Below are positions 1 to 64,000 of a stretch of DNA of 64,000 nt, in pieces. Source of the stretch: Pyrenula massariospora (Eukaryota > Ascomycota > Eurotiomycetes > Pyrenulales > Pyrenulaceae); NCBI GenBank assembly GCA_021030905.1, contig JAGFMI010000003.1:496001-560000 (forward strand), given 5' to 3'. A model generated the notes under the pieces. The model had not been told where the DNA came from, did no database searches, and worked only from the letters and a program-made list of their open reading frames with translations. Within the stretch, counting starts at the first letter, position 1, and every line of letters begins with the position of its first letter. Both the position numbers and the translations under genes were made by a program.

Positions 1-745
1 GGCTCATTCGCAAGACGGTACCATCGAAGCCAGCGAAGCCACCAGTAAACTCGGGCGTGTCATATCCACAGCGCTCGCGCAGGCGAGCGCAAGTGTCGTC
101 TTGGACGACATCAAAGCCGACGCCCTATACTCACTAAGCTAGCCGACACCCTCACCACAGAGGGCCACTGCGCGCTCACGATCCCCGGCTCCGCCATAGA
201 CGGCTCCTCCATCATCGTAAACACTCTCTGGTGATTCGCCCGCGTCGACGCCGTCCCCTGGCGTCCGTGTAGGACCTCAAGAACGATGACTTCCACGCCG
301 CTTCCGAGGCCAACGCATTAGCCCCGCTGGCCCTCACACTTTCCAGCCAGCCACACTCCACGGTGTAGAACTATGTGCGCGTCGTCAACTTCACGTTGAA
401 CAACATGCTCGGTTTTCCAACGGCCGCGGCGTAGACGATGACCTTGGCCGAGCGCTATTCGGCGTAAACTAGACGCTGGCCGTCCAGGGCGCCCGCCCAC
501 GGGATCAAGGTCCTTTGTGTGAGTTCTCATCGCGGACCATCCGAATATGGAGCGGCGTATCTAGCGCTTTCGCGCTGGATATCCAGGCTGCGTTCTAGGA
601 GCCATGTTTTCTAGAGACGGGTGTGCTAATGGTGCTCATGCTGGCTAGTGAGGAGTGCACGGCGAGCGGGGAGGTGGTTAACACCGCGGGGTGGGTGGCC
701 AGGCGGAATCTGTGGAGGCGCACAGCGGAGGAAGAAGGGCGATAG
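1..745 (+). pseudogene. Decayed short-chain dehydrogenase/reductase (SDR), 5' end outside window
   Basis: Conceptual translation in shifting frames recovers an SDR from the Rossmann region to the C-terminus. A nucleotide-binding remnant ending in LGR at about 45-60 is followed by ALAQAxASVVLDDIKADAL. An RVVNFT-like strand lies near 390. The YTMTK-type catalytic segment lies near 432 and its Tyr codon is now a TAG. The end reads LASEECTASGEVVNTAG with a stop at 743-745. At least four in-frame stops (for example at 140-142, 232-234 and 432-434) and frame changes separate the pieces, so no protein can be made. The family is the FabG / peroxisomal multifunctional-enzyme SDR type, judged from the NTAGxWVAR end. 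Many changes are scattered over the gene, which suggests long decay. The upstream part lies beyond the window. Confidence 0.75.
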
Positions 746-2749
746 GAGAGAGGTATTTGAGCAGAACTAATGGTGGATTTTACCGAGTTCTAATCCGCGT
801 ACGTGCTTAGAGAACAGAATAGGCTACGTGGACTGGCGCTTCGTACAAGGCCTCCCGCTATGATACAGCTCCGGTTAGATGGAGGAAGATGATCGCACAA
901 GGTCTAATTCTTTCAGCAACGCTGAAATCGAAAGTCACGACACTTGCTGTGCAACAACTTGCTCCTCATCGAGCCCAAAGCCCAGGCCGCTGATGGGTAT
1001 GCTTACAGCGAGCCACCCACCCTTCTCTAGTTTCTCTCCCAAACCCCAAACACATCTTACCTTCCAACCCTCTCATCCCCATGCTAGACCGCACTCACTC
1101 CCTAAACTCATCCGTCTCCTCCGCCCCGCCTTGCCTAACCAAGCCCCTTCCACCACCCCCTTCCCCTCTCCCCGTCTCCCCTGCGCCTCTATACGAACCC
1201 AGCCCAGACCTCACAGCGAAGCACATACCAAAGCACGCGCGCTTCAGGGCCCCGAACGACCAACCCCCGGGGTGGACATGTCCCAATCCCTCATGAAGGC
1301 AAGGTGTCTAAAGCGAGACGACGCCGAGTCCGTATGATAGAGGGTAGCTCTCTATCCATGGCTTTCCTTGTCTGCCTCGTCTTGGTGGGCGTCGTGTTGG
1401 AATCCGGGGGGGGGGGGGGGGGGGGGGGGGCGGAGTTGCATCGAGGGCAGATCGGATCGCCAGTGGATCCCTGAGGAAGGAGCTTTGGGAGTAGTGGAGG
1501 GGAATGGTGTGCGGGATTGTGCTTGGGAGAGCTGGTGGCGGTGTGGGATGGGATCGTTGGGACGGTTTGCTTGGAGGAGGGGCGAGGCGAGTGAGAGGGG
1601 GCCTGTGACAGATGTGGCTGGATGTGGTTGGTTTCCTAGGGAGGGAAGGAGGAGGATGGCCTTTCGTGGAGGTGCCTCAGATTCGCCTTGTCACGGATCT
1701 TGACTCCGGTGTCAGTGATGACATGCAGGCGAGGCTAGTATTCAGAAATCACGAATTGTAGCACTGGCACCACGCCTGGCTGATTACTGGATGCGCCACA
1801 ATTTCTGACACCCAGCCTCGAGAGCAGTGAGCAAAATGATTTCAGTCTCAAGTCCTGATGCCCTCTCCAACCATTACAGTCTTTTCCAATTCTTTATCTC
1901 TTTGCGTCCCTCTTCATGCGTTCCTCTTCAAGCGGCCCCCGCAGCCATGGCAAAAGATAAAGCCGGGTCTCGCACCAAAACTCCAGCTTCCGCTAGTGCG
2001 TCGTTGCTATGTAATCGCCAGCCACGATCAGCAAGACGAGCAAGGAGACCCAGCCAGGCGAAGTTTGCTGAATTCTCCATCCTCATATGTGGTCTAAGGC
2101 TGCATACGGCTCTCCAATCGGTATTCATCCCGGTGTATCCAGGAGCGGGTGATCTCCTGTCGTACTCTAAACGCTCATGAGTTAGGAGTTAGCAATATAA
2201 TGGAATATGCAAAGAAAGCTGCACAGAATTGAGATAGCGTGCATAGGATGTCTATGAAGGTGGCGATGTCGTGATGCGGCGACACGTAGAAGTTAGCTTA
2301 CTTTCGAAGGGCGGCACTTGAACTGCCTAGAGTCACTGTCAGTGCAGCAACCAAGGGTGGTGGTCAGGTGAGGCGAACTGCGTGCAGGAGGACAAAGGGA
2401 GTTAGCACTTTGAAAAAGTTGATAGCATCTCTGGGCACCCATCTCGGCTCTGGTGGACGCAATGCGGAGAGGTCTTGTGTATCGGGTAGCGCGTTGAGAC
2501 TGGGGATTCCTCGGTTAAGTTGATAATCGCACACCTAGCATTTCAGTGAGCAGTTTCAGAGGTCGTGAAGGGATGTGAAGACCGTAATTATAGCTCTCAT
2601 TGGATTTTGCTCTTCTGAATATTCGTCTATAACTGCGGAATACGTTGCGGCTTTGGTCGACGGAGAGGTGTGGCAGCCGGAATTCCTCCCGGCCGCTCTG
2701 GAAGAGAACAAATCAGGAGTCATATGGAAATTGCTGGCAAGATTCATTA
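746..2749. other. Gene-free stretch with strand-asymmetric low-complexity DNA
   Basis: No convincing gene on either strand. Positions about 1000-1300 are C/T-rich and about 1400-1700 are G-rich on the + strand. They open long but repetitive frames (Pro/Ser or Gly/Trp/Arg) that look like composition artefacts. A run of 25 G lies at 1406-1430. Confidence 0.6.
1406..1430 (+). repeat. (G)25 homopolymer
   Basis: Twenty-five uninterrupted G residues in a G-rich flank. The length may be uncertain because of sequencing slippage. Confidence 0.9.
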
Positions 2750-3327
2750 TTACATCCAGTTGTCAATGTCATACCATTCTTGATACGTTAAGGCCGTCTG
2801 TGCTTCGTGAGGCATGGGACGCTGTCTCTCTGGCTCGTAGTTGCTAGGATTTTCCGGCTCAGGATCTTCCCTAAGCCTCCATCTAGTCTCATTATTCGGA
2901 TCTGGATCTCTGCGATCATTATCACAGTAGTAGCGATAATTCGCTTGATTTCGATCGTTATGAGGCTCCGGGATCATATGCGATATGTCGCTCAATATAC
3001 CTATAAGACAAAATGAATAAGTTGGCGGCAAGCTGAGGATTGTAACATAAAATGCGACTTACTGATAACCTCGATAACATTTTCCGGATAGTCTCTTCTT
3101 TCTGTTGGTGTGAAGAGCCGTGGAAAATAAGTTAATGGTACTATATCCCACGTTTGCGACAATCGAGCGCTTGCTCTACCAGCCCACAACAAAAAGTCGT
3201 TAAATGCCAACTCAAAATGAATATCTGGGCGACGACATGACTGATCGATCCAGTATGTAAGAGGATCGGAGGATACATGAGCTGCTAACACGATGGTAGA
3301 GAGTGCATAAACTGTTAGTATGTTCAT
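2750..3327 (-). CDS. Small secreted zincin-like protein without catalytic motif
   Basis: Two exons on the minus strand, 3063-3327 and 2750-3000. The 62-nt intron is 3001-3062 (donor GTAAGT, acceptor TATAG). They join in frame to 171 aa. The ATG at 3325-3327 gives a typical signal peptide (MNILTVYALSTIVLAAHVSS). The mature part contains YWIDQSC, a LLWAGRASARL helix and, across the splice, NDRNQANYRYYCDNDRRD. This order (IDQSC, a RAS-type helix, YCDND) is that of the N-terminal half of fungal secreted metallopeptidase-like (deuterolysin/zincin fold) proteins. No HExxH is present and the protein stops where the catalytic half would begin. It is a natural short variant, an effector-like derivative or a truncated gene. 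The splice closure supports a real gene; the function is not known. Confidence 0.55.
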
Positions 3328-4184
3328 GTCTCGTTCGCGGAGCAGGTTATGAACCAGAGCTCTCAACAAACAACTTTTATGGCGCGAATGAGATGTGACT
3401 TCCACGTCCAATATCTGGGACTATGCCCCAAGAAGAAGTTATATTCATCATGAATGTAATCGAAAGCTTTAAAAACGATCTGTCTCCCTTGTTCCTGATG
3501 GCTATGTAGAGCTCGGTCCCAGTTGTTTTGTTTAGGCAACCCGGGCCGTCGCTGCCCTGGCAGTGCAGAACTGACCTAAGTTCTGCACAGCTTCTCCAAG
3601 CGCGAGCCAGTGGCAGCTCACACAAATAGAGTTTCCAATTTCAAAACAGAGGCTAAGTCGTGGAAACATTACTAGAAATGGATGAATGTTTAGCTTTCTT
3701 AGGTATATCTTACTTTTCGCCATTAGTTTCACTGTACATGATTGTTAGAGCCAAGTCCCAAGAAGATACTTGCACGATGCTAGACATGAGCGCTCACTGA
3801 TTTGATTTCATTGATCTGACACCCTTGGTCCTTGAGCGAAAGGCTGAAAGCTTTCCCTCCAAGAACTGCGTCACGAAGGCTGGGCAAAAATCGGATGCGT
3901 AGCAGGTGGGTAAGACGATTCAAATGTGGCAAGGGAACGATTTGTTATAGGATCTAAGCTGGAGAAATACCCAAGCCGAGGCGCAGTTAAGAGGCAATCT
4001 AATCCCTGACGAGAGAATAAGTGTGAGATTTGTCCAATGTTGCGTAATCGTCATTTCTTTAAAGAATGTGAATGATCCTTGCTGGTAGAGTCTTAATGAC
4101 CTGTCTTCATAACTAGTCCAAGTAAGCATGAGCTAACAGAGTAGCTAGCATCCTTCTCTTCCTCCTAAGACTACTTAGATAGCT
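3328..4184. other. Intergenic, nothing recognised
   Basis: Only short frames without recognisable motifs. It holds the upstream region of the secreted protein and the 3' flank of the tyrosinase. Confidence 0.5.
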
Positions 4185-6559
4185 TCACCCAGACATAGCA
4201 CCGGCCGTCAACCCAGTACCATTTCCTCTACCCTCCCCATTCCGAGCAGTGGTGATCTCCGGATAAATCTTCACATCTTCCGCATATGTAGGAAGCTGTG
4301 AATCATCGTCTGGCAGGGTGACCTCGTTGGAAACTACAAACACCGTGAGGTTGGAGACTTGGCTTCGATCTTCCACAATTGTACCATCGAGCTGTATTGT
4401 GTCCGGTTAGTGCCATTCTTGCATCGTAGGATGATTTAACGGAAAGGAAGCGATCATTACCTTTGCGACTCGCCAATGGAGGTTCTTAGTCAAGTAAGGT
4501 TTTACACTCTCTTCGGACAGATCATCGATAATTCCAGCTAGGTAACGCTCGACAAGGGCTACGGTGAGAGGGATCTGGCCTGTCACCTGAATGTGCTCAC
4601 GCTGGTCATCCAAACATTTGGCACACTTGGTGGTGCTGGGCTGACCCAAGGGCGCAAAAGTGCCCACGTGGCTCGGCGCGACAGGCCATAGAGCAACGTT
4701 GGACTCAGCGGGATCGCCTAAGAATACGTGGACGGTATATGCGCCGCCTAAGGAATGCTTTTCGGCGCCAATGTTAGTAATCCACTCTAGATACTTATCG
4801 TTGGGGGCGAGGTCTCTGAGAAAGGGCTTAGAAGGTTCCAACGAAGTCTTGAGGAGATACTCGGCTCGGGGCATTTCTGCAACAACGGCGTTTAGCTGCG
4901 CTACGGTCGCTGGTTTGTCCTGGACTTCAATCTGCTGCACAGCGTGTACCTGAGGGAGGATATGTTCTCCAGCAGTCGGAATGTGTTTCTTGCTTTTCTG
5001 AATGGACTTCCAGATTGGGACATATATTTCACCAAGCTTGTCAAGTAGCGCCTTCTTGTCTTGGAGCTCAGGATATGAATAGCCGAACTTTTCGACCGAT
5101 CGTACCATATCTGACTTATACCAGCTGTTTTTGTCAGGCCGGAACGGGTACAGTGGGGTGTCAATATTCTCGTTGCCATTGAGTGGTACTGCAAACGATC
5201 CCAAGCCGGCTAGTCTGTCCACAACAAAAGTATTTTCGCCCGTCTCCCCTTTGTGAATCATTTGCCAAATGGCAAATAGGCGATCAATGTTTCTGTAAAT
5301 GCGTTAAAAGACGTGCGTTCGTCATAACCTATAGACTTACGCGTGGTCTGGATCAAGTCAGTAAATCCCCCCGTAGCTTTAGGATCTACTTACGCAGCCA
5401 GAAAATAGGATCGAAAGCAGATACAGGTACGCTCGCCATATGACCACCATATGAGATATCATCATTAGGGTTGCCAGTGCCACCAGTCAAGTTGTGGACT
5501 GCATTGTGGATATCTTCTAAACTGCCCCAGTTCGCGGCATCGTTAACGATGTTGCCTTGTTCATCCTTCCGCATACGATTGCTGCTCACGGCAGGGAAGG
5601 TATGGTACTTGAAAAGAATGTATGCTGTACGTTCTGTTAAGTTGCGCTCGGGAATAAGGGCTGGCAATGCCTTGGATTTAGAATGGGGATCGTTGAAAAA
5701 AGCCCGCATATTGGCCACGATGTTATCATTGGGGCCTTGGGGGTCGGGGTAACGAACTGTAGTCCGGTAGGGGAACCCATCTTTACCGAGCATCTTTTCA
5801 AATTTTAGCAACGGAATATGACAGATTTGGAGCACTCACCGTAATGTCTTCTGCAGTACCATCTGGGAAAGTGTATGCGTACAAGGGGTTCTTGGGGTCA
5901 AGGGCTTCTGGCGGCACGATAGGAACACCTTTTCTTGCCCAATCCCAGTAGGGAATCCGGAAATTTTCAGCAGCGGCCATGTAAGCATGCTTTTTTGGAT
6001 GTTTGGTGTCAATGTCCTGCGCAACTTGCTTGACGTGGTGGTGGAGCGCTGACTATAAAACGTGAGATGGTCTACAGAAATGCACTGCAGGACAAACCTC
6101 AAACAGCGCCAAGTAAGGGCGGTGCCAAGTCAGAAATAAGATCGAAGAGTGAGTGCAAAAGCCTCCGAACCAGTCTTGTCCCGTGGGATCGAATGGTTTG
6201 CGGGGGATGTCATCGTTCCATTCTTTGTCGGGCCATTTTGTAAAGGGAAGCCCGTGAATTCCTTGGAGGTTAGCAATCACGATGGAGTGGTCGCTATTGT
6301 TCCCTTACCAGCAATCTGAAAGTAAGATAGCGGGTCGTCTTTGTCCACGGCTTGGAATTTCTTGAGGCCCTCAAAATAGAGATGTCTAGCCTCTTCCGAG
6401 AAATTAGAGTCACCGATCCATGGACGGTTTGGAGTAATTTCTGGCTCATCTCAGCATGAATATAATCATGTGGAGTTTTAAAGCGGTCATACCCCCATAA
6501 GGCACTTTGACGCCGGTAGCTAAGTACTTATTCCATTCATTGCTGGTCTCGGTTGCCAT
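4185..6559 (-). CDS. Tyrosinase / polyphenol oxidase, eight exons
   Basis: Type-3 copper enzyme that oxidises monophenols and diphenols to quinones, as in melanin formation. Exons on the minus strand: 6493-6559, 6309-6440, 6098-6261, 5840-6052, 5394-5793, 5341-5347, 4461-5292 and 4185-4391. They sum to 2022 nt in one frame, 673 aa. The CuA ligands are H69 (GIHGLPF), H104 in FCTHSS (Cys102 two residues earlier is the usual thioether partner) and H113 in [11 protein letters not shown]. CuB is H288-x3-H292 ([11 protein letters not shown]) and the HHANIDR motif at 326-332. Residues after about 340 form the long C-terminal domain usually removed on activation. No signal peptide is visible (start [11 protein letters not shown]), as in intracellular fungal tyrosinases. 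The sixth exon is only 7 nt and supplies most of the His-His pair of CuB. The gene stands alone, so its physiological substrate is not indicated. Confidence 0.95.
5341..5347 (-). other. 7-nt microexon of the tyrosinase gene
   Basis: On the minus strand the order is ...TTCTGGCTGC|GTAAGT, then ...ATCCAG|ACCACGC|GTAAGT, then ...TTTACAG|AAACATT. Splicing both introns (5348-5393 and 5293-5340) gives FWL-H-H-A-N-I-D-R, the invariant CuB motif. Leaving out the 7 nt, or keeping either intron, destroys motif and frame. The first His codon is split over the upstream junction. The second His codon lies wholly inside the exon. Confidence 0.85.
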
Positions 6560-8870
6560 GATGTTGATAAGATCCAATGATCAATCTGAATTTTTCAAGG
6601 AAGAGGAAGTCTTTTTGAACGTGATCCGAAACTGGTGCACAAGGTGGTTTATATAAACCTCTGATGGTCTCAACCTTCTCACGGCGATCGTTCATTGATC
6701 AGCTATTTCAATCCAGGTTTAGGGCACGCTTTTCACCGGAGCTCGGCCTGGATTGAGCAATCTATGGTCTGTGGTTGGCTGAAAGCCGCTAAGAGCAAAC
6801 ATCAAGAAGACCATTGAGATCTGCTGTTAAGGATCCCTTGCCTGGAATGGAGACTTGTCTTGAGAAAGATGGCTAACCTAGGTTGCCAAATCATGTTACC
6901 ACGAGAACCCATCTTGCGTGGACAGTGGCTAGCTGAAAGAATGTTCCGGATGACTGTGGGACTTTTCGACGAAAAGCAGCATTGGCGCAGGCAAGGAGGA
7001 CTTTTCACCTACAAAGTTCAGCCAGCCATAGAGACTTGGCGTTGGCCTAGACCAAGGGTATACGAATCATGGCAGTTGATATCGATTGATGACGCCAATC
7101 ATACCTAAGTACCCTAAGAGGGGCTCTTCATTGTGACATGACTTGGTGTGGCTGCATTCATCATGATCAGATAATTCATGGCTGTCACAGACAGGAAAGT
7201 GCCTTCCACCTCGGCCCGAAAGAAGATATATCGATAGGCACGCTGCATAGATTCGGACTATGCAGCTGAGTTAAAGTATACGCGGCTTAGACTGGCATTA
7301 GTGTCAATAACCCTCGCATTAGGCGAAGTTCGCTCGCCGCAAAAGTTTCGATGAAGTTTTCGCTGTAGATCTTGATAGCTTGGCTACGTAATGAATCGAT
7401 GGGCCTAAGACAAAGCGAGAAATTGTGCAGAACTTTTTACTATCAACGGCGCACCGTCGTGAGTCAGGGCAAGGCCGCCAGACGAAAAAAACAGGACGAA
7501 ACGGGCCAAAGGGCCTGGCACAGCTAACTGAATTAGGCCTCCGGGCGCCTCCATTCCCCATCGAAAATCCGTGTGTTTGAAATCTCACAACTCTACCAAA
7601 GTGAGCTTGAATGACGCCTAGAGCTCTGCAAAATGATTCAATCAGTAGTACTACTTGCTAATATTCTAGTAATTTTGAAATACTCTCTATGTTGTAGTTT
7701 CATATCCTTAAAATTTTGGCTTCTGGTGTCTCACTTTTTTGCACCTTTGTGCCTGCTTCAGAGCTGTGACGAAATGGATCGTCCGGTCACACCGCCTGAT
7801 GCAATTCAACAAGATCGTCAGAGCCTCTCGCATTCATCTAGCGATGCACGAGACCGCATGGCAGGATGGACGCGAAAACCGTTGTGGGCGGGCGCATTGT
7901 GTTCCAAAAAGCTTTAGCTGCTGAGGTGTGTTGAGATCGAGCTTGACACTACTTGCTTGCCATCGGCGCCTGAGCGATTGAACTTGTCCTCTGGATGGAT
8001 AAGAGCAGTATAGCTCGACTCATTAGCTGCGGAACGGACCACGGCCCGATCCTTGAGAAGCTTTCATCCGCGCTGGGTGATGTGGACATCCCATTTACAG
8101 GTCCTGGATTGTACGCGAGGCTCACCGCTCACCGAAAGTAGTCGCCGGTTGTGCTATGACGGAGCCGAAGCAATCATTCTAAGCCTATTGAAAGATAGAA
8201 GAGCACTGCTCTATGAGCTTTGTGCAAACGTAGGAATAATTATCCCTCTAAGGCATCTGAGATACTTAGCCGAGTTCCTACTGCGGTTCTTCAAACCTGT
8301 AGAGCAGAGTGAGGATTCCAGCAAGGATCCACGATTGTCCATGAACTTTAGCGGTCGATCATACACATGCTGGGCGTTTTCAGGTGCTAATGGGGTTAAG
8401 GAGGGGTGGAGGCTCTAAAGAAATTGACATACGTCACATTTTCCCCTTGACATACCCCATACCATTTAGAGCCATCGTTCTAGACCCTTACAACTGTGCT
8501 GAGCGAGTTGGCATGGGGTTGAAATCGAAGTCCGAGCCACTTTCCTTCCAAAATATTGGTAAGAGGGGTTTTCCGACTTACAGTCGTCTTGGAAACACCT
8601 ACGTATTCTCCGGCATGAATTCAGTCTCTACACCGTGGCAGCAAAATCGACACATCTAGATTCCGACCAAAAATTAGACACGCACGGGCTGTGATGCTCA
8701 AGCGACAATGGATGCTAGAAAGAGAAGAGGCTGTCGTATGATAACAGCTTTTCGAGCCAGTCTCATTGTGCAAAATATATCCAAACACTAAAATTTAGCC
8801 AGATCGCAGCTGAGTAGCTCCTAACTAACGATACAAACACGCCTAAAATTGATATGACAAGTTAGAGTCT
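6560..8870. other. Gene-free stretch, 2.3 kb
   Basis: Frames up to about 120 codons exist (for example + strand near 8053-8418) but show no motif, no conserved-looking start and no plausible splice partner. I see no repeat or RNA gene. Confidence 0.5.
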
Positions 8871-11800
8871 TTACTCATCGTACTCGAGCACGAGCGACGT
8901 AGGGATAGGCGACTCCTTCGAATTCGCATCCAGATAATGCCTCATCGTAATCCCAGCAAGCTCATGCTCAACGACCGTGAAATTTCCCTGTTTCCCTGGC
9001 GCCCTTCTCACATTCTTCAGCTTGAACACTTCCCTCAGCGTTGCAGCCAGCGAGGTTCCCACCAGTCTAGTGCCAAAGCAGAAATGCAATCCATGCCCAA
9101 GGAGCGTATAATCCTTGAAAGGGCGATGTGGATTTAGCTTCTCAGGCTCCGGGAAGGCAGCAGGGTCTACAGCCGCCTTGGATGTCGCGATGAGAATGGT
9201 GTGGCCAGCCTTGATGTGAACAGGCCCGCGTGCGCCGTCGACAACAGTGACGTCCTTTGCAGCGACGCGGGGTAGCCCCGGCACAACGCCGGCGTGGCGC
9301 ATACCTTCAAATACGAAGCCCTGAAGCTCTCTCTCTGATGACGTTGGATCCATGTGCGCGAGTTGGATGATGCGCTCTTTATATTGCTCGTAGCCTGGGC
9401 TTAGAAAGAGGTCGATCAGTAAGGAGGCCTGTTGCGTGATGTTACCGGCGACCGGAGCACCCATGCCGATGCAGTCTCCGACCATATCGCCAATTGGTAA
9501 CTTTGTGTCATTGAGAGCGTGGTAAATACGGTCAGCATCAGGGCCGACTTCGAAGGCGCCACCCTTTTCCAACCAGTCGACAACGACCTCTTTGGCTCCT
9601 TGTTGGGTCTTGAGATGCGCTTCAAAAATGGACCGAAGAGGGGCAGCGGCTTTCATTGCGCCTTCCCGGAGTTTCCATTCATTACCAGGGATGATATTGA
9701 AGCTCTGGTACATGAACAACACGAGGTATGCGGTGAAAGCCTCATAGATGGACAATAGACCATGGGGCTGCTCTTGGGTCTTGAGCGGGAGCGCGAAGCG
9801 TTCGGCGAGCCATAAGATTGGCGTAATATTGGTGACATCACGGACAACATCGATAGACTTTCTGCCTTTGGAAAATGACAATGAGTTCTTCTGAATGAGC
9901 TTCTCGACATTGGTACTGAAGAAATCGGAAACATTCTTTTCGAAGCCTTCTTCGAAGAACACTTTGTGAAGAATGTGAGATCGGTCGTCGTGTCGCGCGG
10001 CATCATCCCAGCCGATCATAAAATCATGACCATCTGTGCAGTTGCGAATTGCAGCTTGGTACATGACTCGGAAGTTATCACGGTCTTCGAATACTTTCTT
10101 GCAGCCTTCCTGTGTCTGGATACTGATGATGCTACGATCACTCGGCGGCCTCGCCAAATCATATTTCTCCACTACTTTGTTGCCCTTCAGTATACCCTTC
10201 GCAGCTTCGGGCGTATAGAATGGCAGAAGAGCATAAGGCGAAGTACCAGTGAATTCGCCCGGCAGGCCATTGAAGAGAAGCTGCGGGAACATACCACCGT
10301 ATGAGCCAGCCGGTGTTTCTTGAAGCTTCGCAGCTCCCCAATGCGTGAGAGTATTGCTGTTGAAATCGTAGCTTAAAAATCGGTCTCCGCGGACCAAGGC
10401 AACTGCATCGTCTAGAATTCCTCGCCCGGTCGTCTGACCTGGACATACGCCGCTTCCAGCCATAGCGGGTTTCGTGCATTCCGCCATTAGACCCGGGTAC
10501 AGTTCGAGGTTCTCAATATTCCCATAAAGAAGCTCGGCAGCTCTTGCCACCTTTTTGTCTGAATTCCAGCTTTCGAAATTTTCATACGCTTTAAGGTTCA
10601 GATATCTGCGGAATCTGAACCAGGAATTTAGTTTGTTCCAATAAAATTTCGGCGAGATGATAACACTTACTCATTTAGTGTGCACACATTGAAAAGATTT
10701 CGAGCCTGCAGTTGGCCCATAATGTCGACGACCTTCAGGCTAGCTGGGGTACCATGAGCTCCAAACTCGTGAGCCGGCTCTTCAACGCAGCCTTTGATAA
10801 TTTCAGCGAGATCAGCATCACTGAATTGTCCGTCAGCCTCCCTCTTGAGACCACCGAAGGTCCATTCCTTGGGAGGTGTTGTCATCAATTTTCCCCCGTA
10901 ATCCATCATTACCTTTTGGAACATTTCGACCGTCACATCTTCGAGGGAATTTAAATCGGGAAATGTATGCCTTAGCAGATCCTCCATCCATTTATCGTCC
11001 GCGGCACTTAATGCTGCGTGCCAATGATAAAGGACAGCGAATTCAACAGAGACAACATTCCCACAAGCACGCTCAACACATCTGCCGTGCTGCTTGATCT
11101 CTTTGCCTAGATTGAGCGACCATTCGGAATCAGCTCGGGGGGTGTTCAAAATCGCTGCAACATAGTCCTTGAGCACGACTGAAGCGAAAAAGCCGACATT
11201 GATGTTTCGGGTGATTTGGAATATATCTTCATCTTGCCTATAGTTTACGTGTTAGTATAAACAATACCCAGTTGTGTACCTGCTTGTGGCTTACGATTTC
11301 TTGGCTTCATCATCTAGTGTGTCCCAGGGCTTATACTTGCCATCTTCGTTAACGGAAAGCAGGCCTTCGGCAATGTGATTGTGATTCCTCGAGAACATGA
11401 TGAGAACAGCGACGACCCCAGGAGGCATCATCATGATTCTCTCCGAGGCAATTGAGTCAGGCCAAATAGTTCCATTGTGGTAAGTCCGCACCCGCTTTTG
11501 CTCCTTCTCCGTATTACCGTACAGAGTACTGAGATCGACGTAGCTTGACGTCTCATTGATCCATTGATCTTTTCTGGAGGTCTGGAAGCATTCGTGAATG
11601 ACTACCGTTGCGAATGAGAAGAAGAGTCGATTCAGGCCAGAGGGGTGTTGGCGAAAAGGGCCTTCACGCTTGAGAAGTGCCTCGTAAACGTCTTCGACGT
11701 TGGGCAGGCTAGGTCCCTTGGGCTTCATAGGCGGCACACTTCTCGAGTATGGCGTTCCTGCTTTTCCCATCTCCGGAACCCACGGGTTGTTGTTACCGCC

Positions 11801-12172
11801 GTCATGTCGTCGATATCGAGATGCTGGGCCAGCTACCGTTGTTGCGGGATGGGGTAGATCGTGCCATAGCATTGAGATGAAGCCGTCAGAAACCTTCTCG
11901 CTGAGGCCACTGTTTAGTGGTAGGCTCTGGAGCATAGAGACTCCATGTTCGAGCAAAAGTTCCTTGTCATCCAGTGGCTCTCCAGACGCCAGGCTCGTGA
12001 GAGCTTCAACAACTGTTTCGGTATTTTTGAGACCAAGATGCCTCACATCATGGCTAATGCTGGTTTTTTCGCTAAGAATGCTGCCATTTGCAGCGTCTGC
12101 GGACCTTCCATCAGCCGCGGAAGTTGGTTTTCTCCTCAGAGAACCAAATAGAGATTTCAATTGCCCGGCCAT
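8871..12172 (-). CDS. Psi-factor-producing (Ppo-type) fatty acid dioxygenase / P450 fusion
   Basis: Bifunctional oxylipin enzyme. An N-terminal heme peroxidase/cyclooxygenase-like dioxygenase domain makes a hydroperoxide of linoleic or oleic acid, and a C-terminal P450 domain rearranges it. Exons 11295-12172, 10671-11237 and 8871-10614 join in frame to 1062 aa. The start is the ATG at 12170-12172 (MAGQLKSLFG); the frame is open further upstream but has no earlier ATG in it. The distal heme His is probably H193 (VIHECFQT). The catalytic Tyr363 and proximal His366 lie in YHWHAAL. In the P450 part the N-x-x-Q motif is N873/Q876 (GNITQ), the E-x-x-R is in EGMRHAG, and the heme thiolate is Cys994 (GHGLHFCFGTRL). 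Spacing is that of Aspergillus PpoA and Gaeumannomyces diol synthase. The retained Cys and N-x-x-Q suggest an active isomerase, as in PpoA rather than PpoC. Regiospecificity cannot be read from the sequence. Confidence 0.93.
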
Positions 12173-14067
12173 TAGGGAGTAAGATAGAAGATTGAAGACC
12201 AAAACAAATGAAAGCGAAACTTTTATCAGGGTGTCATCTACCCAGGAGCATGATAAGAGCTATTAGGGCGCAGCCTGGAGGAGCGCTCTAACAGCGAGCA
12301 ATGCAGCCAACTGGTGGAGATATCATGATGATCTGTGACGCTGGCGATCAGCCAGAGTCCAGATCTGAAGGCATTGCAAATGAACTCATAGACTGTCATT
12401 GGTCCAATCGTGCAGGTCCTTCTGCACTTCAAGGGCTAGTCATGTACGCTACACCCTGCAAGCAGTGATGAGATGATTGCTGGAGAGTGCTGTCCGCACA
12501 ATCTGTAGCGAATCAATGGCGTTCCAATTGGTGCATCGGAACTGACTAAATTGGCGACAACTTTGCCCATCACAAATCGTCAAGCGCTTGGTGCGTGGAC
12601 GACCGGATACGGGTGGACAAGATTTGTCCACAGAGGTGCGAGGTCGAATCGAGAGACCTGTGGAGCTTCAAAGAAGAATTGGATTGGATTCAATAGTGCC
12701 GCGTCCTATGCCAGTGTCCGTCGGCGTGGAGATTGGTGTCCCATTGGTTGATTGCTCGAGGAGTCAGTCCTCGATGAATTGAGCGGAGATAGCTACCACC
12801 GTGGGTCTACTCCCAGCCAGCCTCGAACACTCGCACGCGACGCTCTTTCCTATCCATTGTTAGTTTCGTTGTCATGTCGAGTCGCAAGCTCGTAGCTACG
12901 CACGCCACGAGGAGCGCCAAGGTGCTGATCTGCGTCAGGGTTACACAAACCCTGCTATGATCGCTTGCAAGTGGGCCATGCGTGCGCTAGTGGGAGCTCG
13001 ATCGGAAATGCGTGCCAGTAAGCGAACACTAGTTGAACTCTCCCCGATCAGCCACACGCGTGCAGGCTAGTCCACTTGAGACTCGCATCGTCGACTCATC
13101 GAATGGCCGCTGGCAGGGTTGTCTTGGAAATCTGCACGGGGGCATTTGATCGCCCGTCAACCTCTTTGCGGACCGGCCCTAGCGTCCAATGCGGCTTCCG
13201 TCCTTTCCGCTCTGGTGTCTTCCGCTGAGGTCGTGGCAGCCTTTGCCGCCTCTGTCTGCTGCAGAAATTTCTCTCCGAATTGGCGTCTGAGCGTTTTTGA
13301 GTAACAGACGATCGTGAGCGACACGACGATTTCCGTTCTAGTCCTGTTGTCGACCTAATGGCGCCCCAGAATCCTCTGCCGACCTCAATTGCCTCTTTCT
13401 GGTGCTAACGTGTTTCAATGGTTTCGTTGACATTCTTACTGCTCTTGCTTAGCGTCTCTATCTTCAGAGACCCACGTCTTTGGAGCCACGAGATCTTCCT
13501 GGCTCGCTCCCGGATCTGTCCGTTCCGGAATCTACTGTAGCGTCTTAGATCTTTAGTGGTGTCGATCGTTGATTCCTTTCAAATGCTTAACTGTAAGCAG
13601 AAAAAGTGCAGCAGAGCTTGACCCCTGGGAACAGCACGGCAAAAGTGAAGATCGATGGAGTGCAGGTAACCGAAATGCATAGTGTCCCAATCAGTCCCAA
13701 TACATCCTCTCCAGACTGCAACCAAACACTGTTGGCACTTCTCCATCGTCGATGACGGCACCAGTTGTCCTCTGACAGAGATGCGCCATATGCCTCGCTA
13801 GAAGAAAACGCTTTCATCGAGCCATTCAGAACACCAAGACAGCCAGGCATCCTTCCCATTGGCAGGAAGGGCTACTCCTCATTTCATGAGACTATGCAAC
13901 GGTAGCACGGCTACCCCTCAGTGATGTCCTGGTCAAGTTCCGTCATGGTCTGCGGAGCCCCTTTCTGTTCCGGTGGAGCCTGTCTCCTAGCACGGGGCTG
14001 TATACGGTAGAACAATGTTTACAGTAGAGAAAATGATTTCTGAACAGCCGTGAAATTCATAATCATC
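12173..14067. other. Gene-free stretch, 1.9 kb
   Basis: No frame longer than about 90 codons and none with a recognisable motif. It contains the upstream regions of the Ppo gene (left) and the DUF2235 gene (right). No repeat boundaries seen. Confidence 0.5.
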
Positions 14068-15876
14068 ATGTCCATCTCACTTAAATTCAATATGGACCCT
14101 TTAAAGAAGTCTGGATCTTATCCCATTCAGACCTCAGATTATACGCCAAGCTCAAATTCACAGGGGCCATCATCTCCAGCTGTAGGGAGTGGACAACCTC
14201 CTCCCACCTCTATCCGGGCCCTCAAGCACTCTGAGAAAGCAAGTAGTCAACGCCATGGCAGGACAGTTGTTATCTGCCTTGATGGTACAGGCGATCGCTT
14301 CGACAATGACAACAGCAATGTGGTGCACTTTGTGTCTTGCCTGAAGAAGCATACGCTAGGCGAGCAAGTGACCTATTACCAGTCTGGCATTGGGACTTAT
14401 GATAAGGGTGGTCTGAAGGGAGGTATCGGCGCCGCGATGGATATGGCCGTGGGAAGTGGACTTGGTATCCATGTCAAGGATGCATATCGGTTCCTCATGC
14501 AAAATTATCACGAAGGCGATAAAATATGTCTCCTTGGCTTCTCTCGAGGTGCATACACCGTCCGATGTCTGGCTGGGATGCTGCACAAAGTTGGTCTTCT
14601 GCCCGCCAGCAATGGCGCCCAAATCAATTTCGCCTATGATTTCTACAAGGACGACTCGGCAGAGGGCTTCAAGATGAGTGCTGAGTTTAAACAGACTTTT
14701 TGTACCAACGTCAATGTCTATTTTGTCGGTCTATGGGATTGTGTTGCAAGCGTAGGGTTCATTCCACGCAAGCTCCCATTCAGCAAGTCCCCGACGAACT
14801 CCATACGCTACTTTCGACACGCTATGGCGCTCAATGAGCATCGATCCAAGTTCAAGGTCTGCCAGTGGGAGCACCAAGATCCAGACGTCAAACGCTCTAA
14901 TACTGGCGATAATAGCGTCAATCGTGACAGGATTCATAATTTCTTTCGCCGCGCACGGGGAGATAAAACCACAGCAAAACTAGGCCATGGGCCCGCCATG
15001 AATGGTAAAGATGGTCTCCAAAACGGTGAGAAATTTCACGAAGGGGAAATATCCCTCGAAGATGGTGCAAAGAATCTGGAAAATGCCAAGAACCCTCTTA
15101 AGAACGGTATCTCGCACCTACTTCACGACGATGACGAGGATTCGAACGCATCACAGGAAAAGCTCGAAGCCTACTTCGAAGCACTAGATATCACCCGCAA
15201 GCGCCACCACAAAGTCGAGACCGACGCACTCGAGGTGTGGTTCATGGGCGCCCACGCCGACATCGGTGGCGGTGCCGTCGCAAACGAAACACGACACATG
15301 TTGTCGCGCATCCCCCTTCGCTGGATGATACGGCAGTGCTTTGAATGCGACACGGGCATCCTGTTCGACACCGCGAATCTCGCCGAGCAGGGTCTGGACG
15401 TCCATTCGCTCTGGCCTGTGTACCAACCGCAGTCCAAACCTTCCTGTGGCCCGCCGCCGACTTTGGTAGACAAATACGAACACAAGAAGCTTCCTCCTCT
15501 CAGATGGCGCTCGGTGTTGATGTCTGCGGAGGACGACGATAGAATCGATCAAAATAGCTCCGAAATCGACCTTGCCAAGTCGGGCATACTGTCAGAGGCG
15601 ACGGAGGACCATTTTGATGCCCTGGCGCCCCTCAACGACCAACTTGTGCAAGCCAGGGGGTGGTGGATCTTGGAGTTCTGGCCTGTCAAAGTACGTGTCT
15701 TGGCGCGAAGTGGCGTGGGATGGGAGAAAAAGGTGGGCATCAATATGGGTCGGTACCGCGCAATATGTGAGTCTGAACCGAAAATGCATTGGACGGTGCG
15801 GCGAATGATAGAAGAAGGGAGATATAATCTGCGAGGGAGAGTAGATCGAAATACCGTTTGGCAAATCTTTCCATAG
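14068..15876 (+). CDS. DUF2235 (Tle1-like alpha/beta hydrolase) protein
   Basis: Single-exon protein of 602 aa from the ATG at 14068 (a second in-frame ATG follows at 14092). DUF2235 is the catalytic fold of Tle1-type phospholipases. The N-terminal CLDGTGDRFDNDNSN (D72-G73-T74) and the nucleophile elbow G157-F-S159-R-G161 (LLGFSRGAYTVR) are typical. A downstream GAHADIGGG segment carries the probable acid of the triad. Between about residues 285 and 370 there is a lineage-type insertion rich in NG, ED and KN steps. No membrane anchor or signal is visible, so a cytosolic enzyme is likely. Fungal members are numerous and mostly uncharacterised; lipase activity is inferred from the family. Confidence 0.9.
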   Translation: MSISLKFNMDPLKKSGSYPIQTSDYTPSSNSQGPSSPAVGSGQPPPTSIRALKHSEKASSQRHGRTVVICLDGTGDRFDNDNSNVVHFVSCLKKHTLGEQVTYYQSGIGTYDKGGLKGGIGAAMDMAVGSGLGIHVKDAYRFLMQNYHEGDKICLLGFSRGAYTVRCLAGMLHKVGLLPASNGAQINFAYDFYKDDSAEGFKMSAEFKQTFCTNVNVYFVGLWDCVASVGFIPRKLPFSKSPTNSIRYFRHAMALNEHRSKFKVCQWEHQDPDVKRSNTGDNSVNRDRIHNFFRRARGDKTTAKLGHGPAMNGKDGLQNGEKFHEGEISLEDGAKNLENAKNPLKNGISHLLHDDDEDSNASQEKLEAYFEALDITRKRHHKVETDALEVWFMGAHADIGGGAVANETRHMLSRIPLRWMIRQCFECDTGILFDTANLAEQGLDVHSLWPVYQPQSKPSCGPPPTLVDKYEHKKLPPLRWRSVLMSAEDDDRIDQNSSEIDLAKSGILSEATEDHFDALAPLNDQLVQARGWWILEFWPVKVRVLARSGVGWEKKVGINMGRYRAICESEPKMHWTVRRMIEEGRYNLRGRVDRNTVWQIFP

Positions 15877-17137
15877 CGAGGTTGCGCTGTCTTCTGTTGG
15901 GCTGCTAGCCGCTGCGGACTTCTTAGAGGATGTGTGAACTGTGAGAAGATCGGTCTTTGATATTATGGGGTGGGAAAAGTGTACAGCACATTGTTCTGAT
16001 GCTCTTTTCTATTCATTATTCCTTGGACCAGGCTGTATGTGATCGGTAAGGTGTGTTGTCGAGCAAAGAGTAGCTTCCGGTACTGGACAGGTGGAATGAA
16101 TATTAATTGTGAGAGTTCGATCCTCAGAAACTACCAGGCATGGTAGTGTATTTGTCCATTTAGATTTTCCTGGTACACTTAAGGCGACCACCCAGCTACC
16201 TAGATCCTCCTACTACCGCAAAACCTGTGCGGAGAAGCAGGTTTCCACGTTACAGCTGTAACCTAAACACGCTACGGAGTCCCGTCAACTGCCCTTCTTA
16301 CAGATAAAATCGCCCCTGCCTAGGTGCACGCGGCCTTTCCTTCAACACCCAAGGTTTTTGAACTTATTTCTAAGAACCTTGAACGATAGAATCTACAAGA
16401 GCGCTTGTTAGAATTGCGCAAAACGTATTTGCTAATCTTGAGGTTCTACTGTGAATATTTAGTGTAGTTCTTCACCCGATATCCCTTGCGCACTCAAAGT
16501 TCCTGGCCTCATGTTCAATCGCCACCTCTTACCGGCTTACTGTGATTCTAAGCTAACAAGATGTGACAACGCCCAGAATATTTTCCTCACTTGAGGCTAC
16601 GTCGCGCAACGACAGAGGACAGGATAACGGCAACTTAAGCCTGGAGAATCGGATGCGAGGATGAGAAACCCATGAAGAGTAGGCGAGTTGGAGGTTTGAG
16701 AGATCTCGTTGGCTTAAGTAGCCTGTGAAGAAATGCTATGAGCAGGAGCATATTCTTTGGAACGGGATTCTCACGTTCCGTTCGTTCAGACAAAGCACCG
16801 AGATAAGTCCAGCAGGCTCGGCAGTAGCATGGATGGCAGAAGGGTCATCGAATAGTGCCTACATCACAATGAATACCCTTAAACTAAAGCCAGCAGTGTC
16901 CTTCTGTGCATCTCGATTGCACAGAGAAAATCATGAGTTAAATTCTCCTGACAGGTCAACGGGATGGATCTTATCAACGCTATTATCGGCTGAGGTCTAC
17001 CGGTCTCAGGATATCTGGAATGCAATTTTGGTACGAGTAGTCCACGTCTATCCTGGTGGTGGCGAAAATAACGATACTCTCTCGATGATGAATGCATCAA
17101 TAGTTACCCCTGTGAAAGGACACAATTGGATTCTGTC
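15877..17137. other. Intergenic, nothing recognised
   Basis: One open frame on the + strand (16725-17192) runs into the oppositely oriented 3' exon of the next gene and has no motif. No tRNA or repeat seen. Confidence 0.5.
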
Positions 17138-18842
17138 TCAAGCTATGATAGGGCCAAACAGTCCGTCTTCCCATGCTTGCAGATATTGGTGATTCATGAT
17201 TTGGGACCAGGGTGGGTGTAGGTATCCAATCTCCACCACAAGCCCATGCTCGTTAATTCCTAAATGTCTTAGACGCAAAGTTTCAAAGCATAGATAGCAG
17301 GCACTTACTCGCATTTTCCTTCCCCGGGGTATGGTGTAGATTCCATCCAGGGTGACCCATCGGTCGAAAATGGTCTCGGATAGTTCGTTCGATTGACATC
17401 GTGTTGGGATTTCGAGAAAATGCTGCAAGAGCTATCAGGACGGCCAATGAGCCTCCTAGCGAAGTGCGAAGAAACTCTGGCTCGTCAGTGCTTTCATTTC
17501 TATAAGCAGCCGGTAATAATTCTGGAACCCATCCTGACTGGTAGGAAGCTCCCAATATCTGGTTTTGGAGATTGTATCCGACTTTAGAGATGCACGATCC
17601 GTCGCGCATGTCTATATAGTCAAATCTAAGTCTCCTCCAGTCCATAAATGGGCCTTTCTGTTCAACTATTTTCTCGACGCTGTCTTTAGTACAATCATAC
17701 GGCACAAGAAGGAATGCTTGTCGATCTGAGGTATAGAATATTGAAACCCGGGAGTATATCTGTATGGCATATCCGTGAGGAATGGAGGCGCAATTTGAAG
17801 GACTCCAAAGCTGCCATGGGGTGTTAAACGTCTCTTTGAATGCATTCCTCCTCGTTGGAGGCTTCCAGTAGCCGTTTAAGTAGGCATGCTGAGGCTGCTG
17901 ATTGTAGTCTGGACGGAGTCCCCGTATATGAAAACAGAATGGCACGGAAGGTCCCGAACTCATTTTTGGGCTGCTTATAGACAAATGTTCTGCTTTCCTT
18001 GGACTACTTGCTGAAAGAGGCTCTGCTTCTCTTAGCCCACCTGTTGAGGGAGAATGTGCATCTTCTGGGTCTTCTCTTGGCTCACTTGCTGGAGCAGGCA
18101 ATGGCTCATGTACACCCCCGGTACCGCTTTTAGCACCGACAACGGACACTGAGTCAAGCTGGTCTCTTTTATTGTCCGAGCTGGACACGCTTTCCTGCCA
18201 CTGATCTTCAACGTTTGCATTGTCTAGAACATGCTCGATCCCGTCATCTGAGCAAAGATACTTCCCTTTGACGCTCGGACGTTTAAACAGAGATGAAAAG
18301 TAGTACAAAGACTGTATCTGTTCTGATACATGATAAAGAGCCGGTAAAGCATGATCGGGACTAATTTCGAAGTCACTTTCAGTGTCGGACTCAGAGCCCG
18401 GTCCATTATAATCTTGATCAACTGTATGCAACCTAGATTCGTCCAGGCCGACCTTCGTGCTAGACACTGTCCCGAGTACTATATTTTGTTAGGCAAGACA
18501 TTTGAGCATAAGACGAGATCGCTCACATGACTCGATCGAAGAGTTCAACCGCACGAGGATTCTTTCAACGACGCTCTTGAGGTCCGGGTTGTGACGCAAG
18601 GCATCATCTAACGAGCCCCTTGATCCGGAAGAGAGACTGGCTCCTGTCTGATCACCCCATATCTTGATTCGGCCAAATTCTTCAAAAGCTCTGCCGGAGT
18701 CAATATTTTCTAAACGGGTATCGAGGCCGTCGCCTTTATTCAAAGACAATATGAGCTCTCTGTAGGATCTGAGGCATTTTGAGTAGCGACTGGAGAGACT
18801 TTGGTTGTTTGTGATGATGGTCGCACTTAAATCAGGATTCAT
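17138..18842 (-). CDS. Uncharacterised protein with fungal IWG-type N-terminal helical domain
   Basis: Exons 18527-18842, 17309-18478 and 17138-17259 join in one frame to 535 aa. The introns are GTGAGC...ATATAG and GTAAGT...TTTAG. Residues 15-105 include FEEFGRIKIWGDQTGAS, a Ser-rich SLDDALRHNPDLKSVVERIL helix and then LYHVSEQIQSLYYFSSLFKRPS. This pattern (F-x-R-x-(K/R)-(I/L)-W-G-x-x-x-G-A, SLD-x-x-LR, and a YxxS..(I/K)R element) is shared by the N-termini of many large fungal signalling-type proteins that carry ankyrin, kinase or NACHT modules. Here none of those follows. A Ser/Pro/Glu-rich linker (about 160-260) with repeats of the type (S)SPRKAEHLSISSPKM leads to a 270-aa C-terminal domain I do not recognise. 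It is divergently transcribed from the DUF7580 gene across 281 bp. Confidence 0.75.
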
Positions 18843-19123
18843 GACCGGTCGATCTGTTGAGATCAGGAGCAATTCTTAGATATCAGGCATCCCTCATCCT
18901 TAACAAAGTATTTAGGATGCATATGTGGTTGTAGTAGACACAACTCCGACCAGGCTGTCGGCAGCCTATGAAATTTGTGGCACAGTTCGTCTGTTATCAA
19001 GATAAACAAGTGCAGAATGACTGCGGGGTAGGTTCAGCCTCGTCGGGCCTTTGAGAATAAGACTTAACACTCTCTATTTCCTGGATAAAGGCATTTGATT
19101 TTGCGTTTATTATCTATATATCG
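18843..19123. promoter_or_regulatory. Shared divergent promoter region (281 bp)
   Basis: Lies between the start codons of the 535-aa IWG-domain gene (minus) and the DUF7580 gene (plus). A TATA-like stretch (tatctatatatc) lies just before the plus-strand ATG. The arrangement would allow joint control. Nothing in the sequence proves it. Confidence 0.4.
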
Positions 19124-20991
19124 ATGGCGGAAGCTGTTGGCACAGTTCCGGGGGGGTTTTCAGTAGCGATGTGGGCTATTGAAAACTACCGCGAACCTCT
19201 TAAAAATTACTTCAAATATGAATATACTCTTTCAACTCTTCGAGACAACCTCTTCCTGCAAAATGAACAGCTTCGAAACACATTCCGGACAATTGGTCTG
19301 ACAGATCCATCGCTTAAGGAAGTTCAGCAGGCTCTGATGACAAGGTTCCCGAATAAGTATACAGAGTTCTTGTCTATTATCGAACAGATGGACAGAACTA
19401 TATCGAAACTGATGAAGAACCTTGATATTGACATGAAAGGGAAGGTAGGTGTTCCGGGAATTCTTCCATATCTGGATCTTGGTCAGCTCCTAGCTGCTGG
19501 ACAACGGGCTGACGGCTTGCTGCATCTTAGCCATTGTGGACAAATGACTCTCCTAATAGAGTTAAATGGGAGTGGAGACGGGTGAAAAGAGCACTCGACT
19601 CGAAAGAGCGAAGAGAGATTATCAGCGATCTACAGTACTGGAATACAGGGTTAAAAAATTGTGTCGAAAATGTTGAAATCCCCTTCGACGAGGAAGACTA
19701 CGCCGTTCAACGGCTCCGGGCCGTCTTTAACCCGAGAGAGTGCGACGCGGTCCGCGACGGCGTGAGGTCGATGCACGGAGCCCTTGAAGCTAGCCTGCGT
19801 TGCCGTTGCGTAGCATCACACCAAGTGGCTCTTGAATTGCCTTGGCCAGACAAACCTATTGATTCACGGCGGGGTTCTACTTTCTGTGGACCTTTTGCTT
19901 TGGCTCTTTCTTACGTCGACAGTCCTCCTCAAGACCTTCCTACCATGCGCAAATGGAAGAAGTTGCAGGTAACCGTGCAGGGTCGAGAAGAAGTTGCCGT
20001 AGAAGAGTCCACACTGCAGACTACAACGCTCCCGGTAAGGGATTCTCATACGAACACGGCAGCCACAAATAGGCTTTCACCCCAGGCCGACCAAAAGCGA
20101 CGTAAACAGCTCTGGTTTGGCTCAGCTGTGGGCTCCTCTTCTCAAGCTACACCCTCACTACCACCAACACCATTCCCAAGCAATCAGATCTCTAGCTTGT
20201 GCAGGGAGATCAAGCAAGAGGCAACTGCGTCTGTCAATCTTGGGTACCTTCCCGACCCAAATCAACGCAAAGAACAGAGATTTTACGTCAGTCAGAGTTC
20301 GCAGAATCTTCACGGCCCCATTGAGCTTTTGCCAATAAGATCAATCTTGTCCAATAGTGTGACTACACAAAACCAACAGCAGAATGAAATCTATCCGGCT
20401 TCGGCTGCCAAACAGCGCTATGGCATCGCCGCAGCAACTGCATTTGCCGTGCTGTATCTGAGTGGTACTCCCTGGCTCGGTGAATCATGGGATCAGGAAC
20501 AGGTCAATGTGTTTCTTGAGAGCACTGACACCGGCCATAAACTGCTGTCTCAGTTTCCTTCTATCTCTTGCATATTTCAAGCTTCGCCAGACTCGCCAGC
20601 GCTGAATCCCGCACACAGCTTCCAGGGAAATCAAATACGGAACAAGACTCTGTTCGCCCTTGGCATTATCCTGATCGAGCTCTGTCTAAACACATCCTTT
20701 GAAGAGCTACGACGACGTTTTTCAGGCTCGCAACCGACATGCTCGCAGATCACACCATTAGATGACTACAGCGTCGCTGTTGCAAAAGTCGATGAAGTCT
20801 ACTTGCAGGCCGGTGACTCTTACGGTTACGCCGTTCAGCGATGCCTAAGATGCGAATTTCCAGGCCGTGATGTGACTAAAGATTTCGATTTCGCGCAATT
20901 CCGTCGGCACTTCTACAACGGTGTCGTCGCCCCTGTACAGGCGGTTTACATGAGAATGCCCGCTTCGTCTGCTTCTCTCTCAGTCGATTGA
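19124..20991 (+). CDS. DUF7580 domain protein
   Basis: Exons 19124-19444 and 19531-20991. The 86-nt intron (GTAGGT...CTTAG) is phase 0, giving 593 aa. The N-terminus (MAEAVGTVPGGFSVAMWAIE, a YxxPLKNYFKYEYTLSTLRDNL helix) and the segment WRRVKRALDSKERREIISDL form the usual helical N-terminal region of this family. The C-terminal signature is LFALGIILIELCLNTSFEELR, then DSYGYAVQRCLRCEFPGRD and FRRHFYNGVVAPVQ. The ALGIILIEL helix resembles the alpha-F region of protein kinases, so the domain may be a kinase-like fold without catalytic residues. That is inference. No signal peptide. Reading through the intron gives a stop after 153 codons, so splicing is needed. DUF7580 genes are abundant and variable in Pezizomycotina and have no established function. 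Confidence 0.85.
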
Positions 20992-21529
20992 GCTCCGCGA
21001 GCACTCCGCATGGGCGTATTTACCTTCTGCTTTTCTCCCATAGCTAACAAAATATCTGGAGACACCTTGCGTAAGCTAGAACCAAGCGCTGGCTCTAGTT
21101 ACCGAAAATCCTCAGTCCTTTGGGCGAGATTTGTTCTACTGAAAAAGCAAAGGCTACGTTGGCACACACTATTGGGCAAAGGACTACGGATTTTGCACTA
21201 TAGATCAAGTATCTTTATTAATAGAGTCGCGATGTCATTTAGAGGAGATTATTGAAGCTAATAACGATATAGCAGAACTACACCAGCCACACAAAAGCTT
21301 GACACCATATCATGTCTAGGTTGTAAAGCCTATCGATCACGTCTCTTTCCGACTGGGCATCATCGTGAGTGCCCGCGATACCCACGGGCTGAACCTTTGA
21401 AAGGCGTGGTGGCTTTAATGATCTCTCGTATGACATTTGGTCTGGGCTGGACTTAATTTCTAACCAGAAGTAAAATGCTCTTATTAGCACGGGTGTGAAC
21501 AGCGTGGAGAGAGTTCGTGGTTGGCATAA
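20992..21529. other. Intergenic, nothing recognised
   Basis: 3' flanks of two convergent genes. Short frames only. Confidence 0.5.
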
Positions 21530-21973
21530 TCATAGTTGGGACCCGGAGCTCGAGCTTGGCGGATCTGGTGTCTTACTTTGAGGACGCGAGGTAGTCTCCT
21601 TCCCGTCGGGCAAATACCATTGAAAGTAAGGTGGACCTAAAGGCACGCCGCATGGAGGACCAAAAGAAAACTTAGGTGGCATTGAGTCGGTACGACAACG
21701 GGCCAGGAAACTCTTGCCATCATGACGAAAGGATAAGATGTGATGATTAAGATCGTTAAAATCCAGAAATACTGCGTCGACATCTACCGTAGTTGGTAAT
21801 CCGCAGCTTGCTTTTGTTTTCGCCAACCAATTTTCGTGCCGTTTGCGCTGCCGATCGCTCTGCCATTCGCTCGCCCGTATTCCAGTCCATACCACGAAGT
21901 ATCCGACCAAACCTAGTGTGCCTCCGACGGCACATCGCTCGAAGATTCCTTGTAACGGATTTGGCCGAGACAT
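21530..21973 (-). CDS. Small predicted membrane protein, unknown function
   Basis: Single-exon frame of 147 aa from the ATG at 21971-21973 (MSRPNPLQGIFERCAVGG). One hydrophobic segment near residues 16-30 (GTLGLVGYFVVWTGI) is followed by a basic stretch (SDRQRKRHENWLAKTK), consistent with a single-pass protein. The C-terminus is Pro/Ser-rich. The frame is open further upstream without an ATG that fits better. No family recognised. It could be a small mitochondrial or ER membrane protein. No supporting neighbour. Confidence 0.45.
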   Translation of the reverse strand: MSRPNPLQGIFERCAVGGTLGLVGYFVVWTGIRASEWQSDRQRKRHENWLAKTKASCGLPTTVDVDAVFLDFNDLNHHILSFRHDGKSFLARCRTDSMPPKFSFGPPCGVPLGPPYFQWYLPDGKETTSRPQSKTPDPPSSSSGSQL

Positions 21974-22532
21974 GATTAGAATTGCGCCGTGCTTTGCTTC
22001 TCTTTGCTTCAAACGGAACGTGCCAGTCTGACGACGAGGATTTCGAGCAGTTCGGAAGCTTTTCAATGAAGGAGGCAGCAGCCACGGAGGCAGCTGGGAG
22101 TATTTAGGTCACATACGCGCGAGACAAGGGATTGACCCTTGCTTCCTGGCAACAGATTTGCTCCATTTTCGGATGTGTGACTGCAAAAAGCGTAACGGCG
22201 GGTCTGTTTCTGATTGTCCCAGCTCAGCATGGCCTTGAGAACTAGGCCCAGTTCTAAGGTCTGAATCGCCATCGAGTTGAGCGTTGTTGTCTATTGCGCG
22301 TCATTATTGTACTGGAAATGGCGCTCACGTCCGTGTGACGCGAGCCTTGCCAAGACTCGATGCGCTTTAATTAAGCCTCTCAAATGATTGGTGGACTCTG
22401 TCCTTTAAAAGCATGCCTTCACCAGCAAAGTAGGAGAATATACAGAGCCTAAGGGAGGCTTAAGCACAGCGTTAACCTCACCGGAAACCTAGAGATTAGT
22501 GCCAGGATAACCGTGAACGCTATGCTAAATGC
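21974..22532. other. Intergenic, nothing recognised
   Basis: Lies between the small membrane protein start and the patatin stop. Short overlapping frames without motifs. Confidence 0.5.
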
Positions 22533-24385
22533 TTATGGAGTTTCTTTTTGATATGTCCACACAGTCTTACAAGCTTCCTCGTCGTCTTCTAAGTCATCTT
22601 CCTTCTCGTAGTTGTGAACGTGGAGAAGGTGATTATAGAATTCGACCTTGCCATCACATACCTTCTCACATCCCTGCACGCGACACTTGTACTGTGAGCC
22701 AGTCGAAAACCGCTCCCATTTGTCCTCTTCCCGTGTGCGATTTCGCCGATGCTGGACGAGCAGCTCTGCACAGCGCCGAAGTTTGATGAATGTGTCAAGC
22801 TCTGCAGCCCACTCGTTGAAGCCATTTCTAATCTTTCTCAAAGTCTCTACACCAGAATCAACTTTAGTCTTTGGCTTCCATTCATCCATTTCCACGTCTA
22901 ACTTGTTCTCGTCGTTGAGTCGAAAGTAGTTGAACACCTCTCTACCACCATATTCACTTTCGACCTGCTGGTGTACGTTCTCAGGGTCGTTCGTAAGTCG
23001 CGCCATCCTCTTCACCATTTGTTTGATGCCTCTACCAGCTCCTGCTCCACCCCTTGAAGTGCCGATACTGACGATGACACCGACAGCTTCCTCTCCATAT
23101 GCGTCTTGGATCTCGCTAATGCCTTCCTTGGTTGGATTGTTAGTATGCATGAAGCCTCCATCCTCGAACCATCGCCGTCTACCAGTGTCCTTGTCTCTAG
23201 GATGAGGAAAGCGATCAAAATAAAAAGGTGCCGCTGTAGCAGCGCGAGCAACTTGCCACACTTCAAGCTTTTCAGCTTTACCGTAATGAGTTTTTCTAGG
23301 AGATAGCGTCTGTTTGGTTGATGTTGATGGAGTGGCAGAGAGGCCTGTGTTCATCTTAGATGCTGTGGCTTTGGTACCGCGGATGCGGTGAATGTGGGAG
23401 CGAGGAAGGTGTTCGTATGACCGCATCAGATAGATTCCACTTTCTTCAGCTCGTCCGGGACCGCGTTCAGTAAGGATTGTAGTAACGAATCTATTCATAT
23501 TAACTCAGCTTCCATGTTGACCCTGCCCTTTGGCATCATGATATCCATCAAAGCCCACCTCATACCTGGTGGCAGGAGTTAAGCCGAGATACAAGTTTGT
23601 CCCAAGATAATCAAAACATAGATTACTTACACTTGACAGACACCTCGCCTTAATTCAAGTGTTATAGGACCTTCTTGCTTTTCGTCCTTACCACTGCGTC
23701 GCTGGGAAACGTCTTTGAAGACTTTCTCCGCTAAAGAAGCTTCGTATTTGCTGCGCCTGATCAAGGCTAGGTTGAGTTGCGTGACATGGTTAGGCTTTCC
23801 AAATATCTTTGATCCAAGACTCTCATATTCGTGGCGGCAATCGCGAACTGTCATTCGAAATCTGCCCAACATGATTGCAATCAGGCTCCGATTGATGTTA
23901 GCTACGGAGACCATGAGGATAATCTCCAATACTTACGATCCGGTGCTCGAGCCACATATGGTATCGAAGTAATGACAAGGAAGATAGCGACGGGTAGGAT
24001 GAAGGGCGCAGATCCTGTCATCGTCTTTCGCTGCTTCGTCCGACTTTGTTTGTTCCTCGGGTGAAAGGGCTTGAGACACGTCTCCAGGATATGGCTGCGG
24101 TGAAAAACTGTGAAATACTGGGTCCCAGGGTATCTCGGGATATTCATTCTGCTCGATCTTTGCAATATGTTCCATAAGCTTCTCTAGCACAAGAAGACTC
24201 CAATAACCGCGGATCCCGCCTCCATCTGAAGCATTGTATCTAAGTCAGTTTTAGGTTCGCCTAGAGAATTTGGAAGTCAGACCTAGGCTCAGCAAATTGT
24301 ATTCATTCCAGGAACTGACATTTGAGTGCCCATCATCTGTCTTTGTATGCACGGGACTGACCATTCCGCGAACATTCGATGTCAT
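22533..24385 (-). CDS. Patatin-like phospholipase with C-terminal C2H2-like finger
   Basis: Four exons, 24283-24385, 23937-24225, 23631-23885 and 22533-23490, close in one frame to 534 aa. Patatins are Ser-Asp dyad acyl hydrolases acting on phospholipids. All three patatin elements are present: the oxyanion loop D35-G-G-G-I-R-G41, the nucleophile elbow G126-S-S128-T-G130, and the D326-G-G motif (FEDGGFMHTNNPT). The glycine loop codon for D35 is restored only by splicing (exon 1 ends SLG..., donor GTCTGA is weak). The C-terminus carries C485-x4-C490-x12-H503-x4-H508 (YKCRVQGCEKV... HLLHVHN), a C2H2-like finger, then an acidic tail. ATG at 24383-24385 chosen; ATG at 24362-24364 is an alternative. 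Fungal patatins often occur in NLR-type recognition proteins, but no NB-ARC or repeats follow here. Confidence 0.88.
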
Positions 24386-25405
24386 AGAAAGCAGAGAATG
24401 TCATGGAGCGCTGGCTGGGGATACGACAGTTTCGGGGCCCTAAGCATCGTGCCTTTTGTAGCGCGGCAAGGCTATAGCGCGACATTTCGAATCAAAGAGC
24501 CGCCTTTCACAGGGCATAGAAATTAGAACTGTTGACCACACCTCTCAGGAAGTAGCATGCAGTATAAAGCAATGTGGAAGGGCCTAATGCAAGAAATTGA
24601 CATGACGCCTCGAGTGGGCCGTCCCGAGGCGGGTCGAAATCTTCGCCATCGCTGGGGTAGGAGGAAGAGACTGAACGGCGCGTGAATGGGTCTTCATTTA
24701 GACCACTGAGGGGAAGGCATTCGGTGCCGACTAGAGGCAGCACATAAGAAGTTGTCACAGCCACGTAGCGCCTTGGCACTGCTTTGGAAAGGATGTTGGC
24801 CGAAGGCTAGTTGAAGAATGACGGAGGTCCTGATTAAGGACCTTCATTTGTGGACCACGGTCGCCTTACGCGCCTTACGAGGACTCCAGCGTCTAAAATT
24901 TGCAAGGTCATAAATCAGGACCTCCGACTGTCTCGCTACACTCGCATCACACTCGCATCAGACTGTGTAACCACACCTAATGTCGTGGTGAAGCAGACAC
25001 TTTTATTCGGCAAGGTTTTGGCTGAGAGGCGCCACGGTCTGCTCACATGCCTCCTTCGCCCACTTTCGGTGCCCACTTCTCTCCTTCATTATTTGCTCAT
25101 CGGGCCAAATTCCTCCTGGAAGGTGCCTCGAACTTCTCGCGTCAGAAATTGCTGCGGCTCCCCTCCCATGGTACTACGTGGCTGCCGAATCTCGTGTCGG
25201 CACTGATGATTGTTCACTCGGTCATGCCTTGCAGCCTCAGCTTGAGCATTGCCCTTGATCCATGGATGACCCCATAAATGGACCCGTTTCCGAACGCCAG
25301 CGCCGCGGGGCACGCGCAGTAGTCAAATACATTGTGCATTAAGACACACACCTTACAGTGCTCTTCTTTTGCCAGTTCCATTTTAACAGTATATCTCATC
25401 TTTAA
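24386..25405. other. Intergenic with one inverted repeat
   Basis: No gene recognised. Contains the 105-bp inverted-repeat element at 24822-24926. Confidence 0.5.
24822..24926. repeat. Small inverted-repeat element (MITE-like)
   Basis: Terminal 23-bp arms at 24822-24844 and 24904-24926 are inverted copies with two mismatches (both begin cggaggtcctgatt). The interior is 59 bp. No clear target duplication is visible. Could be a miniature DNA element or a hairpin of another kind. Confidence 0.5.
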
Positions 25406-25892
25406 ATGAGCAAGATGCCAACTACGGATGGCAAAGAACACGCCGCCACCTCATCCGAAGGAGGTCAAACCTCACAATCGAACTCTAAGCATCAAGGAAG
25501 GACTTTTGGTCGTCCCAAAAAAGCGATGCTGTATGATTGGGAGCACAAGAGCCTTACGATACATGAAGAGCAATTCCTACAAAGTTTGTCCTATCTCGCT
25601 CTTAGACCATGTCTGACCATCAACAGACAACGCGGATTTCAATGGCATACTGCTAGAGAAAGGTCAGAAAGAGGTTGCAATATTTGTGGATCCAGAGTCT
25701 GAGAAGATATCAACGGAAGAAAGCTCAAGGGAAGGATGTTGTAACGCCCCATTAGCAAAACTATCACTACATCGCTTGGGAGTGAAAATACAATTTCTGC
25801 GATCTATTGGGCTTATCGTTCCTACACTATATGTGACAAAGCCAAATCTCCAAAGTGAAGTCTCTTCTCAAATCTCCGGAGACGAGACCTAG
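25406..25892 (+). CDS. Small orphan protein, two exons
   Basis: Exon 25406-25583, intron 25584-25626 (GTTTGT...CAACAG, 43 nt) and exon 25627-25892 join in frame to 147 aa. The N-terminus is MSKMPTTDGKEHAA, followed by a Ser/Gln-rich stretch and FGRPKKAMLYDWEHKSLTIHEEQFLQ. The second exon gives ADFNGILLEKGQKEVAIFVDPESEK. No signal peptide, membrane segment or recognised domain. Evidence is limited to frame closure and protein-like composition. The intron is short, so the gene may be wrong. Confidence 0.35.
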
Positions 25893-26989
25893 GGATATCT
25901 GATTGACGACTGATGTCAGGATTGAGGAACAGCGCAACGAAATGGGATTTATGAACATGTTGGTAGGATATGATTTGATACCTTGGGTTGGCTCATGACT
26001 TGGTACTGCATATTCTGTAGTTGGAGTTTGTTGCCCTGAATTTCCTCTATAAGGGGCGAGTGCACCTATATCGAGGTTGTAAAAATAGAAAGAGACTGCC
26101 CTTCAGATATTACAGATGCTAAGCATGTGCTGGTGACCAATTGCTGGTGTTCCTCTACCGAGTCAACTCTAACAAGAGAAGTCTGAAAGGGAAGCGAGTG
26201 CTTAGGATATACTGCGCATTCAACATTATATTGTTGGTCCCTCTTGATTATCGAACTGGTGCCACGTCACCTATTTCTTCATCAATCTGCGCTGATGTCT
26301 TATGAATGAGGTGCGCTGGTCTTTGAGAAGGAATACTGGAAAACAAATGAAACCTTTGCCTGAACGGAGAATGGTTGTTGGAATAAACTCAAGAATAGCG
26401 AAAGATAGCGTCTGCACAATATGCAAGACGCGACAGGATGCGATTCCTTTCCCAAAGCCAGATTCGCGCTTACCGTGGAAAGAACAACTCATAATACATA
26501 GTTCATGAACAATCAGAGATGGTCGTTTCTGTACACAACTCGGGCAAGCTCTTCTGCTCGAGAACGAGCTAAGATCTTCGCAACCTTGCCAATGAAAAAC
26601 AGCGGGATACCATGTGATAATTCCGCAGACTGAATATCGCAAGACATCCACGGCATCTTCCCTTCTTGTTTTGAAGTGATTGGCTTTCCCCTAAGAAGTC
26701 TAGCCTCATCTTGCGGGTGAATGTCTTGGCGCGTTCGACGATCTGACGACATCAGCGATTGTCGTAGATACAAACTTTACGCTACTTTTAATCCTAACGT
26801 GTGAAGCATCGCGTGCCCTTACTCTGTGAGGGGACCCGAGGTTCCTTCTCAGGGGCCAATCATCATTATTTCCGAATGTATCATCTATGCCCTGGGGTTG
26901 TTCTTTAGCCCTCACAGTCTCCATGATGATGCTCTCTTCTCAGATATCATCTATCAAGAGCCGCCACACGCCTACAACTTCCTTCCGAT
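25893..26989. other. Intergenic, nothing recognised
   Basis: Overlapping frames of 60-126 codons on both strands without motifs. Includes the promoter side of the cyclin gene. Confidence 0.5.
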
Positions 26990-28903
26990 ATGACTCGCTC
27001 ACCGTATGATTCCACACGCTCTCCCGTTCCCCCATTTCCCTCCCATCCCATCATCCATCGGACACAGTCTCAATGGCTGTTCACCCCCGCCGAGCTCGCC
27101 CGAGCCCCCAGCATTCTCGACGGCTACGATCTAGTTCAAGAACACGCCAACCGCACCAAAGGCGTGAACTTTATCACTCAAGTCGGAATTCTCCTCAAGC
27201 TACCTCAGCTCACCCTTGCCACCGCCTCAGTCTACCTCCACCGCTTTTTCATGCGATACTCTATGGTCGACCTGCCGAACCGACCAGGGCTACATTATTA
27301 TGCTATCGCAGCGACTTCATTGTTTCTGGCGACAAAGGTAGAGGAGAACTGTAGGAAGATGAAAGAGTTGGTCGTGGCTTGTTGTCGGGTGGCTCAAAAG
27401 GCACCCAATTTACTAGTCGATGAGCAGAGCAAAGAATTCTGGAGGTGGCGAGACACTATTCTACACAATGAGGACCTCCTTCTAGAGGCACTGTGCTTTG
27501 ATCTGCAGCTTGAACAGCCGTACAGGATCCTGTTTGACTTTCTCTGCTATTACGGGGCGCATGAGAACAAGAAATTGAGGAATGCGGCATGGGCATTTGT
27601 CAATGACTCGCACCTTACGATCATGTGTTTACTATTCTCGGCCAGAACCATCGCGGCGAGTGCCTTATATGCAGCAGCGAAGCATACCAATGTTGCCTTC
27701 CCGGATGATGAGCTTGGACGGCCTTGGTGGGAGCACTTGGGTGTCGATATTGGAGAGATGAAGAGAGCGTGTAATCAGATGGCGGAGGCATACAATAATG
27801 GAAGACTTCCGAAGCATCAGGAGCAGAGCGCTTATGTAGTGACTCCTGAACAGAGTGCAGAAGAGACTTTCAAAACAAGGATTATTTCAACACCACTGTC
27901 GAAAACTATCGCCGAGCCATCTCCTGCTCCTAGTGGTGGTAGCGAGAGCCACAGCCTAAAGAGACTGAGGGGTGGCGGTCATAACGAGGAGGGTGAGAAC
28001 AATATTGAATCAATGACCCAGAATGGTCGCGCATCGCCTCGCCCACCTAGTCCTCAGGTGCAAAATCTAGACGACCAACCTCGGTCTCCAAAACGGCCAC
28101 GAGTTGAACTCTCTGCTACAAATGGTCACTCTCATTCCCCACCTGCTTCCGTTACATACACGGATGGTAGGCCACCCTCATCTCAACAACCTTCTACAGA
28201 CGATATCCAGTCCAGAATTGACAGCATCGTCAACTCGACCTCAAATTCTCAAAATTCGTTGCGCCATTCCCATCTACCTCCACCCGCACCACTATCACGA
28301 CAAATCTCTTCATCCTCGTACGCAACCTCGCAAGGTTCGCAATACCATCCTCAACATCCCCCTTCCTCACAGCAATGGGCTCCACCTGCCTCACAAAATT
28401 CGCGCGTGCCAACCGCATACCAACAACAGCAACACAGACATCGCTCAAGGTCCCGCTCACCCCATCCACGGGATCGGGACAGAGACCGAGGACCTCGGGA
28501 GAGGGATACGTACATCGGCTCTGCTGGCCGCGAGCGCGGGATCACCGCGCATGACTCTTATCTAACCCGCCGGCGTTCTCTTAGTAGGGGCAGCAACGGC
28601 GTGGGACACGACGGGTACGGAAACAGGTATGATGAGAGAGACAGGAGGAGGGGGAGCTGGGACCGAGATAAGGAGAGGAATGGATATGACGAGAGGAGAG
28701 GCAGCACTGCGAGTCGAGGGAGTAGGAGGAGTGAGAGGAGCTACGGGAGCAGACCGCAGAGCCGGAATCAGAACTTGGGCCGGGAGTGGGACGATAGGGG
28801 TGGTAGGAGGGGAAGCCATGATATACGTGCTGAGACAGCGGCAGCAGCACCGCCACCCCAAGGCGAAGAAGAAGGGGCCGGTAGCGAAGAAGGCGAGCTT
28901 TAG
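26990..28903 (+). CDS. Pch1/cyclin K/T-type cyclin, partner of a Cdk9-class kinase
   Basis: Single-exon protein of 637 aa. Cyclin box from about residue 25 to 265: WLFTPAELARAPSILDGYDLVQEHANRTKGVNFITQVG, then ATASVYLHRFFMRYSM, and AIAATSLFLATKVEENCRKMKELV, the classic second cyclin helices. A second fold half contains ASALYAAAKHTNVAFPDD. This is the transcriptional cyclin type (fission yeast Pch1, Aspergillus PchA, metazoan cyclin T/K), which activates the P-TEFb-like kinase that phosphorylates the RNA polymerase II tail. The C-terminal 330 residues are disordered, rich in Ser/Pro/Gln, then Arg/Ser-Arg/Asp (RHRSRSRSP, RDRDRDRG) and end in an acidic tail. Such RS/RD tails suit nuclear speckle or mRNA-processing contacts. 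The exact orthology group (cyclin T, K or L) is not certain. Confidence 0.88.
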   Translation: MTRSPYDSTRSPVPPFPSHPIIHRTQSQWLFTPAELARAPSILDGYDLVQEHANRTKGVNFITQVGILLKLPQLTLATASVYLHRFFMRYSMVDLPNRPGLHYYAIAATSLFLATKVEENCRKMKELVVACCRVAQKAPNLLVDEQSKEFWRWRDTILHNEDLLLEALCFDLQLEQPYRILFDFLCYYGAHENKKLRNAAWAFVNDSHLTIMCLLFSARTIAASALYAAAKHTNVAFPDDELGRPWWEHLGVDIGEMKRACNQMAEAYNNGRLPKHQEQSAYVVTPEQSAEETFKTRIISTPLSKTIAEPSPAPSGGSESHSLKRLRGGGHNEEGENNIESMTQNGRASPRPPSPQVQNLDDQPRSPKRPRVELSATNGHSHSPPASVTYTDGRPPSSQQPSTDDIQSRIDSIVNSTSNSQNSLRHSHLPPPAPLSRQISSSSYATSQGSQYHPQHPPSSQQWAPPASQNSRVPTAYQQQQHRHRSRSRSPHPRDRDRDRGPRERDTYIGSAGRERGITAHDSYLTRRRSLSRGSNGVGHDGYGNRYDERDRRRGSWDRDKERNGYDERRGSTASRGSRRSERSYGSRPQSRNQNLGREWDDRGGRRGSHDIRAETAAAAPPPQGEEEGAGSEEGEL

Positions 28904-29458
28904 GTGCCTATTGGAAACCTTAATCTATACCATACGATAGTAGAGCCGCGAGATGAGCAAATACGTCGCCGATGAATTCTTTACAATTTCATTTTTGGTA
29001 ATGACCAACAGACTTCGCAGACATGTTTCTAGACTGTGAATATTAGGCTAGGGGCCGCTGGCATTTGGAAAAGAGTTTTTGCGTCTATGACGGTTGAAGG
29101 TATTTACGGGCTGCTTTCTTTGACCCAGACACCCATGTAGACTCGTTGAACTATATTAGGATGTTGTATTTGTGCAATGAGTAAAGTATCCAACTGGACT
29201 GATGTCGAACAGGGCAGGGGCTCTAGTGGGCTTACCTATCAGGGTAGACACACTAGATCGATATAAAAACTGTCTGCTCGCCGAACCCCTATATAATTAT
29301 GTGTAGGCAGTAATATATGATCGTTTCCGACCTACCCCTTCTTCAACAACTGGCTTATCTCATTATCTAAGTCTACGAATCGAAAACACGGCTCAAGCTT
29401 CCCGCGTCAGCAAACCCATCAGGCCCACACAGAGAAATCCCATCTCTTCACCCCACCC
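28904..29458. other. 3' flank of the cyclin gene
   Basis: No gene seen. C-rich simple sequence near 29448-29490 borders the next small frame. Confidence 0.5.
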
Positions 29459-29788
29459 CTACACCCCTACACCCCCCACCCCCTCCCCCTTTCTCTCACG
29501 ACCCCGGCCCCGCCCACCCCCCAAACAAGCCCACCGCCCCGTCCTCCCGGGCACCCAATCGGGCACCGCCTGACACACCACGTCGCTCTTCGGATGCTCG
29601 AGGTCGACGTGCACCCCGCAGTTCGGGTGCTTCTGGCACTCGGCGCGGCTGTCGAAGACCTTGGGCTCGCCCTTGCCGTGGGTGTGGTGGTGCGCTGCTG
29701 TGTAGCCTGGGTGGCGGTAGGATGTGTCTTTGATTGAGTGGTTGGAGGTGGCGGTGGTGGTGGTGGTGGAGAGGATGGATGGTTTCAT
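29459..29788 (-). CDS. Small hypothetical protein
   Basis: Possible 109-aa protein from the ATG at 29786-29788 (MKPSILSTTTTTATSNHS). The centre has a compact Cys/His pattern: FDSRAECQKHPNCGVHVDLEHPKSDVVCQAVPDW. The last 30 residues are Gly/Arg repeats translated from simple sequence. No signal peptide. The centre looks like real coding sequence and the ends do not. No family recognised. Confidence 0.35.
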   Translation of the reverse strand: MKPSILSTTTTTATSNHSIKDTSYRHPGYTAAHHHTHGKGEPKVFDSRAECQKHPNCGVHVDLEHPKSDVVCQAVPDWVPGRTGRWACLGGGRGRGRERKGEGVGGVGV

Positions 29789-30305
29789 TTTTCGGGGGTT
29801 CTTTGGATTGGGTTGTGGGTCTTGAGAGGTGTGGTTTTGGATGTTTTCGGCGCTGTTCAGGGCTCTGTAGCGGGGATTCAAAATTATTTGATAGGTGAAA
29901 TGTTTTGACAGAGAAAGTAGAGCTTTTACCTTTGTTAGTGTATCAAAGAGACTCTGCACGTTGAAATAAGGAAATGTGTTAAAATTATAGAGAAAATACG
30001 TGTTTATCAAAGAGATAACAGAATTTCTTTGTCTGATGATCATATCTGCATGTGAGGACGTGGAGGAGGACACATCAAGAAAGCAAATAGGAAAAGATGA
30101 CCGCCGAGGAACATGTTTTTCATTTGAGCTTGGAGAGGACCTGGAAAGGTCGAAGTTGATCGCCTGCTGGTTCGAGTGGAAAGACTGCAATAAAGTGGCT
30201 GCGTGAGAGTGATAGTTACGGGTCTACTTAATTACTCAGCAAACAACAACAAACACTCAATCAAAGCTCCCATGGCTAGTCACATTACATACGTAGCTAT
30301 GCCAG
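29789..30305. other. Intergenic, nothing recognised
   Basis: The frame of the small protein extends upstream without a stop but also without motif. No repeat seen. Confidence 0.4.
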
Positions 30306-32267
30306 CTATTTAAAGGTGCAAACTGAAATGACAGCCCCAAATACAGCCCATATGGAGCAAGCCAGAAACAGCCTGCTCTTATTCGTAGTCCCGATTATAA
30401 AGGCGAACACCATCCCTCCAAGCAGGGTACCGGACCAGGTCCAGAGGTACATGTTCCGCGCCGTCCAATCAGTCATGAAAAGCACTACTAACGCGAATGT
30501 TGCTGAAAACCACCACTTCTCCTTTTTGAACCATTTAGCCGTGCCTCTTCGAAAGCTATATCTACCTTGCACGAGGGGGGACGGGTATGCTATCTGACCG
30601 CCTTTGAGGCGCTTATTTACAAGGTGGTGGATCCGTTTCTCTGTAAGCGTAAAAGGCGATTCACCTTCTTTCCTAAAGTCCTCGTTCATGGCCGCGGCCA
30701 ATTGCACCGCAGCTTTGTACTCTCCTGCAACTTCCACTCGATTGCGTATGTTCATGGTCAAATGCGCATCTAACCACATAATGTATGTTCCCAAGGACCA
30801 CACTAGCAGGAAGATGATCATAAGGAATAATTGGAAGAAAGAAAATCCCCACCGATATGTCTATGATTTAATCAACGTCAAAGTAGTCCAAGTGTTCGGG
30901 GGAACGTACACCATCCGGCTGACACCTGCCATTTTGTTGAATGTATGGTAGAATATAGGCCTGATCGGATACAGCCCAAGCTCTTTGCGTTTCATTGGCG
31001 AATGGTTTTTGGTTGGTACGTGGATCGGTCCAGTCATTGCCATAGAGCGGGTCTTCGGGGAGGTAGAATGCAGTTATGTTTAGGGACGGGCTCTGAAGTC
31101 TGATGTCCATAAATATCGAATCCGATTGGGTTAAACCGAAGAAGCCATACTCTGAAACATCTATACCTAGATTAGATGGTTCGACATAGGCTACAGTTGA
31201 AAACAAAAAGGAAAACGTTCGAAGGTTAAATAGGAATACCTACACGCCGAGACATTGCGTGCAAAACCGCACTCCGTATTGAAGAGGCCATAGTCGGCTT
31301 TGCAAACCGACCATAGATCGAAATGACCCAAGGAGATCACAGGGTTCTTAACTGCGTCCTGTAAGCGACCCTGGGTTGTGGTAACACATTTGAAAGCTTA
31401 CAGGGTCCAAAGTCCTGGTTTAAAGGAGTTACCAAATAGTCCGTAGTACGGTTTATTCTCTCCCCATCGTGGATGACGTAATATACGGGCGTGAAATTCG
31501 AAAATAGGACAAGATCGCCATTTGCAACGGGAACATAGGCGTTGTTATTCGCATCGTATCCGGTCATAGCACTTGCCAAAGTTGGAAACCCCAAAACAAA
31601 GCTCACGCTCATGATTATGAATATCATAATACGTTTAGATGTCAGGCCACGTTTCGTAAATTCTTGGATTAACCGGACTGTTGAGATGGCCGAGGGCTCT
31701 TTTCCAATAAAGATTATCCAGAACGTTTTGTATGTTATGGGAGCAACCTCCATAGATGTGGTTACCCAATCGGTAAAAGCCCGCCAAGATATGTACGCGA
31801 ATATAGCCTGTCCAAGGCGTCCCACCATCTAAGTTAAACATAATTATGGTTAGCAGAACGGGTCACGAGAACGAATTCTGGTTCCTTACAATGTCCCAAA
31901 TCACGTCAATAGCTTTCACTGATGTAAAAGAGAGGGCACCAAACCCAAGCGTTATCTGGAAGAAACTGGAGGGAGCAAAACGGCTGTAGCGTCCCGGGTA
32001 TAGTGTAAAAATCCCATCGGGTGGACAGGCCGTATCCAACCCTGGAAATAGCTCAAGCAAATAAAACAGAATTAATAAAAATAAAAGGGCAGAAATCCAA
32101 CAGAAGAAGAGGAACCAGAGAAAGCCTCTTCCCCATCTCGCTGTTCGAAGGTCGTTCCATGCCGTGTAATGTGACTCGTTCCATTGTTGTTTAATGTATC
32201 GACCTATTATATTGAGGTCCACGCTTGGTTTTGAGGGATTGCGAGTTGTAGCGGGGGTGGCAGCCAT
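30306..32267 (-). CDS. Multispanning membrane protein of unknown function
   Basis: Five exons, 31890-32267, 31433-31828, 31244-31358, 30910-31190 and 30306-30860, join in frame to 574 aa. The start of exon 3 could instead be 31370, which keeps the frame. Hydrophobic segments: residues about 49-75 (FLWFLFFCWISALLFLLILF), one or two in exon 2 (IMIFIIMSVSFVLGFPTLAS), and four in the last exon (FSFFQLFLMIIFLLVWSLG; WWFSATFALVVLFM; LLGGMVFAFIIG; FLACSIWAVFGAVISV). Between them lies a lumenal or extracellular region with N-glycosylation-type sites (NRTT, NVSA, NITA). FTSVKAIDVIWDIMVGRLGQA and the downstream architecture match a widespread uncharacterised ascomycete membrane family. Five introns closing in frame make a real gene very likely. 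Confidence 0.8.
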
Positions 32268-32784
32268 GTCAGGTATTCTAAAGCTCCTGACAAACGATTA
32301 AACAAAGGGCGGTTGATCACTTGGAGGTAGAGTTGGTAATAATGACCGTAGAGAGTGGGGTCTGAGTAGCGAGAACTGAACCTAAACCTTAAGGAAAGCA
32401 ACGCGTTTGTAAATGGGCGGACAATCAAGCTGGAGATAAGAACCAAATTCAAGGTCGAGACGAGTGCTTGAAACCGCCACAGCCACGGAGTTGCACAATA
32501 CTCCAATCATGAGGTCGAATTCTCCCGCCTTTTCGCCCGCGTTTCAAGCCCCCAAGGCTTCCATCAGGCTGTCATGCGAGTTAGCCGCACCACAATTTCT
32601 ATGAGGGTGCCGGGCATTTCGTCTTAAATTCTCCAAAGGAAACTTGAATCGGTATCTCCTGAAGATTGAGTAGATAAAGACGTAAGAGCAGCCAGGACAT
32701 TGGAAACAGAAATTTTTTATTTACCAACGGATTTTGTGATACAGGTGCCTATTACTTCTCGTTCTGTCCGGCTTACATGTTAAA
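32268..32784. other. Intergenic, nothing recognised
   Basis: Upstream region of the membrane protein and 3' flank of the HET relic. No other feature seen. Confidence 0.5.
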
Positions 32785-34971
32785 TCAAGGTGATGGTGGC
32801 TTCTCATGCACTTGGAAAGGCCCGCTCAAACGCCGGAATCTCAATAGCCTGCTCCATCGTAGTAGAGTCCATCTCTGCAAGACCAAGCCGCCGGTAAACA
32901 TTCGGCCCATCTTTGACAGGCTATAGCAGCAAGATGATGTACTTTCCATGATAATCATGATGAAGCTGAAAGTTGAGACTAGTAATAGTTGCGACATGAA
33001 GGCAGCAGACCTCCGATTGTAGAGGATCCATGTCAACGTCTAGCGCGCCAGCCTTAAAAGTTTTCCCCACCCGTTGCACGGGCCGGGACGGTGCAACGGG
33101 TGGGGAAAATTTGTAACGATTACGCGGATACCATCATTGCTCAAGCTTACCTGAACTGCTCGTACATAAGTAGCTCCACTATTCTGAAGCTCAACTGGCC
33201 AAAGCTTGCCTCCTAAAGCAAGCTCAGCTATTTCAAGCTTAGAATTTAACGGCGTCGCCTCCCACACGATCTTCGCTTGATGAACTTTGAATTTTAAGTC
33301 CGTGTCGTAGGTTTTATCGTCAAGGATATAGCAAGACCAGATATTGCTATACCAGATGCCGCCACTCACTGATATCCACGACCTTGATGGTATCCCGCTA
33401 GCCTGGAAGCGCCCCATACCTACGCCATACTCTGGCTTCCACAACAGGCCCGAGGAGAGCTGGCTCCACGACAGCCCCACGATTGACTTTTCGCCTCCAA
33501 GTAGATCCTAGAAGTGCGTGGTTAAGCCCGCCAAGTCAGGAAGCCTGTCGCTCTCAAACGTGGCATTTCGCTGCAAGTATAGCTCTGTGGGTCGTCTCCA
33601 GCAGCAATAGATTTTGCTTTGACTCTTCCCAGGCAAGTCAACAACATCTCTCCTCATTTCCGAAAAGGCCGTCTCCTTGTACATAAGTCCATCTTGCAGG
33701 CCATTTTCCGACGCAGTGATGGCTCTGCACCGCCAATGCAGCTGTTGATCTGTGAAATAAAGTACACGACAGGCAAGAAGATCTTCTTGGAATGTGCAGG
33801 CCCTAGTGTCTAGTGGGCCCATAACCTGCTGTGAGTGTAGGCCGGAGCTGCGGAGGAAAAGTTCGTCGTCTTATTTATCACCACTATCATCATCCATTTC
33901 GCAGGTAATCTGCTCGCTAGGTGTGGATGTTGGAATGAATCCTGTATCACAACGAGGAGACACGCTTGCAGCAATGACAAGAAAGGCGTCTTTGTAGACT
34001 GGACACATATTTGCTGGCTCCCACATCCGATCTTCTACGTCATCTTGGATAATGCAGAGAGTATCAATCCACAAATAGCGAATTTTGAGCCATCGCGCGA
34101 CTAGTACTGCTTGCTGAAAGGTCGGCTGGAGGTCGGACGTCTCCACATGCTGCATGTTTGAACCGATTGTAGCCTTTATTGTCTTTAAAAGAATTGATTT
34201 CTCCATCAATGGCTCAATGCGACGTATATACCTTTGACTCCGTGAGATTCCATTAGTTGAATTGAAGTGTATGATCATCTTCAGTTCCAACGTCCAGCAC
34301 GCGTGTAAGTAAGTTGGAGGCCGCGACTTTCGAACAGCAGTCGTGGTCGTTGAAGCACCTCTAGACCCAGTCGTCAACAGTAGGGAGACGCGCCATAAAA
34401 TTCTGATCAGAGCTCATCCAGAAATACATTATTGGCTCATGTTTGTGGACGTCTGCATTTGGCTTTTATCAATCAAGGATTCCCTATCCATAAAATCAAG
34501 ACAGAGCGCTTTTCTCGATATGTTTACCTTCAATGGTCAATCTGTAGATGCCGAACACCACACCGGCCTAACGAAAATCTGTGCTCGACCAAAGAGCCAC
34601 AAATCTTTGTAGACCCTTTATCAGGTCTGAAGTCATATATAGGCCGACAATCTCAATCTTATCCACAAGCTCCTCCATAAGCGGCGCTGCTGAGTCACTT
34701 CCTTCAAACTTTCCCAATCCCGCACCAGGGTCTTGCAACATACACATAAGCCGACTTCTGCACGTCTTCCGCCGAGAGAGGACCAAGAAATATCGGCGTC
34801 ACGTAGCTGGTTGGTGGACCAGGTCAAACAGGGTTTAATGAAGGAGCTGAGACGAGGATTCGGGGTATTGGCATAAGAAGACGATATAAATGCGTAGGGA
34901 GCTTCAATCATGCTCACCCGTCTCGTGCTACTTTTAGCATCCAGCACGCGTTGCACACCCTGAATACACAA
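32785..34971 (-). pseudogene. HET-domain (heterokaryon incompatibility) gene relic
   Basis: Parts of a HET protein occur in the right order on the minus strand. An N-terminal segment holds a Cys-pair element. The HET core holds RYLWIDTLCIIQDD. Next come a GPLDTRACTFQEDLLACRVLYFTDQQLHWRC block and a C-terminal GLLWKPEYGVGMGRFQASGIPSRSWISVSGG block. The family causes a cell-death reaction when incompatible fungal cells fuse. The copy is broken, with several breaks spread over its length, so it is treated as a fossil. The changes look moderate, which suggests a fairly recent loss. A 111-nt intron (33040-33150) near the 3' end contains a perfect hairpin (see the repeat at 33061-33109). Confidence 0.75.
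33061..33109. repeat. Perfect hairpin with 19-bp arms
   Basis: Arms ttttccccacccgttgcac (33061-33079) and its exact complement (33091-33109) flank an 11-nt GC-rich centre. It lies inside a GTAAGC...GCTAG intron of the HET relic. The arms look like terminal inverted repeats of a DNA transposon placed head to head, or a very small foldback element. Confidence 0.85.
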
Positions 34972-35438
34972 CTCTCATTACCCGGGGCTTTTTCTTACTT
35001 CGTAACAGAAACTCACTTTATCTGCGACCCGCCACCGAGTATTCCCTACTCTAGTGGTATGTACCTCTTGAAAATTTAATCGATCGGTAAACCACCCCCT
35101 CCCCCCTTTATCGATCGAATATTAGGATTTTGATTAGTCAGATCTTCAAGAGCCATATACCACCAAAATAAAGGGCACTGTAAAACAGATAGCATATGAT
35201 CATCCAATGGCATGTCACAACAATCAGATGGAGATCACGCAAATCGAGAAGGAATTATCAGCTGAGGAGGTGGACGGCTATATACCCCAGTTGTCGCAGG
35301 ACCACCTGTCAACCACCCATGTGGGATGACGCTGGAAAAACCTTCCCATAGAGCCAAGACTCCAACCCCTACTCGCCTCTCTCCTAATGCGTCACCTCGC
35401 GCTTCGTCGCATTCCACTCAAGCAGCCCATCTCTAGTG
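34972..35438. other. Intergenic, nothing recognised
   Basis: Separates the HET relic from the cystine-knot peptide gene. A short poly-C tract lies near 35095-35107. Confidence 0.5.
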
Positions 35439-35793
35439 CTACAAGCAAACAAAGTTGCCAGCCCCGTTCTTCACGCAGGTGTAGCTTGGGCAGCAATTTG
35501 GCTTTTCAACCCCGGGCTTGCAAGGGTGGCCATCGCCCACGCAGCGTTTCTGGGGGTCATTGGTCAGCTCTCATTCTCCTCTTGAGATTTTTCGCTTGAT
35601 CCTGGAGCAGCTGCGATAAAAGTTCAAGCTGAAAAGGGCTGTCGAAAATGATGGTTTGAGAAGTAACGGGTCCGGAATGAAATATGCTACTTACTTCAAG
35701 TTGAAACAGTTCTCCCTCCGGAGTTGGGCTGGCAAGAGCGGTCCCTGCAAGAGAGAGGGCGCCAAGGAGGGTAATCAAGTTTGGCAAGTACAT
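35439..35793 (-). CDS. Secreted pre-pro-peptide with cystine-knot (knottin-like) core
   Basis: Two exons, 35695-35793 and 35439-35549, give 69 aa. The 145-nt intron has donor GTAAGT, a CTGAC branch-like site and acceptor CCCCCAG ten nt later. Residues 1-21 are a signal peptide (MYLPNLITLLGALSLAGTALA). Residues 22-35 are a short acidic propeptide ending in Lys34-Arg35, a Kex2 site. The predicted mature peptide is 34 residues, starting with Cys36. Its six Cys (36, 43, 52, 53, 58, 68) follow C-x6-C-x8-CC-x4-C-x9-C, the inhibitor cystine-knot spacing. An alternative acceptor at 35568 also keeps the frame and adds six residues before the Lys-Arg. The mature part fits an antimicrobial, effector or defence peptide; none is proven. 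Exon 2 is tiny and lacks its own ATG, so ordinary gene calling would miss it. Confidence 0.8.
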
Positions 35794-36634
35794 GTTGGCT
35801 GAGTGTTGCTAATGACGCAAGTCGAAGAGAGAGCTTCTTTTTAAGGTATATGACTTCAATGATCTGTATAGACTTTGAGGTGTTCTGACTTCAAAGATGG
35901 TGGCAAGAAGAGCTTCTTATATGTTGCGGAGGACGGTCGCTGCAGCCCACAGCTGAACGTGCGCCAAAAGCAAGCTTCAAGAGCGGTGAAGAGTCTGAGA
36001 CAAATGACTCGAGTTGATGCGATATTTAGCTGGAGTACGAGCTGTAGAAGAGCGTCTCGGCGACCATCCTGCAACTTTCGAATCCTGCATTACGGCGGCA
36101 GATATCTTCAATGTTGAGGAGGATCACAGTTGCAAATATCATACATAAAGTGATGTATTCTGCACATTCTTGGGGGGGGGTATCTGACACTACTGGAGTG
36201 TAACACAGCATATCAAGGCCCACAGAAGGATCTTACGAGGGGGTTTTCTCGTGTATGACCAGAAGCAGTGGCCTCTTCTAGTTTCAGTAATTCCGATGCC
36301 CCGATTTCACGTAAATTAAAGTTCAAGTTTCTGTCGCTTACTCTTGTACAGCAGGGCCGGCTTCTAACGGATATATCAATGTGGTTTGTGTACGACTCCA
36401 TCTAATACGCGTGTTGTGTAGACAAGAAAAGTGTGCCGAGTCACGTGACTAGCTGAGAGAAGGACGGCAACTAAGATCACGTGATGAGCACATGGGAAAA
36501 TTATGATTTTAATACTAATCCTGAACAGCTTTGGTGCGATAAATTATTTTGACTTAAAACTCCATTCTAAAATATTAGTTTATTATATAACTATAATAAA
36601 AAGGGCCGTGACGGAGAGAAGGATTCGGGCAATG
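35794..36634. other. Intergenic with two CACGTG palindromes and AT-rich DNA
   Basis: Upstream of the peptide gene. Contains gtcacgtgac at 36440-36449 and atcacgtgat at 36476-36485, then an A/T-rich stretch at about 36490-36600. Confidence 0.5.
36440..36485. promoter_or_regulatory. Pair of TCACGTGA-type E-box palindromes
   Basis: Two 10-bp palindromes centred on CACGTG, 36 bp apart. CACGTG is the bHLH core (Cbf1-like in yeasts). They lie about 650 bp upstream of the peptide gene start and just downstream of the 109-aa frame, so their target is unclear. Confidence 0.35.
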
Positions 36635-36964
36635 TCAAGCGGCGCTAAGACCTGAGAGGATTTGCACCGCGATTCTAATCGATTTATTGATCTGCGTTGC
36701 CCACCAGTCGTCTAATGCTCTGAAGTATACTTGAGCTACTACGAAAGTGTTGATCAGCGCCTTCAGTGCATAGTGCGCGTTCTCTGGCTTGGGTCCATCG
36801 TGAAGAGCAAAGCGGAAGTCGCGGTGGTCAACGGTCCCAACATGATGCGTTATGTAATAGAAATCGGTTTCTCTGAAATACAGATGTATCCCTGAAGAGG
36901 ATGACGGTGTTGCGGATGTAGGTAAGGCTCCGCTGTCGTTAGCAGTAGAGCTGTAACGATACAT
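36635..36964 (-). CDS. Hypothetical protein, possibly a gene fragment
   Basis: Open frame of 109 aa with ATG at 36962-36964. The N-terminus is Ser/Thr-rich. The rest reads like coding sequence (IHLYFRETDFYYITHHVG, then KALINTFVVAQVYFRALDDWW). No domain recognised, no signal peptide. It may be an exon or a leftover of a larger gene. Confidence 0.3.
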   Translation of the reverse strand: MYRYSSTANDSGALPTSATPSSSSGIHLYFRETDFYYITHHVGTVDHRDFRFALHDGPKPENAHYALKALINTFVVAQVYFRALDDWWATQINKSIRIAVQILSGLSAA

Positions 36965-37027
36965 CCGTCTCCCCCTCGTGACTATTAGGAAGGCCTGCTA
37001 TCTCAGGACCGCGTAGACGGGCCCCCG

Positions 37028-37090
37028 GACGGGCTCTCGGGGAGCGGGTGGACGGGCTTTCGGGGAGCGGGTTAGACGGGCTCTCGTGAA
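37028..37090 (+). repeat. Tandem repeat, unit about 23 bp, 2.7 copies
   Basis: Units begin gacgggctctcggggagcgg at 37028, gacgggctttcggggagcgg at 37051 and gacgggctctcg at 37075. The second unit differs by one C-to-T change in its shared part. Confidence 0.75.
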
Positions 37091-37478
37091 CTGTGAACAA
37101 GGCTCCTAGGACTGTGTATGCTTCTAGGACGATCGGGCCTGCTTGTGGGATAAGCGCTGTCTCCGGGAGCAGTAGATTGGCTCCTAGGAACCGCGGCGGT
37201 GTGTCGGAGCTGTCGGGTGCTTAAACAGTAGTAGGCGGTGAGTAGCGGATGCGGCTCGCACGAATATGGGTGGGAGCATTAGGCGGCATCACAATTTTGA
37301 CCTTTGAGAGGTCCTCTGCACATAATAAGCAATGGATTTTCTGCAAAGATAATTACTCAAGGAGACGATCGAACTTTCCACTAAATTGCTTGTAAAGAGA
37401 AGAAATTTCTGAAGGACCGCGTACACGGGAACAATCTATGTAAATACTAAAATTGCTTCATTGTCTGTTCCTATGATA

Positions 37479-37631
37479 GCCCTTCGACTGGTGACAATAT
37501 TGAGGGTTTTTTGATTGGTCTGTCTATCTCCGTGCCATTCCAGCGCCGAATTAATATACATTAAAATCGGGATGGCACAGATCGAGGCAGACCAATCAAA
37601 AAACCCCCAACATTGTTACCAGTCGAAGGGA
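37479..37631. mobile_element. MITE, 153 bp, TA target duplication
   Basis: The two halves form long imperfect inverted repeats of about 60 bp. Left end: (g)cccttcgactggtgacaat. Inverted right end: (t)cccttcgactggtaacaat. Both arms share gggttttttgattggtctg. A TA dinucleotide flanks both sides (37477-37478 and 37632-37633), as expected for Tc1/mariner-type insertion. Too small to code for a transposase, so non-autonomous. Arm differences are mostly transitions. Confidence 0.8.
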
Positions 37632-38027
37632 TACGCGTCGGCAATCGGTAAAATTTAGTAGATGGAAACCCTCTCTGTGAGAAATAGGATAGGTGTCTGG
37701 GCCCCTTCCTTATGATCATGTTTTACTGTACAAGCATTAAGCTGATAAGACTGAGCTCTGCCAGCCAGAGATCTTACATTGAATGTCTGCTTGATTACCG
37801 CACAACCTCGGTCCAATGGTCTCCAAAGTACCTATCCAGATCAGCGCCGACGCTCTATCAAATCCCGCCCACGCAGCTGAATGGATAATCATGACACCTG
37901 TTCATCGAGCCCAAGTCCCGAAGCCGCCGTCAAAACATTGCCACTTTCAACTTCATAGCCTGGCAATGACCAAAGGCATCCCTTCCAGAATATCGCACAC
38001 AGTCGGACCCCGCCCAAAATTAAATTA

Positions 38028-41000
38028 TCAAATCTGACTCTCATCTTCATCCCTCTCTACTTCCGTAAACCTCACACTTCCCCTCCCAGGCAGTACTTCG
38101 CTTTCGCCTCTCAGCCTCGCCGCGAACGGCAGCTTCCTTGATGTCGCAGGCGGGGTCCCCTTTGGTGTAGTACTAGCTGATGTCAGGTCTGCTAAAGCCT
38201 TTGCTCTCGCTACTGCACGATTCTTGCTAGGGGTATGGAGGTATGCTGGCGTAGCGGTAGAGCTCAAAGGTGGAACCCAAGGAGATACGTCGGCACCAGC
38301 ATCTGTTTCTTGACGGGAGTCTTCAAAGATAACAGGCGGATGGCTAGGCATGGCGATCCACTCCCTAGTCTGCACCCGGCGCGGCGGTTCCGAGGCTGGG
38401 AAGGCGCGGTTTGGACGATGTGCAGCATACTCGAAATCCGTGTTACTAATGTCAACGAGCGCTCTGTTTCGCCTAGCACTTGGAGACTCCTCTTCCTCTG
38501 TATTCTGATCGTTCTCCCGGTCTTCGTGGTCTTCCCTCCCCCCACTCGTCAATGCTCTCCGTCTCAGCGTATATCCGCTTCTTTCAGCCCACCAGTTGAG
38601 AATACCCCGGACGTGCTTTCCCCAATGCCTATCCGCCATGGCATCCGCATCCTGCTCCCGCCTTCGCACTTCAAAAGCGCGATAACTTAGCCTACGCAAA
38701 GACATAGATCCAAGACGAGCAACGTGCAAGGAGTGGAACCCTGCTGCCTGAGCGCCGAGGGAGGACATTTGACTCAATTTATCACGCCAATAGGCCAGAA
38801 TTCGAGACTGAAGATGCCTAGAGTCATATGCCGTGGCAGTGATGTCCAGCTCGGTGACGTGCGCCGTTCTTGTGCGCCAACGCTGCAGCGCAGACCGAGA
38901 AAGCGAAGTTTCTATCTCCCGCTCGCGGACAAGTAGCTGGCCATTGAGCTGTTGAAGACGCGAGAGTTCGGCGCGCCAGGCTAACAAGGAACGAAAGGCC
39001 AAGTTCACCTTCACGGTCCGTCGCATCTTCGCGTAAGCGTCCTGGCGGCGCTTCTTCCGCGATTCTTTCGTTGTCATACGCCAAAATTGCAAGAATCTGC
39101 TAATGACGAAGAACTCTTCGGCGTTCTCAGATATAGTAGCAAGGGTGTGAACGTAAGCAATTTGGGCGCGCCACTGGGCAAATCGTTGTCGAAGGCTTTG
39201 GGGGGTGTAGTGCTCTTGTGCAATTTGTTCCCGATCGTGAATGAGGCTCATCTGGAGATTCCAGCACTCAAAAGTGGTTTTTAGAAGCGTGCGTTTCCGG
39301 CTGACGGCGAGTTGTGCCGCTTGGTGGGAGAAGAAGGTAGTCCTTGATTTGGTCTGATCCCTGAACCTTCTGAGAGCATTCGTCTTAATCCGCTGGTCAC
39401 ATAGTCGGCGTAGCAAGAGCCCTCGCTCAGAGAGAACCCATTGGTAGACCGTCTGAGCCATAATTCTTTGGTCAATTTGAACCTGTATGGTGTTGACGCG
39501 TAGTTGGTCGTTCCAGGCAGTCCACGAATTTTGCTGTAGGCGAAGCCTGTCCACCCGATCTGCTCTAATACACGATCTAGCTCGAAGAATCCAGGTTCCG
39601 AAGGCGATTCGAGCGACTCTCCAATCTCTCATTCGACTCACTCGCTTCTCTAGCGGCATTAGCCTAGCTTCAATTCTCCAATTGGTCAACGAGCTGTGGA
39701 AAAGATGCCTTCTTCGGAACTCTTCTGCCTGATGGTCGCCTCCAAGATCGATTCGAGTCTGGGTGGCCCAAGTCGCCAAGGTCTTGCGCGCGAGGCCTTT
39801 CTGATATTGAAAACCAGAGTCATGGATCTGCTTCGCGTTATTTTTGAGTCGCAAAATCCAACAAGAGAATATTTTCGTTACTAAGTGCCTGTCGTAAAGT
39901 CGAGGAGCGAAAGCATCCAAGTACGTGAAAAACCAACGCCTAAAAATCATCTTCGTAAGATTGTCATGATATCTCGTCAATGCTGTTGCCTCGTTGTCCA
40001 GAATGTGCACCAGCTTCTTTCTCAGCATCTTCATGTAAAGCCTCAGGCCTATTTGCTGTGCTCTGAGCTCCTGCGTAGTTGTAAAATAGTGCCACCTGCG
40101 AAAGTATTTGATGCGAAGCACATGCCTCTTAGCGACTTGAGCCTGTTCGACCCGTTCAGCAGTGACCTGGAGCCACTGAGAAAATGCACGCCCCATCAGG
40201 TATAGATCGCGCGCAACTTCTGCGCGGCCGTAGAGTAGCTCGAAAAAGCGGTTGGTTTTCGCGTCCTGTACCCTATGATGATGCTCGGCACGCACGAGTC
40301 CTAGAGCGGTGGAGAGAAGGATTCTCCGGTCTCTAGAAACAGCTTGCGCTTCAAGATCCCGCATTCTGTCCAGATGATCCCACATTTGATTATGCCATTT
40401 CGCAAAAAATCGGCGAAGCAAGGCCTTTTCACGATGGAAGTTGAAAGCGTCTGCATAGCGGACCAGGCTTGTCTTTGTCGGGCGATATGGAAATTCTGGC
40501 GGGTGATTGGCTTGAAACTGCTCTTTGGGCTCAGCTTCCAAGTCTGATGTCCCGGTTGAGGATAGATTCGTAATCTCTTCTTGGCTGAGGTCACGACTAT
40601 GGAACCCGTCATTATCAATTCGTGGGTTGAGTGGATGAGGATAGTTGATTGTAGCACTGGAACTTTTCAGCCTTTGTCTCTTATCTCGGGAGGGCTTAGG
40701 CTCCTTTGCGTAGATCTCGCGTCTTGTGTCAGGGCGCCGTCTTGTCCATGCCTGCGACTTCTGCACAGCTGGATACGGGGAGCGGTCGATATCCAATTTT
40801 GACACCGAAGCACGGGACGAAACCCTCGGCTGTAACTGTCGCGTGATCTCCCTCGTAGTGTCATATAATGAAGTGAACGATGCTCTCCGGGTAGGTCGTT
40901 CCCGCGCTTCTCGAGTGTCACTAAACGAGCTTGACTGCTGACCAGTGTGGGGAGAAGATGCCTCCTCCGCTTCCTCTTGTGCACCCTCCTCGTTCTCTTC

Positions 41001-41349
41001 CAGGTTGATTCCTTGTTCGGCCAGCAACAACCGAAAGGTGTCGAGCAACGGTCTGCCACGGTGTTCGGGAAGGGTAAAGTTGACAAGAAAGTCAAAGAAC
41101 TGCTTGTCTTGGTGGTGGTCAAGTCCTCGTCTCGCCAGCTCGGTCTCGTACAAATTCCATATCGCGCTGAGAGGACGTCGCGTGGTAGCAGCGCGCTCTT
41201 GCGCTTTCGATACGATGTCATAGAGTATGATGATGTCTACAGCTCGTCAGCATCCTCAACGAAGAGGCAATTGGGGTAAGCCAAGATTCACCATCATCGG
41301 AAAGATCGAGATATTTTGTTTCATCTTTGGGAGCGGGGGGAGGAGGCAT
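38028..41349 (-). CDS. sfi1: Sfi1-type centrin-binding spindle pole body protein
   Basis: Sfi1 forms the half-bridge filament of the spindle pole body; centrin (Cdc31) binds its repeats. Exons 41292-41349 and 38028-41236 (intron GTGAAT...CTGTAG, 55 nt) join in frame to 1088 aa. The start MPPPPAPKDETKYLDLSDD runs through the splice into DIIILYDIVSKAQERAATTRRPLSAIWNLYETELARRGL, the normal N-terminus of the fungal family. From about residue 260 to 870 there are many helical repeats ending in a Trp motif (for example FFAKWHNQMWDHL, YFRRWHYFTT, RRWFFTYL, LLAWRAEL, ALQRWRTRT), about every 30-40 residues. The N-terminal third and C-terminal 200 residues are disordered and basic. The in-frame sequence before 41153 has no ATG, so the upstream exon is needed. 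Confidence 0.9.
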
Positions 41350-42177
41350 GGAGCGGCTGGCGATCTACGGCGCCTTCTCCGAGACATTGATGCTGGCTAT
41401 TCTCATGCTTGATGAAGAAGAGTTGAAGCACCACCGAAGCACCGTGCCTTGTAGTCATACTACTGGGATCAATAGGTGTTTACATTGTCGCATCGACAGA
41501 CAGACAGCTGAGCGCGTGGGTAACAGGGCAGGGATCCCCGACGCGCCGCCGCGATCACCGATCTAACCCGAATAGGCCGTGACACAGATCTTGCAGGGGC
41601 AATTGGCTGTCGTGGTTCAAATTCAGCCTCACGGTCAACAAGACGTGACTACTTAATTTCTTGACTGGCGTGAGCCCCGTTGGTTGAAATGGCATATGAG
41701 GTGAATTCTCCTGCTCCCAGCCCTGGAGCCTGCCTTGCCGCGGCCCGCGACCACGGTGAAGAAGCAAAGTTACACACGGACACAACACTGCTTACCGCAT
41801 GTGGCATGATGTTTCAATCATCTGATTAAGTGGGACATGCTTTTCCTCCATGTTTCGGTCTGTTCCCTCGATCCGTGAATGTCATTAGGGAATCGATGGC
41901 TTGCTGCACACCATAGCGTCTCATCGCAATTTGCCAGATCCCACCGATCGCCCCCCTCACCCATGTCGGGATGCTAAAAATGAACAAACGTGCCGAAGCA
42001 CCGCGGCCACACCGGACATTCTCCTATCGTCCACCACTGATTTCTTTTCACCTGATCTTTTTTGGATATCTTGATTTTGATCATCTTCCATTTCCTAAGG
42101 TTGGAAAGCTATCAATTTTTACGTCTTCTTCTTAATCTCTGTACATCTATTCAATTTGTATCAATGCGCCGGCAAAC
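41350..42177. other. Divergent intergenic region between sfi1 and the methyltransferase
   Basis: No gene recognised. The last 130 bp before the plus-strand ATG are T/C-rich, typical of a fungal promoter. Confidence 0.5.
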
Positions 42178-44109
42178 ATGAGTGCGGAGTCCGGCTCCGT
42201 CGATGAGGTTGTTCCATCAAAACCTACGGACACGGAGGGCATTCTTCTGCGGAGCGATAAATATGAACCGTCTTCGACAGAGCCGAGCACAGTGGCCCAG
42301 CCAGAAATTTCGCCGGCCGAGGATGCCTCCCAAAATGCACCCGTGCCCAAAGTAAACATCGTAGAACCAACTCCTACCGAGTCAACGTTCTCGCAAGCAT
42401 TTTCATCAGAACCTCAAGAACCGACCGCGTCAGAATCTCAGTCAACCACGCCTTCAACAGATCCGGCACCAAAGGCATCGAACTCCAGTGACCCACCGAT
42501 TGAACCATCTGCTCCCACACCTCAACCGACTGAGCCTCAGCGCCAAACAACCGTTGTCGAGGAAAGCATTTCCACGCCGGATCAAATAAGCGATTCTACT
42601 TCTATCGAGAATAAGTTACCCGAAACCACCTTTGAAAATCCGCCTTCGATCGACACTGCACCAAGTGACACCGTCTCGCCAAATCCTACTCCCACTGACG
42701 CACCGCCAGCCGTTGCCCCTCTAACTAATGAAACTTCCACCAACGCCGCTTCGATCAGTCCTGCTCAGGCTGATACTCCTCTAACAAATGATGCAGCTGA
42801 TTCTACCTCTACAGATCCTGCACCTATCAAACCAGCACACAGCGATAGCGCTGTAATCACTCCAGATGTTGCTGAACCCATTCGTACCGAATCTGTTGTT
42901 ACTGAGGCTTCCCCCTCAAAACCAGCTACTACAGAGCCTGTCGCTCACGAATCTGATGTGACAAAGCCTGTCCCAAGTGATTCTGATGTCGTTGAGTCCA
43001 CGATTGCCAAATCCGATGCCCCTGAGCCAGTCCCGACAGAAAGTAAAAATCGGGAATCCGTTCCTATTGAGCCTACACCCGCCAAACCTCCGGGCAATGA
43101 AGATGAGCCCATTGAACCAGAGATCATCGACCAGACCCTGGTTGTCGATTCTCGCTCTGTGTCTGATGAATCAGACTACATAAACGACGCTGAACGCCAA
43201 AGCATCACCACTTCTCTCTCCAGTAAAATCACCGATTTCGAGTTCTCACACGGCCGGCGTTATCACGCCTTTGGCGAGGATGCTTACTGGCTCCCAAACG
43301 ACGCCACTGAAATCGAACGTCTAGATATCCAACATCACGTCTGGCGCCTCTCCCTCAACGGCGCTCTACACATCGCCCCTCTCATCCCAAGTACCCTTCG
43401 CAACGTCCTCGACATCGGCACAGGTACGGGCAGATGGGCCCTCGACTTCGCCGAAGCGCACCCGCACATCAACGTTCTCGGCACGGATCTCTCCCCCATC
43501 CAACCCCCCTACGTGCCCCGAAACTGCAGCTTCCTTATCGACAACGCGGAAAACGAATGGATCTTCGACGACAAGTTCGACTTCATCCACGGCCGCATGC
43601 TGATCATGGGCATCCACGACTGGCCGCGCTTCTTCCGCCAGTCGTGGGACAACCTCAACCCCGGCGGCTGGCTCGAGGTCAAAGAACCCCAGTTCCCGAT
43701 CATCTGCGTCGATAATTCCGCCACGGACAGCACTCCGCTGATGGCATTCTCGCTGAACGTCCGCGAGGCGGCGGCCAAGGCGGGGATTGATACCATGATC
43801 GTGCACCAGTTCAAAGATATGCTCGAGCAGCAGGGCTTTGTCAACATCCGTGTTGAGCCCGTCAAGTGGCCCGTCGGCCCGTGGCCGAGGGGCGAAGCCT
43901 TGAAAATGATCGGGCGGTGGATGGTACCGGATACCAAGGAGTTCGTGAAGCCGGCCGGGAACAAGCTGTTCACGACGCATCTTGGGTGGAGTCGGGAGCG
44001 GGTGGACGAGTTTATGGAGGAGGTATTGAGGGATATCGATGATCGGGGGACGCATTATCATTGGTTAATTTTTGCGATATGCGCGCAGAAGCCGGATAGC
44101 ACTGCATAG
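42178..44109 (+). CDS. LaeA-like SAM-dependent methyltransferase with long Pro/Thr/Glu/Ser-rich N-terminus
   Basis: Single exon, 643 aa. From about residue 345 a class I methyltransferase follows the LaeA-like plan: HGRRYHAFGEDAYWLPNDATEIERLDIQHH, SAM motif I VLDIGTGTGRWALDFAE (D412-G418), GTDLSPIQPPYVP, FDFIHGRMLIMGIHDW, and the NPGGWLEVKEPQFP post-motif. LaeA relatives act in the nucleus and modulate secondary metabolism and development; the substrate is usually unknown. The first 340 residues are unusual: low-complexity with repeated units of the type TEP, PTES, SDS, DxAPEPVPTES and no hydrophobic core. No signal peptide. The family normally has a shorter N-terminal region, so this extension is a local elaboration. 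Confidence 0.9.
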   Translation: MSAESGSVDEVVPSKPTDTEGILLRSDKYEPSSTEPSTVAQPEISPAEDASQNAPVPKVNIVEPTPTESTFSQAFSSEPQEPTASESQSTTPSTDPAPKASNSSDPPIEPSAPTPQPTEPQRQTTVVEESISTPDQISDSTSIENKLPETTFENPPSIDTAPSDTVSPNPTPTDAPPAVAPLTNETSTNAASISPAQADTPLTNDAADSTSTDPAPIKPAHSDSAVITPDVAEPIRTESVVTEASPSKPATTEPVAHESDVTKPVPSDSDVVESTIAKSDAPEPVPTESKNRESVPIEPTPAKPPGNEDEPIEPEIIDQTLVVDSRSVSDESDYINDAERQSITTSLSSKITDFEFSHGRRYHAFGEDAYWLPNDATEIERLDIQHHVWRLSLNGALHIAPLIPSTLRNVLDIGTGTGRWALDFAEAHPHINVLGTDLSPIQPPYVPRNCSFLIDNAENEWIFDDKFDFIHGRMLIMGIHDWPRFFRQSWDNLNPGGWLEVKEPQFPIICVDNSATDSTPLMAFSLNVREAAAKAGIDTMIVHQFKDMLEQQGFVNIRVEPVKWPVGPWPRGEALKMIGRWMVPDTKEFVKPAGNKLFTTHLGWSRERVDEFMEEVLRDIDDRGTHYHWLIFAICAQKPDSTA

Positions 44110-45967
44110 TACCTGCGTCGTTGAGGTATTGGTTGATGCGGGTGGCCCATGCATGACGAGGCTCGCATGCTGACGATCATGATTGGATAGAGTGAAGCGT
44201 GTCGATGACTGCTGCGACCTGTGCGGTTGAATACACTCGCTGATTTTGGACACCGATGAGCGAAGCATACAAATACATCCATCCAATTAGAACAAATCTA
44301 CATACACATATATATCCAAACAGATCTGTCATTTCTGCACGTAAAATGTACCTTTCTGAAATGCTCTACCAGCAGCCCTTCCTGAGCCTTTGCCTCCCTT
44401 CACACATCAATGCAAACATTACCCCCTCCAAAACATTCGCCAAAGCCATCCGGCCCCCATCCCACCACAATCACGATCGACTCCCTCCAACAACCCACCT
44501 GCCTTATTCGTCCACCCGAAAAATTTAGTTTCTTAATTTCTGGACAACTAGTAAATAATGATCTGTCGCTCGACAAACGTCTGTCATGTCCCAGATCCGG
44601 AACTTATCCATCCCATGTTACGATTTATCCTCTGTAAATTTGACCTCTTCATTCGACGCAATCGAGTCAACAGGGAGCGGGCTTTGTCAAGCGAAAGGCG
44701 GGAAGATTCTAGCCGTTATCTTCTACGGAGCTTGAGCGATCAAGGGACTGGTCTATAAGATTGCTTGTTGTTCACCATTACTTTAAAATCCAAGATGTTA
44801 GAGCATATCCATTTTCCCCGTCTGAGCTAATCAACAATCAATATCATCATTGTCTAATCTCACGCCGATACATTCTCCAGTCCTGTAATTCCTCTTCAGC
44901 CTTTGAGTCGTCTCCCGAAGCAAGCAAATTATGTATGCTGCTTCGAAAGGAAAAGTAATTATCGGTAACCAAGTCCACAACTTCCGAGCTCCCCTGCCCT
45001 CATCCCAAATGACAAGTCCTTTCATTTCAAACCCATCAGCAGCGGCGTCTCGACTCCAAGTTTCCGACTCGCCCTTCCACACAACACTTCTTCCGCTCCG
45101 CCATGATCTAAACCCAACTTGATAGACTTTCCGCAATTTCATGCCCAGTGCTTTGGAATCCGGATTGAAAGCATCCTCTGGACCATTCCCTGAATTTTAG
45201 GCAGTCGTGGCCTTGTCAACCCAATTCTAATACGCCGACCACTGAATTCTTATGTTGTTTATTCTCAGGCTTGCTCGTAAAACTCGGCTGGAACAAGGTG
45301 CGCGAAAGGATCAACATGGCCATAAGAGTTAGCAGCTATGTCAGCATTTGAGAGATCGGGTCTCAAATGTGTGCCGCTGACGACAAGGTCGTTGATACTA
45401 GAATCCTGTTTGGAGACGATGCCATGTCCGCTGGCACGTTTGATGTCTCCGTCGTCGACGCGGTTGTCCGATTTGCCTTCCACACCGCGGCGCATCCCAC
45501 AATGTCCCCAATGCTCCCAAAAGTCCCAAAGTTGAGAGCGTCCACGCAAAATCCAGCGACGTCGTACATACGCATCCACCCTTTCGTTCATCTGCCACGC
45601 AGTACGATGGCAGGCCATCAAATCCCCAACTCCCAGCCAAATTGGCTGCCAAAACTAAGCCGAAACCTTTCAACGAGGGCAGGGTACGCACGCACATCAT
45701 CAAAAACAGCACGGCGGAGCGCACACAATCGCACCCTCAGAGAAAAGGGAGCCGCGTCGATCTGGATGCTGACGGAGAGCCTCGTTGAGATCTGGACTCC
45801 GCACTGCGCGGGCCTGTCTTCCGCGATCTCTTGCAGTGCCCCGTTAAGGAGTCTGGTTGGGTCTTCCGGCCACGTGTCGAGCGTAGCGTGATTAGTTTGG
45901 CCATCTATGGCTTGTGAACGGTCGTGAGGGTCCCCTTTTTCCTTGGTCCAGTCGTTGACTTGCGCCG
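44110..45967. other. 1.86 kb without a secure gene; possible coding remnant on minus strand
   Basis: On the minus strand, about 45190 to 44831 reads EDAFNPDSKALGMKLRKVY and continues protein-like (GFEMKGLVIWDEG, LWTWLPIITFPF) to a stop. I could not find a splice-consistent upstream part. Further frames at 45265-45890 on both strands have no motif. It may be the end of an unrecognised gene or a relic. Confidence 0.4.
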
Positions 45968-47761
45968 TTATGAAGACCGAAGGAAAGTACCCGGTTTTTT
46001 TGATGCGACAAAGGTTGTCGATGGTAGCTTGCCGCTTCCACGGCTGGAAGGAGCGGGCGGTCCTTGCTGCGGTGTTTGTCGCATGTGGCTTGGCCCACCA
46101 GCGGTTTTGGAGAGATTTGTGTTCGTGGTGAGATGGAAATTGAATCTCGGAAAGTGTACTGGTTGAGGGCGGAATTGGTCTGGCGTTGTCCAGGTGTGAA
46201 GCGTTGGATTCTCGAGGAGAAAGGCAGGAACCTGGGATAAATGCTGGTATACAAATTCGTGTCTGCTACCAGCGTCGGCAACCTCTGGTACGTCGCTCAT
46301 ATCCGTGTCGTCTGCTTCGACTGCTGGAGCGGCATTCGGGTCCGACTCCATTGGCTGGACAGTGTTGGGGTCATCAATGTTCACATCTCCTGCTCTGATG
46401 TTCTCCCTTGAATCGCTGGATTGAGGTGCTTGGTCGACGTCCATCTGAACGTCATTTTGTGGATGGGACTGGACTTGGGAAACGTTCTCCATTGGAGAAG
46501 GACGCGGTGTGGGTGACCATGGTCGACTCCTGTAGGACTGGTAGCAATCTTCGTCATCCTCGTCATCCTCGTCAGAACCATAGCCAGAGTCCTCCCTCTC
46601 GGCTGCGATTTCTTGGAGCACATCTGGCTCCATGTCGTCAGGATGCAAGTCAGGAGACTTGCAAGTACTGGCATTGAGGAGAGCATCTAACATCTCTGGT
46701 GTTTTCATGTTGAAACATTCTTCACCAAATGATGCAGAGCGCGCCGTCTTAGAGGAGCCTGGAGATGGTTTGGAAGAGACTGTGACTCTTCGAGGGCTCT
46801 TTTCCGGGGCTGAAGATTCGCCCGGCGTCTTTAGGCCACTAGAAGACTCGCTTTCAGGCAACGGCGCAGCATTGTTTTGTGGGGTAGAAGTGGCGGGTCT
46901 TGAAGCATTGGAGGATGGAGAGATATAATTAGAAGAAGAAGAGGTAGGTGTGGCTTGTTGTGGTCGTTGGCTTCGAGCTGCTGGTGAAAGGGATGGGGTA
47001 GTTGGAAAAATCCCACTGGTGGAAGTAGCTGCTTCAGACTCAATTTCTTCAGGTTCCGTGTTGTTAGGACGAGGCTCAGCGCCATATTTGATAGACTGAA
47101 CAGATGTTAGAGCTGATGATGAATAATTAGATGCGAGCGGTACTCGACATACGTCTGTTGTCTTAAATACAGGAATCGGGTTGGAAGATGCAGTAGTCAC
47201 TGGCGGAACGACCGAGGCGAGTGGAGTATGAGATGTTGTTGCTTGAGCGAGTTAGTCTTCATCAATACTATTCGCGGAAATGTTGCTCAGCCATGCTGCG
47301 ACTTGCTCACCAAGTGTGGTCTTTCCAGAAGCAGTAGTGGACACATGGTTTACATTGGTGGTTGATAGTTCGGCATTGCCATTGACGGAAGGACTATCAC
47401 CTTCTTTGGCAGAGGTTTCATTCATCGCGCTCGCTGAAGCGCGATGAGGCGCCTGATCGGCACCAGCGACAGATACAGAGGGATTTCTAGATACTTGGTG
47501 TTCTTGATTGGAGGCCAGCAAGAAGCTCAAGATTTTGTTGATCGCTTGGAAGTTCTCTTCGTAAAGCTTCAACTCATCTGCGACCATGCGGACTTGGATA
47601 GAGAAAGTACCATGCTCTTGAATAGCCTGATTGTAAAGCTGTGATAACTCCGTCAGCTTGGACGATATTTGTGTTCGTAAAGCAGCTAGGTAATCATGGC
47701 TAGGTCTGGTGTTCTCAGGACTTAGAAGAGTCTGCAAGTCTGCACTGAAGTGGCTCGACAT
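45968..47761 (-). CDS. Large disordered protein with N-terminal coiled helix, unknown function
   Basis: Exons 47311-47761, 47153-47241 and 45968-47095 join in frame to 555 aa. Intron 1 (GTGAGC...CTCAAG, with GACTAAC branch site) removes an in-frame TAA at 47252-47254. A second solution (GTATTG...CGCCAG) also removes it, so the exact junction is open. Intron 2 is GTATGT...TTCAG with CTAAC. The first 100 residues are helical (MSSHFSADLQTLLSPENTRP, then TELSQLYNQAIQEHGTFSIQVRMVADELKLYEENFQAINKIL), like a small coiled-coil subunit. The rest is Ser/Pro-rich with a conserved-looking block GEECFNMKTPEMLDALLNAS, an acidic DDEDDEDD run and SPTPRPSP sites. It resembles cell-cycle or kinetochore-type linkers in composition only. 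I do not recognise the family. Confidence 0.65.
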
Positions 47762-49783
47762 CCTCGCTGGATTGAACTTAATGCTCTCTAGCTTGTGATG
47801 ACAGAATGGTAGTGGAAAACAGGGCCGCAATGCGACAGGTAAAATTGAATTCAAGTGGTAGTGTTATGAAGGAGCAGAGGATGGTGACACTGATATTGAT
47901 CCAGTGTCTAAAGTGCTGAAAGCCCTATTAGAGACTGGTAAATTTGGTGTTTGAGGCTGGGTGTGGTAGACTTGGATTTTGTGAGAAAGAGAGGTATTTA
48001 TACAGTCGAAGGTGGGCTAAATATTGAGGGGCCTGGAGCGCGAAAGTGAAAATATCTGTGCAGGCAGCTTCGGGGGTGAAAGTGCGCTTGCTCGCATTAA
48101 AGTAATGACAATCTCGCCGCGATAGATCACCAGTGGTGAGTAAAGGTGAAAGTGGTGATGCGGAGTACTGACTCCTGGAAACGTTCTCAGTTGTACCCCC
48201 ATAGTTTGTAAAAGGTTAAGCTCATGAAAAGGCAGCTTGATAATCGATGACAAGGCTTGCAGGCGGATCAAGACCCGGATTTGAAGCTCAACACTGCTTC
48301 CGGGCTGAGATCTAGCGTATCTTAATGCTCAGGTCGTGTGGCAATATATCATTGGCGCTATTCCGCGTAGTTTTTGACCACAAATCGACATCGCCATTCA
48401 TGAAAGCAGTATGGAAAAGAGAGGATAGAAACTGCCAAGAAGCGAGTATCTTTAACCGCGCCGAATGTTTAAAACTTTCTCGGACTGAAGATATTAATCT
48501 TAGGAAACCACAGCCAAAGCATGAATTGACAAAACATCACGGAGGCCGAGGAGGGGATCCTGAGCATTGATGATTCCATTTTGCTATCGGCATGCTACGT
48601 GGCAAGAGAGACGGACAAAGGAAGAGTAGAAACACCTTTACCTAAACCTCTGATCAAGAAGTTAAATCTGTTGAAGAATCTAGACTATCAAAGACACTCG
48701 AAAAAAAAAATACTCAATAATGAAGAAGGGCTGCTTGTCGACAGAAAAATGAGGTATAGATTAAGCAGCAAAATGACTAGCAGTATATTCAACACGAATA
48801 TCTTGACACAACTTTGGAACGGGAAAGCGCAGACTGAAAGAGATCTCGGCAAGAGAAATGACCCTCCAGCTTACTAGATCAAAGAGAAAACCAACCTTGC
48901 TTCCTCAAACCAGCTCGCCACGCTCCGCCATTGTTCAAATAGTGCTACTTGTGGGATATGCCACACTAGCTACGCCATGCTGTTTGAGGGGACATGTTGA
49001 AGTTTACTTTCTCTGCCTATTGTGAAGAGTCCTAGAGATTGAATGTGACCAACAGGTATACCAAAGATCAAATTGATCATGGTGATGAGCGGGGTTTCGT
49101 GAGATGCAGAGGCGTAGGAGTGACATGATTATTGATTCTAGCAGGAGTTGTTAGGCAGGCACATACCTATATTAGGTAGACACGGTGAATGCACATACAC
49201 CTACTACATCTTTTCTTCATCTCTAAATAGTTTTCAAATTAATCAATTATCTAAAATTCATTATAAAATTAATAATAACATAACAATTACTATTTCCATA
49301 GCCTTTTTAATTATACAATATCGATCTATAACCTTTATATTTAATGATTCATTTTAATTAAATTATTATACTTGAAACCGGATTAAATGTCTTTAAATTG
49401 AATATTTATTTGAATATAATTCAATAACTATTTAATTGTTAAAAATTATTAACTTTGCTAATTAGCTTCACGCGTATATAATATTTTTTTATTCTGTATA
49501 TACACCGCGTTACCTTATACGCGCTGAATGTTCTCTGCAAGTAAAATTGCGCGGCGTTGGTTGCGGTTTTATTGACGTAGTGGCCTGCACTAATCCGTAA
49601 TAGAACTTCCAAATGTGACGGCAAGCGACAGAGCTTGGGAAGGTACCAAGAACAATTGAAACTGGGGTCTCCCCGGTCTGATATGTACTGTACAACAGTA
49701 GTAGACTCATCGCCCTTAATTCGTCATCAATCTAACGAGCTCCACATCCTTGCAACTGCTGCCTTGCCTTTCGACCATAAGCG
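47762..49783. other. Intergenic, with AT-rich stretch
   Basis: Two kb without a recognised gene. Contains the AT-rich tract at about 49225-49500. Frames on the + strand at 48325-48877 have no motif. Confidence 0.5.
49225..49500. other. A/T-rich tract
   Basis: About 275 bp that is visibly much richer in A and T than its flanks, on both strands and without a simple repeat unit. Could be a decayed, RIP-affected repeat. Confidence 0.5.
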
Positions 49784-50800
49784 ATGCTCTCGAAGCAGAG
49801 GTCCTCATTGTTCAACGCTTCAATCATGGCTTCGAAACCGAACGATAACCCGTGGGAAACTACTGACCAAGTTGAATTGGTCTCGATTGGGACTCACTCG
49901 CTCCATGTCTCCACCTCCGGACCTCCGCGTGGTCATGCTGATCCAGTGTGCATCTACGTCAGTGGCAGCGGCTCTCCTTGCGCACAATCCCCGATTCTTC
50001 AAGCCAAGCTGAGTGAATTCAGCCGCGTGTACTTTTACGATCGAGCGGGCTATGACCGCAGCGAGTTGCCCCCACTGAGCGGGGACACCAAGATCCTCGC
50101 CACCGACACAGCGCACGAGCTGCATACGCTGATGACGAAGCTGAACGTAGCGCCGCCGTACATTCTCGTTGCTCACAGCTATGGGGGATGGATTGTAAGG
50201 GAGTACTTACATCACTATCCTGACGACGTTGCTGGCATGGTTACAATCGATTGCAGCACCGAGGCTTTTATGGCCGTGACCATGACGAAGCTTCAAAACG
50301 TGCTTGGCGGGCTTTGCAAGGACGTGGACTTTGACGAGATATCGCCGAGAAGAAAGGAAAGTGGTCTGACGGACGAGCAGTATCGGTACTTCAAGGAGGC
50401 AGAGAAGCGAACGGAAGAAGCTGGAGAAAAGTACGAAGATCCGCGTACCAGCATGTTGAACCTGATGAAAAAACATCAGCTCGACTACGGCGTGGCACCT
50501 ATGGGCGACAAACCACTTCATGTTTTCCGATGCAACCTTGCAAACGACATAAGGCTGAGGGTTGAAGAGGCGAAGAGGAAAGGGAGTGGCACTGAGGGGC
50601 AATATAAGGAAGCAGAAGAACTCTTGGCGGAGGTGAGTCTTCTGCATGATCAACTTCTGTCACTTCATGCTCGACTCTCGCGGAATGCTCGTTATGAGTA
50701 TATTGAAGAGACCGGTCATGACATGCCTAGCACACGACCACTGATCATTGCTGATCGAGTGCGGGCCATGTTTGAGACTCTGAAAGGACAGGGACGATAG
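49784..50800 (+). CDS. Alpha/beta hydrolase
   Basis: Single exon, 338 aa (ATG 49784; an in-frame ATG at 49826, MASKPNDNPWETT, may be the real start). Alpha/beta hydrolase fold: strand VCIYVSGSGSP, oxyanion region, then VYFYDRAGYDRSELPP, the nucleophile elbow AHS132YGGWIVREYLHHYPDDVAGMVTIDCS, and the catalytic His312 in EETGHDMPSTRP. The cap region is charged and helical. The AHSYGG elbow and the RAGYDRS strand are those of the AB-hydrolase-1 family (esterase, epoxide-hydrolase-like). The substrate is not readable. No signal peptide, so cytosolic. No clear neighbouring pathway. Confidence 0.85.
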   Translation: MLSKQRSSLFNASIMASKPNDNPWETTDQVELVSIGTHSLHVSTSGPPRGHADPVCIYVSGSGSPCAQSPILQAKLSEFSRVYFYDRAGYDRSELPPLSGDTKILATDTAHELHTLMTKLNVAPPYILVAHSYGGWIVREYLHHYPDDVAGMVTIDCSTEAFMAVTMTKLQNVLGGLCKDVDFDEISPRRKESGLTDEQYRYFKEAEKRTEEAGEKYEDPRTSMLNLMKKHQLDYGVAPMGDKPLHVFRCNLANDIRLRVEEAKRKGSGTEGQYKEAEELLAEVSLLHDQLLSLHARLSRNARYEYIEETGHDMPSTRPLIIADRVRAMFETLKGQGR

Positions 50801-52243
50801 ATGATCTACAATGCTATCGATTCCAAATGTACATAGAGCTAGTCTACATTGACTGTCTCAATTCAGTCGTTGTTTCCTCAATATGGTCCTTATGAACATA
50901 CTCTACACTTCTGCAAAGGATGTTTACGGAAGGATGGTGACCAGAATCATTCTTGAGGGACTTTATGTTACTCAATCGCATCGTTTGTTCGGCACCATCC
51001 TCCTCTTTACGGCAGACGTTGGTGCCACCCACCATATTCCGCATATGCGGGATCTTATCGTGGGATATGCTAACGGCACTTGCGCTGTTCCTCAGCTACA
51101 CCGTTCTTTCGGCTGAATTGGGGGATGGTGGCTTTGCTGGTATTCCGACGTGCAGAGGAAGTGGTGGTGAAAGAGTCGACAATTCTCTTCGCCCGAGCCT
51201 TTTCATGCTTTCTCTGACGTGGAAGAGGGGGTTGTGCCTCAAAGATGACTACACCTGGGGTCCATTTCCTTCAACCCCTTCGGCGGTATCCAAATCGCCT
51301 GTGATGCTCGTCAACTAATTCCCAACTGTCTTTAAGATGCCCGATATTGTCGCAAGGATGGCATCCGCGTGCATTCTAGTATCTTGACATCTATTTCTGC
51401 TCAAAATGTCTCCAAATTCGGTCTGTCTTTCATTTCACATAGAACTCGCTTGACGGCGTGTACTTCTCGGGTAAAATCTACGAACCTTCGCGCTACCCTA
51501 CGAAATTACTAATTAGCTTTTGGCTCTAATGTATTCCTAACACCAAGAGATCCTGTATTATCTTGATTTCTTCTGTCGTGCAGCCCGACCCTTGATTCTC
51601 GTATAGCTGCAGTGCACGGTTGTCGGTTTACATGTTCCCGCCATCTTGACTTCATCCGAATTCAATTGCCTTTCGGATAATTCATCCTTGTTTCCATTAT
51701 TCTGTGTAGTATTCAAACCTCATGGCCGTGTCAGCGTTGTAATTTCGGGTCCCATAGCGCAAGCGGCTTAAAACACGCCAGGACGTCCCTATTGGTGTGG
51801 TTCCTGAAGCAAAACGTGTTACAGGCATACAACGCCAACGAAGGATCTCCACCTATCGCTTTGCGAGAAGAATTTGCAAGATCCATGACAGAAAATGCTT
51901 GTTTGATTCAAGCTTCTTCCCCCAGCGCCGGATCTGCATCTCCAGAGCGGGAGGACCCCAGATCCGTCCAGCAACTGCATTATTGATGCGGCGGAAACAT
52001 CTGCACGGGCAGGTTTGCTTCTGCTAAGTGTTTGCTATGACCGTTTCATCGATCTCTTGTTGTTTCCACATTTGTCATGCGATATTGGGCTCTTCTTTCT
52101 TGTTGCATATATATATATCTTTACTCATAGCTTCCTCTATTCACGCCTGCCTATCTCTAATTTAGGGCTTATTTCTCCTAGTTTCTGGTACTAGCTGTGC
52201 TGTGTATATAACAACCTCAGAATCATCTCGATCACAGCTCAAA
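50801..52243. other. Intergenic, nothing recognised
   Basis: A TATA-like run (atatatatatatct) at about 52110-52122 lies some 120 bp before the CFEM-like gene. Otherwise only short frames. Confidence 0.5.
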
Positions 52244-52866
52244 ATGCATCTCAAACCCCTCACAATCCTAGCTATTGCCTCCTCCGCCTCCGCCGCCAAA
52301 CTCTTCAACTCCAACATCCCAGAAGCCTGCGCAGCAATCTGCCAGCCCATGAGCGACCTCACAAGCCAATGCGACGCCGGATCCTCCACCCCAAAAGCAA
52401 ACTGCATCTGCACCAACGAGTCCTTCGACGTCTCCACCATCGGCGGACTGTGCGATAGCTGCCTCATGCAGAACAAGGCCGAGAACGAAGGTACACATCA
52501 AAATTCCCCCTCCCCCCAACCAACCCAAGACGTCCTTAATACTAACACCCGGTCCAAGAACTCATGTCCCTCTCCTCAACCTGCACCTTCGAATCCGCCT
52601 CCTACAACCCCTCCGCCACCCTCCTCCTGCAGGGCCTCACCGTCGCCGACGTCGACCCCTCCGCCACTGGACCCTTCTCCGCCGGCGCCACCGCCATGTC
52701 TGGCATGTCGTCGATGACGATGGGCTCGTCGATGACGATGACGGGGAGCGCGGCGACGGCGAGCATGACGGGCGTGGATATGAATGCTGCGCCGAGGAGG
52801 GGCGGCGGGTTGAAGGGGGTGGGGTTGGTGTATTTGGGGTTGCTGTGGAGTTTGTTTGGGGTCTAA
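52244..52866 (+). CDS. CFEM-like Cys-rich GPI-anchored surface protein
   Basis: Exons 52244-52490 and 52559-52866 (intron GTACAC...TCCAAG, 68 nt) join in frame to 184 aa. Signal peptide MHLKPLTILAIASSASA. The Cys-rich part reads PEACAAICQPMSDLTSQC, NCIC, GLCDSC, with an eighth Cys after the splice (SSTCTFE). The layout recalls CFEM domains of fungal cell-wall proteins, which bind heme or act in adhesion, but spacing is loose, so the assignment is partial. A Ser/Thr/Met/Gly-rich stalk follows and the protein ends with a hydrophobic tail (GVGLVYLGLLWSLFGV), the GPI-attachment signal. Likely a wall or membrane surface protein. Confidence 0.75.
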
Positions 52867-53391
52867 AGGGGTTTATGGGGAATATGGGTTAAGAGTGTTG
52901 TTAAAGAAGCTAAAATCGATTTTATCAAGCATAGAATTTGTTTTTACAATCTTTGACCTCAAGACTCCTTTTTCTGTATCCGGTGCCGTTCGCCCTGCTT
53001 GCTTGCAAGACTTTTAGATAGTGCACTCTTGGCTTTCCGCCTAACAAATAAATTACCCCTAGCACACAATGTTGTCGCGCTAGACTAAAAGGCTTAGGGA
53101 TAATTCGTCTAGTATTGGCAAGGTTGCTGCTGGATCTAAAGCTATGCGACATGTAATTAATTTTTATTGATTATGGTTTTTCTTCTAAAGACTTCCGTTA
53201 AGATATCCACTTTAGTGTATCGTTAACATCCGTCCATTTAATACTTCATAATATTCAGAAGGCTCCCCAATATCGAATAGCATACTTTCTTTAGGGTCAT
53301 TTTTCCCATCCTTTCGGATGATCACATGATGTTTGCGTTGAGCGGTGCGGCAAGTGAACCTTCAACACCCAGCTCAAAATGCCTCACAATC
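52867..53391. other. Convergent 3' flanks, nothing recognised
   Basis: Lies between two converging genes. Short frames only. Confidence 0.5.
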
Positions 53392-54321
53392 CTAGAGGTT
53401 CTTTGCAAAGAAGTCAACGACCTTCGGCCCCGCCTTCTCCAGATCATCGTACAAATCAAAGTGATTCCTCCCTTCCACCAGAAAAAGCTCTTTCGGTTCT
53501 CTCGCGCCAGCGACCGCCGTCTCGCTAAAGTGAAGCGTCTGGGCTTCCGTCCCCGCAATCATGAGCAGCGGCCGCGGCGCGATCAGATGCTGGAAATTGA
53601 ACGAGTCATAGCTCACCATGAGATCGTAGCTCATGGGCGGGACCTTCTGGTCCGAACGGGAGTGGCGCCCGCGCGCGGAGCCGTAGTAAGCGGCCGCGTC
53701 TTTGAAAAAGGAATCCGCGTCCGCGGGGATCTCGTCGACGACAGTGCTGAACATGCGCGGCGCGTCGTGATGCTGTTTGGCCTCGGCGTTGCGCCAGGCG
53801 GCGGCCGCGTCGAGCGCGCCGGCGATTGCGGCAGGGGATTCTTTATCGTTCTCCCTGTGCAGGCCGCCGTTGCGGGTCATGCGGCCGACGCAGGCGGCGC
53901 TGACGGTGGCGAGGGCTTTGATGCGGCGGTCGGACTGGGCGGCGTAGGATGTGTAGCCGCCCGAGGCGCAGATGCCCAGGACCCCGATCTTGGAGGGGTC
54001 GATCTTGCCGGTCAGCGTGGTCAGGTATGTGACGGCGGACTTGTTGTCTTCAGCTCGCTGGGGAGGATCCTCCAGGCCACGGGGCTCGCCCGTGCTCTCG
54101 CCTTGGTAGCCGGCGTCAAAGGTGAGGACGTGGAAGCCGGCTTTGCATAGGGTCCGCGCGTAGTCGGCGGCTGTCTGCTCTTTCACGCCGGTCATTGGGT
54201 GACTTACGACGACAGCGGCTCCTTTGCGGTCCGGGGAACCTTCACCAGGCGTGTAGAGCTCACCACAGATTTTTAGCATGAAGGAGGGGAAGTACACCTT
54301 CTCAGGCGAAGTCTTTGCCAT
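53392..54321 (-). CDS. Alpha/beta hydrolase of the dienelactone-hydrolase / S15-like type
   Basis: Single exon, 309 aa from the ATG at 54319-54321 (MAKTSPEKVYFPSFMLKICGELYTP). The fold signature is VVVSHPMTGVKEQTAADYARTLCKAGFHVLTFDAGYQGES, typical of the secreted or cytosolic alpha/beta hydrolases annotated as dienelactone hydrolase or X-Pro dipeptidase-like. The nucleophile elbow is GVLGICASGGYTSYAA, with Cys and Ser close together; the Ser-Gly-Gly fits S15-type enzymes. The His is in EGRNHFDLYDDL. The substrate is unknown; such genes often sit in secondary metabolite clusters, but none is visible here. Confidence 0.85.
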   Translation of the reverse strand: MAKTSPEKVYFPSFMLKICGELYTPGEGSPDRKGAAVVVSHPMTGVKEQTAADYARTLCKAGFHVLTFDAGYQGESTGEPRGLEDPPQRAEDNKSAVTYLTTLTGKIDPSKIGVLGICASGGYTSYAAQSDRRIKALATVSAACVGRMTRNGGLHRENDKESPAAIAGALDAAAAWRNAEAKQHHDAPRMFSTVVDEIPADADSFFKDAAAYYGSARGRHSRSDQKVPPMSYDLMVSYDSFNFQHLIAPRPLLMIAGTEAQTLHFSETAVAGAREPKELFLVEGRNHFDLYDDLEKAGPKVVDFFAKNL

Positions 54322-54660
54322 TGCTTCTTCATTCAAAAATCTAGAACAGAATTTCTAATCTTGTCACTTCTACTGTGACAATCTCTAAAAAAGCTTCAGA
54401 ATGGTAGTAGAGTTATTATCGCGACTACTGTCGATGCTCTTTTGGATCAGGACAGGCAACTGAGGGGAAAGGTAAAAGTAAGTAATTCGATGCGTCCCCG
54501 TTACAGCCAATCAAGTATCCTTCCCGAACTAGGACATGGGGTAGTGGCGAGCTAGCTACCTAGGTAGTGCCAGACCATTTCCTCAAAAGCTCTTTAGTCT
54601 ACACCAACAACATTGTGTGCTCAAAGTCAAAAAATTAAAAGTCCTTCTATCTATCTCATT
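54322..54660. other. Intergenic between hydrolase start and mcm7 stop
   Basis: Promoter side of the hydrolase gene. No other feature seen. Confidence 0.5.
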
Positions 54661-57295
54661 CTACTCATCCTCAGCCTCGCTATCCGTATCCATCCCATCC
54701 CCATCCTCATCATCACCAGCCTCAACAAACACCAACCGCGTTCCATCATTAGCAACCTGCCAAACCTAGTAATCCGAATTAGCATCTCCAACCCCAATCT
54801 AGTGCCGAAAGGGAGACTTACATCTAACAAAGAGTACTCATCAACTGCACTCGTAATCTGGTCCTCCGTAAATCCCTTGGCCACCAACCTCTCCCTCACC
54901 TTCCTCATGCTCAACTCCCCCCGACTTCCATCCCCTACGGCCGCCGCCCCGCTCTCATGCATGCCTCGGATCAGATTGTAGATTTTCGTCGCGACGGTTT
55001 GATCCCCGCCACGGCTCTGATCGTTGTACAAGCTCGCCTTGCTGACCTCAACAAGCCGCAGCGCTTCGTCGACATCTTCATTGACGACCGTGTCGCTGAA
55101 GCGCAGGCGGGCAAGCGCTTGGGACAGACGAAGCACACCGAGTAGTGTGCGGGGAGTGATGTGGGTGAAATTCTTCTTCGCCCCCTCGTCGCGCTTTTGT
55201 TGTTGCCGCATCCGAACGTAGGCGCCGACCATGTAGTCTGAGACGCTCTTGGGGACGTTTGGTCGGTAGCTCCGAGCTTGGGCTATGTATTGTCTGACTT
55301 CGTGGGGGGTGAAGACGACGCCGTTTGTGTCAGTGTCAGGGTGATGATTGTGCATATGCACATACGTTACATGGTTTGCTAGCTCTTCGTCGGCGTCTTT
55401 TGATGGTGTGTCGAGGATGAGGAAAAGAATGTCGAATCGGGAGAGGAGGGCCGCGGGGAGGTTGATATTTTCTACCGGTGATATTCGTGGGTTGTATCGT
55501 CCATAGAGGGGGTTGGCTGCGGCAAGAATTGACGTTCGTGCGTTTAGGCTAGTGGTAATTCCTGCTTTGGAAATGGAAATAGTCTGTTGTTCCATGACTT
55601 CGTGGATGGCTGTTCGATCACCATCGTCCATTTTGTCGAACTCGTCAATGCAGCAAATTCCGTTGTCAGCGAGGACTAGGGCACCGCCTTCGAGTACCAT
55701 TTCGTCTGTCACTGGGTCACGCATAACGGCTGCTGTAAGACCAACCCCGCTACTTCCACGACCTGTGGTATAGACACCTCGCGGAGCAACTTTTGTGATG
55801 TACTTGAGTAATTGGGATTTGGCCACACCCGGGTCACCCATCAGACAGATGTTGATGTCACCACGAATTTTCATGCCGTCGCCCATTTCTTTAGTTACTC
55901 CTCCGATAAGGAGCAGAAGCAATGCCTTCTTGACATCTAGATGACCGTATATTTCTGGCGCAATTGATCTTGAGAGGTACTCATACATCTGTCCGGATGA
56001 CTTGTACTGCTCTATTCTTCGCAAGGTTCTCCCATCCATCAGGAGGTCTTCGTATGCTTTTTTGTGCTGAGTGATATGTTGTGCCTCCAAATAAGTATCG
56101 GTGAGTAAGCCAGCTCGAATGGCACGAAAGCCGGTATATGGAGTTGGAAGGAAGATTCCTGCAATATCCACGACATCTCCTGGATTGATTTGTCGTGTCA
56201 AGGCACCTGTGCAGTGAACTGTCAAAGTTCTTGGAATATGGCCAACAGGAACCTGGTCTGACATCTCTTGAATCTTGACTTCTTGGAACGGCAGGAACTT
56301 CGACGCTCGCGTTGATGGAAAGAGCTGTCCCTTAGATTGGTTCTCCGAACACTCCTTAGATGGACACATCTGGATGGGTGTGAATTGTTTGTTTGAGACT
56401 GGCTGGAAAATCTCACAACCGCATCTATCGCAGGTGTACGCGTGAATTCGGATTGCAGGCTTGACATCTGAGACGCGAGTCGCGATCCCTCGGATAGTGA
56501 TGAGATGACCTAGATGTTCGCCCTTAACATTTCGAACTGCTAGCGCCTTACTATTTCGTTCATTACTTGACCCGGTTGGTGTCAACGGTTTGAAATTGAG
56601 AGTATATCGTCGAGTTAGTTCAGCAGGGAAAGTCGATTCGGGTAACATCGCATCAAGGTCCGCTTCTTGCGCCTGGGATATTGTCTGGTTCCGCTTTTCA
56701 CGTTGCGAAACAATGATATCAAGAACATCGTCTTTGAATCTGGGGTAGTGATTAGCACTGTCGGACAGAAGAAGGAGGTGTACCCTCACGTAATCTCTCT
56801 ACTTTCCTTTGGCATTATCTGGTCCACCGCATCAGAGAAGATGTCAACATAGTGCCTTGTATTGTTTAGGACTGATTCCACCAGTTTCAGTCTGACTTGA
56901 TCTCCGAGCGATTTCTCGTACTTGTAAATCCCCGATTGTCAGAATTGGCTGTCGGTATTCTCTTTGCAACGCTCAAAACGTACCACGTCTAGGTCATCCA
57001 TTTCTATCATCACGCTCGGTCTTGTACGGTCTGCCACCTCTTGTAGGATGGCCATGTATTTTTGCTTGTCACCACCTCTTCTCCGCCGTGGCCGCCCATC
57101 AGATATTTCGGCGTCGTCCATAAAGTCATACTCATCGCTTGTACCGTCACCATCAATGTTCAAATCCTCAATTGCGTCTGCTGCGGTCTCTGCTGACGGT
57201 GACTCGGAGGATTTGAAGTTCTGGAGAAAGTCGACGATCGCTTTGAACTGCTCTTCATAATTGACTGGGGCGTGATACTGCCGCAATGTCGCCAT
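54661..57295 (-). CDS. mcm7: DNA replication licensing helicase subunit MCM7
   Basis: One of the six MCM2-7 helicase subunits. Exons 56984-57295, 56790-56920, 54822-56739 and 54661-54756 join in frame to 818 aa. The N-terminus has the Mcm7-typical [28 protein letters not shown]. The zinc element is C251-x2-C254-x18-C273-x4-C278. The AAA+ core has Walker [15 protein letters not shown] (about 449), [21 protein letters not shown] and Walker B with [11 protein letters not shown], plus the arginine-finger region [23 protein letters not shown] is diagnostic of MCM proteins and the whole pattern of Mcm7. The last exon ([12 protein letters not shown] and an acidic tail) is needed for the natural end. 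It is divergently arranged with pex1 and its upstream DNA has two ACGCGT boxes. Confidence 0.97.
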
Positions 57296-57659
57296 AGCGG
57301 CCGAGAGATGTCAATTGATTACCGATACGTTCGATTTGATATGGATCTCTTTATCAAGGGAGCTAAAAGTTTTGTGATAGAGCAAGAGCGGCAACTCAGG
57401 ATTGCTGTAGAACATGGGCTATCGGAAACTCGTGGTGGGGAGCAACTCCATTTCCACTTAACGCGTCTTGGAGACGCGACGCGTTTTGGTGGCGTCTCCC
57501 TGCATTCTCAGCCTTGCACCGCAGCCTTGTCATACTTGTCGACGTTTAACCTCGGTCCGGCGGTCAGCGAATCTTTTCGGGCTTCTGCGTTCGCGACCTG
57601 AGCTTTCTGGGTACGCGGGAAGGGAAGCTCGCTGTCGACGCGACAATGAGGCCTCTTCC
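57296..57659. promoter_or_regulatory. Shared mcm7/pex1 promoter with two MCB (ACGCGT) boxes
   Basis: The 364-bp gap between two start codons. ACGCGT at 57461-57466 and 57479-57484, with a further ACGCGA at 57474-57479, sit about 170-190 bp upstream of the mcm7 ATG. ACGCGT is the MluI cell-cycle box bound by MBF, which drives S-phase genes including MCMs in yeasts. Whether pex1 is also affected is unknown. Confidence 0.65.
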
Positions 57660-60600
57660 ATGGCACCGCCCTCACATAAATCCTCGAACCAGGTGGAGGT
57701 AGCATTGGTGACATTGAGAAATTGTCTCGTTAACCTCCCAGCTTCCTTAGTCGCTGTTCTCGACAATGCAAATGCGGTATGTTTTTCTCCTTCGTCGTCA
57801 ATCGGCGTAGACGCTGACATCCTTGCAGACTGCGCAAAATGTCATTATCGAGCTTCAATGGCGGTCGCAAACCCTTTCGTCAAATGCAGTCTCCAGCGCG
57901 AATGCCGCGGGCTTTCAAAAATCAGCCTTTGTTGGCTGGACTGGAATGCCTAGCAGGAGACGGCTAGCACCTGTGGTCAGTCGAAATGGGATCGGAAGAA
58001 ATAGGGCACATGAGCAGGAGGTGCCTGTTGTTGAGATTGACAGCGCTTTTGGGAGAGTCCTTGGGCTTTCTGATGGCCAGAAGCTCAGTGTGCAGCTTCA
58101 TCTGGATCCGCCAGTTGCGCATACTGTCAACATCGAGCCTCTGACACCTTCGGATTGGGAAGCTATTGAGCTTCACGCAGACTTCTTGGAGATAAATCTC
58201 CTGTCTCAAATTCGCGCCTTGCCAAATCCGACATCGAAAAGTCCTTCAATTCAAGCCGAACAAGTTCACCCACTAACATTGCATCTCTCGCCTACATCCA
58301 CCGTAAATATTATTGTCACATCCCTCACTCCCCCACTCCGCAATGGAGCTGCCTTTGCTAAGCTGGACCCGAATGCTGAAGTCATTGTTGCACCCAAGGC
58401 TCGACCAAGGTCGGCAAAGAGCACAAAAGGTGACACAAGAAGTATTACGAGTAACAGCCGCGACAGTGCTCGCAGTAGCTTGAGTAATGCAAGATCTCGT
58501 GGCAAACGTGACTTGACCAGACCAGCGCTGCTTCTTCGCGGCGTCGCTCGCAGCCTGGCCCAGGAATGGTTTTCTGACACTCTTGAGGAACAAGATAGTG
58601 GCCTTTGTATTTGGATTCCTAAAGAGAAGATTGCATCAGACACTCTTCGCGGCCTGTCTTACGTATCAGTCTCACTTGTGAAACCTGCTGGTCTCCGACA
58701 ACCTCTGAACCAACACCAATTGCAGAAGCTTAAGGAACAAGAGGCCAGTGACGCCAAGCTTCCGACATCGAAAGTCATCGCCCGTCTGAAGCTGTGGACA
58801 CAGCCTCCGAACAACCATCATGCCGCTCTCTCATCAGCTCTTTGCTCTGCTCTACACGCAGGTGAAATGATGGGAGGTGTCATTCGAGTTCAAGCGGCAC
58901 CATCGCCGATGCAGAAAGGAATAACAGGAAGCTTGAAACTGTTTCCGTTTCTCTCAGAAACAGTGAAACAACGGGAAGGGCTCAAGTTTGGTGGTGAATC
59001 AAAAGCAGCACAGAATGCCTTGAGCGAGAAGCTTACCCAGCTGCACAGAAGTGATGGTGGCCTTTTAAACGGACCTATCACGGATGGCATGATTCTACCA
59101 TCTCCAAACGACGAGAAAGCTATCCCACAATTTTCCGGAGGCATCATTAGATTTGACGTACCACTTTCAGACCGTTCCGATACTCACCAGATTTCAAGAC
59201 AAAAGGGCATCTTGTGGCTGTCAGGTTCTGATCAGCGCCTTGAAATCCGAGTGCAGTCAGAAATTCCCAGACCAACTGAATGGGCAATGCTTGCTCCTTC
59301 TAGCGGCGAGCCTCTCTCAAAAGTTATACCTGACCTGATCGCGGTTGACTCAACGATCAAACAATGCATGACTAATCTTGCGCTATCATCTTCCGTGCTT
59401 ATAACGGGCAGCCTTGGCTCTGGAAAGACATCGCTTGCTCAATATCTTTCTCATAAGCTCCGTCTGCAGTGCTTTACATGCCCTATATATGTTCCGTGTA
59501 AAAAACTTATTACAATGGAAACTCGGGTGTCCACAGTGAAAGAGACATTCCAGAGGGTCTTTCTGACAGCATATTGGAACTCTAGATTAGGTGGACAGGC
59601 TCTAGTTGTCTTGGATGATCTTGATAGTATTTGTCCTGTGGAGACAGAAATGGTTGTTGGCAACAACAATGATCGCAGCCGGCAAATTAGTGAGCTTTTA
59701 TGTTCTACAATACGGCACTACTGCTCTCCTCGGTCCAGCATTGCAGTTCTCGCGACATTGCAATCGAAGGATTCTCTCCATAGCGTACTCCTCGGTGGCC
59801 ATGTCTTTGGCGATATGGTAGAGTTAAAGGCTCCGGACAAGGAGGCGCGACGTCAGATTCTGGAAAGAATGGCTAAAGGCAACCGAGAAGCTGGCAAAGA
59901 AACACAAGACCTGCCTAACGGACATGCTTTAGATGACCACTCTCTTAATGACGCCGAAAGCTTACCTGACGATTCCTGGATGCATCCATCCAATCCGAGT
60001 AGCCGACCAACCTCGTCTCCAGCAGAAGACCATATACATATCGCCCCTTCCCTGGACTTTCTTTCTGTCGCCGCACAGACCGATGGCTACATGCCTGCAG
60101 ATCTCCAGCTTCTCCTGACACGCGCTCGCAACGAAGCCCTCATCCGCTCCATCCAACCTTCTTCCTCTACGTCTGCTGTGTCTCTGACTAACGCCGACTT
60201 TGATGCTGCGTTGAGAGGTTTTCGCCCAGCAACCCTCCGTTCAGTTCCCCTCACCACTAGTACAACGACCTTCTCCTCCATCGGAGGCCTACAATCCACC
60301 CGCACAACTCTTCTTGAAACTCTCGCTTATCCCACAAAGTACGCCCCTATCTTCGCGTCATGCCCTCTTCGACTCCGCTCCGGCCTGCTCCTGTACGGTT
60401 ATCCTGGCTGCGGCAAAACACTACTCGCTTCCGCTGTTGCCGGTGAGTGTGGGCTGAACTTCATCTCTGTCAAAGGACCGGAGATTTTGAATAAGTACAT
60501 CGGCGCTTCAGAGAAGTCGGTCCGCGATCTCTTCGAGCGTGCCCAAGCCGCGAAGCCGTGTATCTTATTCTTCGACGAATTCGACAGCATCGCGCCGAAA

Positions 60601-61437
60601 CGAGGCCACGACTCGACGGGGGTCACCGATCGAGTCGTAAACCAGCTCCTAACGCAGATGGATGGCGCCGAAGGCTTGAGTGGTGTTTATGTCCTCGCCG
60701 CGACAAGCCGGCCGGATCTCATCGATCCAGCACTACTCCGGCCGGGAAGATTAGACAAGAGTCTCATCTGCGACATGCCCGACGCAGCAGACCGAGAGGA
60801 CATCCTCAGACGAGTCAGCACGAAGCTAACCCTAGCAGAAGACGTCCAGCAGAAGCTCGACTTTGTCGCCCAACGCTCAGACGGCTATAGCGGCGCCGAC
60901 CTCCAAGCACTGATCTACAACGCACATCTAGAAGCGGTGCACGACGTCCTCGGAGACTCCAACCTCGACCCGGAGAAGGAACAACAAAACGCCTCCTCCA
61001 AGCATGGACATGAAAAGCAAAACGCGAGGAAAGGAAAGTACGCCAAACACAACTTCATCCAATTCCTGAACGACCCCGCCGCGGACGCGGCCGCGAAAGC
61101 CGCCGGCACCGAATTCGAATCCCGCGCCGCCGTGGTGGAGAAGCTCGAGGCGATCAACGAGGCCCGCCGCGCGCAGAAACTCAATCTAGTCTTTGGAAAC
61201 CAGCCGCATATGTCAGGTAAAGGGGAGAAAGGGGAAGAGGAGAAGAAGAAGAAGCCGGAGATTGTGATCGAGTGGAGACATATCGAGCGCGCGTTCGCGA
61301 CGACGAGGACGAGTATCAGTCGCGCGGAGAGGGTGCGGTTGGGGGCGATTTATCGCGAGTTTGTGCAGGGGCGGGATGGGGTGGTGAGGGGCGGGGAGGG
61401 GAGTCGGGAGGTGGGCGGGAGGACGAGCTTGATGTGA
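57660..61437 (+). CDS. pex1: Peroxisomal AAA ATPase Pex1
   Basis: Pex1 with Pex6 extracts ubiquitinated Pex5 from the peroxisome membrane. Exons 57660-57776 and 57829-61437 (intron GTATGT...TTGCAG, 52 nt) give 1241 aa. The start MAPPSHKSSNQVEVALVTLRNCLVNLP runs over the splice into TAQNVIIELQWRSQ, the Pex1 N-terminal double-psi domain; the genomic frame begins at 57823 without an ATG. D1: GSLGSGKTSL (Walker A, about 566), ALVVLDDLDSICP. D2: GYPGCGKTLLASAVAGE (about 896), CILFFDEFDSIAPKRG, LLTQMDGAEGLSGVYVLAATSRPDLIDPALLRPGRLDKS. D2 is the better conserved, catalytic ring, as is known for Pex1. The inter-domain linker is long and low in motif. Confidence 0.95.
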
Positions 61438-62267
61438 CGCAACGTTCGACATGATTGGGGAACTACGTATAGAATGCAAAGAAAAGAATATAATGCATTG
61501 TGGGAAGAGATTTGAGTCGATATGCAGTCCAACCTAGACTCCCGGCGTCTAGATCACCACAACAGCATGCGCGTCATCCTTTGTCTCCTAGCACATACCC
61601 GAGCCACCCTTACCCAGATACTCAGGCACAGCACCTCTGCACAGGACAAAGCAATCATTCATCCGCCCATCCCTCCACCAAGGGACAAAGGATTTCCCCC
61701 CGAAATAGCCCACAGACTAGCCCAGCCCACGTACAAATGCACCAGCATGAAAGAAACCCCCCTGCATCCCGCCTGCCTGCCTACCTACCTTACCTCGCCT
61801 CCTCAACTATCCCTCCGTTCACCACACCACACGATTCTGCTTTCCCTTTCTACGTCGGTATCTTGCATTGCGTTTACATTTACAGCTGCATTTACAGCAT
61901 ACTCTCGCTCACACACAGCACAACATAGCATAGCATAGCGCTATCCATTCATTTTTTCCGTTTTTCTGATACACTGCGTCTATATCAGGTTCGCTCTCTT
62001 GATTTCATTTTCTGTCCACCCTTCCATACATACAGTTGGTTGTGTTTCCATTAAGTATCTTGGGGTGCCTATACGTTCACTCTGGTAGCTCTTACACTTG
62101 CGTTTCATACTTCGCACACGAGCAAACCAAATCAACCCATACCAACACAAACCGGGATCAGCAGCTTCGGCCTCAACCTCAACCTCGACCTCTTCCTCAG
62201 CGCAACCCGAACCAATCCAAACCAACCCACCACACCCCATCCCATCCCACCACTCCAACCCTCAAAA
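61438..62267. other. Intergenic, C/T-rich with short simple repeats
   Basis: Positions 61500-61940 and 62130-62260 are C/A/T-rich with small repeats such as cctgcctgcctacctacc and catagcatagcatagc. Long open frames here are composition artefacts. Confidence 0.5.
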
Positions 62268-62783
62268 ATGTGCCACACAACCCAATACATCTACACCTGC
62301 GCCCACCCAGCCACGCACCCCTTCCGCACGCGCCTCTGCCCCGCCCACCCCCTCTGCCCCACCACAACCGACACCTTCACCCCGCTCCCCTTCCCCTGCC
62401 GCGCCTGCAAACGCCTCCTCGCCTCACCCCACCGCCGCCGGCGCCCCAGCAGAGCGCTCGGCCTCCTCGACGGCGACGACCTCACGGTCCGCGACTTCGA
62501 GCTGGCGAGCCCGTGGGCCGGGGGGTTCGTGGAGGCCTTAGAGGAAAGGGCGGGGGCGGTGTGGTACGTGCCCGCGCGGTGTTTTGTGGATGTTGGGTTT
62601 CGGGAGTTGGATCCTTTTCGGAGCAAGAAAGAGGGGAGTAGGGGGAAGGTGGAAGTTGCGGGGTGTTGTCGGTTTCAGATGAAGTGTGGGGCGTATGAGG
62701 CGACGAGGTTGGAGGGGGTGGATTTTCGGGTGAGGGGGAAGATTGTGGATAGTCATTGTTGGAGTGAGTGGGAGGTGAGGTGA
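62268..62783 (+). CDS. Small Cys/His-rich fungal protein
   Basis: 171 aa from an AAAAATG start. MCHTTQYIYTCAHPATHPFRTRLCPAHPLC and PCRACKRLL form a Cys/His array of the type seen in small fungal proteins beginning MCxxxxYxYxCxH, which are widespread and unstudied. A zinc-binding fold is likely. The second half (VWYVPARCFVDVGFRELDPFR, VAGCCRFQMKCG) adds further Cys. No signal peptide. The role is unknown. Confidence 0.6.
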   Translation: MCHTTQYIYTCAHPATHPFRTRLCPAHPLCPTTTDTFTPLPFPCRACKRLLASPHRRRRPSRALGLLDGDDLTVRDFELASPWAGGFVEALEERAGAVWYVPARCFVDVGFRELDPFRSKKEGSRGKVEVAGCCRFQMKCGAYEATRLEGVDFRVRGKIVDSHCWSEWEVR

Positions 62784-62977
62784 AGTGAATTAGAGGGGTA
62801 TTTGGCGGGGTCTGGATTGGGAGGTAGCGTGGCGTTTGGGAGGTTGTTGTTGATATTTTGTATCTTGTCGTTTGGTTTGGATATGACGTTGATGCCGGAT
62901 TAGGGTCTGGATATATGGTCTGTCTTTGAATTTGGCCGGTATATTTCTGTTCACGTCGAAAATCAATGCCTCGCAGT

Positions 62978-63670
62978 TCATCCTAGTTGCTTCCCTTCCT
63001 TGTGTACTTCGACCGGCTCCGACTCTTTCAATACCTTCTCCTTTTTGTCGTCCTTCCCCTTCTTTACATCATTCTCATCTTCTGCGCAGCCACAATCGTA
63101 GAAGTCCCCAATATTAGCGCAATCGAAGAGAGGCTTCTTCTTAGACTTATTGACCTCATTATGCACAAAGCAACCCCAGGCTGCGGCTGTATTGCGAGAT
63201 GTAGTCTGTGGTGGGTACTTAGATAGGATCTTTTGGAAATGGCCCGCGCATTCTCCACTTTACCAAATGATGTTAGTTAAAATACATCTCTTCCTATTGA
63301 AACTTGAGACATCATACCAAGGATACATCCTCGCAAAAAGCCAGATATAGCTCTTCAACGCCTCACTCTGCTCCTCCGTCGGCTCCTCCGGAAACCTTGC
63401 CATAGTCGTGTGAAACAACTTCCAGGCTGCGCGCCCTAGCTCTTCCTTTGCCGTCTCGTTGCCAAGCTTCGGCATGACAACCTCGCCTTTCAGAGACTCC
63501 GGGTTCACCTTGGCGGGGTCGCCGGCGGGGGTTTGCAGGACATGGTTGATGTCGTTTTCGTGGCCCTGGTGGACCCAGACGAAGAAGACGAAGAACAGGA
63601 GGAATGCAGAGATGACGATGTGGAGGGGCTGTGGACGGCGGTTTCGTGCGAATTGGATGTTGCCGAGCAT
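62978..63670 (-). CDS. erv2: Erv2-type FAD-linked sulfhydryl oxidase
   Basis: ER flavoenzyme that passes disulfides to protein disulfide isomerase. Exons 63318-63670 and 62978-63257 (intron GTATGA...GTAAAG, 60 nt) give 210 aa. N-terminal signal anchor IVISAFLLFFVFFVWV (about 18-33). Erv/ALR core: GRAAWKLFHTTMARFPEEP, then LFARMYPC118GEC121AGHF, the active CxxC whose first Cys codon is split by the intron. Next is WGCFVHNEVNKSKKKPLFDC164, the FAD-binding helix motif HN-x-VN. The C-terminal C173-G-C175 (FYDCGC) matches the shuttle cysteines of yeast Erv2. A lysine/glutamate tail follows. No ER-retention tetrapeptide is visible. Confidence 0.93.
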
Positions 63671-64000
63671 AATGGACGATAGGATCTAACGTAGTCGTGA
63701 CTCTGGAGCTGATGCTAGAAAAGATCGTAAATTTTCAATGCCACGCTCTAGCAATGGAAGGACCAAAGGATGGACAAGGAAGGGAACAGTAAATGAATGC
63801 TGGAGAAGACTGGCAAGAACTTGGAGGGAAACCAAGACTTGTTTGGCTGGCAGAAGCTGCCAACTGTGGTCCAACCGGTCCCGGACCAAAGTGGTTAGCT
63901 CCAACCTGTCACGATGCTGCCAAGCTCGGATGCATCCAGAGGATGCCCTATTGCCAGATGCAGGTCCCAAGGATTACCGAGCGGTGTCGGAGCTTACTCA
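63671..64000. other. Right edge, nothing recognised
   Basis: Upstream region of erv2. One open frame on the minus strand has no motif. Confidence 0.4.

Follow-up and report, generated by a model that had tools for sequence, protein, structure and literature searches.

Does a 355-bp segment of the Pyrenula massariospora genome encode a secreted peptide with an inhibitor cystine knot (ICK)? The segment lies in a 64-kb stretch of DNA that was analysed as a whole and is called the window here. A sequence-only reading of this stretch had proposed that the segment holds a hidden two-exon gene for a pre-pro-peptide of ICK type. Two paralogs built on the same plan support this proposal, while the knot itself is predicted from the cysteines.

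Structure of the gene

The two-exon reading is confirmed, with exons, intron and stop codon as claimed, on the minus strand, which had not been named before. The gene, referred to as copy A, comprises the following features:

35439..35793, minus strand: complete gene (355 bp, start to stop codon), one of three family members and named copy A
35695..35793, minus strand: exon 1, 33 codons, encoding a signal peptide (residues ~1-21, ending ALA, called by a hydropathy rule only) and a propeptide
35550..35694, minus strand: intron, 145 nt, GTAAGT...CCCCCAG, its position matching that of the paralog introns
35563..35567, minus strand: branch-like CTGAC at a distance of 14 nt from the acceptor; copies B and C have CTAAC
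35442..35549, minus strand: exon 2, 36 codons, without an ATG of its own
35544..35549, minus strand: Lys-Arg of LEKR, a Kex2-type site, kept in copy B and replaced by LEKC in copy C
35442..35543, minus strand: predicted mature peptide, 34 residues, loops 6-8-0-4-9, with CX3GX2C
35439..35441, minus strand: stop codon TAG

The start codon at 35793 stands in the context CAGCCAACATG. The donor GTAAGT is found at 35694 and the acceptor CCCCCAG ends at 35550; together with CTGAC they provide the donor, branch-like site and pyrimidine-rich acceptor that had been described, at a position matched in the paralogs. The precursor has 69 residues and is composed, from N to C-terminal, of a signal-like N-terminus, a short propeptide, LEKR, and a 34-residue peptide whose translation bears out the expected pattern C-x6-C-x8-CC-x4-C-x9-C. 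The net charge of the pro-region is about -1.5, KR included. For the oxidised mature peptides, monoisotopic [M+H]+ values of 3490.49 (copy A) and 3691.60 (copy B) are predicted.

A script lists five donor/acceptor pairs for the ATG at 35793 under a filter of at least 5 cysteines or more than 85 residues, and all five give the same Cys-rich end, so that the Cys-rich exon alone does not fix the splice sites. GTAAGT with CCCCCAG is the pair that matches the donors and acceptors of both paralogs, and it is in frame. One alternative, the acceptor at 35568, was compared by eye and rejected: it precedes the branch motif, and the corresponding site of copy C does not keep the frame.

Two paralogs share the same plan

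The genome from which the window comes (37.8 Mb, 33 contigs) was searched for relatives of copy A. Exon 1 finds two further loci, C33:791404-791481 on the minus strand (E 5.6e-4, 65% identity over residues 1-26) and C2:877804-877881 on the plus strand (E 1.6e-3, 62% identity over residues 1-26). A DNA search recovers both the C33 and the C2 locus, with E-values of 2.8e-22 and 2.8e-13. They contain the following copies:

L010 5482-5096, minus strand: copy B (C33), 79 residues, intron of 147 nt, donor GTAGAC
L011 4805-5191 (C2:877804-878190 in C2 contig coordinates), plus strand: copy C (C2), 80 residues, intron of 144 nt, donor GTAAGC

Both paralogs have GCTAAC branch motifs and CAG/AAA acceptors at the same codon boundary as copy A. 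Across the three copies the branch motif reads GCTRAC, and the introns, of 145, 147 and 144 nt, lie at one position. Gaps between the copies measure 24 and 6 nt in exon 1 and 3, 3 and 6 nt in exon 2, all multiples of three, while several of the gaps in the intron and flanks are 1-2 nt long.

In exon 2, six of six cysteines are kept in every pair of copies, the remaining residues being identical at 9/29, 9/30 and 10/30 positions. If identities were distributed at random, the probability of keeping all six cysteines would be 0.0026-0.0041 per pair, the pairs not being independent. Nucleotide identities along the unit, for the pairs A-B, A-C and B-C respectively, are:

250 nt upstream: 0.58, 0.62, 0.51
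exon 1: 0.69, 0.70, 0.72
intron: 0.61, 0.64, 0.59
exon 2: 0.58, 0.54, 0.54
260 nt downstream: 0.65, 0.65, 0.64

Cysteines aside, conservation in exon 2 falls below that of exon 1, the intron and the downstream flank in all three pairs, and is about as low as in the 250 nt upstream. Fixed cysteines in an otherwise diverged mature exon are a pattern common in toxin and effector families. Positive selection is unsupported: NG86 dN/dS is 0.32-0.52 in exon 2, where it rests on dS values of 1.1-2.0, that is above 1, and 0.28-0.48 in exon 1.

In copy C, LEKC replaces LEKR: the Arg is lost, a seventh Cys is present, and the place has none of KR, RR or LxxR. This copy may be a differently processed variant or a decaying one. 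No fourth member came from searches of the same genome that used exon 2 of all three copies or exon 1 of B; such searches score the best candidates only, and more distant members could be missed, since neither exon 2 of A nor that of B recovered the two known sisters. When 9.9 kb around each copy were compared, only pieces of a unit of ~0.9 kb (~36162-35249 in the window) were shared. The copies therefore go back to duplication either of this unit or of longer segments that have since eroded.

Comparison with chance expectation

A scanner was set to report a signal-like N-terminus followed by a GT-AG intron with a branch motif, or by no intron, and a C-terminal ending with six cysteines. Copy A is its sole match in the 64-kb window, and the reversed window gives zero. 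Among 600 order-3 Markov sequences of 64 kb, none combined ICK spacing with a dibasic site, 2 had ICK spacing without a dibasic site, 1 had a loose six-Cys pattern with such a site and 22 a loose pattern without one; a first run (n=60) had given 2 loose matches. A sample of real DNA, 20 stretches of 10 kb all taken from contig C27 (200 kb), contained 0 ICK matches and 1 loose six-Cys match, and gave no scanner matches when read backwards. Because the scanner rules were drawn up with the gene already in view, and the run of 600 used a wider donor rule than that of 60, the simulation provides a bound only and no clean P value. The paralogs are stronger evidence for the gene than these counts.

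Synonymous codon choice agrees with that of six long ORFs of the window in copies A (P 0.0022) and B (P 0.0002), and not in copy C (P 0.18). A codon score that includes amino-acid composition gives no coding signal, fractions of 0.74, 0.60 and 0.87 of random stop-free pieces scoring as high, and is uninformative on coding.

As a separate observation, stretch L037 (C27:2160001-2170000) carries on its plus strand, at about base 7646, a 53-residue candidate whose start is signal-like and whose last 40 residues include six cysteines. Its first Cys falls inside the signal-like part, and its spacing is not that of an ICK.

Conserved flanking elements

Two elements outside the coding parts are conserved in the three copies:

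35916..35923, minus strand: TATA-like CATATAAG, ~125 nt upstream of the ATG, in a conserved island (22/30 columns identical in three copies)
35244..35330, minus strand: block of conserved 3' flank at +463 to +549 relative to the ATG (as many as 23/30 columns identical in three copies)

When the three copies are profiled along the whole unit, 18-22 of 30 columns are identical at the start codon and signal peptide, and fewer, 15-18, near the branch site and acceptor. The 3' block is as conserved as the signal peptide, has the core AGGTGG...CCACCT, and has counterparts in L010 and L011. A DNA search of the genome (E <= 1e-3) finds the 3' flank only beside copies A, B and C.

Two candidate explanations of this block were considered. 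An RNA structure is not supported: folded alone, the block gave z values against shuffles of 0.85, 0.83 and -1.12, two less stable and one slightly more. In the consensus fold 6/50 pairs were changed on both sides, and the covariation term, calculated from three sequences only, was slightly unfavourable (+0.24). A small ORF on the opposite strand was rejected by eye, its frame being broken by single-base gaps between the copies. Rfam gave no match in 35000-36300 up to E 1.

Cysteine spacing and predicted fold

The published ICK consensus, CX3-7CX3-8CX0-7CX1-6CX3-13C as given in PMC4881942 (a narrower form is given in PMC4942781), accommodates copies A and C, both 6-8-0-4-9, in C behind the extra Cys. 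Copy B (6-9-0-4-8) is one residue above the consensus in loop 2. U5-Sth1a is also one residue over in loop 2, yet its authors count it as an ICK. All three copies fit the wider knottin spacing quoted in PMC6889267. CX3GX2C is present between Cys1 and Cys2 in all of them, a motif that is common, according to PMC4881942, among the theraphosid and ctenid toxins of spiders.

A profile built from the three sequences matched 11 PDB sequences at E <= 10, the best being pi-hexatoxin-Hi1a (E 0.0034), cyriotoxin-1a (0.011), Mu-theraphotoxin-Hhn2b (0.012) and hainantoxin-I (0.018). Most of the 11 matches cover part of the profile only, that of pi-hexatoxin about one half. Spider-toxin names are borne by 8/11, whose folds we take to be ICK. 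Searched alone against the PDB, copy A had its top E-value with an unrelated Ig-like protein (E 0.0055), and its theraphotoxin match was at E 0.27. Significant homology to the theraphosid spider toxin family was not reached, the best theraphotoxin E-value being the 0.012 of the three-sequence profile.

Pfam matched copy B to Conotoxin (E 7.9e-4, 20.8 bits where the cut-off is 25.1) and copy C to Toxin_12 (E 0.023) and Toxin_7 (E 0.23), all three below the cut-off. It gave no match for copy A up to E 10 and none for the isolated mature parts of A and B. In summary, the putative knot is well supported by the spacing together with weak profile matches, the disulfides being predicted, and an ICK fold of the mature peptide appears very probable.

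Predicted processing

The Kex2 Lys-Arg site that had been claimed is indeed found, as LEKR, and is kept in copy B. LEKR fits the extended Kex2 motif LxKR, described in PMC8528282 with Leu at P4, Lys at P2 and Arg at P1. Copies A and B combine a signal peptide with a pro-domain ending in KR/RR or LxxR, which is the criterion for Kex2 pro-domain-processed (K2PP) fungal effectors, and copy C does not. The K2PP search rule of PMC8528282 further asks for cleavage within the first half of the precursor; in A (69 residues) KR stands at 34-35 and in B (79 residues) at 42-43, at the midpoint or slightly beyond it. With high confidence, the precursor is predicted to be secreted and cut by Kex2.

Database searches and genomic setting

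Compared with 5.8 billion proteins by a search that detects only relatives sharing exact 5-residue words, the 69-residue precursor gave 1 candidate and none at E <= 10, and the alignment of the three precursors gave 39 candidates and no relative. The neighbouring methyltransferase served as a control: it matches 145 proteins at E <= 1e-20, with many named fungal proteins among the matches listed, hence fungal proteins are present in the searched database. Its top match has 59% identity over the whole query, and the second, from Pyrenula ochraceoflavens (Eurotiomycetes), 69% over 67%; other named matches among those listed are from Neodothiora (55%), Xylographa (45-54%) and Colletotrichum (31-36%, best two). 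A text-based rather than sequence-based search of the literature, in main texts, found no report of this LEKR/C six-Cys family, and a search on knottins with lichens or Eurotiomycetes returned nothing relevant among the matches listed. The family is apparently an orphan.

The gene had been placed beside a HET relic and a repeat-rich region. A HET-domain fragment is indeed present, and may be a relic or one exon:

33871-34377, minus strand: open frame with a HET-domain fragment (Pfam HET, profile 26-111 of 146, E 2.1e-17)

The repeat-rich setting does not hold well: with Tandem Repeats Finder the whole window yields four arrays, of which a single one is nearby (37027-37086). Around copies B and C, 12 ORFs of at least 120 aa were listed and 10 were scanned against domain profiles; those recognised are a GDSL lipase, a ULD/MIT protein and a fungal rhodopsin domain in two pieces.

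Three further features of the window were recorded. On the plus strand, 14050-15876 encodes a protein that strongly matches the T6SS Tle1-like phospholipase catalytic domain (PF09994, E 2.3e-80), here in a fungal genome; 33044-33126 is an inverted repeat of two 41-nt arms, 80% complementary and 1 nt apart; and 1406-1430 is a run of 25 G.

Interpretation and alternatives

The locus is almost certainly a real gene, and the combination of gene, processing and fold, role excluded, is likely as a whole. As its signal peptide suggests, the precursor would enter the secretory pathway, and, judging by the motif, a Kex2-like protease in the Golgi would cleave it after LEKR. The spacing of the cysteines and their conservation among paralogs suggest that they would pair 1-4, 2-5 and 3-6, giving a very stable 34-residue miniprotein. 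Outside the cell this peptide would most likely be a protease-resistant binder that blocks a protein of host tissue, of a symbiont or of a competitor, and its variable loops would decide the target. We lean, with moderate confidence, towards a putative role between species, as effector, antimicrobial or inhibitor, over a housekeeping function.

A secreted, Kex2-processed, Cys-rich peptide could also act inside the fungal colony, in self-signalling, in the wall or in development, a proposal that concerns the role only and is compatible with the gene and the fold. Kex2-type processing is common to fungal pheromones and other self-acting peptides, and a partner organism is named by none of the results. 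Nevertheless, a mature part diverged around fixed cysteines and the lack of homologs are more effector- or toxin-like than expected of a conserved signal. Each precursor of this family carries a single peptide unit, whereas many pheromone precursors carry more than one; we regard a colony role as unlikely. Quite improbable, in turn, is a six-Cys secreted peptide with another fold, for instance defensin-like or with non-knotted disulfides. The adjacent CC at positions 3-4, the loop lengths (with loop 2 of B one over) and CX3GX2C fit ICKs, and the spider-toxin names of 8/11 profile matches, presumably of ICK fold, point the same way, even though the knottin matches of the family are weak and mostly partial. 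A precedent for such a fold exists in Venturia families 12, 24 and 35, SCOPe knottins that are defensin-like and unknotted in the AlphaFold models described in PMC9632046.

That the family is decaying, and the locus a relic that has lost expression or processing, would agree with copy C, which has neither the KR site nor codon bias, and with the HET-domain fragment ~1 kb away. Against this, nothing of the kind is lost in copies A and B, where the start context, the splice signals, the reading frame, the cysteines, the KR site and the codon bias all persist, and the TATA-like island is conserved; general decay is very unlikely. The idea that chance ORF pieces mimic a gene could draw on the uninformative composition-based coding score and the absence of a database homolog; it is opposed by paralogs with the same plan and by 0/600 simulated 64-kb sequences with ICK spacing and a dibasic site. 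The paralogs leave this last idea with hardly any probability and appear close to refuting it.

A more far-reaching scenario can be imagined, in which an orphan family has converged in detail on spider gating-modifier toxins (CX3GX2C, CxPG, loops 1, 3 and 4), directs that surface at membrane proteins of animals or other eukaryotes, evolves in a venom-like way with a fixed signal exon and cysteines and a fast mature exon, and has its copies co-regulated by the 3' element. We consider this full combination highly doubtful.

A secreted Kex2-cut peptide of probable ICK fold thus remains our reading. The family is new, and its kind, the fungal knottins, is already known and growing; knowledge of the ICK fold itself is unchanged. 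Its resemblance to spider toxins in sequence motifs is unusually clear and most likely convergent. Ordinary gene finding could easily miss such genes, we infer, because the mature peptide lies alone in a 36-codon exon without an ATG. The plan of a short signal exon, an intron of ~145 nt, LEKR/C and a six-Cys exon provides a template for mining fungal genomes, and on this family the convergence of knot peptides between fungi and arachnids can be tested.

Comparison with known systems

The earlier statement that such knots are rarely reported in fungi was too strong, in view of the Fungi1 matches and of the Venturia, Beauveria, Emergomyces and rust knottins. According to PMC4503680, the Fungi1 knottin profile has 121 non-redundant matches in Histoplasma transcriptomes, 41 fungal genomes and a curated set; the group includes Cladosporium fulvum Avr9 and is expanded in Ajellomycetaceae. 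Predicted knottins are described in Venturia (PMC9632046), Beauveria (PMC12099005) and Emergomyces (PMC12705615), and the rust knottin MLP124266 was solved by NMR (PMC6889267).

Like the present family, the Fungi1, Avr9 and Histoplasma knottins, as described in PMC4503680, are small and secreted, with six C-terminal cysteines in knottin spacing. The Histoplasma knottins are likewise multigene, and were recognised through small transcripts (PMC4503680). The present family has LEKR directly before Cys1 and a CX3GX2C first loop; it is set beside Fungi1 by description only. The Melampsora protein MLP124266, a homolog of Melampsora lini AvrP4, is likewise secreted, with a conserved signal peptide and six C-terminal Cys, and its knot is 1-4, 2-5, 3-6 (PMC6889267), the pairing we predict here. 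It differs in being a 69-residue mature protein of a rust fungus with a flexible N-terminal half and eight cysteines, as described in the same source, and it is absent from the PDB matches of the three-sequence profile.

The K2PP effectors described in PMC8528282 resemble copies A and B in signal peptide, short pro-region and LxKR cleavage site; K2PP is a processing class and not a sequence family, and the site here is mid-precursor, not clearly in the first half. Spider-toxin-like secreted proteins of Beauveria bassiana also have predicted knottin folds; that claim is model-based and concerns an entomopathogen, and the present family is likened to it by description (PMC12099005). In the aligned stretches, hainantoxin-I, Mu-theraphotoxin-Hhn2b and cyriotoxin-1a share loops 1, 3 and 4 (6, 0 and 4) with the present family, as well as CX3GX2C, CxPG after Cys2 and the CC pair. 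These theraphosid-type toxins differ in loop 2, which has 6 residues against 8-9 here, come from a different kingdom and match at E 0.011-0.018 only; the shared motifs most likely reflect convergence.
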